This document shows, one piece after another, positions 1 through 64,000 of a stretch of DNA of 64,000 nt. The translations under genes were made by a program, and so were the position numbers. Within the stretch, counting starts at the first letter, position 1. Every line of letters starts with the position of its first letter. The stretch is from an uncultured Methylocystaceae bacterium. GTDB lineage: Bacteria > Pseudomonadota > Alphaproteobacteria > Rhizobiales > Beijerinckiaceae. The stretch is taken from contig CAIQCB010000009.1 in NCBI GenBank assembly GCA_903870245.1, positions 1-64,000 of the forward strand, written 5' to 3'. Under the pieces are notes generated by a model, which was given only the letters and a program-made list of their open reading frames with translations, did no database searches and was not told the origin of the DNA.

Positions 1-1
1 C

Positions 2-118
2 GCCGCCGCAGGATACAACTTCCGGCGCCTGCTCAAATGGCTGGCGCTTTTGTGCGCCTTATTGCTGGGCGTCTTCCGTCTAGCCGAAAGGTCAGAAAAT
101 CATCCCATCGTGGCGTGA
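2..118 (+). mobile_element. C-terminal fragment of IS5-type transposase (truncated by window start)
   Basis: Translation from base 2 gives AAAGYNFRRLLKWLALLCALLLGVFRLAERSENHPIVA*; AAAGYNF+LLKWL is the typical C-terminus of IS5-family transposases. Not in the ORF track because no start codon is present. Confidence 0.7.
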
Positions 119-397
119 AATGCGTTCTTCACGGACGACTAATTAACGTCATGATTTACGGTTAAGCATTATCTTCAGGCTTCGCTCAAACTCTTTGGCT
201 CTTGATGTTCGAATGATGCAAGTTCCGAGGTTTTTTGGTTTTTAACGCTACTGCCACGACGTTTTAAGATGACGTCCAACACACGTGTTTGTATGACGCG
301 CGAGCGTTCCAGTCTGAACAATTCTGTATCTCTACAGTCTATAGTCGCACGATTAGATCATCCCTTCGACAGATATTCCTGTTCCCGGGAACCGCTC

Positions 398-2824
398 TCA
401 CGATTCTGGCTCGGTGAGCGGTTCCTCATGATTCGTGGAGTCACTGTCTGAATCCTTTTTGGCTTCGGAGTCGTCGTTCTCGCTGCGTTTTTTGCCAGCT
501 TCGACGATGTCGCGCTCAGGGCGCGGCAATACAGGCCCTTCAGGATACACAAAGCCGAGAGTCTTGCCGCCCTGGTCGTCGCCGACAACAACAACCCGAA
601 CTGCGCCGCCATTTTTCAGCCGACCGAACAAAACCTCATCGGCCAGAGGCGTTTTGATATGTTGATGGATCACGCGCGACATCGGACGGGCGCCCATCGA
701 TTCATCATAACCATGTTCCACGAGCCAGTTGCGCGCCTCGTCGGAGAGTTCGATTGTAACGTTGCGGTCGGCGAGCTGAGCTTCGAGTTGCATAACGAAC
801 TTGTCGACGACGCGTTTGATGATCTCGACCGGTAGATGGCCAAAGGGAACAATGGCGTCGAGACGATTGCGGAATTCCGGCGCGAACAGGCGATTGATCG
901 CTTCGCTGTCGTCGAGATCGCGGCGGGAGCGGGTGAATCCGATCGGCGCCCGCGCGAGATCGGCGGCGCCGGCGTTCGTCGTCATGATCAGGATGACGTT
1001 CCGGAAATCAATCGTCTTGCCATTGTGATCGGTGAGCTTGCCGTGATCCATCACCTGCAACAGGATGTTGTAAAGGTCAGGATGGGCCTTCTCGATTTCG
1101 TCCAGCAACAAAACGCAATGCGGATGCTGGTCGATGGCGTCGGTCAGAAGGCCGCCCTGATCGAAACCGACATAACCGGGAGGGGCGCCGATCAGACGGC
1201 TTACTGTATGGCGCTCCATATATTCCGACATGTCGAAGCGTACGAGTTCGATGCCAAGCGAACTGGCGAGTTGACGCGCCGCCTCCGTCTTGCCGACGCC
1301 GGTCGGGCCGGAAAAGAGGTAGCAGCCGATTGGCTTTTCATGATCACGCAGCCCCGCGCGCGCCAGTTTGATGGCTGAGGACAGCGCACTGATGGCTTTG
1401 TCCTGACCATAGACGACGCGTTTTAGGGTTTCGTCGAGGTGCGCAAGCACTTCAACGTCATCCCTTGAAACGGTTTTGGGAGGGATGCGCGCCATCGTGG
1501 CGATAGTTGTTTCAATCTCTTTGAGGCCGATGACTTTTTTGCGCTTGCCTTCCGGCGCCAACATTTGCGCCGCGCCGCACTCGTCGATAACGTCGATGGC
1601 CTTGTCGGGCAATTTGCGGTCATGAATGTATTTTGCTGAGAGTTCGACCGCCGCTTTCAGGGCGTCGCCGGTGTAGCGTATTTTATGAAACTCTTCGAAA
1701 TAGGGCTTCAGCCCCTTAACGATTTCAATAGCGTCGGGAATCGATGGCTCGTTAACGTCAATCTTCTGGAATCGCCGCACAAGCGCGCGGTCCTTCTCAA
1801 AATATTGCCGATATTCCTTATAAGTGGTTGAGCCTATGCAACGCAGCACGCCCTGAGCCAAGGCCGGTTTCAGGAGGTTCGAGGCGTCCATGGCGCCGCC
1901 AGAGGTAGCGCCGGCGCCGATCACGGTGTGAATTTCGTCAATAAACAGAATAGCGTCCTTGTGGTGTTCGATTTCCTTGACGACCTGTTTGAGACGTTCT
2001 TCGAAATCGCCGCGATAGCGAGTCCCGGCAAGCAGCGCACCCATATCGAGGGCGAAGACAGTGGCCTCGGCGAGAACTTCGGGCACCTCATGATTTTCTA
2101 TCTTGCGTGCGAGTCCCTCGGCGATGGCGGTTTTGCCGACGCCCGGATCTCCGACCAACAAGGGATTGTTTTTGGCGCGGCGGCAAAGAACCTGAATAGT
2201 CCGAAGCACTTCCGCATCCCGGCCGATTAACGGATCGATCCGTCCTTCCCTGGCTTTTTTGTTGAGATTGACGCAATAGGCGTCGAGTGCGCCATCCTTT
2301 TTGCGGTTCTCGCCGTCCCGGTTATCGCCGCGTTCGGTCTCCTCATCCGCCCCGCGGGGTCCTCGGCTTGCGTCGGAGAGGCCCGGGCGTTTGGCAATGC
2401 CGTGACTGATATAATTTACTGCGTCGTAGCGAGTCATGTCCTGCTCTTGCAGGAAATAAACGGCATGACTCTCGCGTTCCGCGAAGAGAGCGACCAGCAC
2501 ATTGGCGCCGGTGACGTCCTCACGTCCGGAAGACTGAACGCTGATGATTGCTCGTTGGACCACACGCTGAAAGCCCGCTGTTGGCTTGCAGTCGTCGGCG
2601 TCATCGTTGATCAGATTTTCGAGTTCATTGTCGAGGTAGTCACGCAGATTTTTCGTCAGCAACTCCAGATCGACCGAACAGGCCCTCAGGACAGCCGACG
2701 CATCAACGTCCTCAACCAAACTCAGGAGAAGATGTTCCAGCGTCGCATATTCGTGGCGGCGTTCACGCGCGGCGGCGAGTGCGCGGTCAAGGGATTGTTT
2801 TAGGTTGCGCGAAAAGGCCGGCAT
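398..2824 (-). CDS. clpA: ATP-dependent Clp protease ATP-binding subunit ClpA
   Basis: 808 aa; Clp N-domain, two Walker A motifs ([16 protein letters not shown]), AAA+ signatures; adjacent to clpS. Confidence 0.97.
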
Positions 2825-2836
2825 CGTCTGGGTTCC

Positions 2837-3214
2837 CTATTTTTTTTCCATGATGCATTGCAGCGGATGCTGATGTTTCCGGGCGAAATCCATCACCTGG
2901 GTGACCTTGGTTTCTGCGACTTCATATGTATACACACCGCATTCACCGACCCCGTGGTTATGAACATGGAGCATGATACGGGTCGCTTCTTCGACAGACT
3001 TGTTGAAATATTTTCGCAGCACGATCACGACGAACTCCTGTGTCGTGTAATCGTCGTTGAGCAAAAGGACCCGATACATGTTCGGTTTTCGGGTCTGCGG
3101 CTTGGTGCGGGTGACCAGGGCCGTGCCCGAACCGGGACCGTCGCCGGATTTCTCAGGCTCCTGACCGGCGCGCGGAATTCTCGATCCATCTGCCCGATGT
3201 CGCTCTTTAATCAT
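2837..3214 (-). CDS. clpS: ATP-dependent Clp protease adaptor ClpS (start trimmed from the longer ORF)
   Basis: [24 protein letters not shown]...[27 protein letters not shown] is the ClpS core; the first 72 aa of the ORF look spurious. Confidence 0.95.
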
Positions 3215-3480
3215 TGTTTTTTCATAATTTTCTATCAGAGACGCCACTTGCGGCCTTTCCTTGCGTCCTGTCATTTGGGGAGTCGAACTCCAAAAATTTA
3301 GGGGCTGAACGCAGGAGCTGACCTGGCCAGACACTAGACTTCTGTCTCCAGCGCGTATTGGCAAGAGCCTTTTTCCCAAACGGCTCAAAAAAATAGCTTT
3401 GTGAACGGGATGTTTACCTGCGCCGTTCATGCTGCGCGGGAGGGAATTATTCTCAATTGGCCATAATAGTGGGCAGATAG

Positions 3481-3795
3481 TTGGAAGACAGCTCGGAAAA
3501 CTCGCCGGAGCATCGGCAGAGACGGTTACTGGTTGATGCGCCGGGCAGTTCGCCCTTGCCGGGCCTCGCCGCTCTAACCGCCCTTATGTTGCTGTGCAGC
3601 GTGCTCCTCGCCAAAACGCTCGCCTACATGGTCGAAAGTCTTGAAAGTCCTCAGGCGGTCCCGGAGACGCAGGCTTTGTCCCAACAAATACCCGCGCCGC
3701 CATTCCATCGCCGGGCCCTCTCGGACAAGTTTCTGCGCATGGGGGTGGATGACATCGCAACGGGTTCAATACGCCAATCGCCAGACAAGCGATGA
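3481..3795 (+). CDS. small hypothetical membrane protein (TTG start)
   Basis: 104 aa ORF with one hydrophobic segment [26 protein letters not shown]. Confidence 0.45.
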
Positions 3796-4024
3796 TAGCT
3801 CTCATTCCCTTAAAACAACGCCCGACGCAGACGCCGATTTGCAGATATTATTGACATTCGGCGTTTTTTTTGCATTAGTGAACAATATGGTCTTGACGTT
3901 ATCGAGATGACTGCCGTCCTGACCGCCCTGCGCCCATGCGTTTAATCGGCGATCCCCCGATAAGCGGCGCATCATTCGACCAGCGCCCATGTGCTGGAAG
4001 ATCCCAATAAAATCAGGAATTTTA

Positions 4025-5548
4025 ATGACATTCGATGAACTGGGCCTTTCTGAAAAGGTTCTCGCGGCCGTTCAAGCATCGGGATATACGACGCCTACGC
4101 CGATCCAGGCCCAGGCAATCCCGCCGGCGCTTCAAGGCCGGGATATTCTGGGCATCGCCCAAACAGGCACAGGCAAAACAGCCGCCTTCACTCTGCCCAT
4201 GCTCAGCCGACTGGAACAGGGGCGCGCCCGAGCCAGAGTGCCGCGAACCCTGATACTCGAACCGACGCGAGAACTTGCCGCTCAGGTTGAGGAAAGCTTC
4301 GCCAAATACGGCATAAATCAAAAACTGAATGTCGCCTTGCTGATCGGCGGCGTTGCTTTTGGCGACCAGGAAGCCCGGATCATGCGCGGCGCAGACGTGC
4401 TCATCGCGACCCCCGGACGCTTGCTGGATTTTTTCGATCGTGGTAAATTGTTGCTTACCGGCATCGAAATCCTCGTCATCGATGAAGCCGACCGCATGCT
4501 CGACATGGGCTTCATTCCGGACATAGAACGCGTCTGCAAGCTGGTTCCATTCACCCGCCAGACCTTATTTTTCTCCGCAACCATGCCGCCGGAGATCACC
4601 CGGCTTACCGAAGCCTTCCTGCACAATCCGGTTCGGGTGGAGGTCGCGCGCGCTGCGACGACGGCCTCCACGATCCGCCAGGCTTTGGTGGCGACGCATG
4701 GTCATGGCGAAAAACGCGAGTCATTGCGGCGATTGATCCGCGGCGCGGAAAACCTCAAAAACGCGATCATTTTCTGCAATCGTAAACGCGATGTCGCCAT
4801 CCTGCACCGGTCGCTGGTCAAGCACGGTTTCGCCGCCGGCGCCCTGCACGGCGATATGGATCAGCTTGCGCGCATGGCCTCGCTCGACGCATTCAAAAAC
4901 GGCGATATGACATTGCTAGTCTGTTCCGACGTCGCGGCGCGTGGGCTCGATATTCCGGACGTCAGCCATGTCTTCAATTTCGACGTGCCGACCCACAGCG
5001 AGGATTATGTTCATCGCATCGGCCGCACGGGCCGGGCAGGCAGATCCGGCGTCGCTTATACGCTGGTGACCACAGATGACGGCAAATATATCGACCAAAT
5101 CGAAAAACTGATTGGCAAGACAATCGATTGGGAAGGGCCCGGACTGAACGATTTGCCGCCATCAGACGAAACGTCCCAACCTTCTGACCGTCGTCGGGAA
5201 AGGGGCGGGCGCAACGCCGGTCGACGGGAACCAAATGGCGATCGCAGGCGTTCCGGCCGCAGCGAGGAACGAGCGACAGTCCCGGCGGAGGCTCCGGTGT
5301 CGATGGCGCGCGATCCCATGGAGGGGGCGCCGCTCGCCCGCCAGCCCATTGCCGCCCGTCGCCCCGAAAATGACGCCTTTGGTCACCGCCGCACGCAGGT
5401 CGGGGACGAACATCGTCGGCGCCGTCCACGCGATCGCTTCGACGACAATGGACCTCCTGTGATCGGTCTTGGCGATCATGTGCCATCGTTTCTTCTGCGA
5501 CCCGTCGCCCCGCGTCAGGCCAAAGTCGTTGAAGAGTTCGAAGAATAA
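4025..5548 (+). CDS. rhlE: DEAD-box RNA helicase, RhlE-like
   Basis: Q motif, AQTGTGKT, PTRELAAQ, DEAD, SAT, HRIGRTGRAG; Arg-rich C-terminal tail. Confidence 0.9.
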   Translation: MTFDELGLSEKVLAAVQASGYTTPTPIQAQAIPPALQGRDILGIAQTGTGKTAAFTLPMLSRLEQGRARARVPRTLILEPTRELAAQVEESFAKYGINQKLNVALLIGGVAFGDQEARIMRGADVLIATPGRLLDFFDRGKLLLTGIEILVIDEADRMLDMGFIPDIERVCKLVPFTRQTLFFSATMPPEITRLTEAFLHNPVRVEVARAATTASTIRQALVATHGHGEKRESLRRLIRGAENLKNAIIFCNRKRDVAILHRSLVKHGFAAGALHGDMDQLARMASLDAFKNGDMTLLVCSDVAARGLDIPDVSHVFNFDVPTHSEDYVHRIGRTGRAGRSGVAYTLVTTDDGKYIDQIEKLIGKTIDWEGPGLNDLPPSDETSQPSDRRRERGGRNAGRREPNGDRRRSGRSEERATVPAEAPVSMARDPMEGAPLARQPIAARRPENDAFGHRRTQVGDEHRRRRPRDRFDDNGPPVIGLGDHVPSFLLRPVAPRQAKVVEEFEE

Positions 5549-5558
5549 TTTGTTCTGA

Positions 5559-5993
5559 TCAACCTGCGAGGGGCGTCATCGAAGCCCTGATTTTTTCCGC
5601 CTGTGCGGCAAGAATAGAATCGTCCGCCATCACGCCGGGGGGGCGAAGGGCGACGCCCTCCCAACGCGGCAAAAGATGGAAATGCAGGTGGAAAATCACC
5701 TGGCCGCCGGCGCTTTCGCTGAATTGATGAAGTGTCATGCCGTCCGCCTCAAGAGCTGTCTTGACGACGCGGGCGACATGTTGAACGCGTCTGATCAATT
5801 CCGAGAGTGTATGAGGCGACACGTCGAGGAGATCCCGGGCCCCTTCCTTCGGAATAACGAGAACATGGCCTTCGGCGCGCGGCATGATATCCATGAAGGC
5901 AAGTGAGATGTCGTCTTCATAAACCTTGTGCGCAGGTATTTCGCCTCGCAGGATTTTGCCAAAAATATTATTGGGATCGTAAAGAGCGGCCAT
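5559..5993 (-). CDS. HIT family protein (histidine triad hydrolase)
   Basis: HLHFHLLPRW HIT motif; N-terminal NIFGKILRGEIPAHKVYEDD. Confidence 0.93.
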   Translation of the reverse strand: MAALYDPNNIFGKILRGEIPAHKVYEDDISLAFMDIMPRAEGHVLVIPKEGARDLLDVSPHTLSELIRRVQHVARVVKTALEADGMTLHQFSESAGGQVIFHLHFHLLPRWEGVALRPPGVMADDSILAAQAEKIRASMTPLAG

Positions 5994-5999
5994 GCTTGA

Positions 6000-6878
6000 T
6001 TACTCCTGCTGCGCTCGTTCTTCGAACGCAAAGGCGCGAATGTTTGTTATGCGAAAAGCCGCTGCCGGGTAAACGCCCAGGACTTCGACTTCCCTGGAAA
6101 AAAATGTCAATTCTTCGAAAGCTCTTGCCAGCGCCGGTTGATCGGGATGACCGTCGACATCGGCGAGGAATCTCGTCGCAGCAAATTCCCCGTCGACCAT
6201 GTAACTTTCCAGTTTGGTCATGTTGACGCCGTTTGTCGCAAATCCGCCCAACGCCTTGTAAAGCGCCGCAGGAACGTTTCTGACTCTGAAGATGAATGTA
6301 GTCATCGTCGGGCCGTTGTCGAGCGCGGCCCATCGCCGCGTTTTCGAGAGTACAACGAAACGGGTGGTGTTGTGCGCCTCGTCCTCTACATCTTCCGCGA
6401 GTATGTCCAACCCGTAAATTTCGGCGGCGAGTCTGGGAGCCAGCGCCGCCCTGGACGGGTCCTTCCATTCTGCAATTTCGCGGGCTGCGCCGGCGGTGTC
6501 GCCTGATGTGAAGGGGACGAGGCCGAAATCGCGGATGATCCGTCGGCATTGGCCAAGAGCGTGAACATGGCTGAATACGCTCTTGAGCCCCTCGCGGACG
6601 GCCCCTCTTGTGGCCATAAGCTGAAAATGGATCGGAAGAAAATATTCCCCGACTATGTGCAATCCTGAATGCGGCAGAAAATGATGAATGTCGGCGACGC
6701 GACCGGCGATGGAGTTTTCGATGGGTATCATGGCCAGAACGGCCCGACCCTCAGACACGGCAGCGAAAGCGTCTTCAAAACTGGCGCAGGGCAGGGGAGT
6801 CATCTGAGGATAGGCGTCCCGACATGCGATGTCGGAATTGGCGCCGGGTTCCCCCTGATAGGCGATGTATTGGGTCAC
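6000..6878 (-). CDS. pheA: prephenate dehydratase
   Basis: IAYQGEPGANSDIAC N-terminus, IENSIAGRV, TRFVVLS, ACT-domain ESYMVDGEFAATRFLADVDGH. Confidence 0.93.
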   Translation of the reverse strand: MTQYIAYQGEPGANSDIACRDAYPQMTPLPCASFEDAFAAVSEGRAVLAMIPIENSIAGRVADIHHFLPHSGLHIVGEYFLPIHFQLMATRGAVREGLKSVFSHVHALGQCRRIIRDFGLVPFTSGDTAGAAREIAEWKDPSRAALAPRLAAEIYGLDILAEDVEDEAHNTTRFVVLSKTRRWAALDNGPTMTTFIFRVRNVPAALYKALGGFATNGVNMTKLESYMVDGEFAATRFLADVDGHPDQPALARAFEELTFFSREVEVLGVYPAAAFRITNIRAFAFEERAQQE

Positions 6879-7618
6879 GAATGGTCCTGGGCAATGGCTG
6901 CTAGGGACGCCATGGCGAGATCGCGCCAGGTATCGACCGAAGACGCGCCGTTGTCCAGCACGGCGGCGTCAATCCTGATGCCCGCCTCCAGCGCACGCAA
7001 CTGCTCCAGCCGTTCCCGCTTTTCGAGCGGCGACGGCGGCAGGGCGACGAACTGTTCGAGCGCCGATCTTCGAAACGCATAAACTCCCACGTGTTTGTAG
7101 ATTGGTCCATCTCCCCACGGCGCGCGGGCGCGGGTAAAATAAAGCGCTCGTAAACGGCGCGCGTCAGTTTCAGCGCCAATGATTTTGACGGCGTTGGGGT
7201 CGTCAGACTCCTCCGCCGAGGCGAGGCAGGCGAGCGTGCCGATCCCGGTTTCCGGGGTCTCAAGCAAATTGATCGCCGAGGCGAGCGCACCGACAGGCAA
7301 GAAGGGATTATCCCCTTGCATGTTGACGACTATGTTGTGACGCCTGTCCGGATCGATTTTAGCGATTGCTTCTCCAACCCGCGCCGTTCCGCAATTGCAA
7401 TCCTGACGGGTCATGGCAATGGCGCCGCCGGCGGCCTGAATGACGGAAGCGATTTCCCCGCAATCGGTCGCAACGACGACGGGTCCGATCGCCTCGCCGA
7501 TTGCCGTTTCCCACGCCCTTAGAATCAAAGGTTTGCCGCCAATATCAATGAGCATTTTTCCCGGCAAACGGCTCGAACCGAGTCTTGCCGGGATCAGTAT
7601 GATTGGCGCAGTCGGCAA
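6875..7618 (-). CDS. kdsB: 3-deoxy-manno-octulosonate cytidylyltransferase
   Basis: IILIPARLGSSRLPGKML...NVQGD-like VVNMQGDNPFLP; overlaps pheA by 4 bp. Confidence 0.93.
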   Translation of the reverse strand: MPTAPIILIPARLGSSRLPGKMLIDIGGKPLILRAWETAIGEAIGPVVVATDCGEIASVIQAAGGAIAMTRQDCNCGTARVGEAIAKIDPDRRHNIVVNMQGDNPFLPVGALASAINLLETPETGIGTLACLASAEESDDPNAVKIIGAETDARRLRALYFTRARAPWGDGPIYKHVGVYAFRRSALEQFVALPPSPLEKRERLEQLRALEAGIRIDAAVLDNGASSVDTWRDLAMASLAAIAQDHS

Positions 7619-7626
7619 TTGTCTGA

Positions 7627-8031
7627 TTAATAAGCGTTATTGTCCTCGGCGACCCAGCCCTTGTCGGATTTCACGAAATGCAGAGTGCCTTCGCTGGTTG
7701 CGACCTCGCTCTTGGCGAAAGTGCGATCTTCATTGACCCCAAGGAAGGCGCAGATCCCGCGCTCTTTCTCCTCGTGGCATTTTGCTTCGTATCCATCGGG
7801 GAATTGAACTTCGGCCTCATACATCAGCTCGTAAGCTTCAGTATTGCCGTGCTTGACCTCGCGACCCTGAACTTTCTTAAAGGAAACGATTTTGGCGGAT
7901 AGCCCGTTCTTCTGAATGATGTTGCTCAAAACTTTTGCGCCCGTCGCATCGCCGGGCTGATGATCGCCGCACCCGGCGAGGCCCAATAATGCCGCAATCG
8001 CAACCACATACCGGGCGTTGTTGATGACCAT
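7627..8031 (-). CDS. hypothetical lipoprotein
   Basis: Signal peptide with lipobox LLGLAGC; 134 aa. Confidence 0.7.
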   Translation of the reverse strand: MVINNARYVVAIAALLGLAGCGDHQPGDATGAKVLSNIIQKNGLSAKIVSFKKVQGREVKHGNTEAYELMYEAEVQFPDGYEAKCHEEKERGICAFLGVNEDRTFAKSEVATSEGTLHFVKSDKGWVAEDNNAY

Positions 8032-8526
8032 GTTTCCCTCCGAAGACTTACGCCGGCGTGGCGAAGATTGATGCGTAAATAGCGCAAGGGGCTGGAAAAT
8101 CCATAACCGGCGATGTTCGTCCGGATATGAAATTCTTCCACAGGCGCGATATGTGTGAAATTTTAGGCTGTCTGGTTGCTTTTTTATGCAGGAGCAGTAA
8201 CCTGACGAAGGTCAAGAGTTCCAGAGTTCCCTAATTCCAGAACAGTCGGGGCGCACGCCAGATAATTTTGGGCATTCGGCGCTCCATGGATGCCGAAAAC
8301 TATGCGAACACCCTGCGGAGTGCTCAGGTCCGCCGCATCTCCTGGGTCCGTGGGGTTGGCCGGCTGGCGATGGTTGGAGTGGCCTCCTTGAAGCCATCGT
8401 CAGTCGGCCGCCTTTATCGATGGAAATTCTGCAGACACAAGTCTACCATAAACCAAAATCAACGCTTTATTAACCACGCGGCGCAATGCAGATTTATTTC
8501 TGCACGCTTTGCTTGCCGAGAGCCTA

Positions 8527-8694
8527 TTACTTGATCTTGGTTTCCTTGAACTCAACGTGTTTTCGCACGACCGGATCGTATTTTTTAAAGACGAATTTCT
8601 CGGTCTTTGTGCGTGCGTTCTTCTTGGTCACGTAGAAATAGCCCGTATCCGCCGTGGACAGGAGCTTGATCTTGATCATGGCGGATTTGGCCAT
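8527..8694 (-). CDS. rpmG: 50S ribosomal protein L33
   Basis: [55 protein letters not shown]. Confidence 0.96.
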
Positions 8695-8836
8695 TGTTTT
8701 TTTCCGGTTTGTTATTGAACAAAAAATCATCCCCGCCGCAGAATCCACGACGGGGCTCAATTGCTGCGCAAGATACGGATGCGCGGCTGGATGTCAAGCC
8801 AATGAAGACGATCAAAGACGTCGCTGGGCCTGATGT

Positions 8837-11119
8837 TTAGCGACGCCCCCTAAATTTCTTGGGGGAGGCGCTGGTCCTGCTAGGCCCGCCCTTGCGAGGC
8901 GCGGGCGGCGGTCGCCTGGCGCTGCCGCCTACCACTTCGAAACGCAGTGCGCCGGCGATCGGAGCCGCCTCGATCAGACGCACTTCGATCATATCTGCGA
9001 GGCGATAGCTGACGCCCGAACGGGAGGTCAGGGCGTGCGCGGCTTCATCATAGGCATAATACTCGCGTCCCAGCGTCGCCGCCGGGACGAAACCGTCGGC
9101 CCCTGTGTCGCTGAGCCGCACGAACAGACCTGATTTTGTCACCCCGGAAATACGCGCCTCGAACCGGGCGCCGATCTGGTCAGCCAGGTGATGAGCAATC
9201 AAACGATCGACCGTTTCGCGTTCGGCGGCCATGGCCCGACGCTCGGCGGCGGAAATCCGTGCAGCGATTTCCGCCAATTCGCCGGCCGGCGTCTCGGGCA
9301 GCGCGCCCTCGCCGAGTTTCAGGGCCCGGATCAGCGCCCGGTGGACAATCAGGTCGGCGTAGCGCCGGATTGGCGAGGTGAAATGCGCATAACGTCGTAG
9401 GTTCAGGCCGAAATGACCGTAGTTCTCGTGGGTGTATTCCGCCTGCGCTTGCGTGCGCAGAATGATTTCATTGACGATGTTTTCGTGCTCATGCCCTTTC
9501 ATCTGGCCCAGGATCGCGTTGAAGTTCGCTGGACGCAGAACCTGTCCCTTGGCGAGTTTGACGCCAATTGTTCCCAGAAATTCGGAGAGCGCCGTCACCT
9601 TTTCGCGCGAGGGCTCGTCATGGGCGCGGTAAATCAGCTGTTGACGGCGCTCTTCGAGCGTTTCCGCCGCCGCGACATTGGCGAGGATCATAAATTCCTC
9701 GATGAGCCGATGCGCTTCAAGGCGCGGCGGGAAAACCACGCGATCGAAGGAGCCATCCGGTTTCAGTAAGATTTTGCGCTCCGGCAAGTCGAGTTCAAGC
9801 GGCGCGCGCAGGTTGCGGGCGTGTTGCAAAGCTTCATGAGCCGCATAGAGCGGCCGCAATACGCTATTGAGCAAGGGAGCCGTCGTCTCATCCGGTTCGC
9901 CGTCGATGGCGGCCTGCGCCTGTTGATAAGAGAGTTTGGCGCAGGAGCGCATCATGATGCGATGAAAACTTTGATCGAGTTTTTTGCCCTTTGCAGTGAT
10001 GCGCATGCGAACTGCGAGCGCCGGGCGATCTTCCCGGGCACGCAGCGAGCAAAGATCGTTGGAAATTCTTTCCGGCAACATCGGCACCACGCGATCCGGA
10101 AAATACACCGAATTGCCGCGCTCCAGCGCGTCGCGATCGAGGGGCGCGTGTGGTTTCACGTAATGTGCGACATCGGCGATAGCGACGGTGAGAACGAACC
10201 CATCAATATTATCTGGCGCGGCGTCGGGCGCTGCATGAACGGCGTCGTCATGATCCTTGGCGTCCGGCGGATCAATCGTGACGAGGGGCAGTTCGCGCCA
10301 GTCTTCTCGACCTCGAAGCGTTGCGGGGTTGGCGCGTTCGGCTTCCTCCAACGCCTCAGCACGAAACGCCTCCGGGATATCATGCGCACGCAGGGCGATG
10401 AGGCTGATCGCCTTTTCATTGGTCACGGAGCCAAGCGTTTCGCGAATTCTGGCGCGCGGAGCGCCAAAGCGGGTCTTGCCGACAAGATCGACGCTGATCA
10501 GATCGCCGTGTCGCGCCTCGCCGATGTCGGCCGCGGCGACGGCGAGTTCGCGACCGGCCTGTTTTTTGTCGATTGGGACAATGCGTCCGGCGCCATGGGC
10601 TTCGATGTGCAAAACGCCCAGAACGCGATGGCGGGCGCGTAACAGGAGTTTGATGACCCGGCCCGAGTAGGGCGGGTCGTTTGGACCGGCGTCCCGGTCG
10701 GGTTCGGCGCGGACCAGCGCCCTGTCGCCGACCCCCGGCAGAGGCTCGCCCGGCCGGGCTCGACGCGGCGCGCGGACATGGATGCGCGGCGGCGGACCGG
10801 ACTCGGCTTCATTCCACTCGACCGGAATGGCGACCAGTTCGCCGTCGCGGTCTCTATCCACGATATCAACAAGAGCAACTGGCGGCAGAGCGCCCTTGCG
10901 CGTCAGACGTTTGCCCCGCTTCTCCAGCACGCCCTCTGCGGCGAGTTCTGCAAGCCTTTGTTTAAGCGCCAGGCGATGTTCGCCCTTGAGGCCGAAAGCG
11001 CGGGCGATTTCCCGCACGCCAATCTTGCCGTCCGACCGCTCTTCGCGTTCGCGGGCGAGAAAGGCGAGTAGAGCATCGCGATCAGGCAGTTCGGCGTTTT
11101 TTTTGGAAGACAAATTCAC
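8837..11119 (-). CDS. rnr: ribonuclease R
   Basis: RNB catalytic domain (DPPDAKDHDDAVHA), C-terminal S1-like domain, basic tail. Confidence 0.95.
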   Translation of the reverse strand: MNLSSKKNAELPDRDALLAFLAREREERSDGKIGVREIARAFGLKGEHRLALKQRLAELAAEGVLEKRGKRLTRKGALPPVALVDIVDRDRDGELVAIPVEWNEAESGPPPRIHVRAPRRARPGEPLPGVGDRALVRAEPDRDAGPNDPPYSGRVIKLLLRARHRVLGVLHIEAHGAGRIVPIDKKQAGRELAVAAADIGEARHGDLISVDLVGKTRFGAPRARIRETLGSVTNEKAISLIALRAHDIPEAFRAEALEEAERANPATLRGREDWRELPLVTIDPPDAKDHDDAVHAAPDAAPDNIDGFVLTVAIADVAHYVKPHAPLDRDALERGNSVYFPDRVVPMLPERISNDLCSLRAREDRPALAVRMRITAKGKKLDQSFHRIMMRSCAKLSYQQAQAAIDGEPDETTAPLLNSVLRPLYAAHEALQHARNLRAPLELDLPERKILLKPDGSFDRVVFPPRLEAHRLIEEFMILANVAAAETLEERRQQLIYRAHDEPSREKVTALSEFLGTIGVKLAKGQVLRPANFNAILGQMKGHEHENIVNEIILRTQAQAEYTHENYGHFGLNLRRYAHFTSPIRRYADLIVHRALIRALKLGEGALPETPAGELAEIAARISAAERRAMAAERETVDRLIAHHLADQIGARFEARISGVTKSGLFVRLSDTGADGFVPAATLGREYYAYDEAAHALTSRSGVSYRLADMIEVRLIEAAPIAGALRFEVVGGSARRPPPAPRKGGPSRTSASPKKFRGRR

Positions 11120-11370
11120 TCTCTGTCGCCGACGTTTCTCGCGGCTCTTTGCAATATAGGAATGGGTTGCGATCTACGCCAATGGTCGCGTCCACCCCAG
11201 AGCGCTTTGCAATGGATTGGAAACCGCTATGGCGAGATAAAGCGCTACAAAACAATAGCCCAGAAATCCGGCCTGATTAAAGCAGACCGGAAAATGTTCT
11301 GGCGGACGCAGCGAGACGTGTGGCAGCAAGACGTGTGAAAGAAATACAAATCGAGGATAGGACCGGCGAA

Positions 11371-14307
11371 TCACCTGGCGGTTTTTGCGGTCGCCTTCTT
11401 CGTCGCAGCTTTCTTTGTCGCAGCTTTCTTCGTTGCGGCCTTTTTCGCCGGCGACTTTTTGGTTGCAGCCTTTTTTATGAGCTTCCCGTCGGCGAAAGGG
11501 GGTTCGTCGCTGTCTTCGACCGCCTTTTTAATTTTGGACGGCGACTTCCCGGCGACAGATTTTGTCGCGGGCGCTTTTTTTGCCGCCGTTTTCTTTTTTG
11601 GAGGACCGCCCTTGTCGTCGATCAACTTGATTGCGTCCTCAAGCGTCACATCGTCGGCGCCCATGCTTTTCGGCAAGGTGGCGTTGATTTTTCCAAGATT
11701 GACGTAGGGTCCGTAGCGTCCAGCCCGGACGGTGATGACCCCGCCATCGGGATGCTCGCCCAGCACTTTGCCACCGCCGCCGCCGCCGCCGGAGGCCTTG
11801 GCGGCGATGATCTCCAGCGCCTGCTCCAGCGTTAAACTGGCCGGATCGACCGTTCGGGGGAGAGTGGCGTTGACCTTGCCCCAACTGACGTAGGGGCCAA
11901 AGCGTCCGGATTTCACCGTCACGGCCCCGCCATCGGGGTGATCCCCGAGCGCACGACCGGGATCGGCGGCGCGGCCAAAACGCGATCCGCCGCCGCCAGA
12001 CTCTTTCTGGACAATCAGATCGATGGCGCGATTGGCGCCTATGGTCAGCACATCATCGTCGGAGCCGACGTTTGCATAGGTTTTACCGTGCTGCACATAG
12101 GGACCATAACGGCCGATGTTGGCGAGGATAGGCTCGCCGGTGGTCGGATGTTTCGCCACTTCGCGCGGTAAGGAAAGCAGGGCGAGCGCCTGCTCCAGCG
12201 TCAGCTCGTCGGCCCGGATGGTTTTGGGCAGGGAGGCGCGTTTGGGTTTCTCGCCGCCTTCCTCCTGTTCGCCCGCCTGCACATAGGCGCCGAAACGGCC
12301 GTCACGAAGAGTGATTTGCGCGCCTGTATCAGGATCCTGGCCCAGAACCCGAACGCCTGGCTGCGCGCCTTCCGCGGCATCGCCGCTCGGCGGCGACAAC
12401 GTCCGGGTGAATCGACATTCTGGATAATTCGAACAGCCAATGAAGGCGCCAAACTTGCCGACCTTCAGCGACAATTGCCCGGCGCTACACGCCGGGCACG
12501 CGCGCGGATCGGAGCCATCTTCCTTGGGCGGAAAGATGTGCGGACCCAGCAATTCATTGAGGCTGTCGAGGACCTGTGTGGTGCGCAGATCCTTCGTTTC
12601 GTTCACTGCAGCGGAAAAATCCCGCCAGAAATCGCGCAGCACCTGTTTCCAGTCGATCTCGTTGTTGGAGACCAGATCGAGCTTTTCCTCAAGACTGGCG
12701 GTAAAGTCGAATTCGACATAGCGCGAAAAGAAGCTTTCAAGAAAAGCGACGACGAGACGTCCTTTATCCTCTGGCACGAGCCGCTTTTTATCGAGGCGCA
12801 CATATTCGCGGTCGCGCAGAACGGCGAGAGTCGAGGCGTAGGTCGAGGGACGGCCTATGCCCAGTTCCTCCATCCGCTTGACCAGCGTCGCCTCAGAAAA
12901 GCGCGGCGGCGGCTGGGTGAAATGTTGGGTAGCGTCGATCTTGTCGCGCGCCAGCGCTTCCCCCTCTTTCATGAACGGGAGGCGGCCGCCGTCTTCGTCC
13001 TCTTCGTCGTCGCGGCCTTCCTGATAGAGTTCGAGGAAGCCCGAAAAGCGCATGACCTGACCGTTGGCCCGGAGTTCGAGGTGGCGCGCGCCGACCCTCG
13101 CGTCAATGTCAACCGTGGTGCGCTCGAACTCCGCGGACTCCATCTGACTGGCGACCGTGCGGTTCCAGATGAGTTCGTAAAGCTTCGCCTGTTCTGGCTC
13201 CAGATATTTGGCCATCTGACGTGGCAATCGGGACGCATCGGTCGGGCGGATCGCCTCATGCGCCTCCTGGGCGTTTTTGGCTTTCGCCGTGTATTTACGC
13301 GGCGCCTTGGGAACAAAGCGGTCGCCATATTCCTTGCCAATCACGCGGCGCACGCTGGCGACGGCTTCAGGGGCCATGTCGACGCCGTCGGTTCGCATAT
13401 AAGTAATCAGACCGGCGGTCTCGCCGCCAATATCCACCCCCTCGTAGAGGCGTTGGGCGATTCTCATGGTGATTGCGGGCGCCAGACCCAGCTTGCGCGA
13501 TGCCTCTTGCTGTAAGGTCGAGGTGGTGAAAGGCGCGTAGGGATGTCGCCTAGCGGGTTTCGCCTCGACCGAGCGCACCGAGAAAGCTGCGGAGTCGAGA
13601 GCTTTCTTGAAAGCCTCGGCTTCTGCGCCTGCGCCAATATCGAGTTGTGAGATCTTCTTGCCGTCGGCGCCAACCAGTCGCGCCGTGAAAGCTTCACCCG
13701 CCTCGGTTTTCAGATGCGCGACCAGAGACCAGTATTCGCGAGCGACGAATTTCTCGATTTCGAGTTCCCGGTCGCACACCAACCGCAACGCTACCGACTG
13801 AACGCGTCCCGCAGATCGAGCGCCGGGCAGCTTGCGCCACAACACCGGAGAGAGCGTGAAGCCGACAAGATAATCGAGCGCGCGACGGGCGAGGTAGGCG
13901 TCGACCAGCGCCTGATCGATCTGGCGCGGATGCGCCATCGCTTCCCGAATGGCGTCCTTTGTGACGGCGTTGAAAACAACGCGCTCGATCTTTTTGTCCT
14001 TCAGCACCCGCTTCTTGTTGAGGATATCGAGAAGATGCCAGGAGATCGCCTCGCCTTCGCGATCCGGGTCGGTGGCGAGGATAACCTTGTCAGCGCCTCT
14101 CACCGCGTCGGCGATGGCGGAGACGCGTTTTGCGCCTTTGGCGTCCATCTCCCAGATCATGGCGAAGTCGTTGTCGGGGTCGACCGAACCGTCCTTGGGC
14201 GGCAGGTCGCGCACGTGGCCGTAACACGCGATGACATTGAAATCACGGCCCAAATACTTATTGATCGTTTGCGCTTTAGCCGCCGACTCGACGATAACGA
14301 CATTCAT
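11371..14307 (-). CDS. topA: DNA topoisomerase I
   Basis: MNVVIVESAAKAQTINKYLG Toprim, YMRTDGVDM catalytic Tyr region, one CPAC..CSNYPEC zinc ribbon, tandem TopA_C repeats, Lys/Ala-rich C-terminus. Confidence 0.97.
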   Translation of the reverse strand: MNVVIVESAAKAQTINKYLGRDFNVIACYGHVRDLPPKDGSVDPDNDFAMIWEMDAKGAKRVSAIADAVRGADKVILATDPDREGEAISWHLLDILNKKRVLKDKKIERVVFNAVTKDAIREAMAHPRQIDQALVDAYLARRALDYLVGFTLSPVLWRKLPGARSAGRVQSVALRLVCDRELEIEKFVAREYWSLVAHLKTEAGEAFTARLVGADGKKISQLDIGAGAEAEAFKKALDSAAFSVRSVEAKPARRHPYAPFTTSTLQQEASRKLGLAPAITMRIAQRLYEGVDIGGETAGLITYMRTDGVDMAPEAVASVRRVIGKEYGDRFVPKAPRKYTAKAKNAQEAHEAIRPTDASRLPRQMAKYLEPEQAKLYELIWNRTVASQMESAEFERTTVDIDARVGARHLELRANGQVMRFSGFLELYQEGRDDEEDEDGGRLPFMKEGEALARDKIDATQHFTQPPPRFSEATLVKRMEELGIGRPSTYASTLAVLRDREYVRLDKKRLVPEDKGRLVVAFLESFFSRYVEFDFTASLEEKLDLVSNNEIDWKQVLRDFWRDFSAAVNETKDLRTTQVLDSLNELLGPHIFPPKEDGSDPRACPACSAGQLSLKVGKFGAFIGCSNYPECRFTRTLSPPSGDAAEGAQPGVRVLGQDPDTGAQITLRDGRFGAYVQAGEQEEGGEKPKRASLPKTIRADELTLEQALALLSLPREVAKHPTTGEPILANIGRYGPYVQHGKTYANVGSDDDVLTIGANRAIDLIVQKESGGGGSRFGRAADPGRALGDHPDGGAVTVKSGRFGPYVSWGKVNATLPRTVDPASLTLEQALEIIAAKASGGGGGGGKVLGEHPDGGVITVRAGRYGPYVNLGKINATLPKSMGADDVTLEDAIKLIDDKGGPPKKKTAAKKAPATKSVAGKSPSKIKKAVEDSDEPPFADGKLIKKAATKKSPAKKAATKKAATKKAATKKATAKTAR

Positions 14308-14467
14308 TGCATGCTATATCCCAGATGCGCCGCCCGAACCCGCCGGCGGCGGCTAGATGGGCGAAAGCGGCCTTGACTGTCAAATCGGCCCTTTTCCGGC
14401 CGGGGAGGCGAGAGGTCCGTCTCCCGCTCTTGATCGATACTTGTTCACGCTGACAAGGCGCTGATAA

Positions 14468-15199
14468 ATGATGCTTTTTGATAAACTGGCCGCGACCCAG
14501 CAATTTTCGGACATCGAATTTCTGAACACGCTGGTTTCCCTGACCGTGGCGCTGGTTCTGGGGACCGTCATTGGCGCAGAGCGCCAGTATCGCCAGCGCA
14601 CCGCTGGCTTGCGCACCAATGCGCTGGTGGCCTTGGGCGCGGCGGCTTTTGTCGATCTGGCGATGCAACTGGCCGGTAATGACGGCGCTACCCGCGTCCT
14701 AGCCTATATCGCCTCCGGCGTCGGATTTCTGGGCGCCGGCGTCATTATGAAGGACGGGGCGAATGTGCGTGGACTGAACACCGCCGCCACGATCTGGTGC
14801 TCCGCCGTCACGGGCGCCTATGCCGGCGCAGACCATCCGCTCGGCGCGCTGGCGATGTGCGCTTTCGTTCTGATCGGAAACACATTTTTGCGGCCCTTGG
14901 TGAATTACATTGAACGCGCTCCGATCGATGAGAGCGTGACCGAACTGACCATCGAGGTGCGCGTCTGGACGACAGAGGCGCGCCGGATCGATGTGCGGGA
15001 GACATTGCTGGACGCGCTGGAAACCGCCAACTATCCGCTTCGCGACATAAGCGAAGTCAATCGTGAAAATCAGGTCGAGATCAGCGCGACGTTGGCGACC
15101 ACCAGCGTAAGCGCACCTGATCTCGACCTCTTGACTTCGGCGCTGATGCGGTCGCCCGGAGTTATGCATGCGACATGGACGTCAAGGGCCGAGGAATAG
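14468..15199 (+). CDS. MgtC/SapB family membrane protein
   Basis: LGTVIGAERQYRQRTAGLRTNALVALGAAAF...GVGFLGAGVIMKDGANVRGLNTAATIW signature. Confidence 0.92.
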   Translation: MMLFDKLAATQQFSDIEFLNTLVSLTVALVLGTVIGAERQYRQRTAGLRTNALVALGAAAFVDLAMQLAGNDGATRVLAYIASGVGFLGAGVIMKDGANVRGLNTAATIWCSAVTGAYAGADHPLGALAMCAFVLIGNTFLRPLVNYIERAPIDESVTELTIEVRVWTTEARRIDVRETLLDALETANYPLRDISEVNRENQVEISATLATTSVSAPDLDLLTSALMRSPGVMHATWTSRAEE

Positions 15200-15280
15200 A
15201 AGCTTTGCCCGGACTTGCCGGGCGAGCCCCCCTCCTGTATGAGCATGGCCAGCCGAACGCATTGCGTTATGCGCAGATAT

Positions 15281-15354
15281 GGCCTCGTGGCGGAGTGGCT
15301 ACGCAGAGGACTGCAAATCCTTGTACTCCGGTTCGAATCCGGACGAGGCCTCCA
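15281..15354 (+). tRNA. tRNA-Cys (GCA anticodon)
   Basis: GGCCTCG...CGAGGCC-TCCA acceptor stem, anticodon loop CTGCAAA, T-arm CCGGTTCGAATCCGG, encoded CCA. Confidence 0.95.
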
Positions 15355-15450
15355 CCAGCCTGTCGATCAGCCCGGCGTTGCGACAGGCGATAATCGACGA
15401 GGGATCGTTAGAGTCTTTCGTCGCCAGCAACTCCACCTCGGGAGATAATT

Positions 15451-15657
15451 ATGTTGCATGCCCAGATCGCCGAGGCCCAGAAAACACTCGACACCGCGCG
15501 GCGCGAACTGAAAAACGCGGCGATCAACTTCGATGTGTCGGATGAGGAACTCCTTGAAGCCCGCGCTAATGTGCGCCGTATCTACGATGAGTTGAAGGCG
15601 CTGGACGCCAAAAAACTCAGCCGACAGGGTTTGTTTGGTTTTCTTAAATTCTGGTGA
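15451..15657 (+). CDS. small hypothetical coiled-coil protein
   Basis: 68 aa; MLHAQIAEAQKTLDTARRELKNAAINF... Confidence 0.6.
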   Translation: MLHAQIAEAQKTLDTARRELKNAAINFDVSDEELLEARANVRRIYDELKALDAKKLSRQGLFGFLKFW

Positions 15658-15708
15658 ACCCGTTCGGGCGGACGCGCGTCGCCCTTAGCCTTGCGCCGGG
15701 ACGTCCGA

Positions 15709-16005
15709 ATGATCTCTCCCGATACGCCTCCAGGAACCGAGGTTATCTGTATCGACGCTTCTGCAGGTCCCTATGGAACCGGCGGCTTGGCTCCGGGAGA
15801 GATCTATACTGTCCGCCGCATCGAGACGGCGCTTGAAAAACGCTATGCCGTTTTGTTGGATGAGTTGCCGCCCGTTGAGGTTTGCATGCCGCCGTGGGGT
15901 ATGGTGACGATTGGTTTCGAATTGAAGCGATTTCGTTACCTCGATATTCCCGAGACGCTCACCGAACTTTTGGGGCAAAAAAAGGCGTCTCCGGAATGTG
16001 TTTGA
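15709..16005 (+). CDS. hypothetical protein
   Basis: ORF MISPDTPPGTEVICIDASAGPYGTGGLAPGEIYTVRRIE...; start chosen at the internal Met. Confidence 0.6.
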   Translation: MISPDTPPGTEVICIDASAGPYGTGGLAPGEIYTVRRIETALEKRYAVLLDELPPVEVCMPPWGMVTIGFELKRFRYLDIPETLTELLGQKKASPECV

Positions 16006-16031
16006 GGCCGCCGGTGACCGACCGCACCCTC

Positions 16032-17993
16032 TCATGGCAAGGGCGGGGAGGACGTCTCGGCCTGTGGCAATAATTTCGCGGCTGCGCCAGAACGAAGAAT
16101 GAAACTTTGCGGGTCTGGCCGCCAATCCGGATCGTCCCATGCTCCTGTGAGATCGAAGACGATGCGGCGACCCGGAGCCTCAGGAGCGCTCGGCGTGGGT
16201 TGAGTTTCCGACGCAATGGTTTTCAGCGACAAAGCGCGTTCCGTTACATTGATGTCGCCCGTCAGAGACAAATTGTAGTCCTCGCCTTTTCCGAGTCCCG
16301 TTGTTAAGACCCCCAGACCATTTTCGATATTAATGGAGACGTTGGCCGTCTTCACTCGTGAGCGTCCCGTTCGTGCGGCGTGGGCGCTGGCGAGAGGATT
16401 TGTCGCAAGTAATTTCAACGCGCGCGGGAAATCCACGCCTTCAATGTCGCCGCCGGCCAAAGAGAAACTTGCCTGACCAGCCAGATTTCGCATCAACGCG
16501 TCGGCGTCCTCGCCTTGCGCATCGAGAGTGATGTCCACGTCGAGCGCGCCGCCAACTCTATGCTGTCCAAAAGCGTCCCATAATAATGCGCCGGCGTCGA
16601 CTTTTTCCGCCCTGGCGAGGCCATGGATCGCGACTGCGGGAGCGCCCGAGCCCTGCTGTTTGAGGCGGGCTTGCGCAGTCATATGACCCCCGTAGGCCGT
16701 CGCCTTCGTCAAAGCCAGATCAAGGGCCCCATCGTGCGCCAGAACCGCAAAGGAGCCATGATCTACGCTCAGCCGCCCCAGTCGCGCATGCTCCGCGTCG
16801 AGGCGGAGGTCGATGTCAACGCCAGTCAGGTCAGGCAAATCAAGCGGTTCATGGCTCCATTGGCCATCCGAGGTCACCGTCGCCGGCAGGTCGGCGAGTA
16901 TGGGCTCAAACGACATGAAGGCGCTGGATAAGGCGCCTGAAAGCTCCAGTTTTTCGTGCGAACGCCGAAGCGCGACGGCGCCATCGAGAACGTTGCCGTC
17001 GACCCGCATGCGCAGATTAGCGAGACGCGCCTCATTATCATCCAGGATCGCTTCAGCGGAGAATTCCGCGTCTCGCAAGGGACCAGGCATGTGGAGATTT
17101 ACATCGAATAATTGCAGCGCTTCACGCGCCGCCGCCGCCCGACCGGCAAGACGACCGGAAAAATGAGGAACATCCCCCAGGGCAGCAAAACCTTGCGCCT
17201 CGAAATTGAGATTTTTTCCATCGATCCGGGCCGCCACAAAGGATTGCTCGTTGCGCAGGAGCAAACCAGGACGGGCAATCCATACCATGGCCTCGTGCCG
17301 TTCTCCGCGCCAGTCCACGCCGCCGGCGATCAGGGCCGGCTGACCAATCCGTGGCCAATCCAGAGAGACCGTCATTCTTTCGAAGATTTGGGCGCCGCTA
17401 TGGCGCTTGATGGTGAGCGCGCCGTCGAGAATATTGACGACGCCCAGGCGTGCGGCGTCCGCCTGTTGCGCCTCGGGCGTCTCCGATCGCGTCAGCGACG
17501 CGCGCATGGCGGCGCCAGGAGCAACGATTGATCCCTTATCAACATCAATGATCGCCCTTGGCCTCACAAGCGTGAGCGTTGTGACCTGGACGCGGCCGGC
17601 GAGCAGGCGTCCGAGGTTAAGCGCGCAATTCAGCTCCGGGCTTTCGATCACGAGTGCGCCATTCAGGTCGGCGAAGGCGACATCATTCATGACGATGTGG
17701 GGCCGAGGCGTCAGCGCCAGCCGCGCGGGACCGCGCGCAACGACATAGAGTCCCGAGGAAGATTGTAACTGGCCGGTGGCCGACCGGCTGAGGGCGTCGG
17801 CCGAAAAGAGCCAGGGGGCGATCGCCGCGCCGCCAGAAACAATAATAAAAACAAATATAACAAAGGTCAGGAGAAGACCCGGCGTCCTGCCGCGTCTGTT
17901 CTCACGCGCCAAACGACGCGGCGCTTCCGGCGAGGCCTCTGGCGGCCGATGATCGGTAAACGGCGTCACACGCTTTACTCCCAACCCCGGCAT
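16032..17993 (-). CDS. AsmA family protein
   Basis: N-terminal TM segment, then a long AsmA-like beta-rich region ending in RAAKLLPQ; 653 aa. Confidence 0.8.
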   Translation of the reverse strand: MPGLGVKRVTPFTDHRPPEASPEAPRRLARENRRGRTPGLLLTFVIFVFIIVSGGAAIAPWLFSADALSRSATGQLQSSSGLYVVARGPARLALTPRPHIVMNDVAFADLNGALVIESPELNCALNLGRLLAGRVQVTTLTLVRPRAIIDVDKGSIVAPGAAMRASLTRSETPEAQQADAARLGVVNILDGALTIKRHSGAQIFERMTVSLDWPRIGQPALIAGGVDWRGERHEAMVWIARPGLLLRNEQSFVAARIDGKNLNFEAQGFAALGDVPHFSGRLAGRAAAAREALQLFDVNLHMPGPLRDAEFSAEAILDDNEARLANLRMRVDGNVLDGAVALRRSHEKLELSGALSSAFMSFEPILADLPATVTSDGQWSHEPLDLPDLTGVDIDLRLDAEHARLGRLSVDHGSFAVLAHDGALDLALTKATAYGGHMTAQARLKQQGSGAPAVAIHGLARAEKVDAGALLWDAFGQHRVGGALDVDITLDAQGEDADALMRNLAGQASFSLAGGDIEGVDFPRALKLLATNPLASAHAARTGRSRVKTANVSINIENGLGVLTTGLGKGEDYNLSLTGDINVTERALSLKTIASETQPTPSAPEAPGRRIVFDLTGAWDDPDWRPDPQSFILRSGAAAKLLPQAETSSPPLP

Positions 17994-18243
17994 ATTCAGG
18001 GGAAAGCGCGGCGATAAAGAGGCGAGAAGCGAGTTTCAGGGCGCAAGGGCTGGGAAACGGCGATTATCTGGCGGGCTTCCCAGGCCACGTTACGCCAAGG
18101 TCAGATTGACGAGGCCCTCAGTTCCGCAGACCCAAACGGGTTGAACGACAGCAGGAAATCCCTCAGTTCAAAAGTCAAACTTGTTGGAGTGGTCTTGAAA
18201 CCCCTTTGAATTTAAGTTCAGCGCAAGTCCCTGAGCGTTCGAC

Positions 18244-18930
18244 TTATGAGCTTTCATTGCAGGCATGGTTCTGCAAAGCCTGTAGCGCTTCTCGACCGCC
18301 GATAGCTCGATCCGGCGGCCAGACATAGAAATTCCCTTGTGTCATCAGCGCCTGCTCCAGTGCCGAATGATAGGCTTCGCGGGTTATCTCGATTGCGCCC
18401 AGCGAGGCGAGGTGAGTAGTCATGAATTGGGTGTCGAGAAGACGAAATCCCCCCGCGCGCAGGCGTGCAACAAGATGAGTCAGCGCGACCTTAGAGGCGT
18501 CGCGTTCGCGATGAAACATGCTCTCGCCGAAAAAGGCTCCGCCCATAGCGACACCGTAGAGCCCGCCAACCAACCGCCCTTCGCGTCGACATTCGATCGT
18601 GTGAACAAAACCCAGATCGAACAATTCGCGATATAATCGACGAATTTCCTTATTGATCCAGGTTTTTTCCCGTTCCGGCGCCGGCGCGGCGCAACCGGCG
18701 ATGACAGCGTCGAAATCGTGATCGATCATTACCTCGAAACGCTCGCTGCGAACCGTCTTTGAGAGCGAGCGAGAGACGATAAAAGAGTCCAGGGGAAAAA
18801 CGGCGCGTTGTTCCGGGTCGACCCAGAACAATTCCTTGTCACCAGCGCTCTCGGCCATGGGAAAAAGGCCGAGAGTATAGGCGCGCAGGACATGATCGGG
18901 GGTGATGGTCCTCAACTCGCGTCGCGACAT
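18244..18930 (-). CDS. aat: leucyl/phenylalanyl-tRNA--protein transferase
   Basis: LRAYTLGLFPMAE, FWVDPEQRAVFPLD, GGLYGVAMGGAFFGESMFHRERDASKVAL, LLDTQFMTTHLASLGAIEI. Confidence 0.96.
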   Translation of the reverse strand: MSRRELRTITPDHVLRAYTLGLFPMAESAGDKELFWVDPEQRAVFPLDSFIVSRSLSKTVRSERFEVMIDHDFDAVIAGCAAPAPEREKTWINKEIRRLYRELFDLGFVHTIECRREGRLVGGLYGVAMGGAFFGESMFHRERDASKVALTHLVARLRAGGFRLLDTQFMTTHLASLGAIEITREAYHSALEQALMTQGNFYVWPPDRAIGGREALQALQNHACNESS

Positions 18931-18986
18931 GACATCATCCTCGGCGAGGCGACATTCCAGATGAGGTTTTCTTGCCGGTTTGTGGA

Positions 18987-20345
18987 TCAGAAACCCGGTT
19001 CTATGCCGCCGGTCGCCAGAAAATGCTCCAGCCAATGAATATCGTAAACGCCATTTTGAACGTCAGCGTTCCGCACCAGCGTGCGGAAGAGCGGCAGGGT
19101 GGTGTCGATGCCGTCGACGATGAATTCGTCCAGCGCCCGGCGAAGGCGCATCAGCGCTTCAGTGCGGTTACGGCCGTGCACGATCAGCTTGCCGATGAGC
19201 GAGTCGTAATTGGGCGGGATGGCGTAGCCCTGATAGACAGCCGAGTCGACGCGCACGCCAACGCCGCCGGGCGGGTGATAATAGGAAATACGTCCCGGCG
19301 AGGGACGGAATGTCGAGGGATGTTCGGCATTGACGCGGCATTCGATCGCGTGGCCATAAAACAAGATGTCTTCCTGCTTGAGCGATAACGGCGAACCGGC
19401 GGCGACGCGGATCTGCTCGCAAACCAGATCGACTCCCGTGATGGATTCCGTCACCGGATGCTCGACCTGAATGCGCGTATTCATTTCGATGAAATAAAAT
19501 TCGCCGTTTTCATAGAGGAATTCGATGGTGCCGGCCCCGGCATATTGAAGATCGCGCATCGCTTTGGCGCAGACTTCGCCGATCTCCTTGCGTTGCGTAT
19601 CGTTGAGGGCAGGCGAGGGGCTTTCTTCGAAAACTTTCTGATGACGTCGCTGTAGAGAACAATCGCGCTCGCCCAGATGAACAGCCTGTCCCTTGCCATC
19701 GCCAAAAATCTGGATTTCGATATGGCGCGGCTTGCCGAGATATTTTTCGATATAGACCGTATCGTCGCCAAACGCGGCTTTGGCTTCAGTGCGCGCCGTG
19801 GCGATGGCGTTGGCGAGTTCGTTTCGGTCATGCGCGACCTTCATGCCGCGACCGCCGCCGCCGGATGCGGCTTTCACCAATACCGGGAAGCCAATTTTTT
19901 CCGCAACTTTGAGGGCTTCCTTTTCGCTCAGAATCGGTCCGTCTGATCCGGGCACGCAAGGAATGCCGAGGCGTTTGGCTGTCGTCTTCGCTTCAATTTT
20001 GTCGCCCATCAAACGAATATGTTCGGATTTTGGGCCGATGAAAGTGATGTTGTGCTCTTCGAGAATTTCGGCGAAACGCGCGTTTTCGGAGAGAAAACCG
20101 TAGCCCGGATGCACTGCGTCGGCGCCGGTGATTTCGCACGCCGAGAGCAGGGATGGGATGTTGAGATAGGAGTCGCGCGCTGAGGGGGGGCCGATGCAAA
20201 CGGACTCATCAGCGAGTTTCACATGCATGGCCTCGGCGTCGGCGGTGGAGTGAACCGCGACTGTTGCGATCCCCAGCTCCTTGGCGGCGCGAAGAATACG
20301 AAGCGCGATTTCGCCGCGATTGGCGATGAGAATCTTGTCGAACAT
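18987..20345 (-). CDS. accC: acetyl-CoA carboxylase biotin carboxylase subunit
   Basis: [26 protein letters not shown]...[13 protein letters not shown]...[14 protein letters not shown]. Confidence 0.98.
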
Positions 20346-20353
20346 CCAGCGCC

Positions 20354-20884
20354 CTATTCGATCACGAGAAGCGGTTCACCGTATTCTACGGGCTGACCGT
20401 CGTCGACCATGATGGCGGTGACGACTCCCGCTTTGGGCGCGATGATGTCGTTGAAGGTTTTCATCGCCTCGATCAACAGCAGCTTGTCGCCGACCGAGAC
20501 GCGCGTCCCAATTTCGATGAACGGTTTCGAATCAGGATTAGGTCTCAGGTAGGCCGTTCCGACCATTGGCGATTTAACGGCGTTGGCGTCTGCGTAATCT
20601 GGTTTCGCCGGCTCGGGGGCTGGACGTGGCGTCGCCGATACGGGCGCAGGGGCATGCAGGATGCTAGCGGTCGTCGGGACGGCGATCGTGGCGGCGGCCG
20701 GAGCAGACGGCGCGCGGACGGCGCGTATGCGCAGATCGCCCTTCTCAACCTCGAATTCGGTCAGATCGCTATCGGCGACAAGAGCGGCAATCGTTTTCAG
20801 AAGGCCAAAGTCTATAACCGATTGACTTTGTCCCGCCGCCGGACGGAGCGGAGCTTTTGGAGGCGTTGGAGTTTTGCGCGCCAT
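20354..20884 (-). CDS. accB: acetyl-CoA carboxylase biotin carboxyl carrier protein
   Basis: [43 protein letters not shown] (biotinylation EAMK); start trimmed to MARKTPTPP. Confidence 0.95.
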
Positions 20885-20903
20885 GGATGTGTTCCGGTCT
20901 TTC

Positions 20904-21356
20904 TCAGAGTTTCTCGAAAATCGCGTCGAGCGCGAGAAGGTAGGAGGAGGGTCCAAATCCAGCGATAACTCCCCGCGCAGCCGGTGAGATATAGGAATGG
21001 CGTCGGAAGCTTTCCCGCGCATGAACGTTGGACAAATGCACTTCAATAACCTCGGCGTTCGATCCCTTGATGGCGTCGTAAAGGGCAATCGAGGTGTGGG
21101 TCAGCGCGCCCGGGTTCAGAATAACGGGCGCTCTGGCCTCGCCTGCCTCTTGAATCCATGTCACGAGGTCGCCTTCGTGGTTGGATTGCTTGAACACAAG
21201 CGTCGCGCCTCGGGACGCGCAGCGGGACTGCAATAGCTCGCGAATATCTTCGAGGCTTGAAGAACCATAAATCTCCGGCTCCCGTTTGCCGAGAAGATTC
21301 AGGTTAGGGCCGTTGAGCACATGAATGGCGGTCATGGCGGTGTTGAACGATCCCAT
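20904..21356 (-). CDS. aroQ: type II 3-dehydroquinate dehydratase
   Basis: [51 protein letters not shown]. Confidence 0.96.
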
Positions 21357-21446
21357 TTGTCCGAATGATGCGTTCGCATCATTTGATTGTTGTTTTTCGA
21401 GTTTTCTCGGTCAGATCGCAAAGGTCAACCGCAGATCGTTGCAGTT

Positions 21447-22280
21447 TCAACAGACTGTTTTGCCGCACTGATGCATATTTTCGATTTTCTTTTTGAGTTC
21501 GTCGTAGGGCACGCCGCCGACCAAAGCCTCGCCGCCGACGACCCAGGCAGGCGTTCCGTCGAAATGCAGGGCGTCGGCAAGTCCGCTGACTTCTTGAAGA
21601 GCCGCTTTTGTCTGGGGTTTGTCGAAATCTTTTTCCAGACGGGTCATGTCTGCGCCGACCTCTTTGGCGACGGCCATGGCCTGCTGCTTGCCGATGTGGC
21701 CCTTGGTTTCGAGGACTTTGCGATGGAACTCCCAGAATTTATCAGGTGAAAACTGCATGCGGGCAGCGTTTGCGACCAGCGCAGCCTCTACGGAGTCCGG
21801 ACCCAAAATAGCGAAGTCCTTCAACACGACCCGCAGTTTGGGGTCGCCTTCGATCAGTTTGGCGACGGTGTTGACCGAGCGCTTGCAGTAGCCGCAATTG
21901 TAGTCGAAGAACTCGACCAGCGTCACGTCGCCTTGCGGATTGCCCACGACTGCCTGATTGACCGAGTTAAAAAGCGTCGAGGCCTTGTCGGCGACCACCT
22001 TGCCGCGCTGATTGGCTTCCTCGGCCTTCTGACGCTTCTCCAGTTCCTCGATCGCTTCCCGAACGACTTCCGGATTGGCGATGAGGTAATCGTGGACGAT
22101 TTTCTCGACCGCCGTCTTCTGGCCGGCGGAGAATTCGCCAGCAGCCAGAGCGACCTCGGATCGGGCGACGCCGGCAATCGAGCCGGTGAGAATAATGCCG
22201 GCGGCGAGCCAAATCGGAAGACGCATAATTTTCTCCATGTTTGCGGCGCGAAAAGCAACACGCCGCTCAAAACGGGCCAA
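21447..22280 (-). CDS. DsbA family thioredoxin-like exported protein
   Basis: Signal peptide, VTLVEFFDYNCGYCKRSV (CGYC), DGTPAWVVGGEALVGGVPY. Confidence 0.92.
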   Translation of the reverse strand: MARFERRVAFRAANMEKIMRLPIWLAAGIILTGSIAGVARSEVALAAGEFSAGQKTAVEKIVHDYLIANPEVVREAIEELEKRQKAEEANQRGKVVADKASTLFNSVNQAVVGNPQGDVTLVEFFDYNCGYCKRSVNTVAKLIEGDPKLRVVLKDFAILGPDSVEAALVANAARMQFSPDKFWEFHRKVLETKGHIGKQQAMAVAKEVGADMTRLEKDFDKPQTKAALQEVSGLADALHFDGTPAWVVGGEALVGGVPYDELKKKIENMHQCGKTVC

Positions 22281-22292
22281 ACGCCGGTGTGG

Positions 22293-23378
22293 CTATCCAT
22301 CCTCTTGATAAAGCAGGATGAGCGCGCCGATCATGACGCCGACGATTGCGGGTGACCAAGCAGCCACGACGGGACTGATCAGACCCGCGCCGCCAAGATC
22401 CGACAGGACTTTTGTGCCGATATAAAGCACGAAGCCCGCCGCCACGCCATAGGAAAGGGTGACGCCGACGCCGCCCATACGTGAAAATCGCAGGGAGAAT
22501 GACGCCGCCAGCAAGACCATTGCGACCAGCAGGATCGGGCGAGACAAAAGCCCTTGATATTGAATGCGATAGGCGGTTGCGTCCAGGCCGGCCTCGGCAG
22601 TATGGTCGGCAACCTCCGGCAGGCTCCAGAAGGGCGTTGATTGTGGCGGGGTGTTGACCGCCGCCGCCTGTTCAGGCGTCAGACTGGTCGCCAACATGTA
22701 ACTCTTGATGTTTCTGGTCGGTTGCCCTGGCGCGCTGATCACGCCGTCGCTCAAGACCCAGACGCCCGGCTCGAGATGTCCCCGCGCCGCCTCGACGCGT
22801 TCGATAAAGCCGCCCTGGGGCGAGTAAACATTGACGCTGACCTCGAATAACTCCGTGCCCTTGCGCGCCGAGCCCGTCGCGTGGATGACGGCCAGTCCGT
22901 CGACGCCATGCTGCCGCAACCAGACGCCATGATCGATGCGAACGCTGCCCTGAACGCCAAACAGTTCAACCTCCATCTGATCGGCTTGCTGCTTCAGTGT
23001 TGCGGCCAGCGGATTGTAGGCGGCGATGGAGATCACGCCGATCACAAACGCAGTCATGACCGGGGCGAACAGGAACTGCCAGACCGACATTCCTGCGGCG
23101 CGCGCCACGATCAGTTCGAGTTTTCGGGTGAGGTCGACGAAGGCGGCCATGGAGCCGAACAGGACCGCGAAAGGCAGGATCGCCTCGGCGGCGGCCGGAA
23201 CCTTCATGAGGGTGATCAGGGCTACGATTTTTGCGCTAGCGTCCGGACTGTCGCTGGCCCGCCGAAGCATTTCAACAAACACCACGACGAACATCAGGCA
23301 GAAGATTGTGAAGAAGATCGAAAGGATCATCTTTGCAAAGCGCGCCGCCAGGTAGCGGGTGATCGTGACGCCGATCAT
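22293..23378 (-). CDS. lptG: LptF/LptG family LPS export permease (LptG-like)
   Basis: YjgP/YjgQ topology; LELIVARAAGMSVWQFLFAPV; divergent from pepA. Confidence 0.85.
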   Translation of the reverse strand: MIGVTITRYLAARFAKMILSIFFTIFCLMFVVVFVEMLRRASDSPDASAKIVALITLMKVPAAAEAILPFAVLFGSMAAFVDLTRKLELIVARAAGMSVWQFLFAPVMTAFVIGVISIAAYNPLAATLKQQADQMEVELFGVQGSVRIDHGVWLRQHGVDGLAVIHATGSARKGTELFEVSVNVYSPQGGFIERVEAARGHLEPGVWVLSDGVISAPGQPTRNIKSYMLATSLTPEQAAAVNTPPQSTPFWSLPEVADHTAEAGLDATAYRIQYQGLLSRPILLVAMVLLAASFSLRFSRMGGVGVTLSYGVAAGFVLYIGTKVLSDLGGAGLISPVVAAWSPAIVGVMIGALILLYQEDG

Positions 23379-23581
23379 GAGAGCGCCACAGGCCTCAAGC
23401 GTCGGCTGAACGACGGGCCGGCAAATCGGAAATTGGGCTTTGGCGCGGTCACGCCCGGCTTTTGGGAGTCGATCACGGCCTTTTCGCGGCGCGATTGACC
23501 CCGCGACACGAGCGGGATATTGCGCCCCCAGGATCCTTTTGACCGACGCCCGGCGCGTCGACTCCCCGGAATGAGGCGGAT

Positions 23582-25138
23582 ATGACGCTCAATGTGAAAT
23601 TCGACGCTGTCGCTCTTGACGCCGTCGCCGCCCGCCTTGGGGTCGCCGAGGACGCGGGTCGGTCGCGCACCCTTGTGGTTTTCGCCGGCAAAGATCTGGC
23701 TATAGCCGATGCCGCCAAGTCCCTTTTATCCGGCGTTCAGGAGCAAATCTCCCGCGCCGCCGGCGTCGCCAAATTCAAGGGCAAGGTCGGTTCTTCGCTG
23801 GAGCTCCTTGCTCCAGGAGGGCTGGGGGTCAGTCGACTGGTGATTGTCGGCGCCGGCGCTGCAGATGGCGACGAGTCCGAGGGCAGTAAGTCCGAAACGG
23901 ATACGAAATCAAATGATTTCCTGAACCTTGGCGGACAAACGGCGGCGCGGCTGACGCCGGGTGGCGAGATAATCGTGGTTCTGGATCTTCCGGACCGATC
24001 GTTCGACCCTGCGGCGGCGGCTCAATTCGCTTTGGGCGCCTGGCTGCGGAGTTACAAATTCGATCACTACAAGACGAGGAAAAAAGACGACAGCGAGAAG
24101 CAAGAGCCGATTGAGGTCCTTCTCGGCGTCGCAAACGCCGCGGCGGCCGGCGCGGCCATCGCCGAGAGCGCCGCTCTTGCCGAGGGGGTAGTCCTCGCTC
24201 GCACGCTCGTGAATGAGCCGGCAAATGTCCTATCGCCCACTGAATTCGCCCGCCGAGCCTCTGAGTTGATGAAATTGGGGGTCGAGGTCGAGATTCTTGA
24301 CGAAAAAGCCATGGCTGAACTCGGCATGAGGGCGCTGCTCGGAGTCGGACAGGGCTCTGAGGCGGAGAGCAAGCTGGCCGTTCTGCGCTGGAACGGCGGC
24401 GGCGACGCCCCCCCCGTCGCCTTTGTCGGGAAAGGCGTCGTCTTCGACTCTGGCGGCGTCTCGATCAAGCCTGCCGCCTCCATGGAGGACATGAAGGGCG
24501 ATATGGCCGGCGCCGCCGCCGTGACCGGCGCGCTGCACGCCATCGCCGCGCGTAAGGCCAAGGCAAATGTCATTGGCGTGCTCGGTCTCGTCGAGAACAT
24601 GCCCGACGGCAAGGCGCAGCGTCCCGGCGACATTGTGAAATCCATGTCCGGCCAGACCATCGAGATTATCAACACCGATGCGGAGGGTCGGCTCGTGCTG
24701 GCCGACGCCCTGACCTATGTAGTCGATAAATATAAACCTGCGGCGATCGTCGATCTGGCGACATTGACCGGCGCCATACTGGTCGCCCTCGGGCAGGAAT
24801 ATGGCGGGCTGTTCTCGAACAATGACGAACTTGCCGAACGCCTGAGCAAGGCCGGCGTCACAACGGGCGAAAAATTGTGGCGGCTCCCGATGGGGCCGGC
24901 TTACGACAAGCTCATCGACTCGAAATTCGCCGATATGAAAAACACCGGAGGCCGTCACGCCGGTTCGATCACTGCAGCGCAATTCTTGCAACGTTTTGTC
25001 GGCAAAACGCCGTGGGCGCATCTCGACATCGCCGGCACTGGCATGGGGTCTCCCTCTAGCGACATCAACCAAAGCTGGGGATCTGGCTGGGGCGTGCGGC
25101 TTCTCGACCGGCTGGTGCGCGACAATTACGAGTCCTGA
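23582..25138 (+). CDS. pepA: leucyl aminopeptidase
   Basis: M17 motifs [16 protein letters not shown] and [14 protein letters not shown]. Confidence 0.97.
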
Positions 25139-25172
25139 TTTCTGATCGCCAGCGCTAAAGTCTATCCGTCCC

Positions 25173-26384
25173 GTGGCGCGCGCAGCCGAAAAATGTCCTC
25201 AAAGGGATAATTTCGAAGACTGCGTACGCCTCTTTGACGCTTTTGGCGCCCCGACGATCGTTCAAGAAGAAAGTGGTCTTCGCTATTTCTTCAATGAATT
25301 CTGGACGGCCGGACAGCGCCAGGGGCATGCGCTTCACGAGGTCAGCTACCGCGCGTGTTTCAAGCCGCAATTGCCCGAATTTTTTATTGACCGCCTGACG
25401 AGCGAAGGCGAGAGCGTTTACGATCCGTTCATGGGTCGCGGCACAACCCCCTTGCAGGCGGCGTTGCAGGCGCGCCGACCTATGGGCAACGATATCAGTC
25501 CGGTCAGTCTTTTATTGACTCGTCCGCGACTGAATCCACCGACACTCGATACGATCGCAGACCGACTGGCTGGCGTCGACTGGTCGAGAGGCGCGAGTGA
25601 GCGCGATGACCTTCTGGCGTTTTATCACCCCGAAACGCTGCGACAGATTTGCGCCTTGCGACGTCATCTATTACGCCACGCGCCCCCGAACGCTGCAGTC
25701 GATCCCGCTCTCGACTGGATCAGAATGATAGCGCTAAACAGGCTTACTGGACATTCGCCAGGATTTTTTTCGGTCTATTCCTTGCCACCAAATCAGGCGG
25801 TTAGCGTCGAGGCGCAGCGCAAAATCAACGAAAAGCGCAGGCAGATCCCGCCAATGCGCGATGTGGCGGGGCTGATCGTAAAAAAATCGCGCGCCCTTTT
25901 GTCCCAAGGCACCCCGCCGTCGCATCCCGCCCCGTTGCTCTCGACAGCTCCAGCCTGGCGTACGCCGTTGGTTGCGGACTCTTCCGTCGATCTGATCGTC
26001 ACGTCGCCTCCCTTTCTTGATGTTGTGGACTACGCCCAGGATAATTGGCTGCGAAACTGGTTCGCCGGGGTTGACGCCAAAACAGTTGAGATTTCCGCGC
26101 ATCGCAGTGTCGAAGCATGGATGCAAATGGTTCGCGACTGTTTCTGCGCCTTTGCTCGCATTGTGCGGCCGGGGGGGCATGTCGCCTTTGAAGTCGGTGA
26201 GGTGCGTCGGGGAGCCGTGCTGCTCGAACGACAGGTCTGGGAGGCGGTCGAGGGGCTGCCGTTCGAGCGTTTGTTCGTTCTGGTCAATCGACAGGAATTC
26301 ACCAAAACCAGCAATTGCTGGGGCGTCGACAATAATCGCAAAGGCACCAACTCGAACAGGATCGTTGTTTTTCGGCGGCGTTGA
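25173..26384 (+). CDS. DNA methyltransferase (N4-cytosine/N6-adenine type), orphan
   Basis: GTG start; motif I VYDPFMGRGTTPLQAALQARRPMGNDISP near the N-terminus and motif IV VDLIVTSPPFLDVVDYAQDNWLRNWF near the C-terminus. Confidence 0.85.
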   Translation: MARAAEKCPQRDNFEDCVRLFDAFGAPTIVQEESGLRYFFNEFWTAGQRQGHALHEVSYRACFKPQLPEFFIDRLTSEGESVYDPFMGRGTTPLQAALQARRPMGNDISPVSLLLTRPRLNPPTLDTIADRLAGVDWSRGASERDDLLAFYHPETLRQICALRRHLLRHAPPNAAVDPALDWIRMIALNRLTGHSPGFFSVYSLPPNQAVSVEAQRKINEKRRQIPPMRDVAGLIVKKSRALLSQGTPPSHPAPLLSTAPAWRTPLVADSSVDLIVTSPPFLDVVDYAQDNWLRNWFAGVDAKTVEISAHRSVEAWMQMVRDCFCAFARIVRPGGHVAFEVGEVRRGAVLLERQVWEAVEGLPFERLFVLVNRQEFTKTSNCWGVDNNRKGTNSNRIVVFRRR

Positions 26385-26455
26385 TCCAACCCGGAAACTT
26401 GCGCGCCGTCGACGAATTGGTCATCAAAGGCATGGTCACATTACCCGGCGCCGTC

Positions 26456-26938
26456 ATGATCGAAGTGTCCTTCTACCATCTGTCTGAAAGAAAGGTGGAA
26501 TCCGCCCTTCAGCTTTTGCTGGAGCGCGCGCGGGGCCGGGGCTGGCGGGCGGTGGTTCAGGCGGCGAGCGCCGCGCGCCTAAAAAAAATCGATGCTTTTC
26601 TGTGGTCTTACAGCCGCGACAGTTTTTTGCCGCATGGCGGCGCGGCCGATCCCGATCCGAAATCGCAGCCCATCTATCTCACTTGCGACGATAACGATAA
26701 TCCCAACAACGCGGAGATCCGTTTTTTTATCGAGAGCGTTGCGATTGCCCCAGTTCTGGATGGCGTGTCGGCGCCGTCGATTCGCGCCGCGCTTCTTTTC
26801 GATGGCGCCGATGCGGCCGAACTTGAGGACGCCCGCGCGCAATGGCGCGAATTACGTGATGCTGGCTATCCGCTTGTCTATTACCAACAGACCGACGACG
26901 GCAAATGGATCGAAAAAGCACGGGAACCGAAGTCATGA
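26456..26938 (+). CDS. holC: DNA polymerase III subunit chi
   Basis: MIEVSFYHLSERKVESALQLLLERARGRGWRAVVQ...LWSYSRDSFLPHG..; downstream of pepA as usual. Confidence 0.93.
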   Translation: MIEVSFYHLSERKVESALQLLLERARGRGWRAVVQAASAARLKKIDAFLWSYSRDSFLPHGGAADPDPKSQPIYLTCDDNDNPNNAEIRFFIESVAIAPVLDGVSAPSIRAALLFDGADAAELEDARAQWRELRDAGYPLVYYQQTDDGKWIEKAREPKS

Positions 26939-28011
26939 GTCTCACGACAGTTTCTGGCTCCGGGAGCGCCCCGCTACTCTCTATTCAGCGCGTCTCCAGG
27001 CGTTATGGACCGGTGATCGCGCTCGACGACGTCTCTCTCGACATCGCGCGTGGAGAATTCTTTGCATTGCTCGGTCCATCCGGCTGTGGAAAGACAACGC
27101 TAATGCGCTGTGTCGCCGGATTCGAGACTCCCGATAGCGGAGAACTTCTTCTTGATGGCGAGGATCTGGCTGGCATGCCGCCTTATCGGCGTCCGGTAAA
27201 CATGATGTTCCAGTCCTATGCGCTTTTTCCCCATCTCGACGTTTTCGAGAATGTCGCATTTGGCCTTCGGCGCCAGGGTTTAAACAAGGAGACAATCGCA
27301 GGCCGCGTTCGCGCCTTGTTGCAGCTCACGCAACTCGATTCGTATGGTTCAAGAAAGATCAATGAATTATCAGGGGGCCAACGCCAGCGAGTGGCTCTCG
27401 CTCGCGCGCTGGCGCCAGGTCCGCGACTATTGCTCCTAGACGAACCATTGGGAGCGCTCGACAGAAAACTGCGTGAGGAGACTCAATTTCATCTCAAGAA
27501 AATACAGCGGGAGACCGGCACAAGCTTTATGATTGTCACCCATGATCAGGATGAGGCGCTGGCGTTGGCCGATCGCGTCGCCGTTATGCGCGCCGGACGG
27601 ATCGAGCAGGTGGCGAGTCCGAATGACATTTACGAGCGCCCTGCGTCCCGGTTCGTTGCAGGATTTGTCGGAGATACAAATTTTATCGATGGAGTCGTTG
27701 TTTTTGACAGCGCTCCTTACCTGTTAACGGATTTCGGTCGGATCGCCCTTTCAACATGCTGTTTGCCAGATGGTAGACGCGCGACGCTTAGCGTTCGACC
27801 GGAGGATATCCATGCGCGCCATGACGGCCCCGGGATCTCCGGTATTGTAGAAGAGTTCGTTTTTCGCGGCGACAATACGCTCCTGCGCGTTAGGGTCGGA
27901 AATGACGTTATACTGCGCGTTGCGACATGGGATATGCGCTTTTCGGTTGGCGAGAGCGTTATGTTGCAATTTCCGCTGGATACGCCCGCTCTCTTTGCGG
28001 AGGAAATATGA
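26935..28011 (+). CDS. potA: spermidine/putrescine-type ABC transporter ATP-binding protein
   Basis: GPSGCGKTTLMRCVAGFETP, LSGGQRQRVALARAL, C-terminal TOBE; ATGA overlap with holC. Confidence 0.9.
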   Translation: MSLTTVSGSGSAPLLSIQRVSRRYGPVIALDDVSLDIARGEFFALLGPSGCGKTTLMRCVAGFETPDSGELLLDGEDLAGMPPYRRPVNMMFQSYALFPHLDVFENVAFGLRRQGLNKETIAGRVRALLQLTQLDSYGSRKINELSGGQRQRVALARALAPGPRLLLLDEPLGALDRKLREETQFHLKKIQRETGTSFMIVTHDQDEALALADRVAVMRAGRIEQVASPNDIYERPASRFVAGFVGDTNFIDGVVVFDSAPYLLTDFGRIALSTCCLPDGRRATLSVRPEDIHARHDGPGISGIVEEFVFRGDNTLLRVRVGNDVILRVATWDMRFSVGESVMLQFPLDTPALFAEEI

Positions 28012-28922
28012 AAAAAGCCCAAACTCTTTCGCGAGGCCAACGGCTTGTTCTGCTCGCGCCATATCTCTGGATTGTCGCCTTTTTGCTGGCGCCGTTGATC
28101 CTGATCCTGAAAATTTCTTTCTCGCACACTGTATTGGCGCGTCCTCCCTACCGGCCAATTTTCGAACTCTCCGAGGGCCTTGCCGGATTTTGGACCAAAG
28201 CGCAGACGTTTACTTTTGACGCCTACAGAGTGTTGTTCACGGACAGTCTTTACATCAACGCCTATATCTCCTCGCTGACCATCGCCGCTGTTGCGACGCT
28301 GGTGACTTTGCTGGTCGCCTATCCTTTCGCCCTTGCGATGGCGCGAGCTCCTGAAAAGTGGCGACCATTTCTTATCGGACTCGCCGCCGCGCCCTTCTGG
28401 ACGAGTTTTCTAATCAGGGTCTACGCCTGGATTGCGCTTCTCAAGGATGAGGGATTGATCAATAAGGGCCTGATCGCCCTGGGCCTGATAGATGCGCCGA
28501 TCCAGATGTTCGCGACACGTTTCGCCGTGGTGATCGGGATCGTTTATTCCTATCTTCCCTTCATGCTCTTGCCGCTTTATGCGGCGCTGGAGCGCCAGAA
28601 TCCTGCGCTCCGGGAGGCGTCGGCTGATCTGGGAGCAACTCCAATGCAAACATTTCTTCGTGTGACCTTGCCGCTGTCGCGCGAAGGGATAATCGCTGGC
28701 GTGTTGCTTGTCTTTATTCCGGCGGTCGGCGAATTCGTGATTCCCGATTTGCTCGGGGGGTCAGACACCTTGATGATCGGACGCACGTTGTGGAATGATT
28801 TCTTCGCCAATCATGACTGGCCCACGGCCTCGGCCGCCGCCGTTTTGCTGCTGGTCCTGTTAATCGCTCCCCTGGCGGCGCTGGAGCGTATGCGCTTTGG
28901 TCAAAAAGATTTGCGGCCATGA
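28008..28922 (+). CDS. potB: spermidine/putrescine-type ABC transporter permease
   Basis: PotB/PotH-like permease; EASADLGATPMQTFLRVTLPLSREGIIAG EAA motif. Confidence 0.88.
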   Translation: MKKAQTLSRGQRLVLLAPYLWIVAFLLAPLILILKISFSHTVLARPPYRPIFELSEGLAGFWTKAQTFTFDAYRVLFTDSLYINAYISSLTIAAVATLVTLLVAYPFALAMARAPEKWRPFLIGLAAAPFWTSFLIRVYAWIALLKDEGLINKGLIALGLIDAPIQMFATRFAVVIGIVYSYLPFMLLPLYAALERQNPALREASADLGATPMQTFLRVTLPLSREGIIAGVLLVFIPAVGEFVIPDLLGGSDTLMIGRTLWNDFFANHDWPTASAAAVLLLVLLIAPLAALERMRFGQKDLRP

Positions 28923-29725
28923 ACGGACAGTTTCGTATCCTGCAAGCATTGATGCTGACGGCAGGTTTTATTTTTCTTTATGCGCCCATCGTTATTCTGG
29001 CCGCGATGAGCTTCAACGCTTCCCGTCTGGTGTCGGTTTGGGGCGGGTTTTCGACACGATGGTATGCTGCTCTCATTGAAAACGAGCAGTTGATGCATTC
29101 CGCATGGATCAGTCTTGCCGATGCGACTCTCTCAGCCCTGTTTGCTACTATTCTGGGATTGCTCGCCGCGGTCTCCCTTGCGCGCTTCGGGGCTTTTCCT
29201 TCACGTCTTCTTTTTTTTGGCGCCATCCATGCGCCTCTTGTTTTGCCTGAGGTTGTGATGGGATTGGCTTTGTTAAGTTGCTTTGTGGCCCTCGGGGTCG
29301 GTCGCGGCTTCACGACCCTTGTGATCGGGCACGTCACCTTCACGATGTGTTTTACTACTGTCGCATTGCTGGCTTCGTTGAGGGAATGCGATCCAGCGCT
29401 TGAGGAGGCGGCGATGGATCTTGGGGCAACGCCTTTCACGGCCTTTTTGCTGGTGGCCTTGCCGCAGATCGCTCCCGCCATGGCGAGCGCCTTTCTTCTC
29501 GCCTTCACTCTGGCGCTCGATGACCTGGTGATCGCCAGCTTCGCCACCGGACCGGGCGCCACGACCTTGCCGATGCGAATCTATTCTCAGGTGCGTCTCG
29601 GCGTCTCGCCGCAGATCAACGCTATGTCGACGCTTCTGCTCGGTATGGTCGCCGTGGCGATGGGCGCCGGCGCGTTGATCCTGCGGCGAGGCGCCCGACG
29701 CAGTCGCAGGGTATCCGTAACTTGA
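28919..29725 (+). CDS. potC: spermidine/putrescine-type ABC transporter permease
   Basis: PotC/PotI-like; EEAAMDLGATPFTAFLLVALPQIAPAMASA EAA motif. Confidence 0.88.
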   Translation: MNGQFRILQALMLTAGFIFLYAPIVILAAMSFNASRLVSVWGGFSTRWYAALIENEQLMHSAWISLADATLSALFATILGLLAAVSLARFGAFPSRLLFFGAIHAPLVLPEVVMGLALLSCFVALGVGRGFTTLVIGHVTFTMCFTTVALLASLRECDPALEEAAMDLGATPFTAFLLVALPQIAPAMASAFLLAFTLALDDLVIASFATGPGATTLPMRIYSQVRLGVSPQINAMSTLLLGMVAVAMGAGALILRRGARRSRRVSVT

Positions 29726-29806
29726 TGAAAATGAAGTATTTGCATTAATCATTGACCCTGGCTCGCCAGCCCGTCTATCACAGGTTTCGACCGGGAATGA
29801 CAACGT

Positions 29807-31078
29807 ATGGCGAAACAAGCGCGAACGACGAGACGAAAGACCGGCGGCCCAAATTCTTCAGCTGTCGCCGCCATAGCTCCTGCGCCCTCGTCGCCGCCTG
29901 GAGCCGTCGTCATTTCAAAATCGGCTGAACCCTCTGGCCACGCGCCAAGCGGCGTGAAATGGGCCGGGCTCAGTCTTGAGCGTCAGCTAATGTTTTGGGG
30001 ACTCTCGCTGCTCTTGCTGGCGGCAATCCTCTACCTGCTCAGTCCGGTGTTGGCGCCCTTCGTCGCCGGAACGGCCCTGGGATATTTGCTCGATCCTGTA
30101 GCCGACAGGTTGCAGCGTATGGGCATGTCGCGATTGGGGGCGGCGCTTGTGCTGCTGGTTTTTTTTATTGCATTTGTCGTGACAGTCCTGATTGTTCTTC
30201 TTCCCATCCTGTCGAGACAATTCGCTGGATTGATTACAGCCATGCCTGGATATCTACAAACCCTCAGCGGTTTGATTTCCGGGTGGCAAACGCGTTTCAC
30301 AAGCGAGTATTTTAATGAATGGTTGCAGAGTTTGGGGCTGGGTCCGGCGGGAACCATCGACACCCAGAAGTATATCGATGATCTCGCCAATCAGGGCGCC
30401 GTGCTGATTGGCGATTTTCTAAAATCTCTGGTCTGGCGCGGTTACGCCTTGATCAACGTAGCCGCGCTCGTGGTGATTACCCCGGTCGTCGCTTTTTATA
30501 TGATGCTGGATTGGGATCACATGATCCATATTCTCGATAGTCTGGTGCCGCCCCGACACCGTGACGACGTCCGTTTTCTGGCTGGAGAAATAGATCGGGC
30601 GCTTGCCGGTTTCGTTCGGGGACAGTCGCTGGTTTGCATATTTCTGGGCGTTTGGTACGCCGTCGGGCTTTCAGCGATTGGTTTAAACTTCGGTTTTCTG
30701 ATCGGCGTTATCGCTGGCGTGCTGAGTTTCATTCCCTATGTCGGCTCGATTACGGCGTTTGTATTTTCGATCATCATCGCGATCGTCCAGGGATGGCCGC
30801 ATGTCAGTTTGCCCGTCGAGGCGATCGCTATCGTCAGCTTCGGGCTGATCATGGACGGGTATGTGTTGTCGCCCCGACTGGTCGGCGCTTCGGTGGGCTT
30901 GCATCCGGTCTGGATCATGTTCGCTCTGTTGGCTTTTGGAGCGCTTTTTGGTTTTACTGGAATGATTATCGCCGTGCCGACGGCCGCCGCACTGGGCGCG
31001 GTCATGCGGTTTCTGGCGGCGCGTTACCGCCGCAGCGCGCTGTTTCGTGAAAGCGGCCCAGCGTCGCACAGGGCCTGA
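29807..31078 (+). CDS. AI-2E transporter / PerM family permease
   Basis: Multi-TM; LSFIPYVGSITAFVFSIIIAIVQGWP and VGLHPVWIMFALLAFGALFGFTGMIIAVPTAAALGAVMRF. Confidence 0.92.
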   Translation: MAKQARTTRRKTGGPNSSAVAAIAPAPSSPPGAVVISKSAEPSGHAPSGVKWAGLSLERQLMFWGLSLLLLAAILYLLSPVLAPFVAGTALGYLLDPVADRLQRMGMSRLGAALVLLVFFIAFVVTVLIVLLPILSRQFAGLITAMPGYLQTLSGLISGWQTRFTSEYFNEWLQSLGLGPAGTIDTQKYIDDLANQGAVLIGDFLKSLVWRGYALINVAALVVITPVVAFYMMLDWDHMIHILDSLVPPRHRDDVRFLAGEIDRALAGFVRGQSLVCIFLGVWYAVGLSAIGLNFGFLIGVIAGVLSFIPYVGSITAFVFSIIIAIVQGWPHVSLPVEAIAIVSFGLIMDGYVLSPRLVGASVGLHPVWIMFALLAFGALFGFTGMIIAVPTAAALGAVMRFLAARYRRSALFRESGPASHRA

Positions 31079-31797
31079 TGCCGGTGGCGACGAACATGCG
31101 CGCCGAAGACGAAGCGCAGCTCACGCTCGATTTTCCAATCAAAACCCGGCTCGGTCCCGATGACTTCCTGCCGGCGCCCGCGAATGAAGCAGCGCTCGCC
31201 CTTATTCGCCGCTGGCCAGCGGACTGGCCAGACCGCATTGTTACGCTGGTTGGTCCCGCCGGTTGCGGGAAAAGCCATCTCGCGGCGATTTGGGCGGCGC
31301 AGGCTGGGGCGCGCGAGATTGATCCGCGCGCCTTGCCGTCCATCAATGTGCTGACGGAGACGATCCCGGCCGCTTTACTGATCGACGACGCAGATCGGGT
31401 TGTCGATGAAACCGGATTCTTCCATCTCCTGAATTTTGTAATCGAGAATCGATTATGGCTGTTAATGACTCGCCAGCGCGCGCCTCTGCCCGCGGAAGTA
31501 GCGTTGCCGGACCTTTTGTCACGCCTGCGTCGTGCACCGGCGATAGAGATTGGATCGCCGGATGAAGCGCTGGTTCTTGCCGTTCTGGAAAAGCTTTGCC
31601 GAGATCGTCAATTGAGCGTGGATGCCCAAACGCTGGCCTTTATCGCTCTGCGTCTTGAACGCTCGCTCGACGCTGCCCGAGCCTTCGTGGCGGCTCTGGA
31701 TCGCGCTGCGCTGGCGCAGGGCAGGGCGGCGACGCGGGCGTTGGCGGCAGATGTTCTCGCCCGGCTTTACAGCGACGCGAACGAGGCGGAGAATTAA
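31078..31797 (+). CDS. hdaA: DnaA-related regulatory inactivator (HdaA-like)
   Basis: QLTLDFP N-terminal clamp-binding motif, Walker [15 protein letters not shown], short DnaA-like AAA+. Confidence 0.87.
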
Positions 31798-31834
31798 ACC
31801 ATGGGCATCGTCGCTTGCTTCCAGGGAAAGTGAT

Positions 31835-34099
31835 ATGAGTCAATCTTCAGGCGTCGAGAACAGGAAAACGGGTGTGACAGAAAACGTGGTTGCAACTGGC
31901 GATACGAGCAGCGAGGCTGCTGGCATTGAGGTAATGGACCCCGCCGGTGAACTGCTAGCGTATCCAGACGCGCTTGTTGACTCCCCCAAACGATTTATCA
32001 ATCGTGAATTATCTTGGCTGGAGTTCAACCGGCGTGTGTTGCAGGAGGCCTCCAATCGCAACCATCCATTGCTTGAACAATTACGCTTCCTATCGATATC
32101 GGCCAATAATCTTGATGAATTTTTTATGGTCCGTGTCGCGGGTCTGCGCGGACAGATGCGCTCGGGGATGACTGCGCTCTCTCAGGATGGGCTGACGCCC
32201 GCCGAGCAGCTTGTCAAAATCACCGAGCGCTCAACCCGTCTGACAAATGAGCAGTTAAGACGCTGGCGCGATCTGCGTCGCGAACTCCACGAGGCGGGAA
32301 TCAGCATTATCGAACCCGCCGATCTCTCGAAGCCCGAATTGCTTTGGCTGGAAGAGCACTTCCTTAATCGCATTTTTCCGGTTTTAACGCCGCTCGCCGT
32401 CGATCCGGCGCATCCGTTTCCTTTCATTCCAAATCTTGGGTCGACGCTGGCGCTGGAGCTGGTGCGGCCCGGCGATCGCAAAACGCTACAGGCGCTTGTG
32501 CGTCTTCCTGCGAAAATCGAGCGTTTTGTTAAATTACCCGAAAGCGGCGACGGGCGTGAGCGTTTCATCCTGCTTGAAACGCTGATCGCGATTAACGCAC
32601 AGCGGCTTTTTCCCGGTTATCTCTTGCGTGGGCAGGGGTTATTTCGTGTAATTCGCGACAGCGATCTTGAAGTCGAGGAAGAGGCCGAAGATCTCGTTCT
32701 GTTGTTTGAAACCGCGCTCAAGCGTCGACGACGCGGGTCAGTGATCCGTCTTGAGGTCGCCGCGGACATGCCGGAAAGTCTTCGTGCGCTGGTCGCAGAC
32801 GAACTCGATGTGGCTCCGACGGAGACCTTCGAGATTGACGGCATGCTAGCCTTGATTGATCTATCCGAACTTGTGGCGCGGGACCGCCCTGATCTCAAAT
32901 TCAAACCCTACAATCCCCGCTTTCCCGAGCGCGTTCGTGATAATGGCGGCGATTGCTTTCCGGCTATCAAACAGAAAGACCTCGCGGTCCACCACCCCTA
33001 TGAGTCCTTTGACGTTGTCGTGCAGTTTCTTCAACAGGCGGCGCGAGATCCCAATGTCATTGCCATCAAACAGACTCTCTATCGAACCTCCAACAACAGT
33101 CCGATCGTGCGCGCGCTGGTCGAGGCGGCGGAGGCTGGCAAGTCCGTCACCGCACTTGTCGAACTGAAAGCGCGCTTTGATGAGGAAGCGAACATCCGTT
33201 GGGCGCGCGATCTGGAACGCGCCGGCGCGCAGGTCGTCTTCGGTTTTATCGAACTCAAAACCCATGCCAAACTCTCGTTGGTAGTGCGGCGTGAAGGCGC
33301 CGGTCTTGTTACCTACTGCCATGTCGGTACGGGAAATTACCACCCGGTCACGGCGCGTGTTTATACCGATATTTCGGTGTTCACCGCCGATCCGGTGATT
33401 GGTCGCGATGTGTCGAGGATTTTTAATTATATCACAGGTTACGCCGAGCCTGCCGGCCTGGAGCGGATGGCGGTGTCGCCGATATCTCTCAAAAAAAAAT
33501 TGCTGGAGCATATCGAACAGGAAATTGCACATGTTAAAGCCGGCAAAACCGGTTCGATATGGGCGAAGTGCAATGCGCTTGTCGATCCGGAAATCATTGA
33601 CGCTTTTTATACAGCTTCGCGTGCTGGAGTCTCTATTGATCTGGTTGTGCGCGGCATCTGCTGCCTGAGACCGGGTGTTCCAGGCTTATCGGAGAATATT
33701 CGCGTCAAGTCCATTGTTGGCCGGTTTCTTGAGCATGCGCGCGTATACGCCTTTGGCGGCGGTTACCCATTGCCGCACACACGGGCTCATGTCTATATCT
33801 CCTCGGCTGATCTGATGACGCGAAATCTCGACCGGCGCGTCGAATCTCTCCTCCCGATCGTCAATCCCACTGTGCATCAGCAATTACTCGACCAGATCAT
33901 GGTCGCCAATCTGATGGATAACCAGCAAAGCTACCGGGTAATGCCTGATGGCTCGTCGCAGCGTATGTCGCCTGCGGAAGGCGAAGAGCCATTTAACGCA
34001 CACCAGTATTTTATGACGCACCCCAGCCTTTCAGGTCGAGGCAAGTCGCTGAAGGATTGGCGACCGCGCTCTCTCGTGAAGAAATCCAAAAATGCTTAA
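31835..34099 (+). CDS. ppk1: polyphosphate kinase 1 (start trimmed)
   Basis: [85 protein letters not shown]. Confidence 0.97.
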
Positions 34100-35627
34100 A
34101 TCATTTTTGCGCGCGCGGCCGGCGCCAACCTCGACGGAAGCGCCATCGATCAAGCCGGTCGCTATAGTCGATATCGGCTCCAATTCTGTACGCCTTGTCG
34201 TGTACCAATCCCTGTCTCGCGCACCGACGCCGATTTTCAACGAGAAAGCAATGTGCGGTCTCGGCCGGGGGGTGTTGACCACGGGTCGCTTACCGGAGGA
34301 AGGCGTTGACAAGGCGATGAAGGCCCTGCGACGTTATCGAGCGTTGTGCGACATGATGAACGTCAGCCGGGTCGAAGCCATCGCCACCGCCGCTGCGCGG
34401 GACGCTGAAAATGGCGCCGCCTTTCTCGATGCGGCAAGCAAGGTGATCGGCTGCGATATTCAACTCTTGTCCGGTCGCCGCGAAGCGGAGCTTTCGGCTC
34501 TGGGCGTGGTGTCCGCCATCCACAATCCTGACGGCGTTGTCGGCGATCTCGGCGGAGGTTCGCTTGAATTGATCGATGTGAAGGAAGAAGAGATTGGCAA
34601 GGGCATGACCCTGCCGCTCGGCGGCCTCGCCTTGATGGACGCTTCACGCCGTTCGCCCCGTGACGCCATCAAAATCGCCCGAAAGGCAATCGCCACCGCC
34701 AAGCCGCTCGAACATCTCAAGGGGCGCACCTTTTACGCAGTCGGCGGCACCTGGCGCTCGCTGGCAAAGCTACATATGAAACAGCGCCATTATCCGCTTG
34801 GCGTGATGCATAACTATCGCATCCAGACAAGCGAGGCGGCCGACTTCGCCGAACTCGTCGAATATATCGATAGCGACGCGATTGAGGATATCGATGTCGT
34901 TTCGGCGGCCCGTCGTCCCTTGCTCGCCTATGGCGCAATTGTGCTCGACGAAATCATCCGCCGCGCCCGGCCGCGCGAGATTGTGATTTCCGCCGCTGGC
35001 GTACGCGAGGGTCTGATTTACGACAGGCTTACGCCTGTTGAACGCGCCGTAGATCCCTTGTTGTTCGCTTCGAGAGAGGTGGAGTCGATCTTCGCGCGTG
35101 CGCCCGGTTACGGCGACGAATTGATTGGTTGGGTTGATGACTTCATGCGCTCCGGCCTCATCGACGAAACTGTTGAGGAAAAACGGCTGCGTCATGCCGC
35201 CTGCCTGCTCTCCGATATCGCGTGGCGGGCGCATCCCGAATATCGCGCCCAGCGCGCCTTGAATGTGGTGACCCAGGGACCCTTTTTGTCGATCGATCAC
35301 CCTGGCAGGGCTTTTTTGTCGATGGCCATTGTTTTGCGTCACGAAGGACCGGAGGGCGACGACGCCATTGCGGAACTACGAAGTATATTGACGACCCGAC
35401 TGTTTTTGCGCGCCCGCGTCCTCGGCGCAGCGATGCGCGTCGCCTATCTGCTCTCAGCGTCGATGCCTGGGGTATTGCCGCGCACCACGATGCGTTTGGC
35501 CGAAGCTAGCCTGAAGCTTTCCCTGCCGTCCGAACTCGCTGATCTTGCCAGTGACAGGGTGCTTAATCGCCTTAAATCTTTGGGTCGACTGCTCGGCGTT
35601 GAAGCGGAACTGACCATACAGGGATAA
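34092..35627 (+). CDS. ppx: exopolyphosphatase / Ppx-GppA phosphatase
   Basis: [30 protein letters not shown]; overlaps ppk1 by 8 bp. Confidence 0.94.
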
Positions 35628-35642
35628 ATCTTGCCATTCGGA

Positions 35643-35831
35643 CTACTGACGTCTTGATTGGTGGTTCCGTCCCTCAATGGTTTTGCCAGAATAGGCTAGC
35701 GGCTCACGACTGTTCTGAAAATAGGGCGAGCCAATTAAAGCAGCAAGCGCCAGTGTAAGGACCCAAATGGCCGAAGGAACCATCGTTTCCTTCATCGATT
35801 TATCCAAACGAGACATGTTTCTCCCCGTCAA
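35643..35831 (-). CDS. small hypothetical membrane protein
   Basis: 62 aa ORF with one TM segment VPSAIWVLTLALAALIGSPYF. Confidence 0.45.
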   Translation of the reverse strand: MTGRNMSRLDKSMKETMVPSAIWVLTLALAALIGSPYFQNSREPLAYSGKTIEGRNHQSRRQ

Positions 35832-35903
35832 TTAAACAACCTTGCATTACAAGGGTAATGGATGCGATGCTGGTTGTTCCCGGCATCGCTCCTGTCGCGA
35901 TTA

Positions 35904-36197
35904 TCAGAACAGATGAGGTTCTTGATTATAATATTGTTTAAAATCGAAGGGTTTTAGCTGCGCGCGACACGCTTTGCTGATTTGCGCGCCATGCTGGCGA
36001 AGGCAATCCTCCATCTCGTGCTGCCACATGATGTCGTCATTGCAATATTTGGCTGCGTCTTTGGCGCAGGCGTCGATCTCAGCTGCCCCGCCTTCGCCGG
36101 CGCTGTAATCTCTTGCAGAGGCATGATCGCCGAATAACGCCAGCGTCATAAGACCGAGGAATACGGCCACAAGCCGGCCAAGCCTGGATAATGTCAT
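35904..36197 (-). CDS. small exported Cys-rich protein, GLG1/Cys-rich-repeat-like (paralogue A)
   Basis: Signal peptide; DACAKDAAKYCNDDIMWQHEMEDCLRQHGAQISKACRAQLKPFDFKQYYN; similar to 36224..36574 and 40991..41281. Confidence 0.8.
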   Translation of the reverse strand: MTLSRLGRLVAVFLGLMTLALFGDHASARDYSAGEGGAAEIDACAKDAAKYCNDDIMWQHEMEDCLRQHGAQISKACRAQLKPFDFKQYYNQEPHLF

Positions 36198-36223
36198 CGT
36201 CTGTTCCTTCTCTGGGTTTAGAA

Positions 36224-36574
36224 TCAAGAGTTTGTTCCTGATTTGCGGGAGATCCCTGAAACCTGGACATCGGGCGAAAGCCATTTTTTGCTGTGATATT
36301 TACGAAAGTCTGTATTCTCCATGTGAGAACGACAAGCCGGCGTTAGATGCGCAATATGGCTTTGCAGACAATTTTCAAGCTCGAAGAGAAGCGGCGCCCA
36401 AGCTCTGCAATATTTGTTAATATCCTTGAGGCAATCGCCAAATTGCTGCCCATCATCATTATCTGTGTTGGGATCGTAGGAATGTTGCTGCGCCAGTGCA
36501 GATTCTGGGTTCGAGATAATTAACGTAGAACAAAGAATCATAATAAAGGAAATGGCCGCGAAACATTTCGACAT
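36224..36574 (-). CDS. small exported Cys-rich protein, GLG1/Cys-rich-repeat-like (paralogue B)
   Basis: Signal peptide; FGDCLKDINKYCRAWAPLLFELENCLQSHIAHLTPACRSHMENTDFRKYHSKKW; start trimmed to MSKCF. Confidence 0.78.
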   Translation of the reverse strand: MSKCFAAISFIMILCSTLIISNPESALAQQHSYDPNTDNDDGQQFGDCLKDINKYCRAWAPLLFELENCLQSHIAHLTPACRSHMENTDFRKYHSKKWLSPDVQVSGISRKSGTNS

Positions 36575-36877
36575 TTTGGAAAATCCAGATAATGAGGAAA
36601 AGTAATTTGGTTTATTGAGCGTTTCTTGGAATAAATGGCATTTGCGTCTCCATTTTAAGGAGATTTTTAACAAATCCAAATAATAACTAGGAATAGAGTT
36701 TGTGGATGATGCCATGAGAGAATGCCCATGGTCCGTATTATTATTCGAGGTATTATTAAATGTAATTGAAAGATCTAAACTTATTACAGATTTGTCTCTG
36801 ACAGGACCCGAGAGAGTCGGAGACAAACAGTAAAAATATCTGATTGGTTTCGGGATGATCATCATAAGCCTGCTTCT

Positions 36878-37591
36878 TTAGCAATCTTTGAGATTGCTCT
36901 CTCGACATTTCTTTGACATTTCATTGACCTTTGTAAACTCTTCCTTATTTAGAGTTTTAAAAGACAATTCCCGCAAACTTGATTTTTCAGATGGTGAATA
37001 TGACGGAGAGTCTGTTGCGATAAAGGTCCACATCGCACCTTTTAGCACGTCCCTGTTCGTCCCCTGGCCAAAAGCATACATGGTTCCCAAATTTAGCTGA
37101 GCTTCTGGATCACCATTTGACGCAGCGATTTTCATCCATTTGAAGGCTTCCCTGAAATCTTGGGGGACGCCGTTTCCCTCATAAAACATGGCTGCAACGC
37201 CAGCCTGCGCGGGCGGGACGCCTTGTCCGGCAGCGGATAGCAACCACTTCATTGCTTCATGGTAATTTTGAGTAACAACTTCACCATCCATATACATTGA
37301 ACCGAGATTGAATTGCGCGGAAGCCAGCCCCTTTTTTGCTGCTTCAGTTGTCCAGTGAACGCCCAGTTTTATATCGCGCGGCGTGCCTCGTCCAAAGAGG
37401 TATAACGCCCCGAGTTCGCCCTGCGCCCGGACATCGCCTTTTTCGGCAAGGGGTTTCAATAATTTGAATGCATTTGTGAAATCGTTTTTCTTGGAGGCCT
37501 CCAAGGCGGAGATATAGTCGTCACATTTCGCCTCGATGGAGTAAAGGCAAACAAAAATTTGTAATGCAAAAAACCAATATCTGTCGATCAT
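36878..37591 (-). CDS. Sel1-repeat (TPR-like) exported protein
   Basis: Three to four Sel1 repeats, e.g. AQFNLGSMYMDGEVVTQNYHEAMKWLLSAAGQG; N-terminal hydrophobic signal; start trimmed. Confidence 0.85.
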   Translation of the reverse strand: MIDRYWFFALQIFVCLYSIEAKCDDYISALEASKKNDFTNAFKLLKPLAEKGDVRAQGELGALYLFGRGTPRDIKLGVHWTTEAAKKGLASAQFNLGSMYMDGEVVTQNYHEAMKWLLSAAGQGVPPAQAGVAAMFYEGNGVPQDFREAFKWMKIAASNGDPEAQLNLGTMYAFGQGTNRDVLKGAMWTFIATDSPSYSPSEKSSLRELSFKTLNKEEFTKVNEMSKKCRESNLKDC

Positions 37592-37719
37592 GTAAAGCTC
37601 CACAATCGTATTATTCGTCCGTTTAGCTGACGGAACGAAGATTTGTATATTATCGACTCCGGGCAAGTCCATGCCCGGAGTCGGTATGTTGGACATTGAT
37701 CTATCGCGACACTGTCGCT

Positions 37720-38652
37720 TCAGTATTTGGCGACCACAGCTGCGGGAGCCGAATAAAAGTGATAATTGACGCCGGCTCTAACAAGATTGCCTGTTAAGCG
37801 CGGATTGATCGTTGATGAAGTCCAAAGCGCCGTCGAAGTTCCGACAGCAGCGCCTGCCCCCAGTGGTCCGGCATAGGAATTGAGGTTCAAATCGGCGCTG
37901 CCAAGGTCGTAATAAAGATATTCAACTTTGGCCGACCAGTTCTGCATGAACATCCATTCGGCTCCACCGCCTGCGGTCCAGCCAACCTGAACCTCAGAGA
38001 TATTTGCGTTGGCGAAGGCGGACTGGTTCAGCGCACCTGCGGTATTAAAGCCAAATTGAGCAAGATCGACGCTATAGGTGACATTGCCATAAGCAAGACC
38101 GCCCGTGCCGAAAACGAGCAGGTTCGGCATTGCGAGATAGCCAACGCGCCCACGAACTGTTCCAAGAAAGTTCATGTTGCCATTGCCGCTGAGTGAATTC
38201 CAGACTGAGCCGCCCGTAGAGACTGGCCAGATGTTATTGACGACGCGCGTGGTGTTTCCCGTCGGGACAACGCCCTGTATGTCGGCTTCGAAGCCCGCGA
38301 CAAGATTGCCGTTCAAGTATCCCGGTTGCCAATTGTAGCCGAGTTGCAGGCCACCGATAAAGCCGTTGGTGCTGCCGACATTCAGCGGACCATTCAATGA
38401 GGTCCAGAAAATGTCTCGATCCGGATGAGCTGCCTGAAACCGCGATGAGACCGGGTAAGTTGTCACCTGGGTGGAGCCGCCATTGGACCAGGTTCCGCCT
38501 GCGTTGACGCCGACATAAAACCCTTTCCACATGGGCGCCGGCGGCGGTGGCGGCGGCGCTTTTGTTGTGGGCAGGTCGGCTGCGAAGCCGATGCTCGGTA
38601 GCAGCAGCGCCGTTACGCAGAGCACGGATTTGAGTTGCTTGTTCATTGTCAT
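37720..38652 (-). CDS. Omp25/Omp31-like outer-membrane beta-barrel protein
   Basis: Signal peptide ending FAADLPTTKAPPPPPPAPMWKGFYVGVNAGGTWSNGG; C-terminal RAGVNYHF. Confidence 0.9.
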   Translation of the reverse strand: MTMNKQLKSVLCVTALLLPSIGFAADLPTTKAPPPPPPAPMWKGFYVGVNAGGTWSNGGSTQVTTYPVSSRFQAAHPDRDIFWTSLNGPLNVGSTNGFIGGLQLGYNWQPGYLNGNLVAGFEADIQGVVPTGNTTRVVNNIWPVSTGGSVWNSLSGNGNMNFLGTVRGRVGYLAMPNLLVFGTGGLAYGNVTYSVDLAQFGFNTAGALNQSAFANANISEVQVGWTAGGGAEWMFMQNWSAKVEYLYYDLGSADLNLNSYAGPLGAGAAVGTSTALWTSSTINPRLTGNLVRAGVNYHFYSAPAAVVAKY

Positions 38653-38738
38653 TCTCCAAACTTGTAAATTTTTGTTGTTACGCAGTTACGATTTGACTTG
38701 TGCTTCGGGCGCCTGCGCGCTTGATATGCCATGCAGCT

Positions 38739-40535
38739 TTAGTAGTTCCACTGCAGCTGCCAGCGCAGAGTGTCGGCCTGGAACTGGCGATAGGGCGCAG
38801 CAGTAATATTCGTGCGATCAGATTTGTTGTAGCTTGCCGTAATCTCAACCTCGGGCAGCGGCTGGTATTCGATACCGACATCCCACTCATTCACACGATT
38901 CTGGGGCGCATTGACTTCATATTTGCTGAAGCCGTTGAAGTATTGATACTGGACATAGGGGAAGAAGGTGCCGAGACCAAAGTCCTTATCCTCATATTTG
39001 TAGTTGACGAGCACGTAACCGCCGTTAATCTTTTGTGAAGTGATCGCTGTCTGGGTGGCGTTTAGACCCGGGCTGACGCCCCAGTTCCACTCGGCCTGTA
39101 CGCCGAAGGGCTGGGGGTAAACCACGCCGGTGAGCGCAACGCGAGAGTCCTGAATTCCCTGACAGCCATTGGCGCAGGCCGGCGACCAACCCGTTGTGCG
39201 GGGCCAGTAGCCCAGATTGAAATTGCCCGGCACATCGTATCCCGGCGCAACAACTACAGGCAGGTAGGAATTACCGCCCGGCTGGAAGGCTGGCAGCATC
39301 ACATTGCCAGCCCAGTTGGTTCCCATGCCGAGAGAGGGACGAATAGCGCCGGTTATTGGGGAAACTCGCCCGGTATAACCCTGAATGGAGGCTTCAACGA
39401 CCTGCCCGCTTTCAAAAACGTAGGGGTAGGTCATGCGCGCAACGAGATGAGTGTTCTTATTCAGCTCGACGCGGTTTGCGCCCTGGCCGTTATAAACGCC
39501 GAACGCGAACATGCCGTAATCGCCTGAACCTTTAAGATTGTTTTTCACAAGATCGCGGAAGAGATGACGCATATCTTTCGGGGTATAGTAGAAGAACAGG
39601 CCGAGATCGCGTTCATCACGTGTTGCTGTGTTCAGCGCATCCGGACGATCGAGAGTCAGACGGTTTTGTGACGACTGCATGTTTGTAAAGCCGTAGGGAA
39701 CCTTTGACTGACCGGCGCGGACACGGAACTCCTTGTCATGATCAAAGTAAATATCGGCATAGGCGTCGCGAAGCTGAGCGAAGTTGCCGCCAGTAGCTGC
39801 GGCGTTGGTTCCGATCATTCCTTGATAATAGGCGTTTACTGGCTGATAGGGACCCTGAAAGACGCCGTAGTAGCCCGGCGCGATACCGCCGGCGCCGATG
39901 GGTCCTGAGGCCGGAGAGTTGACGGCCCCGAAAAATGTTGCCGCGTTCGAGTATCCGCCGGGAGGCGTGCTCGCGAAATCCGGCTGGATGTAGATATAGA
40001 GGTGATCAGAGACGTCGCCAGAGAAGATCAGACGCATCCGGCGGATCAGGAAGTTCGATCGGGGCCGCGCCGAGTTATCCGCCCAGTAGACATCGTTATT
40101 GGCGAATTCCGAATTCTGCAGGAAATTGGTGTAACGCATCTGGGTATAACCACGAATGCTGATGCGGTTATACCACTGCTGCAATGACGCCGACGGATCT
40201 GGCGCCGAGCCGCCCGCATAGCGTCCATCGGCGGAGGGGGCTGAGGGCGCGCCACGGGCGGTGCCAACTTCGCCCGGATTGCTGCCCGAGGTTCCCGTGC
40301 CAAGTATGCCCTGGCCTGTGCCCCGGGGATTATTCATGATCGGGTTTGCGTGGTGGCTATGGCTTCCGCCGCCCCGGGACTCGAGCTGTTGAATACGCTT
40401 TTGCTGCTGCAGCAGCAGAGCCTTCAATTCTTTCACATCGTCTTCGGTGCTGGCGTAGGCAAGATTATTGGCGCCGAAGGCGCAGATGCTGAACGCCGCC
40501 ACGATCAGGGCTCTGTGAGCAACGGAATGTTTCAT
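38739..40535 (-). CDS. phosphate-selective porin O/P-like outer-membrane porin
   Basis: Signal peptide, N-terminal coiled coil (DDVKELKALLLQQQKRIQQLESR), RISIRGYTQMRYTNF, FLIRRMRLIFSGDVSDHLYIYIQPDFA, FRVRAGQSKVPYGF; C-terminal WQLQWNY. Confidence 0.85.
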   Translation of the reverse strand: MKHSVAHRALIVAAFSICAFGANNLAYASTEDDVKELKALLLQQQKRIQQLESRGGGSHSHHANPIMNNPRGTGQGILGTGTSGSNPGEVGTARGAPSAPSADGRYAGGSAPDPSASLQQWYNRISIRGYTQMRYTNFLQNSEFANNDVYWADNSARPRSNFLIRRMRLIFSGDVSDHLYIYIQPDFASTPPGGYSNAATFFGAVNSPASGPIGAGGIAPGYYGVFQGPYQPVNAYYQGMIGTNAAATGGNFAQLRDAYADIYFDHDKEFRVRAGQSKVPYGFTNMQSSQNRLTLDRPDALNTATRDERDLGLFFYYTPKDMRHLFRDLVKNNLKGSGDYGMFAFGVYNGQGANRVELNKNTHLVARMTYPYVFESGQVVEASIQGYTGRVSPITGAIRPSLGMGTNWAGNVMLPAFQPGGNSYLPVVVAPGYDVPGNFNLGYWPRTTGWSPACANGCQGIQDSRVALTGVVYPQPFGVQAEWNWGVSPGLNATQTAITSQKINGGYVLVNYKYEDKDFGLGTFFPYVQYQYFNGFSKYEVNAPQNRVNEWDVGIEYQPLPEVEITASYNKSDRTNITAAPYRQFQADTLRWQLQWNY

Positions 40536-40990
40536 TGTCCAAACCTTCCTTTTTTTGTGGAGGTTGGTCCCCCACATGTTCATGGACGGATTACTCGGCG
40601 CGCTCTGTGACGATTAGATTACAAAACAGTCGAGCGGTATGTGACTGGACGAGCGCGTTGAGAGTTGTTGTCCGATGACAACAGCAGTGGCCCTTGAATG
40701 TTGTTTAAGACATTGTAAATAATGAATAAAAATAAACAGTGAGAAACGGCGACAAAACCCATGACAGGAGGCTTGTGTCATGAATTTCGCTAAATCATTG
40801 TAAGTATGAAGTCAGTCGAGGCCGTTCTCGCTTGTAAAGCTTGTCAGGCTGACGGATCGAGCATGTTTGGGGGATCATTGCCGCCGTCAGAGACAACGCA
40901 TGAGTTCTGCGGCGAGCAAAATCACTTCGCTCAACCCGTGTAATTTACTAGTTGCGGAGAGAAGAGTCAGTTTTCGAATCACTCAATCCA

Positions 40991-41281
40991 CTAATCGAAG
41001 AGATTATCCGCCTCATTATGATACTTGCGGAAGTCGGTTGGCGCGATTTGATCCTTGCAGGCGGGAGTGAGCTGCCGCGTGTGTCGGGACAGGCATAACT
41101 CCATTTCGAAAATAGCCATCACATTTCCGCCACAAAATCGGGCGGCGTCACTGGCGCAGGCTTCCTGTTCCTCGGTGATGTTCTCGGCAATGACCCCGGA
41201 ATAGGAATGTTGCTGGGCATGAGAGGGAAAGACAGCAAAAATCACGCCCGCACACAGACAGAAGAGATAAAACCTACGCAT
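40991..41281 (-). CDS. small exported Cys-rich protein, GLG1/Cys-rich-repeat-like (paralogue C)
   Basis: Signal peptide; EACASDAARFCGGNVMAIFEMELCLSRHTRQLTPACKDQIAPTDFRKYHNEADNLFD. Confidence 0.82.
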   Translation of the reverse strand: MRRFYLFCLCAGVIFAVFPSHAQQHSYSGVIAENITEEQEACASDAARFCGGNVMAIFEMELCLSRHTRQLTPACKDQIAPTDFRKYHNEADNLFD

Positions 41282-41344
41282 TGACAGGACTCCCGGGGGC
41301 GGCGGCGCACAATCTCGAATAACTGAACGCCCGCGATCTCTTGA

Positions 41345-42205
41345 TTATATGGACGCGTGATTTTCCGGCGCTGGAACTTTGGGCGGCGACGCGGGACGTC
41401 TGCTTTTTCTTTTGGCGATCAATGGGTCGTCAATGCTCAGACCATAGCCAATTCCTCTCACCGCACGAACGGCGTCTGTTCTGTTGGGGACAGTGAGCGC
41501 CTTGCGAAGTCTTCCCATCATGACGTCAATGGTGCGATAATCAATTTTATCCGGTTGTTCCCACAAGTGATTGATCAGTTCCTGCCGCGTAAAAATCTTT
41601 TTCGGCTCTCTTAGTAAAATCGCCAGCAACCTGAATTCGGCGTCGCGCAATTTTACAGGGGCGCCATGTCGGCGGACATCCCTCGCCTCAATGAGCATTT
41701 CAATGCCATTGTGCTTTAAGGCATTGCTGATTTCTTGTCCGTTGAGCACGAAATCGACCGGGGCGACTCTTCTGATAGTTTTCTTGCCTCCCGAGAAAAA
41801 GCTTTTTGTTCGAAGGAAACGCAGTTGGGCCCAGGCGCGCGTTACAAGTTCGACATCTGAAATGGGACGACCAAGGTAATCATCCGCTCCGACGGTAAGG
41901 ACACGGATTGCGTCAATTTCATTATGGGTATCGGAAATAACGATCACTCTGGTCTCATTGAGGGAAGCGTCAGACCTGATGCGGAGGCACAAATCCAGAC
42001 CGCTCAGGCCAACCGTTCCCCAGCTAACGATAATGATATTGGGAACGAATTGTTCGATCATGGAATAGGCTTCGGCGCTGTCCGCAGACCATTTGACCAG
42101 ATAGCCTTCATTTTCGAAACGCCGAAGCAGAGGCTCTGCGACCTCCTGGTTGTTCTCGATGAGCATTAATCTTGGCGCAAAACTCTGAAAACTATCCATA
42201 ATCAC
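41345..42205 (-). CDS. PhoB/OmpR-type winged-helix response regulator with degenerate receiver
   Basis: Receiver IIIVSWGTVGLSGLDLCLRIR...GADDYLGRPIS; C-terminal Trans_reg_C AEFRLLAILLREPKKIFTRQELINHLWEQPDKIDYRTIDVMMGRLRKAL...VRGIGYGL. Confidence 0.9.
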   Translation of the reverse strand: MIMDSFQSFAPRLMLIENNQEVAEPLLRRFENEGYLVKWSADSAEAYSMIEQFVPNIIIVSWGTVGLSGLDLCLRIRSDASLNETRVIVISDTHNEIDAIRVLTVGADDYLGRPISDVELVTRAWAQLRFLRTKSFFSGGKKTIRRVAPVDFVLNGQEISNALKHNGIEMLIEARDVRRHGAPVKLRDAEFRLLAILLREPKKIFTRQELINHLWEQPDKIDYRTIDVMMGRLRKALTVPNRTDAVRAVRGIGYGLSIDDPLIAKRKSRRPASPPKVPAPENHASI

Positions 42206-42282
42206 GAACCTCCGCCAATCGCTATGTCTATCAGGAGCGATATCGGACGAAACTGCCCGATGTCGCCGCTTCGGAACGTGAG

Positions 42283-42987
42283 CTAGTTTTTCAGGAAGCC
42301 TGGAAGCCAGCTCGTTAACGACGAAGAGCTTTGAGTGTCCCTGGGCGCTGTTTCGGGTTTTCGAATCGTTTCATTCACCCCGGCCGTCTGGGCGACAGGA
42401 TCGGCTTCATTCCCCTGGCCGCCAAAAAATCTTCCAAGAAACCCGTTTTTGGCGGAAGTGTCCTTAACCTCTTTCAGAGGTATCGACGAGTGTCGGTATC
42501 CATCCGGCGGTTCGGAGAGAAGCTGACGTAGCGGCTCATCTGGTTCCGATTCGGCGGCACTTTGCTTTCTGTTGATGATCTTTTGCAACAAACCCGGCTC
42601 GTCATCCGCGCCGGCAGCAGTCCCTGTCGCGGGTCCGCGAACCCGCTCCATCAATCCCGGTTTTGGCTTTTCCGGCTCGGCGCCGGGAGCGCGCGCATAA
42701 CGATCCGTGCGACGATGTTCTTTCGTTGCGTCTTGCGGCCATCCCTCCGGTTTTGGCTGCGGCTCGCGGGGCGCCGGCAAAACCTTGGAGTCCTTCGGCA
42801 TGACCAATTTGGCGCGTTCATTGTAGTTGATTTTGTCGATGCCCTCGTCCCCAGTCAGCCCGACCATGTCGGAAACCGCCTTGAAGGTAGACTTGTCGTC
42901 GCCGGCCCGGACTGCGCCGGAGGATATTAGCGTCGCCCCAAGCAGAATCAGATAAGCGGCGCCGGAATTACGTGTCGATTTCCTCAT
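42283..42987 (-). CDS. exported Pro-rich hypothetical protein
   Basis: Signal peptide; LPAPREPQPKPEGWPQD; low-complexity charged sequence. Confidence 0.65.
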   Translation of the reverse strand: MRKSTRNSGAAYLILLGATLISSGAVRAGDDKSTFKAVSDMVGLTGDEGIDKINYNERAKLVMPKDSKVLPAPREPQPKPEGWPQDATKEHRRTDRYARAPGAEPEKPKPGLMERVRGPATGTAAGADDEPGLLQKIINRKQSAAESEPDEPLRQLLSEPPDGYRHSSIPLKEVKDTSAKNGFLGRFFGGQGNEADPVAQTAGVNETIRKPETAPRDTQSSSSLTSWLPGFLKN

Positions 42988-43033
42988 GATGACGCACCCT
43001 TGTCATGTCATATCCCGATCATCGAGTTGATTA

Positions 43034-43051
43034 ATGACGTCTTAATGACAG
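43034..43051 (-). promoter_or_regulatory. putative Pho-box-like direct repeat
   Basis: Minus strand CTGTCAT-TAAG-ACGTCAT, two 7-bp half-sites with a 4-bp A/T-rich spacer, ~47-64 nt upstream of the 42987 start. Confidence 0.4.
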
Positions 43052-43306
43052 TAGGCGGACCGTCAAGATTTCGTTGTAAGCATTTGATCCTTATGATTTA
43101 GTCAAATTCATATATTCATCATATATAACCAGGGCGCGGAATATGCGCTGCGATTCGCGGCAAAGAAAAGGACAAAGGCGCCGCGCAGGATGAATTTTCT
43201 AGCCATGGCGGAGGCTTCACGGCAGACGCAAATCGCCGTATTTTGACATCATCAGCCTCTTCGTAGGCGATAAATTATAAGCACAAGCATCACCAGAGGG
43301 ATTTTC

Positions 43307-43639
43307 ATGCGTCAGATCGAATTCACTGTGCGTGGCATGAAGGGTGATCTTTACACCTGCACCTTCGAGCGCGAAGGGGATAACCTCAATGCCTTCTGCA
43401 CCTGCCCTGACGGACGCTCTGGTAATTATTGCAAGCATAGATTTGCGCTGATTGATGGCAACCATGATATTGTTGTCAGCAACAATGCACAGGAGGTCGA
43501 CGAGCTGCTCGAGATGGTTTCGGGCACCGACGTGGAAACGGCGCTGGTTGCCCTATCGGAGGCGATCGAAACCTACCAGCAGGCTGAAGAGCGATTGATC
43601 GAGGCCCAAAATGGGCTTGCTATGGCAATGCGTAAGTGA
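43307..43639 (+). CDS. SWIM zinc-finger-like small protein
   Basis: CTCPDGRSGNYCKH matches CxCx8CxH; C-terminal coiled coil. Confidence 0.72.
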   Translation: MRQIEFTVRGMKGDLYTCTFEREGDNLNAFCTCPDGRSGNYCKHRFALIDGNHDIVVSNNAQEVDELLEMVSGTDVETALVALSEAIETYQQAEERLIEAQNGLAMAMRK

Positions 43640-43672
43640 ACTGCAAAAGTGAACTGCGCAAGTAAACACGGT
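43634..43672. repeat. 13-bp tandem repeat, ~3 copies
   Basis: AAGTGAACTGCAA / AAGTGAACTGCGC / AAGTAAACACGGT, starting at the stop codon of 43307..43639. Confidence 0.7.
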
Positions 43673-43673
43673 G

Positions 43674-43713
43674 TGTCGGTCAGTATAATACAACTGGCCG
43701 ACAGCTTTTAATT
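43674..43713 (+). terminator. candidate intrinsic terminator
   Basis: TGTCGGTCAG-tataatacaa-CTGGCCGACA (10-bp stem, one G-U) followed by GCTTTTAATT; lies between convergent genes. Confidence 0.6.
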
Positions 43714-43739
43714 CATGCGATAGTCTTTGGCAGTTACTT

Positions 43740-45527
43740 TCATCTGGAAAATTTCTGCGTGCCTGCAACCCAGGTTTCGCTAACCTTGATATTGCCGATT
43801 TTGCGCGGATCGGTTTTATGTGGATCGTCTTCGAGAATAACGAAATCGGCTTCTTTCCCCTTCTCTAGCGATCCAATCCTGTCGCCCAACCCGATCTGTC
43901 TGGCCGCATCAATCGTGACGGCGCGCAAAGCCTGATCAATTGATACTGCCTGATCTGGACCAATTACAGAGCCATCAATCTCGCACCGCCGACTCACAGC
44001 GGTGCTAACCAAACTCAATGCGCCTGCAGGAGAGCAGGGGGAATCTGAATGAAGCGTGAAGGGTAGTTTTTCTCTGACGCACCATCCTGCAGGATCAGTA
44101 TTTTCGGCGCGCCTAGCGCCAAAGATATCATCGCGATAGGCAGCGCCATAGAAGCGTACGTGGTTCATTAAAAAACTGGGCTGAACATTAAGCTTTTTCA
44201 TGCGCTGAATTTGATCGAGACGAACAATTGTCGAATGTTCAATTCTGTTTATTCCGTATTCGGTAGAGCCGGAATATGAAGCCTCAATGGCATCCAGGGC
44301 GATATCTATGGTGTAATCACCGTTACAATGAATCAGGACTGGAAGCCGCGCTTTATTGACATTTTTGACCATATCCTTCAATTGATCGGCGTCGAAGTTT
44401 GTTTTGCCCTTATTGTCGGAGTTCAAATAAGGTTCGGTTTGGGCGCCTGTCCGAGTTTGATTGGAGCCGTCTCCAACAATTTTAACGCCATAGAGAGAGA
44501 AAAGACTATTCGGTAATTGCGCCCCTTTGGGGCCCAGGCCAAGATGACGGTAAGCTTCGTATCCTTGCATATCCTCATACATGAGGCTTGCGCTTGTGCG
44601 GCACATCATCCGTGGCGATAGTTTCGAGAAAGGCTCAATCCATTCAGATTTTAAAGTTCCGGGTTCATGCACCGCAGTGTTGCCCGAAGCCGCAGCTGTT
44701 TTCAGATAATCTGAAATAGCTTTAGCAGCTAATTGAGGCGTTAATTTCGGTATAAAAAGATGAGCAAATTTCATCATAGCGCTTTCTTCGTAAACTAATC
44801 CGTCAAGAGCGCCCGAGTCAGTGCGGCCAAAATGTCCTCCACCGGGTAACGGACCGATATCTTCTGGAATGTTCGCAAGCTTGAGCGCCATGCTATTCAC
44901 ACAAGCATCGTGTCCATTTGTATACCATACAAAGATTGGATGCTTTGTTGAGATAGCGTCCAATTCTTGACGGGAGAGATCGCCACCTTGCAAGAGATTG
45001 TCAAAATTGGAGCAGCTAATCCAATGTCCCGGAGGCGTTCGAGCTGCAAGAGCATGCAACTCTGAAATTAATTTGCCTCTGGTTGGATAATTTACATACC
45101 CTACATCTTCAAGCAATTCCAGAATCAACGCCGATAACACTGTGTGGTTATGAGGATCGATAAATCCCGGCAACATGACCCTGCCGTCGAGTTCAACAAT
45201 TCTGGTACTATTCGACCTATAATGCGCAACGGAGCTTTCGTTTCCGAGAGCAATTATTTTTCCTGATGCAACGGCAAGAGAGTTCACGGGAGTGGAGCCG
45301 GGTAAGGGTATAATCTTACCTCCCCTGAAAATGACCTCGGCGCTCGTATCTTCTGCGAAGACTTCATTGTTTTTGCTGCCAGCGACGAGTGCTGCGGCCG
45401 TGCCGACCGATGTCGCCATAAAGTTTCTTCGGGATGGCTTTAGCGGCAGTCTCTCGAAGAGTTTTCCGCCTGCGTGTGACAGGTAATCATTGTTTAAAAA
45501 AAATGATGAGAAACAAGAGCGACACAT
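43740..45527 (-). CDS. amidohydrolase family 3 (YtcJ-like) with Tat-type signal
   Basis: PSRRNFMATSVGTAAALVAG twin-Arg motif; GRVMLPGFIDPHNHTV, LIHCNGDYTIDIALDAIE, GSLEKGKEADFVILEDDPH. Confidence 0.88.
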   Translation of the reverse strand: MCRSCFSSFFLNNDYLSHAGGKLFERLPLKPSRRNFMATSVGTAAALVAGSKNNEVFAEDTSAEVIFRGGKIIPLPGSTPVNSLAVASGKIIALGNESSVAHYRSNSTRIVELDGRVMLPGFIDPHNHTVLSALILELLEDVGYVNYPTRGKLISELHALAARTPPGHWISCSNFDNLLQGGDLSRQELDAISTKHPIFVWYTNGHDACVNSMALKLANIPEDIGPLPGGGHFGRTDSGALDGLVYEESAMMKFAHLFIPKLTPQLAAKAISDYLKTAAASGNTAVHEPGTLKSEWIEPFSKLSPRMMCRTSASLMYEDMQGYEAYRHLGLGPKGAQLPNSLFSLYGVKIVGDGSNQTRTGAQTEPYLNSDNKGKTNFDADQLKDMVKNVNKARLPVLIHCNGDYTIDIALDAIEASYSGSTEYGINRIEHSTIVRLDQIQRMKKLNVQPSFLMNHVRFYGAAYRDDIFGARRAENTDPAGWCVREKLPFTLHSDSPCSPAGALSLVSTAVSRRCEIDGSVIGPDQAVSIDQALRAVTIDAARQIGLGDRIGSLEKGKEADFVILEDDPHKTDPRKIGNIKVSETWVAGTQKFSR

Positions 45528-45704
45528 TTTTAATCTCCATCTCGATGACGCAGGTGTCTACATTTGGTTTGTTTTGAATTCTTTTTGCTATTTCAATTAA
45601 ATGATATCTGTTGACGAAGGCCTTGAAAAGCCATTTGTTGTAATATAAGAATAATCAATAATGACTTGGAAAAACGATTAATGTCTCGTAATCAGTTTGA
45701 CGCG

Positions 45705-45781
45705 GCGCCATATTCACTGCGCCAGGTTAAATCTGTCCATGTTTAAGCCGGTCATGTTAAAGCTGCGCCATGTTCAATATG
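45705..45781. repeat. imperfect ~14-17 bp tandem array, ~5 units
   Basis: GCGCCATATTCACT / GCGCCAGGTTAAATCT / GTCCATGTTTAAGCCG / GTCATGTTAAAGCT / GCGCCATGTTCAATATG. Confidence 0.55.
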
Positions 45782-45832
45782 TGATTATAGACCGAAACTG
45801 TCTTGTATTAATGAAAAAGGGAATGTAGATTT

Positions 45833-46240
45833 TTGAGTAGATCTGTATGGACCCGAATTATTTTTTACCTTTTCGCTTTCGTGAGCATGAGTCTTTTGCC
45901 ATTGATTAGCGAAGCTTCCCAAAGTTCGCATGTAAAACAAACGCATAAAAAAAAGTTTTCACGGGCGCCGGGCGCACCGCGTTTGGGGCCATGGATTGAA
46001 GAAGGCTGGCGCCGAGAGGATTGGTCTCGCGCGCCCTCCGAGAGAAACTGGGGTGACTCAGCACCAAGCGGCTCAGATCCTGAAAGTGGTCATCCGTCAA
46101 TTACAGCAGAATACCCATGGGGTTATGTCTCGCCCTATATTCGCGTTCGCGGCAAATGCATTGTTAATGAGCTCAATGAAAGTCCGGGCGGTCTTGTGGT
46201 TCGTTATCAGCGGATTTTACCTGCATATTACTGTCGTTAA
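45833..46240 (+). CDS. small exported hypothetical protein (TTG start)
   Basis: 135 aa; hydrophobic N-terminal signal segment IIFYLFAFVSMSLLPLISEAS. Confidence 0.5.
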   Translation: MSRSVWTRIIFYLFAFVSMSLLPLISEASQSSHVKQTHKKKFSRAPGAPRLGPWIEEGWRREDWSRAPSERNWGDSAPSGSDPESGHPSITAEYPWGYVSPYIRVRGKCIVNELNESPGGLVVRYQRILPAYYCR

Positions 46241-46268
46241 TATTGGTTTTGATGATGGATGACCATGA

Positions 46269-46306
46269 CATCGTGATTTATAATTGGTCATCGTGATTTA
46301 TAATTG
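46269..46306. repeat. two-copy 20-bp-period tandem duplication
   Basis: CATCGTGATTTATAATTG at 46269-46286 and exactly repeated at 46289-46306. Confidence 0.9.
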
Positions 46307-46351
46307 TTCTCTGTCTCGTTTCGGAAACACTAGCTTTTTATTGTTCATATT

Positions 46352-46951
46352 TTATGGGGGCTGTATTGGAGTCAGTCCAGTCGAGTTGACTGGTTGATCC
46401 GTAACATTTGCGTATAGAGGCAAAGTTCTTCTTTGTCCGCCGTTTTGAATAACGACTTCTTTCGGAGCGATTGATGCAATATTCCATGAATCGACCGTGT
46501 CGCCAATTTTGCGCCATGCGCCTTCTGGCGCGTCGGATGATATAATATAAGCCTGCAGAATTTTCTTGTTAAGCACGATAGCAGTTACCGAAATCCCGCC
46601 GGACTCGGTCGTTCCGTTTGACGGAGAGACTGCATTGGCGGCTTTTGGCGATGGCTTGCGAGACTTTGAGAAGATTGGTCTTGAGATACTCTCGATATCG
46701 ACATTCGCTGGCTTCGGGGGATCAAGGCTCACAATGGCAAGAGATGGTGGTTTCCATTCTTGCGCGGCAATCTCATCCTCCTGGCCCCCATTGCCAAGGA
46801 AGGATTTAAACGCAAAAACGCCCATCGCTAGAGTCAAAATGGAGAGAGTCATCAGCCCCACAGCCCATAATGGCGATATCCGTAAATACTTCATTCTTTG
46901 CGAAGGTTCCGAGGCTTTAGAACTCTTCCACTTACGGCCAAAATTTCTCAT
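46352..46951 (-). CDS. gspC: type II secretion GspC/PilP-like inner-membrane protein
   Basis: One N-terminal TM, Pro-rich linker, C-terminal HR-like domain GISVTAIVLNKKILQAYIIS...WRKIGDTVDSWNIASIAPKEVVIQNGGQRRTLPLY; context. Confidence 0.72.
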   Translation of the reverse strand: MRNFGRKWKSSKASEPSQRMKYLRISPLWAVGLMTLSILTLAMGVFAFKSFLGNGGQEDEIAAQEWKPPSLAIVSLDPPKPANVDIESISRPIFSKSRKPSPKAANAVSPSNGTTESGGISVTAIVLNKKILQAYIISSDAPEGAWRKIGDTVDSWNIASIAPKEVVIQNGGQRRTLPLYANVTDQPVNSTGLTPIQPP

Positions 46952-47547
46952 CAGCGACTCATCTTTGGCGCTCCGCCAAATACGTCGAATTGCGCCTCGA
47001 CTTCATCAGTTTGCTGCCCTTGGGGGGCGCCCCAAAATACTGTCTGACTACGCAAAGTGGCTGCCGTGATCAGGAGAAGCGGCGGGTCTCCCTCAAGCGC
47101 TCGCGCCAGGGCGTGGATATTTTCGTTCGGACCGGCAACGTCAATACGCGCACCGACAAGTGTAACCCCCTGTAAGTCCTTGTTTGGCAACATTTGAATC
47201 GAACGTACTGTAACCTGGGTCGTCTCGGCGATCGCTTTTAGACGAGCTTGCAAATTGGCGTTAATGACGCCGTCACTGTCTCCCTGAAAAAGCTCTCCTT
47301 GCGCATTGATGTCGGAGACTTGATGAGCATAATCTTGTATCTGTCCCTCGTGCACAACGACCGACTCGTATCGTGAGAGTGTCTGATTTCGCTCAGCGAT
47401 CTCACGCGAACCATCCGCGATCATTCGACGTATGGGATCGACGAATATAGAGTAAAGAACGATAAGCATTAGAAAATTAAACCCGACGAAAATCCAACGA
47501 CGCGATTTTCTATTGCGAAAAATTGTCATTTTGGCTCTGGAGTTCAT
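46951..47547 (-). CDS. gspM: type II secretion GspM-like protein
   Basis: N-terminal TM FVGFNFLMLIVLYSIFVDPI, GspM/PilO-like fold; overlaps gspL-like gene. Confidence 0.72.
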   Translation of the reverse strand: MNSRAKMTIFRNRKSRRWIFVGFNFLMLIVLYSIFVDPIRRMIADGSREIAERNQTLSRYESVVVHEGQIQDYAHQVSDINAQGELFQGDSDGVINANLQARLKAIAETTQVTVRSIQMLPNKDLQGVTLVGARIDVAGPNENIHALARALEGDPPLLLITAATLRSQTVFWGAPQGQQTDEVEAQFDVFGGAPKMSR

Positions 47548-48668
47548 TGATTGCTCTCCGGAGGTCGGGGTTCAATTTTTGCCTGGAGTGAAAAACTTTC
47601 ACGTTTCTCATGAGGATCGGGGGTGATCGGCGCTGTAAGCGTGGCTTCATTGAAAAGTAAAGATTTATTAAATTGAGCCGGTAATCCTACGGCTGAGTTG
47701 GCGAATCCGATAATGTCTACGACACGCTCATTGGGTTTGTTTTCTGAAAGCCTTAGCTCGGTGAGGAATGCACTATCGGGTAAAATTTTAGCGACTTCTT
47801 CCCAGACATCTGCGAAGAGTGGCTCGCGTCGCGCAGAGCGTAAAACCGTTAAAAGTCGGCTTTCAGCCGATGCCTTATCGATAACCTGCCGTAAACGGGC
47901 GGCGCGCGCAGCCATTTCGTTTATTTTTGTGTCCAATTCATTGTTCAATGTGGCTTGGCGCCATAGCGTTCCGCCAATGCCGATAAGGCCGAGCAAGATT
48001 GTCATCGTACACAATGCGAGTGTGATCCTGCTGGGGATTTTTGAACTCTTTTTTCGATCGCCCAGTTCGATAATCGGTTTGATTTCGGAGGGGGCGCCGC
48101 CCACGGGTCGGATAAAGGAGACCTTCTGGGTATTAAGTCCACTAAATTGAGCCGCTTCGGCGGCGATATCTTTTCTGATAATCCATAGAGAGATGTGCGT
48201 TTTGTCGGCCGCTCCCTCATGGCGCGCAGTGGTATAACCAAAGATAATATCATCCAGTTTAAATGGCGTTTTACGCTCAATGTCGGAGATCAGGAGTTTT
48301 GGCAGACTAGCCAAGGCCACGCTTGGGATATCGAAACGACGCACAAAGAAAGCCCCGGCATCAATCTCGATTCCGATCCGAACAGCGGTGGGCGCCAGAC
48401 CATGGCGGGTGAGAGCCTCTTCCAGTGACGATGAAGAGATTTCATCAGCTGTCAGTCTCCAGGTTCTTACGCCACGCCTGTCCGTGCACCAGAGGTCACG
48501 CTCGCCAGCTCTCAGAATGAGCTGACGATCGCCCTGGTCGGTGAGCCATTCAAGCATCTCGGGAGGAAAGAGGTTAAAGAATTCCCTGCGATACCAGTTA
48601 AGAAAACTGTCGGTGGCAGCCGAGAATGAACCTGGCAGTATATGGCGCGTCCAGAACTCGCTTGACAC
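47544..48668 (-). CDS. gspL: type II secretion GspL/PilN-like protein
   Basis: Cytoplasmic domain followed by TM ITLALCTMTILLGLIGIGGTLW and coiled coil; context. Confidence 0.75.
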   Translation of the reverse strand: MSSEFWTRHILPGSFSAATDSFLNWYRREFFNLFPPEMLEWLTDQGDRQLILRAGERDLWCTDRRGVRTWRLTADEISSSSLEEALTRHGLAPTAVRIGIEIDAGAFFVRRFDIPSVALASLPKLLISDIERKTPFKLDDIIFGYTTARHEGAADKTHISLWIIRKDIAAEAAQFSGLNTQKVSFIRPVGGAPSEIKPIIELGDRKKSSKIPSRITLALCTMTILLGLIGIGGTLWRQATLNNELDTKINEMAARAARLRQVIDKASAESRLLTVLRSARREPLFADVWEEVAKILPDSAFLTELRLSENKPNERVVDIIGFANSAVGLPAQFNKSLLFNEATLTAPITPDPHEKRESFSLQAKIEPRPPESNQ

Positions 48669-49130
48669 GGATAAGAAACCTCAACTCATTGGGGATGAGC
48701 CACGCATTCTTAGGATTGTGTTGAGACCATAACTTTCAGACTTAAAAATGGCAATTAACATGTTGAGTTATTGCTTTTGAGCAATAAAAACCGCTCAAAT
48801 ACCAGCGGTACACAGCTGCATCTGACGATGTTAAGTTCGATCAAAATCTCAGAAATGAGGGTGTCAGTGTGTTCGCTGAAACCTTGGCCTTAACCTTTAA
48901 ATGAAAAAATTTAATTTTGTTATTACAACTGATTTAGCCTTTAAGGCTGGAAAACCGGGAACTCAAGCCGCTATCCTGATATGTGCCCGGTCGATCGGGA
49001 CTACTGAATTGGAAATGAGCAGGACGAGGGCAGTTATTTTTTTGATCCCGAGGCCCTAGCCAGGCCCCGATTTATTGGGTTTCAATGTGTGGAGGTAGCG
49101 ACAGAGTATACTATATAGTCATCCTAGCCA

Positions 49131-49148
49131 AAGATCGTAATCGATCTT
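49131..49148. promoter_or_regulatory. 18-bp inverted repeat upstream of gspE
   Basis: AAGATCG-TAAT-CGATCTT, perfect 7-bp arms, ~165 bp upstream of the gspE start. Confidence 0.4.
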
Positions 49149-49313
49149 GTCTGACAAGCTAGTTGTAAAAAAATTCAGATAGATGAAACGACCGTATCAT
49201 AAATATTTTTTTTGTGCTGCAAGGTTAGACAGGAGCTTATTAATTGGGTGCTATCTAACGTCTGGGTAATCTATAATTAAAATAACGCCAACCAGGCGGA
49301 CATCGGCAAGGGT

Positions 49314-51074
49314 ATGCTTATGAGGCTTAACGTCGGATCATCTGTGCTGAGTCCAGGAATTGAGACAATGGCGTGGCCCGACGCCAGAAGCACAGACTTT
49401 GTCGAGAGTTTCGGAGAGTTTCTGTTACAGGAAAAGGCGACGGACTCACTTGCCCTACAACGATCACAGCGGGCCGCGACTCAGAGCGGGGAGCGGTTCG
49501 ACCATGTTTTGACAAAACTCGGCCTTGTTTCCGAGGCTGATCTCTGTGACCATTTGGGAAAGTTTCTCAATATTGCCAAAATAGACTCCAGCGAAACGCC
49601 ACTTGAACCACTGCTGAGAGATGAGATACCTGAGAAATTTATCCATGCGAACCGCATGTTGCCCCTTTCGGTTGATGGTCAGCGTCTCAAACTTGCGATC
49701 GTTGATCCGCTGGATATGGAGCCAGTGAGAGCGCTTGCCTATTCGACGGGATATGAAATAGAGCTTAGGCTTCTTTTCCCTGCGCAATTCGAGAAATTAT
49801 GGTCATCTCTATATGGCGAACGGCAATCAGGCTTCTCTTTTGTTGAGACTGACCAGCGCGCACAGAATGCGAGCGAATTTGATTTGCAACGCCTGCGCGA
49901 TATCGCCAATGAAGCTCCAGTGGTACGTCGCGTTAACCAGATTATTGTTGAGGCGATTGAGGCGCGCGCTTCGGACATTCATATAGAACCCTCACTCGAA
50001 GCAGTGCATGTCCGTCACAGGATAGATGGAGCGCTTCGTAGTGTTCAATCAATGCCTCCGGGGTTGAAGGCCGCTATAGCCTCACGCATCAAGATCATGG
50101 CTCGTCTGGACATCGCCGAGCGCCGTCTGCCTCAGGACGGGCGTATCAAACTCGCCATTCGTGGAGTCGATATTGATTTTCGTGTTTCAACTTTACCTAC
50201 CGCTCATGGTGAGAGCATTGTCTTGCGTATTCTTGATCGCAGCCAGATTGCACTCGATTTCGATAAACTCGGTTTTGAACAAGTAACAACCTCCGAGTTC
50301 CGTCATGTGATGCGTAATCCAAACGGAATCGTGCTGGTCACGGGCCCAACCGGCAGTGGAAAGACAACCACACTATACACGGCCCTAAAGGAATTAACGA
50401 CTCCAGACGTTAAGGTGTTCACAGTTGAGGACCCTATAGAATATCAGCTTACCGGCGTTAATCAGGTACAGGTGCAACCAGCGATCGGGCTGGATTTTCC
50501 GAATACCCTTCGCGCTATACTCCGGCAGGACCCGGATATTATCATGATTGGCGAAATCAGGGACTCAGAAACGGCGCGTATTGCTATTCAGTCATCATTG
50601 ACCGGCCATCTCGTTTTCTCAACTCTTCACACCAATAGCGCCGCAAGTTCTATAACCCGGCTCATTGACATGGGAGTTGAAAATTATCTTATCGCATCCT
50701 CGGTAAAAGCCGTGCTGGCGCAACGTCTGGTGCGACGGCTCTGTACGTTTTGCGCCATTCCGATGGATAACCGAACAGTTGTTCGCGCACAGTTTTCAGG
50801 CGAGCCTTTCGCAACTCCGGATGATCGTCTGTCTTCTCCATCTGGCTGCTCGCATTGCAACAATACCGGCTATTCAGGACGCTCCACTATCGCAGAATTG
50901 TTAATCATGAATAAGCGCATCCAAAGGCTTGTTTGTGAAAGTGCGTCAGATGACCAACTCGAGGCTGCTGCGCGCGACAGTGGGATGACGACAATGTATC
51001 AATGCGGCATGGCCAAAGCATGGCGAGGCGAGACCACTATAGAAGAAGTCGCGCGCGTGACGCGCATGGATTGA
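49314..51074 (+). CDS. gspE: type II secretion ATPase GspE
   Basis: GPTGSGKTTTLYTALKEL, VEDPIEYQLTGVNQVQVQPAIGLDF, GEIRDSETARIAIQSSLTGHLVFSTLHTN, Zn CxxC pairs. Confidence 0.96.
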   Translation: MLMRLNVGSSVLSPGIETMAWPDARSTDFVESFGEFLLQEKATDSLALQRSQRAATQSGERFDHVLTKLGLVSEADLCDHLGKFLNIAKIDSSETPLEPLLRDEIPEKFIHANRMLPLSVDGQRLKLAIVDPLDMEPVRALAYSTGYEIELRLLFPAQFEKLWSSLYGERQSGFSFVETDQRAQNASEFDLQRLRDIANEAPVVRRVNQIIVEAIEARASDIHIEPSLEAVHVRHRIDGALRSVQSMPPGLKAAIASRIKIMARLDIAERRLPQDGRIKLAIRGVDIDFRVSTLPTAHGESIVLRILDRSQIALDFDKLGFEQVTTSEFRHVMRNPNGIVLVTGPTGSGKTTTLYTALKELTTPDVKVFTVEDPIEYQLTGVNQVQVQPAIGLDFPNTLRAILRQDPDIIMIGEIRDSETARIAIQSSLTGHLVFSTLHTNSAASSITRLIDMGVENYLIASSVKAVLAQRLVRRLCTFCAIPMDNRTVVRAQFSGEPFATPDDRLSSPSGCSHCNNTGYSGRSTIAELLIMNKRIQRLVCESASDDQLEAAARDSGMTTMYQCGMAKAWRGETTIEEVARVTRMD

Positions 51075-51078
51075 GTCG

Positions 51079-52287
51079 ATGCCAAAATTTAAATATCGAG
51101 CTTACAGCGACGCAGGTGATCTTCTTGAGGGAGAAATAGAAGCGCGTAGCAGCAACGAAGCTGAGGATAGCCTCCTCAAGCGTGGACTAACGCCTTTTCA
51201 GACGACCGAGGTGAAATCCGGGGCAAACCCCTTTCTTCTAGGCAAGCGCAGGGTTTCTGCAACACAGATCGCTGGTTTTACTCGCGAATTAGCCGCGCTG
51301 GAACTGGCTGATATTCCTCTGGACCAGAGTCTGCGAATCCTTGCTACGCAGAGCTCTGCACCCGCTCTGCTTGAATTGGTGCAAGACATTCTTGGGCGTG
51401 TCGTTGACGGGGAGTCTTTGTCTGACGCTCTTTCCCGGCGTCAGGAAATCTTTGGCTCAGAATATATCAATATGGTCCGAGAAGGTGAGACGGTCGGTCG
51501 TGTCGGGATAGCTTTATCAAATCTTGCGGACATGCTGGAGAGAAGACTCGAAATACGCGCCAAGGTTCAAAGCGCGCTCATCTATCCAATAATCCTAATT
51601 GTTCTCGCGATTGTTTCGACTGGCGTGGTATTAGGAACGCTTCTTCCCAGTATAGCACCAATCTTCGCAGATAATGGCAAAGAAATGCCGGGAGGCCTCC
51701 AGCTCATGCTGGATTTAGAGGATAATGCCGGGGTTATTGGATTTTTACTTGCAATACTTTGCCTTGCAGCCTTGTTTGCTTACATCATGGCTCGTTCACG
51801 TCCCGCATGGCAGGTAGCCTTCGCCCGTTTCGTTCTGAAAATTCCTGTTGCTGGAGGAATGGCGGCGCAATTTGCTACAGCGCGCTTTTCGCGTACTCTT
51901 GGTTCTATGCTGAAAGCCGGCGTCCCGCTTTTGCAAGCTCTCGAAAGTGCACGTGCTGGTGTGTCCAATGCTTTTTTTCATCAGGCGTTCGCGCAGGTTG
52001 TAGAGGCAGTGCGGAGCGGTTCCAATCTCAGCAATGCTCTTGCTCTCGTTCCATTCATGCCGCCGATCGCGATGCAGATGATCGCCATCGGCGAGGAGAC
52101 GGCCCAATTGGGCGATATGCTGCTCCGGGTCGCTGGCATGTTCGAACGTCAGACCCAGCGATCTATCGAACGCGCCATGGGACTGCTGACGCCCGTTCTT
52201 ACCATTTTGATTTCTGTCGTCGTCGGAGGACTGATAATGACGGTAATGGACGCCGTGCTCAGCATCAATGATATTGCAGCGCAATGA
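51079..52287 (+). CDS. gspF: type II secretion inner-membrane protein GspF
   Basis: PKFKYRAYSDAGDLLEGEIEA, RELAALELADIPLDQSLRIL, ARFSRTLGSMLKAGVPLLQALE. Confidence 0.96.
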   Translation: MPKFKYRAYSDAGDLLEGEIEARSSNEAEDSLLKRGLTPFQTTEVKSGANPFLLGKRRVSATQIAGFTRELAALELADIPLDQSLRILATQSSAPALLELVQDILGRVVDGESLSDALSRRQEIFGSEYINMVREGETVGRVGIALSNLADMLERRLEIRAKVQSALIYPIILIVLAIVSTGVVLGTLLPSIAPIFADNGKEMPGGLQLMLDLEDNAGVIGFLLAILCLAALFAYIMARSRPAWQVAFARFVLKIPVAGGMAAQFATARFSRTLGSMLKAGVPLLQALESARAGVSNAFFHQAFAQVVEAVRSGSNLSNALALVPFMPPIAMQMIAIGEETAQLGDMLLRVAGMFERQTQRSIERAMGLLTPVLTILISVVVGGLIMTVMDAVLSINDIAAQ

Positions 52288-52745
52288 GACGTTTCTCCAG
52301 ACTTCATCAGCCTCGCGCTGGCTTTACATTGCTGGAAACTCTTGTCGTTCTTTCGCTTATTGGTCTTCTTGCCGGGATGGCTTCTCCATTATTGCATTCC
52401 CCCGCAGAACGTTTGAGACTCGAGAGCGCGACCCGTTCCTTTTGTGCCGTGCTTAGAGCCTCGCGTGCTCGTTCTATAGCGAACAATCAAGAGACGATTG
52501 TCGTTATCGACGTTGTCAATAAAACCTATGCATCGCCCGTGATCAATAACGGCAGATTTCCCTCTGACGCATCGATCCAAATCGAAGTGGCGAATACCCG
52601 GTATCTTGGCGAGAATCTCGGAACGATTGTATTCTTTCCTGACGGCGCCTCGACTGGGGGCAATATTACTTTGAAGCTTTCCAAAACAAATGCCAGAATC
52701 AGCGTAAACTGGCTTACTGGCGGGGCGAAATGCGTGTTCGGCTAA
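52284..52745 (+). CDS. gspH: type II secretion pseudopilin GspH
   Basis: Prepilin motif AGFTLLETLVVLSLIGLLAGMA; gene order. Confidence 0.88.
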   Translation: MRRFSRLHQPRAGFTLLETLVVLSLIGLLAGMASPLLHSPAERLRLESATRSFCAVLRASRARSIANNQETIVVIDVVNKTYASPVINNGRFPSDASIQIEVANTRYLGENLGTIVFFPDGASTGGNITLKLSKTNARISVNWLTGGAKCVFG

Positions 52746-53140
52746 AATGGCGTAAGGGGTTTACGCTGATTGAGGCTTTGGGCGCTTTTGCCATTCTTGC
52801 GATTACATTAGGGCAGCTCTTAAATGGCGTGAGCGGAGGCGTCAGAAATGAGGCTCGCGCAGATTTTCTCCTACGTGCATCCCGGGAAGGTGCATCACAA
52901 ATTGATGCGCTTGGCGTCGATGGAACGGTTCAATCTGGCGAGACAAGCGGCAAATATCCAGACGGTCTCAATTGGATTCTTACGGTCAGCCCGGGACCGG
53001 TTGTCCCAATTGTTGGCGGAGGACAGACAATATCGAGTTTCCATGTGAAACTTATTATTATGAAGCCATCGGGTTATGGTGAGCGTTTCACGCTTTCTAC
53101 AGTGAAGTTAAAAGTCGATCAAACCAGGTTTACACCATGA
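52730..53140 (+). CDS. gspI: type II secretion pseudopilin GspI
   Basis: Prepilin motif KGFTLIEALGAFAILAITLGQLL; gene order. Confidence 0.85.
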   Translation: MRVRLKWRKGFTLIEALGAFAILAITLGQLLNGVSGGVRNEARADFLLRASREGASQIDALGVDGTVQSGETSGKYPDGLNWILTVSPGPVVPIVGGGQTISSFHVKLIIMKPSGYGERFTLSTVKLKVDQTRFTP

Positions 53141-53781
53141 AATTTCGTCATGCTGACGGGTTCACGCTGATTGAGCTCTTGTTGGCGGTGACCCTCCTGT
53201 CTTTGATTACTGCGTCAATCATGGGTGGCGTTCATCTTGGCCGGCGTAGTTGGGAAACGAGTCGTGTCAGCGAGTCCTTGGATGAGCTCGAGACCGCTGT
53301 TCATGCCATTAGGGATCTTCTGGGGCGAAGTTTTATCATTACCCCTGATCAGACGACGCCTGGTTTGAAGGAAAAGCCCTTAACGTTTATGGGCGCTCCT
53401 AATGGCTGTCGTTTTGTTGTCCTAAGCGAGGGTGGCGCGCAATGGGGCGGGCTCATCATAACTGAAGTTGGAGTCGAGAATGGCCCTGATGGCGCAGCGC
53501 TCCTCGTTTGGACAAAGCCCTATCGTCCGCAATCAGGTCTAATGATAGATCGTGCAGATATGCAGAAAACAATTCTCGCTGAGGGACTAGTTTCAATCCG
53601 GTTTGATTATTTCGGAGCTGTAGAGCCTGTGCCTGGTCAAGAAAGGATATCGCAGCCCGTATGGATCGGAAATTGGCGTAGCGTCACCAGTCTTCCATCA
53701 TTGGTTTCTGTAACAATCGTTTTGCGGCGACTTGGACGCGATGTTAGAGCTAACGCGGTCATGGCTTTACGCCAGCAATAA
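53137..53781 (+). CDS. gspJ: type II secretion pseudopilin GspJ
   Basis: Prepilin motif DGFTLIELLLAVTLLSLITASIMGG; gene order. Confidence 0.88.
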   Translation: MKFRHADGFTLIELLLAVTLLSLITASIMGGVHLGRRSWETSRVSESLDELETAVHAIRDLLGRSFIITPDQTTPGLKEKPLTFMGAPNGCRFVVLSEGGAQWGGLIITEVGVENGPDGAALLVWTKPYRPQSGLMIDRADMQKTILAEGLVSIRFDYFGAVEPVPGQERISQPVWIGNWRSVTSLPSLVSVTIVLRRLGRDVRANAVMALRQQ

Positions 53782-53941
53782 AAATATAGTTCTGATTTTT
53801 CAGGATTTTGTCAATTTATACAAGCTCCTGAGCGCAAGTTCGGCACCGCGTCGAGAGCGACGCCCGACCCAGGGGTAAGATTTCAATCATACGGTGTGAT
53901 GTCTTGCGCGTCTGCAGCATCATATATCAGTTACGCTATCA

Positions 53942-54622
53942 TCAGCCGAATTGAAGCGGACCCAAAACATATGACAGCCAGAGTCCCAGCGCCAGATGTG
54001 GTCCGAATGGCATAGGTTGCCGCAGATCGGTATGTTCGCCGACGCGTAGCGCGATAACCGTCCATATCAGCGCTGACAGCGTCGCATAGATAAGGCAACT
54101 CGGAAGGCCTGCGAATCCTAGCCACAGACCTGCGACAGCATAGAGCCTTGCGTCTCCCGATCCGACGCCGGCCTGCCCGCGCGCCGCTTCAAAGGCACAG
54201 GCGATCAGGCGCAAAGAAGAATACGCGATAGCCCCAGCTGCGAGCCGGAGTATTGCTTCCCTAAGATCAAGATTGTTCCAGGAGAGCGGCGCAATGACGC
54301 AAAGGAAGATCAGTGGGCCGTCAGGAATGATGAAATAGCGGATATCGAACAGTGAAATCACGCAAAGGCCGATGAAGAGTCCAATTCCTGAAGCGATTAC
54401 CAGGGCTGGCGACGCTCTCTGGTCCATGAGCATGAACAGAGCCAGGAAGGCGATCCATACTGTTGGAGACAGCGCCCTGGATCCTCTTTGGAACAGGATC
54501 GCGTCGGCCCCAAGATGTGCGAGCGTACGCCATCTGCGGCGGCAGGAAGGCCTCAATAATCTCATCCGGATTAACTGCTGGAGCATTAAAGATGAGCCCT
54601 TACTGTAGCTTGGCTGTTTCAA
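53942..54622 (-). CDS. gspO: prepilin peptidase (A24, short form)
   Basis: Active-site motifs SLFDIRYFIIPD and GVGSGDARLYA; no N-terminal CxxC methylase domain. Confidence 0.88.
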   Translation of the reverse strand: MKQPSYSKGSSLMLQQLIRMRLLRPSCRRRWRTLAHLGADAILFQRGSRALSPTVWIAFLALFMLMDQRASPALVIASGIGLFIGLCVISLFDIRYFIIPDGPLIFLCVIAPLSWNNLDLREAILRLAAGAIAYSSLRLIACAFEAARGQAGVGSGDARLYAVAGLWLGFAGLPSCLIYATLSALIWTVIALRVGEHTDLRQPMPFGPHLALGLWLSYVLGPLQFG

Positions 54623-54742
54623 ACTGCTACATAATGATGGAAAAACAGAGTTCTGATTATAAATCGTGGCAAAAAACCACTAGATATGTTAGTTGTCTTT
54701 TTGTAGCCAGAGTTCACGGTTGGCCTAGCTGGGTTTGTAGTA

Positions 54743-57127
54743 TTGCGTATCGCCCATTTATTCAGTGCGCTGGCTTTTGCGGTTCTTGCGCTTGCGGCCT
54801 GTAACTCGTCCGTTTCGGGCGGGCCTCCCGTCGCCGAGTGGAATGTCGAGCCTGTCAGCCGCGGTTATCGCTCAGGGGCTCAAATCGGCGACAATGGATC
54901 GAAGGGTCTTCTCGGGCGCAGAGGATCTGGCGCCAAGGCGATAGTGTCCACTGGCACCGGTAAAATGATCGGACCGGGTCGATCGCGACCGGCGCAGGAG
55001 CCCGTCGGCGAGGATGGTGTGACCCTTAATCTGGTCGGTCTACCAATTGCGCAAGCGGCCAAAATCGTAATCGGCGACATCATGGGCGCTGATTTCGTTG
55101 TCGATCCCAAACTTGATGGCAAGGTGACGGTCCATACCGCCAATCCGGTCAGCAAGAAGACTGCGCTTGATCTTTTTCAATCGGCTTTGAAGGTCTCTGG
55201 CGCCTCCGTTGTTAAAGCCGGGGACATATTCAAAATCGTTCCCAACGATCAGGCGTTAGTGTCCGGGGAGATCATTTCCGGCGACTCCCTGCCGCCGGAT
55301 GCGACACCCCTGGGCGAGACCGCGCGGGTGGTTTCCTTGCGATATGTGTCTGCGTCCGAGATGAAACGCGTGCTCGAACCCATTGCCGAGCGAGGCAGCG
55401 TCGTCCGCGCCGACGACGCGCGCAATACGCTTACCATCAATGGCACGGCTTCCAATCTTTCCACGCTGATGGACGCCATCAGCATGTTCGACGTCGACAC
55501 CATGAGAGGCATGTCTTTCGCGCTTGTGCCGGTACGAAGCGGCGACGCCGATGTGATCGCCGATGACCTGAAAAATATCTTCGGGTCGGAAAAGGAAGGC
55601 CCGATGGGCGGCATGATCCGTTTTGTTGGCAACAAGCGTCTTGCCTCAATCCTGGTGATTTCACCGCAGCCGCAGTATATCGGACGCGCCCGGGCATGGA
55701 TCGAGAAGCTCGATGCCCGCGCCGAAAACAATGAAAAACAATTTTTTACATACCGCGTTCAGAACAGGCCGGCGCGGGAGCTGATGTCTGTGCTCGCTTC
55801 AATCTTTGGGGCCAATAAAGGTGCTTCGGGAGCGGGCGTATCACCCCGCTTCGGTCAATCCTCCTTGTCATCGTCAGGCGGTATGAACGGTTCAGCGACG
55901 CCGCCGATCGGCGGAATATCAACATCGGCAGGAGGAGGGCCGGGCGGCCTGGGTGCTGGCGGCGGCGGCGCTCCCGGATCCGCATCGGCTTCCGGCGGAG
56001 GGTTTGGCTCCGCTCTTGGAGGCTCAACGGGCACGCCGAGCGGCATTTCCGGATTCAGCGTCCCGGGCGGGCCGTCGGGTGGTCCGGAACTCGATCAAAC
56101 GCCGTCTGTAAGTCTCGATAACGATCGCTACAAAATTGGAGTCGACGACGCCAAAAACGCCCTTATTGTTATGTCAACGCCAGAGGATTACCGACGGGTT
56201 CGGCAGGTCATCGAGTCTCTCGACGTTTTGCCCAATCAGATCTACCTCGAAGCCACAATCGCCGAAGTTCGCCTGAACGACGCTTTGAGATTTGGCGTGA
56301 GGTTCTTCTTGCAAAAGAACGCCAGCATCGTCGCCGGCAGTAGCGGTCTGGCCAATCAACCCGCTGTCAATGATTTACTTGGGAACAACCTTCTGGGCGC
56401 CCCGGTCGGCGCATTATTTCCGGGATTTGCCTATGCCTATCGCGCCCTTAACCAGCAGGCGACCATTAACGCGCTCAACGCAATTTCCGAAGTAAATATC
56501 ATTTCAACGCCGTCCTTGACCGTCCTCGACAATCGCGAAGCTCTGTTGCAGGTCGGCGACCAGATCCCGGTGCAGACCCTGACCAGCGTTTCGGCGATCG
56601 GGAACACCTTCAATTCAGTCAATTACACCAACACCGGCGTCATCCTTAAGTTGACTCCGCACATCAGCGAGAGTGGACGCGTGATGCTGGAGATCGAGCA
56701 GGAGGTGTCCAATGTCGATCCTGCTACGCCTGTGGGCAGCACGACGCCCACCATCCAGCAGCGGCGCGTGAAGACTCAGGTCGTTGTCAATGATAGCGAG
56801 TCGCTGATGCTTGGCGGTATGGTAAAGGATCAGACCGGCCGAAGCGCTGCGCAGGTGCCTGTGGTCGGCGATATCCCGATCTTTGGAACCGCCTTCAAGG
56901 ACAAGAATGATGCAATCGACAAGCAGGAACTGATCATCATGATCACGCCGCATGTGGTTCGCTCTTTGAGCGAAGGTCGTGAAATTACTGAAGAATATAA
57001 AAGAAAATTGCTCAATATTTCTTCGCGGGCCATCGGTCGACAACATGATATCGAACAATCGGCGCGGCGAACGATACTTGACCCATGGTCGAAAAGTCCA
57101 TGGCGCGCAGATAAGGAAACGCGATAG
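54743..57127 (+). CDS. gspD: type II secretion secretin GspD
   Basis: Lipobox LALAAC, repeated N domains, secretin core VNIISTPSLTVLDNREALLQVGDQIPV...; TTG start. Confidence 0.96.
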   Translation: MRIAHLFSALAFAVLALAACNSSVSGGPPVAEWNVEPVSRGYRSGAQIGDNGSKGLLGRRGSGAKAIVSTGTGKMIGPGRSRPAQEPVGEDGVTLNLVGLPIAQAAKIVIGDIMGADFVVDPKLDGKVTVHTANPVSKKTALDLFQSALKVSGASVVKAGDIFKIVPNDQALVSGEIISGDSLPPDATPLGETARVVSLRYVSASEMKRVLEPIAERGSVVRADDARNTLTINGTASNLSTLMDAISMFDVDTMRGMSFALVPVRSGDADVIADDLKNIFGSEKEGPMGGMIRFVGNKRLASILVISPQPQYIGRARAWIEKLDARAENNEKQFFTYRVQNRPARELMSVLASIFGANKGASGAGVSPRFGQSSLSSSGGMNGSATPPIGGISTSAGGGPGGLGAGGGGAPGSASASGGGFGSALGGSTGTPSGISGFSVPGGPSGGPELDQTPSVSLDNDRYKIGVDDAKNALIVMSTPEDYRRVRQVIESLDVLPNQIYLEATIAEVRLNDALRFGVRFFLQKNASIVAGSSGLANQPAVNDLLGNNLLGAPVGALFPGFAYAYRALNQQATINALNAISEVNIISTPSLTVLDNREALLQVGDQIPVQTLTSVSAIGNTFNSVNYTNTGVILKLTPHISESGRVMLEIEQEVSNVDPATPVGSTTPTIQQRRVKTQVVVNDSESLMLGGMVKDQTGRSAAQVPVVGDIPIFGTAFKDKNDAIDKQELIIMITPHVVRSLSEGREITEEYKRKLLNISSRAIGRQHDIEQSARRTILDPWSKSPWRADKETR

Positions 57128-57139
57128 GCGCGCAGCTTA

Positions 57140-58111
57140 TCAACAATCCGGTTCTCCCTTTACGCCCATCATTCTGAGTCTGCGCATCTCCTCCAGATGA
57201 ACAGGCTCGCTACGACGCCATTCCCTGAATGCAAAGGGCTTGCCATTCGCCGGCCGCAAATTCAGCAGAGCGTCGCGTCCCGATGTCTGTCCGCCGGGCA
57301 ACAAGGCTTCGGCATGGATCAGAAGAGTGGATCGATCGCTCATCTGGTTAAGGCCTGCCGGGAAACGGGGATCTTTTCGGTTTAGCGTGTTTGGAAAGGG
57401 CTCCGCCGTCAAATGGCGAATAATCTCCGCCGGATAGCCAGCGAGCGCCGCAAACAGAGCGGGTGGGGCAGCCCGCGCGTCGACGCCAGGGCTACGAGAA
57501 TTGACCGTGACGAAACGCATTAGAAGTCGATAAAGTTCTGGATCGACGCCATCGACTTGGTCGAGTTCCGTTATTGTCTCGAACAACGCCTGTTTGAGAG
57601 GAACAGGCTTTTTCTGCCTTGTCGACTCGAGCGCTATCCTCCCAGAACCTGTGGCGGACGGCGAGGCGCGGAAAGCCATTATTGAGCCAGATACCTCCTG
57701 CGCCTTCTTGTCGGAGACGCCAAGTCCGAGAAGAAGCGAACGAAGCGTCTCCGGAGATGAAGCATTAAGATCAATCTTGCCGCCTTCATCCTCTATGCTC
57801 ACAGTGACGATGGCGCCGTCAAATATACAGAATTGCGGTGCGCCATCGTAGGCGACGTCATTATCGGGATTTTCAACGGCGCTTTGCTTGCTGACGAGAG
57901 CCAGCGTCTTGAGGTTGATAGCAGCCTCTGCGACATAGCCAGCCGCGACGGCATTGGCGATATTGTTAGCCGCCTGCAAACGTTGTCGCCCGGATGTCAT
58001 GAATGCAACGACCATAGTGGCGATAAGGCCAATGCCCCATACCACGACGAGAAGCGCGAACCCTGAATTCCGTTTATGGCGGAGACGATGCCTGCCTTTG
58101 CAGACGGTCAC
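57140..58111 (-). CDS. gspK: type II secretion minor pseudopilin GspK
   Basis: SGFALLVVVWGIGLIATMVVAFM (no Glu+5), KIDLNASSPETLRSLLLGLG, size ~320 aa. Confidence 0.87.
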   Translation of the reverse strand: MTVCKGRHRLRHKRNSGFALLVVVWGIGLIATMVVAFMTSGRQRLQAANNIANAVAAGYVAEAAINLKTLALVSKQSAVENPDNDVAYDGAPQFCIFDGAIVTVSIEDEGGKIDLNASSPETLRSLLLGLGVSDKKAQEVSGSIMAFRASPSATGSGRIALESTRQKKPVPLKQALFETITELDQVDGVDPELYRLLMRFVTVNSRSPGVDARAAPPALFAALAGYPAEIIRHLTAEPFPNTLNRKDPRFPAGLNQMSDRSTLLIHAEALLPGGQTSGRDALLNLRPANGKPFAFREWRRSEPVHLEEMRRLRMMGVKGEPDC

Positions 58112-58572
58112 CTCGCCTGGGAGCCGCGCGTGAGGCCGCCTGCGCGACCATCAGGTCCGTTCGATGCGACATCATAGGGACCGCCGTTTTGTCCGGGCGA
58201 GCGATAGCTGTAGGGATGCCCCCAGGGATCCTTCGGAACCCCTGTCGATTTCAGATAGGGCCCATTCCAGGACGAAACCCCGGACGGACGCTGTATGAGT
58301 GCGACAAGACCTTCTTCGGTTGAAGGATAGCGACCGGCGTCAAGGTAAAACAGATCGAGCGCGCTGGCCAGATTTTGCATTTGTATTTCGGCGGTTTTGA
58401 CTTTCGAATCTGAAAGATAGTTCAAAACGCGCGGACCGACGAGACCAACAATCGATCCGATGATCGCGAGCACGACAAGCATTTCGACAAGGGTGAAGCC
58501 GGCGCGTCGGCTATAGGTTCTTCTGCGGCGCGAGAATAACGATCCGGCGAGCGCGATAGTCTGACTGGTCAT
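58108..58572 (-). CDS. gspG: type II secretion major pseudopilin GspG
   Basis: AGFTLVEMLVVLAIIGSIVGLVGPRV, YPSTEEGLVALIQRP, PKDPWGHPYSYRSPGQNGGPYDVASNGPDGRAGG. Confidence 0.95.
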   Translation of the reverse strand: MTSQTIALAGSLFSRRRRTYSRRAGFTLVEMLVVLAIIGSIVGLVGPRVLNYLSDSKVKTAEIQMQNLASALDLFYLDAGRYPSTEEGLVALIQRPSGVSSWNGPYLKSTGVPKDPWGHPYSYRSPGQNGGPYDVASNGPDGRAGGLTRGSQAR

Positions 58573-58595
58573 TTTATTTTTCCTGTAATCAGCGC

Positions 58596-58955
58596 CTAGA
58601 GTTCAACATATATGTCGCATCCGTAGATTGACATGGGATTTCCTTCTGCGTCCTCGATCTTGTTCCAGCATTTTCCGACACCGGAAATCATGCGGTAGAT
58701 GAAGACGCCTTCCGCTTCGGTTACGCGCTTTTCAGGAACCCGCTGGCGGCCCAGATAATTGAAATAGGCCGTAGCGATATCGTCGCCGCAACGGTACATT
58801 GTTCCGCGATCGAGCAGAAAGACGTTGCTGCGATCCTTCGCATGGCTGATGCAATAAGAGTAGTGGGTAAGCCCTTCGGGCTTGACGCTGATTTGCGCCG
58901 TGGCCGAGCCTGATGCGAGAAAGAACCCAAGCAGGAAAGAGAAAAAATAAGCCAT
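58596..58955 (-). CDS. small exported hypothetical protein
   Basis: Signal peptide FFSFLLGFFLASGSATAQ; four Cys in mature region. Confidence 0.65.
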   Translation of the reverse strand: MAYFFSFLLGFFLASGSATAQISVKPEGLTHYSYCISHAKDRSNVFLLDRGTMYRCGDDIATAYFNYLGRQRVPEKRVTEAEGVFIYRMISGVGKCWNKIEDAEGNPMSIYGCDIYVEL

Positions 58956-59134
58956 TCAACCCTCAAAGAGCGCCGATCAGCGCGCGTTTGTTATGATGTT
59001 TTTCACCAGATTATGCAATACTGGCCAATCCAGATGAACTCATCATCGAGTAATATTTCAGTAATATCAGGTTAATTTGATCAAGCCTGTATCTTAAACA
59101 AAATCTAATACAAAAAGAAATGTTTTACTATGGT

Positions 59135-59455
59135 TCAGAGTAGTCGTCGGCAGAGCCCTTTGAGAAGTTTCCAGTTCCCGTCTTCCCTCCATTCGACAAG
59201 CGCCACATCGAGATATACCTGGCCAGAATTCTGTTCGCTCCTGACAAAGTTTACCTGACAGGAATATTTTGGCGGGCTGTCGCTCAAGCATTCAAGTCCG
59301 GTGATCTTGATATCCTTGTCGTGTTTGCCATCGTTGGTCGTCGCCTCACGATCAAAGGCAGCTTGAATGTTTTCGATTGATGGCGGCTCCAATGTCGCCG
59401 CCCCCGAATGTCCGATCATGAGCGCGCAAAGGAATTTACCCAATAGACACGCCAT
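59135..59455 (-). CDS. small exported hypothetical protein
   Basis: N-terminal hydrophobic segment, AATLEPPSIENIQAAFDREATTND; Cys-containing. Confidence 0.55.
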   Translation of the reverse strand: MACLLGKFLCALMIGHSGAATLEPPSIENIQAAFDREATTNDGKHDKDIKITGLECLSDSPPKYSCQVNFVRSEQNSGQVYLDVALVEWREDGNWKLLKGLCRRLL

Positions 59456-59539
59456 AAGTTAACCCCGTCAAAAGTATCCGTCGCCTCGAATACGGGAACG
59501 GCGTTCAACCGTTCCCGTATCTGTTTCGTCTCTGGAGAT

Positions 59540-61738
59540 TTATTCGATGTCCAGGGCGGAGATTTTAAGGGGCGACACCGTCGATCCCCATGGAACAACT
59601 CCGACAGCGCGCATCATGCCTCCATCTTCATGTTCAAGAATGTGGCAATGCATCACGAATTTACCCAGCTTGGCGAAGGGGATCTGCGTAGTAATAGTCG
59701 TCGCCTTGCATTTACCTGCCTTATAATCAGCGATACTGCCGCAATCGCTGACGCCAGTGTTGGTGGCGACTGGCAGCGGCACGCTATCCTGAAGCATGCC
59801 AGGATTGACCGCTGCTGCACTCAACAGGCTGCTGGCAGGGGTGGCGTTGTTTGGGTCGATCAAACGGAACCTTGTCTGGTGGATGTGAAAATTATGCAAT
59901 TCGGTCGCGAGATTGATAATTTCCCATGTTTCCACCACAGGCATCTGGTTCTTGGCCAAGGGCACGCAGATAACTTGTGTCGGATCGTATTTTGCAATCT
60001 CCTGGGTTTCCCGCACGACGCCAAGTGAGTCCACCAGCTCGTATCCAAGTCCAAATTCAGCTTGTCCGCTAGGACCAGTGGTGGCGAGATTGGCGAAGTA
60101 GACCCTACGCTTCCAGCCCGTCGGCAGAGCTTTGCAGTTTGAGGGCACAGGCGTATCGACGGCGCCCGGGACGGCGGCCTGGAAGATGCCGCCGGTAGAT
60201 CTTACTGATTCCGCCGCGCCATTGACCACATGAACCAACTCTTTAACTACAGTCGGCGAGCCGGCTGGTATGCTCACTGTGGCCAGCTGAATCGGCGGCC
60301 ACTGATCGCCATTGGCAGGTATTGCTCCGCCCGTGTTCAATCCCGCCGTTATCAGATTGCCTGCAAGGGCCGTCTTCAACCGATTGCCGTTGATGTCCCT
60401 TGCCGCGACATGCAATTCGACGCGGGTTCCGACCATCATGATGATCTCGGAAGCGCAGACTGGCTGGGTCTTGTAGGACTCGGACACCTTACCACAGCTC
60501 GCCAGAGTGAAGCGATTTTTGCCGAGTTGAATTACCTGACCCGCATTAGCTCCAGTCGGGAAAGAAACGGAAATACCGTCAATGGAGAGAATCTGGACAG
60601 GCATGGCGTAGCCGCTAGCCCCCATTTTCCATTGCAATCGATAGCTCGCCACGCTGGAGGAGTTTGTCAGACGCCATACTTCGCCTTCCGCCGTCGCGAC
60701 GGGAATGGAGGGGTAGAGTTGACCATTGATCGGAAAATTCCACTGTCCTCCAGCATAGGCGCCTATTCCGGGACAGGAACCATTCGGGGAAGGGGACGTA
60801 ATGAGGCCAGCGCCACAAAAGTCGGGATCTTCCTGCAGAAGGGGCGTAAATTTGCCTCCCGGCTGCGTAACCAACTGCATATCCTTGAGGATCAAATGAC
60901 GCACGTTTGTTTCTGTAATCGGCTTCGTGCAGGAGTCGTCACCGCATTCGTAACTAGAAGCCTTGCCGATAGTGATGATCGAGGAGAGACCGGACGAAAG
61001 ATGATTCAGGGTTAAACCGTGGGTGTGTGCGTGTATCCAGCCTGTGCCAAGCGGATGATTTTTGGGAATCAGAATGTCGTATTGAGCGACGCCAAAAGGA
61101 ACGACATCGCCATGCGAGTGGCCTGGATTTGTGGCGAGTGGATCAATCGCTGTGGGCGACCCGTTGGCCGGGTTGAAAATCGATGTGTAGATGAAGTCGC
61201 CGTATACCGGTATTCCGCTCAAGCTCGTGTTCGGTCTTGCGTCGACCACAAGTCCGTGAGTGTGCAGGTTCGTAGGATTCAGAACAAGAAGGGGGTCCTG
61301 ATAGAGATAGGCGATCTGCGTTGTGACCGCCGGCAGCCTGCTCTTCGGAAGACCAGCTATCGAGGTGTTAAGCGTCGGCAGGTTGTTTCTGAATTTGATT
61401 TTCAGCCGATCTCCCGGCGTAAGGGAGAGACGAACGCCGCCATATTGGGTCTGGGTGCTTTTGCCTGTGCAGGTTGGGACGACGGCAGAGCCTCCCGTCG
61501 GAAGAGTGACTTTCGTGTTGGTTGCGTCGACGCTAAAGCAGGTTGTGTAGGCCCAACCTTTAACGCCAGTATTTCCGCCCGCTCCCTGAACCTCCTGAGC
61601 GATCATGACGATGTCAAGAAGGCCATTGAGGCTTGAGAATACTGGAGGTTCAGCCAGCGGAGCAGCGGATGCGGAGTTGAAAGCCAGCGCCGCAGCAATC
61701 GCCGCCGTCGCAGTCATAAGACTGGACTTTATATTCAT
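59540..61738 (-). CDS. exported multicopper oxidase
   Basis: Signal peptide; copper motifs HTHG, HAHTHG, HNFHIHQ and HCHILEHEDGGMM. Confidence 0.92.
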   Translation of the reverse strand: MNIKSSLMTATAAIAAALAFNSASAAPLAEPPVFSSLNGLLDIVMIAQEVQGAGGNTGVKGWAYTTCFSVDATNTKVTLPTGGSAVVPTCTGKSTQTQYGGVRLSLTPGDRLKIKFRNNLPTLNTSIAGLPKSRLPAVTTQIAYLYQDPLLVLNPTNLHTHGLVVDARPNTSLSGIPVYGDFIYTSIFNPANGSPTAIDPLATNPGHSHGDVVPFGVAQYDILIPKNHPLGTGWIHAHTHGLTLNHLSSGLSSIITIGKASSYECGDDSCTKPITETNVRHLILKDMQLVTQPGGKFTPLLQEDPDFCGAGLITSPSPNGSCPGIGAYAGGQWNFPINGQLYPSIPVATAEGEVWRLTNSSSVASYRLQWKMGASGYAMPVQILSIDGISVSFPTGANAGQVIQLGKNRFTLASCGKVSESYKTQPVCASEIIMMVGTRVELHVAARDINGNRLKTALAGNLITAGLNTGGAIPANGDQWPPIQLATVSIPAGSPTVVKELVHVVNGAAESVRSTGGIFQAAVPGAVDTPVPSNCKALPTGWKRRVYFANLATTGPSGQAEFGLGYELVDSLGVVRETQEIAKYDPTQVICVPLAKNQMPVVETWEIINLATELHNFHIHQTRFRLIDPNNATPASSLLSAAAVNPGMLQDSVPLPVATNTGVSDCGSIADYKAGKCKATTITTQIPFAKLGKFVMHCHILEHEDGGMMRAVGVVPWGSTVSPLKISALDIE

Positions 61739-61878
61739 TATTTAACGCCTCCCAAGTTTATATTTATGAGATATAAAGCCAAGTTTGACCCGTTACGATC
61801 AGTAAATGATGAATGGATGCTTAAGGCAATTATAGAAGCCGGTGTAATAATTCCAAGCGTTGAAAATCCTCTTACGAA

Positions 61879-62790
61879 CTAAAACCTTTCAATGTAATCA
61901 ATAATGTCGGCAGCATCTTCTGGCCTCAAGCCAAGCGGCGGCATCAATACGCCCGGATACTTATCCTGCAGCGCCATTGTTTGCGGATCCTTGCGTTGCC
62001 GCATGCGATCCGGAAACATGATGAATTCCGTAAGCCATTCACGGGAGCGCCTTTTAGTGACGCCTGCCAGATCTGGGCCGACCCGATCGCCGCCGCCGAT
62101 GGCATGGCATGGCGCACAGAGCTTGGCGAACATCGCCTTGCCCGGCACGCCGCCGGAGTCATAGGCCTTATCGACCAAATCCTGATTGGCGGTCGTGTCG
62201 CTTTTTGGCCTCCAGGCAGGATCCATGCCCCTGATATCCATCTCGACGCTTGCCAGATCGCCCATCAGGGAGTTTCTGGCCCATACGCCGGTCGACTCGT
62301 TGCCAATAACGATCTCGTTGCGATGTTCGCTCAGATTGCGGCTGCGATCTCCAAGGGAATGGTTGATCTTTTTGATCGTTTCCGGATCGCCGGTCAGGAA
62401 GCGCCAGCCCGTTTTTGCGCCGAAGGCTTCGGCGAATTTCTTGAGTTCGGCGGGCGTATCGCGTTCCGGGTCTACGGTGATGGAATAGAAAAAGACATCT
62501 TTACCGAGCTTGTCGCCGAGACTCTGCTGGAGTTGGGACATGCGCGCCGTTGTCAGCGGACAGAGATCCGGGCAATGCGTGTAGATGAAATTGACGACGA
62601 CAATCTTGCCCTTGATCAGGTCGTCGTAGAACGCATAACGATTACCATCCTGATCGATAACGGGAAGGTTGGGGAAATAGCCGGCGCCATGGGAGTTATC
62701 CGATAACGCCGGCAGTAACGATTTCAGCAGAATAAGGGATACCGCAATCACTCGCTTGAAGTTTCTCATGACGATTGCGGTCTCCATCAA
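61879..62790 (-). CDS. SCO1/SenC family protein fused to C-terminal cytochrome c domain
   Basis: Sco motif VVNFIYTHCPDLCPLTTARMSQLQ, then AMFAKLCAPCHAIGGGDRVGPDLAG (CxxCH) and VLMPPLGL. Confidence 0.92.
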   Translation of the reverse strand: MMETAIVMRNFKRVIAVSLILLKSLLPALSDNSHGAGYFPNLPVIDQDGNRYAFYDDLIKGKIVVVNFIYTHCPDLCPLTTARMSQLQQSLGDKLGKDVFFYSITVDPERDTPAELKKFAEAFGAKTGWRFLTGDPETIKKINHSLGDRSRNLSEHRNEIVIGNESTGVWARNSLMGDLASVEMDIRGMDPAWRPKSDTTANQDLVDKAYDSGGVPGKAMFAKLCAPCHAIGGGDRVGPDLAGVTKRRSREWLTEFIMFPDRMRQRKDPQTMALQDKYPGVLMPPLGLRPEDAADIIDYIERF

Positions 62791-62791
62791 C

Positions 62792-64000
62792 TCAAATTGC
62801 CTTGGCCATGATCTCCGGCGTTGTGAACACTACGCCATCGGGTGTCGGGTTGGGCGTTGGCGTCACTGTCGATTGAGGGGAACCCGCAATGCCGCTGATA
62901 AGTTGAACTCGCGCGGCCATCGCAAAATCCTCGTGAGCGGTGTTGTGGCAATGGGTAATGTAGGCTCCGGCGAATTCGCCGAATTGCACCTGGAAGGATA
63001 CGCTTCCGCCGCCAACCCGCCAGACATCCTTTCGCGCCATGTTTTCCGTAACGCTGAGCGACCCCTTGCCTGTGCGTTTGAAGGTGACGCCTTCCTCGAA
63101 ATGCAGGTGCATGGGGTGCGACCAGCCGCCGCTACTGCTGTTGACTGTCCAGTGCTCGACTTCTCCGGGTCTGGGGACGAGCATGGCGACCCGGTTGGCG
63201 TTGAGGCTATGTTCAAGCTGACCATTGACCGATATGACCCAGGGGAAGGGCATTGCGTCCGGACAATCCGGCGTACATTTGCCATTGGCGCCGCGAGATG
63301 TGCCAATGCCGCGTCCGAGATCAATTACGCGCGTGCGAACGGGCGTGACAATGGGGATCTGCTCGGTCAAGGCCAGAGGCACGATGCTCGTATCGGGCGT
63401 CGTAGACCTATGGATGACGCCGGGAACATCTACGCTCGCCACCTGGCCGACCACGCGAAATTCCAGGATCGGTCCTACCATCGGGTCCGGATCGAGCGGG
63501 AGTCCGGCAAGCGCCTCGGATAGTTTGACCGCCATTTTGGGTTCGCGGCCATCATTGTGCCAGTTGAGATTGACGACACGCAGTTTTTGACCGATCGCGA
63601 ATTTGGAGAAATCCACGATAATATCGAAGCGTTCGCCCGTTGCCTGATCTCCCAGTCCCGTCACAGTTACGGGTCTTGGAAGCAGGTTGCCGTCGGTCGC
63701 AATGACCTGGATCGGAACGGCGGCTCCCTGCGCGTTGGCAAGCACGAGATTCAAAAAACGCGCCTGGCAGCAATTCAGAATACGGAAGCGGTATTTCCGG
63801 GGCAGCACCTCGAAAAATGGCGCAAAAGCCAAGTTCACCATCGGGACGTCGCCAAGGGAGCCGTCCGTATCGAAGATATCGAAAAAGAGCTGGCCATCCG
63901 CCCGATACGACTGGTCGGAGATCATCAGGTTGACGTCGAAATCGAGATTACCCCAATCGAGCAGGCTTCCGCTCGGCAATCTCAGATTTACGCCATCCGT
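62792..64000 (-). CDS. multicopper oxidase (5' end beyond window)
   Basis: SHPMHLHFEEGVTF and THCHNTAHEDFAMAARVQ copper motifs; the reading frame stays open from 63979 to the window end (TDGVNLR...). Confidence 0.9.
   Translation of the reverse strand, partial: TDGVNLRLPSGSLLDWGNLDFDVNLMISDQSYRADGQLFFDIFDTDGSLGDVPMVNLAFAPFFEVLPRKYRFRILNCCQARFLNLVLANAQGAAVPIQVIATDGNLLPRPVTVTGLGDQATGERFDIIVDFSKFAIGQKLRVVNLNWHNDGREPKMAVKLSEALAGLPLDPDPMVGPILEFRVVGQVASVDVPGVIHRSTTPDTSIVPLALTEQIPIVTPVRTRVIDLGRGIGTSRGANGKCTPDCPDAMPFPWVISVNGQLEHSLNANRVAMLVPRPGEVEHWTVNSSSGGWSHPMHLHFEEGVTFKRTGKGSLSVTENMARKDVWRVGGGSVSFQVQFGEFAGAYITHCHNTAHEDFAMAARVQLISGIAGSPQSTVTPTPNPTPDGVVFTTPEIMAKAI

Follow-up and report, generated by a model that had tools for sequence, protein, structure and literature searches.

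The window, by which we mean the whole stretch of 64,000 nucleotides analysed, comes from a 3.2 Mb genome of the genus Methylocystis and contains three genes for small exported four-cysteine proteins: cys1 (35904..36197; 97 residues, C-terminal DFKQYY), cys2 (36224..36574; 116 residues, DFRKYH) and cys3 (40991..41281; 96 residues, DFRKYH), all present on the minus strand, where the preliminary description of this DNA had placed three related open reading frames. For cys2 an alternative start upstream of 36574 is possible, the frame being open to 36865. This gene is located upstream of cys1 with a gap of 26 bp, and it is possible that the two are cotranscribed. The N-termini of the three proteins are signal-peptide-like when read by eye, with AxA-type sites (ASA-R, ALA-Q and SHA-Q) and no lipobox, and all three proteins end in a common tail, DF[RK][KQ]Y, in agreement with the signal peptide and C-terminal signature attributed to them earlier. 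The four-cysteine pattern described at that time is also real, but its spacing needs correction: the exact form is C-x2-D-x3-[YF]-C-x8-E-x-E-x-C-L-x2-H-x6-A-C-[RK], in which the first acidic residue follows after two positions and the x8 spacer, given before as x8-11, is constant in all three. The residues common to the three proteins include C44, D47, C52, E61, E63, C65, L66, H69, A76, C77, D85, F86 and Y89 (cys1 numbering), and a few more.

The three genes are colinear with, and beside, a set of envelope genes, the order of transcription on the minus strand being regulator, cys3, porin, outer-membrane protein, Sel1-repeat protein, cys2 and cys1. The porin (38739..40583; PF07396, E 9e-30) is of the phosphate-selective type (Porin_O_P), and is followed by an outer-membrane beta-barrel protein (37720..38652; PF13505, E 7e-9) and by a Sel1-repeat protein (36878..37696; PF08238, E 1e-35). 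Porin–Sel1 adjacency is kept in most porin-bearing relatives, according to the neighbourhood comparison, and in the window the beta-barrel gene sits between these two otherwise adjacent genes. The stretch between the Sel1 gene and cys2 (36575-36877) is AT-rich, with 35% GC against 55% for the window. The regulator (41345..42205, minus strand; PF00072/PF00486) precedes cys3 by 63 bp on this strand, and is a PhoB-like response regulator with a degenerate receiver: in the alignment with an annotated PhoB, DW is replaced by SW, EDE by ENN and KPF by RPI, so that the phosphoacceptor Asp has become Ser, the acidic pocket is partly lost and the conserved Lys is Arg. Judging by its sequence, this protein may act independently of phosphorylation. 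It scores 162.8 bits with the PhoB equivalog model TIGR02154, whose cut-off is 296.2, which leaves it outside PhoB proper, and at E ≤ 1e-40 it has no match in the 22 other Methylocystis genomes searched or in 14 additional genomes from the order. Models of defence systems gave no match for the three cysteine proteins, and weak matches of the regulator's receiver only. A terminator-like hairpin was located by a pattern scan at 35840..35854 (minus strand), about 50 bp 3' of the cys1 stop codon; the number of terminator-like sites in the region is not above that of shuffled sequences, and the same applies to the promoter scan. A comparison of upstream regions across loci yielded no convincing common element, the clearest inter-locus repeats being coding homology.

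With a profile built from the three proteins, proteins of the same kind, with the DFRKY tail, were found in 16 further genomes of Methylocystis, each with a single copy. In 249 genomes of the bacterial family, all of at least 95% completeness, members of this group score 122-158 bits, and all other matches stay at or below 59 bits. Among the family genomes sampled, this DFRKY subfamily is restricted to Methylocystis, and it is new here. Because the same protein recurs in 16 other genomes of the genus at E < 1e-21 (profile of the three proteins), and because purifying selection acts on its copies there (for the single copies, a median dN/dS of 0.11 over 55 pairs), the pattern seen in the window is not due to chance. 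By ppk, the genomes closest to that of the window are G012, G007, G027 and G014; these do not have the subfamily, but they are small or incomplete.

The single copies have a characteristic location. In 15 of the 16 carriers the cysteine gene closely precedes ppc on the same strand, with bioB on its other side (PEP carboxylase, of 933 residues, and bioB were identified from their sequences); G009 is the exception, with its copy elsewhere. The distance between the end of the match and ppc is 102-141 bp in 13 of these 15, and larger in G008 and G022. Two close relatives, G021 and G023, match this bioB-ppc locus with 94-95% identity but lack a 429-bp segment holding the cysteine gene, and at the junction of this segment 4 bp are shared (BLAST junctions; for example, locus L051 of G005 against L182 of G023, upstream of ppc). 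At the ppc locus of the window genome bioB is present and the cysteine gene is absent. The short and regular distance to ppc on the same strand raises the possibility that the cysteine gene is a functional partner of PEP carboxylase or of central one-carbon metabolism, the window being a displaced case. We consider this very improbable, since it is hard to see how an exported protein would be connected with an enzyme of the cytosol, and ppc occurs without the cysteine gene in many relatives as well as in the window genome itself.

Only the window genome carries three copies. The local amplification proposed in the preliminary description thus holds for this genome, but not for the other carriers, with their single copy. 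Of the three, cys3 is the nearest to the single copy of the relatives (43-58% identity, tblastn). The branches of the three copies are long (1.1-2.4, against a median of 0.28), and a test of their monophyly gave an AU p of 0.42 in the presence of these long branches. The three genes likely arose by local duplication, and the porin-side copies in the window diverged quickly, perhaps towards different partners.

The preliminary description also likened these proteins to the Cys-rich repeat of the eukaryotic Golgi protein GLG1 (Cys_rich_FGFR, PF00839). The three proteins match PF00839 in one register with 14.8 bits (cys1, E 0.03), 14.6 bits (cys2, E 0.036) and 14.1 bits (cys3, E 0.05), all below the gathering cut-off of 22 bits, and by this score they are not formal members of the family. 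When the cysteines were held fixed and the other residues of the mature proteins shuffled, none of ten shuffles matched PF00839. We also used a profile of ten bacterial proteins, taken from the genome hits above the PF00839 cut-off and all PF00839-positive when scanned. The mature DFRKY family aligned to this profile in hhalign with a score of 46.7, which none of 200 column permutations with fixed Cys columns reached (mean 10.6, maximum 25.5), and the four-cysteine core positions of the two sets (C, D, C, C-L and C) align column by column. Given a score above all permutations and shuffles without a match, these results support a homology that is real, though remote, as judged from the sequence profiles; the resemblance pointed out earlier is therefore upheld as distant kinship, but not as membership. 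The view of these proteins as special for being stand-alone bacterial modules has to be abandoned, as such modules are already common and annotated as 'cysteine rich repeat-containing protein': both single- and multi-repeat PF00839 proteins above the cut-off exist in other bacteria, and proteins of this type are widespread in the order of the window bacterium. At loci L075 and L083 and in genomes G217 and G344, from other bacteria of this order, there are proteins of about 260-316 residues with several PF00839 repeats, some with Ala/Pro-rich linkers. Some of the bacterial relatives are instead labelled 3',5'-cyclic-nucleotide phosphodiesterase, which is probably a misannotation. Two adjoining small genes on a Methylobacterium plasmid (L194, 3495-4113) have this label, and at least the first encodes a four-cysteine relative.

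The preliminary description further saw in the neighbouring porin and regulator a dedicated envelope function, but this linkage is not conserved. A search of some 10 kb around the cysteine gene in the 16 relatives, where this gene is usually upstream of ppc, turned up neither porin nor regulator, and in 10 relatives the surroundings of the porin contained no four-cysteine gene. Roughly half of the Methylocystis genomes nevertheless have a close homolog of the porin (E ≤ 1e-150), and its distribution tends to follow that of the subfamily: of 34 genomes in a ppk tree, 16 have both genes and 15 neither, whereas one (G013) has the cysteine gene only and two (G030 and G035) the porin only; G473, from the family sample, also has the porin only. 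In random independent pairings on this tree, 5.6 of 7 agree and none is contrary (sign test, median p 0.03), and when five less complete genomes are removed the figures are 4.7 of 6 and a median p of 0.06, with a Fisher p of 2e-5 that takes no account of the tree. An amidohydrolase gene of the window, the single control gene, shows no association. The two genes thus tend to appear and disappear together though unlinked, a tendency that is suggestive and not conclusive, because it is based on a single-gene tree, one control and fewer than ten independent changes, with some of the genomes incomplete.

These data can also be accommodated if the three are generic small disulfide proteins of the periplasm, without any role specific to the porin. 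The co-occurrence would then be the outcome of common ancestry, habitat or genome size, and the location in the window an accident. The lack of conserved linkage to the porin and the p values of only 0.03-0.06 agree with this explanation. So do the neighbours of the wider family, which differ and show no common theme: an isopropylmalate-dehydrogenase-like gene, RND pump genes, cyo oxidase genes and an OmpA gene. This explanation leaves unaccounted for the repeated changes of the two genes in the same direction, with none contrary, and the one control gene without such a pattern. We hold a generic role to be a serious contender, at a little under even odds.

In our view, the three proteins may rather be periplasmic, disulfide-bonded helical accessories of the porin system, a reading to which we assign a probability of about 0.35. 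They belong to the small exported proteins of the Methylocystis-specific subfamily, with its remote homology to the PF00839 repeat. In the oxidising periplasm their four cysteines would pair into two disulfides and hold a short helical module together. The two models obtained with AlphaFold2 consist mainly of helix, with a core confidence of about 80 and mean pLDDT of 62.8 and 64.9, and show no readable cysteine pairing; fold searches of these models against solved structures returned nothing at E ≤ 0.001, and a search of the solved structures by sequence brought up no credible relative. Carrying conserved acidic residues (D45, E59 and E61 in cys3) and the DFRKY tail, the module could act as a structural or binding accessory, serving an envelope pathway that would include the porin and its Sel1-repeat neighbour. 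In favour of this reading there is also a relative in Agrobacterium, a weak match (E 0.5), whose annotated gene precedes one of the OmpA family by 4 bp. An envelope role tied to the porin is plausible, with modest support.

The same four invariant cysteines could instead serve as ligands in proteins that bind or handle a metal such as copper, which is important to methanotrophs and in high demand in these organisms, and a porin of solute-uptake type is close by. This seems improbable: once exported, cysteine pairs should become oxidised, the four cysteines are not joined by any invariant His or Met (many members have Tyr in place of the His that follows CL), and no metal-related family matched above its cut-off. 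A stronger form of the porin-accessory reading, in which the DFRKY proteins are soluble partners dedicated to a single type of porin, the two unlinked genes being gained and lost together and having been united and multiplied in the window genome, appears to us rather doubtful; if true, it would provide a first functional context for the bacterial GLG1-type Cys-rich repeats. The literature searched contained no paper on the function of bacterial PF00839-type proteins. The three proteins belong to a real genus-specific subfamily of this known, functionally uncharacterised bacterial family, and the restriction to one genus, clean presence and absence in close relatives and statistical tie to a porin make it a testable entry point.

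Among known systems, the CHCH and CX9C twin helical hairpins are alike as a general idea, with two cysteine pairs on short helices, but the spacings here are C-x7-C and C-x11-C, and no fold match was found. GLG1, a large membrane protein, has multiple tandem repeats and a transmembrane anchor, in contrast with proteins of 96-116 residues and one repeat each, and is tied to them through the PF00839 model only. Within Methylocystis there are wider relatives of about 80 residues (GTxxQRxAC..., for example on contig C50 of the window genome), with the same four-cysteine core and export signal, but no DFRKY tail and different loci; in a mixed set with these proteins the best PF00839 E-value is 8.7e-4. 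The closest counterparts are the bacterial 'cysteine rich repeat-containing proteins', which resemble the window proteins in their export signal, size (about 70-100 residues), detectable profile homology and common core, C-x2-D-x3-[aromatic/L]-C ... C-L ... C. Compared with these PF00839 members, the window proteins lie below the Pfam cut-off, do not have the G-rich PGGGR turn between the second and third cysteines, and carry instead the DFRKY tail.
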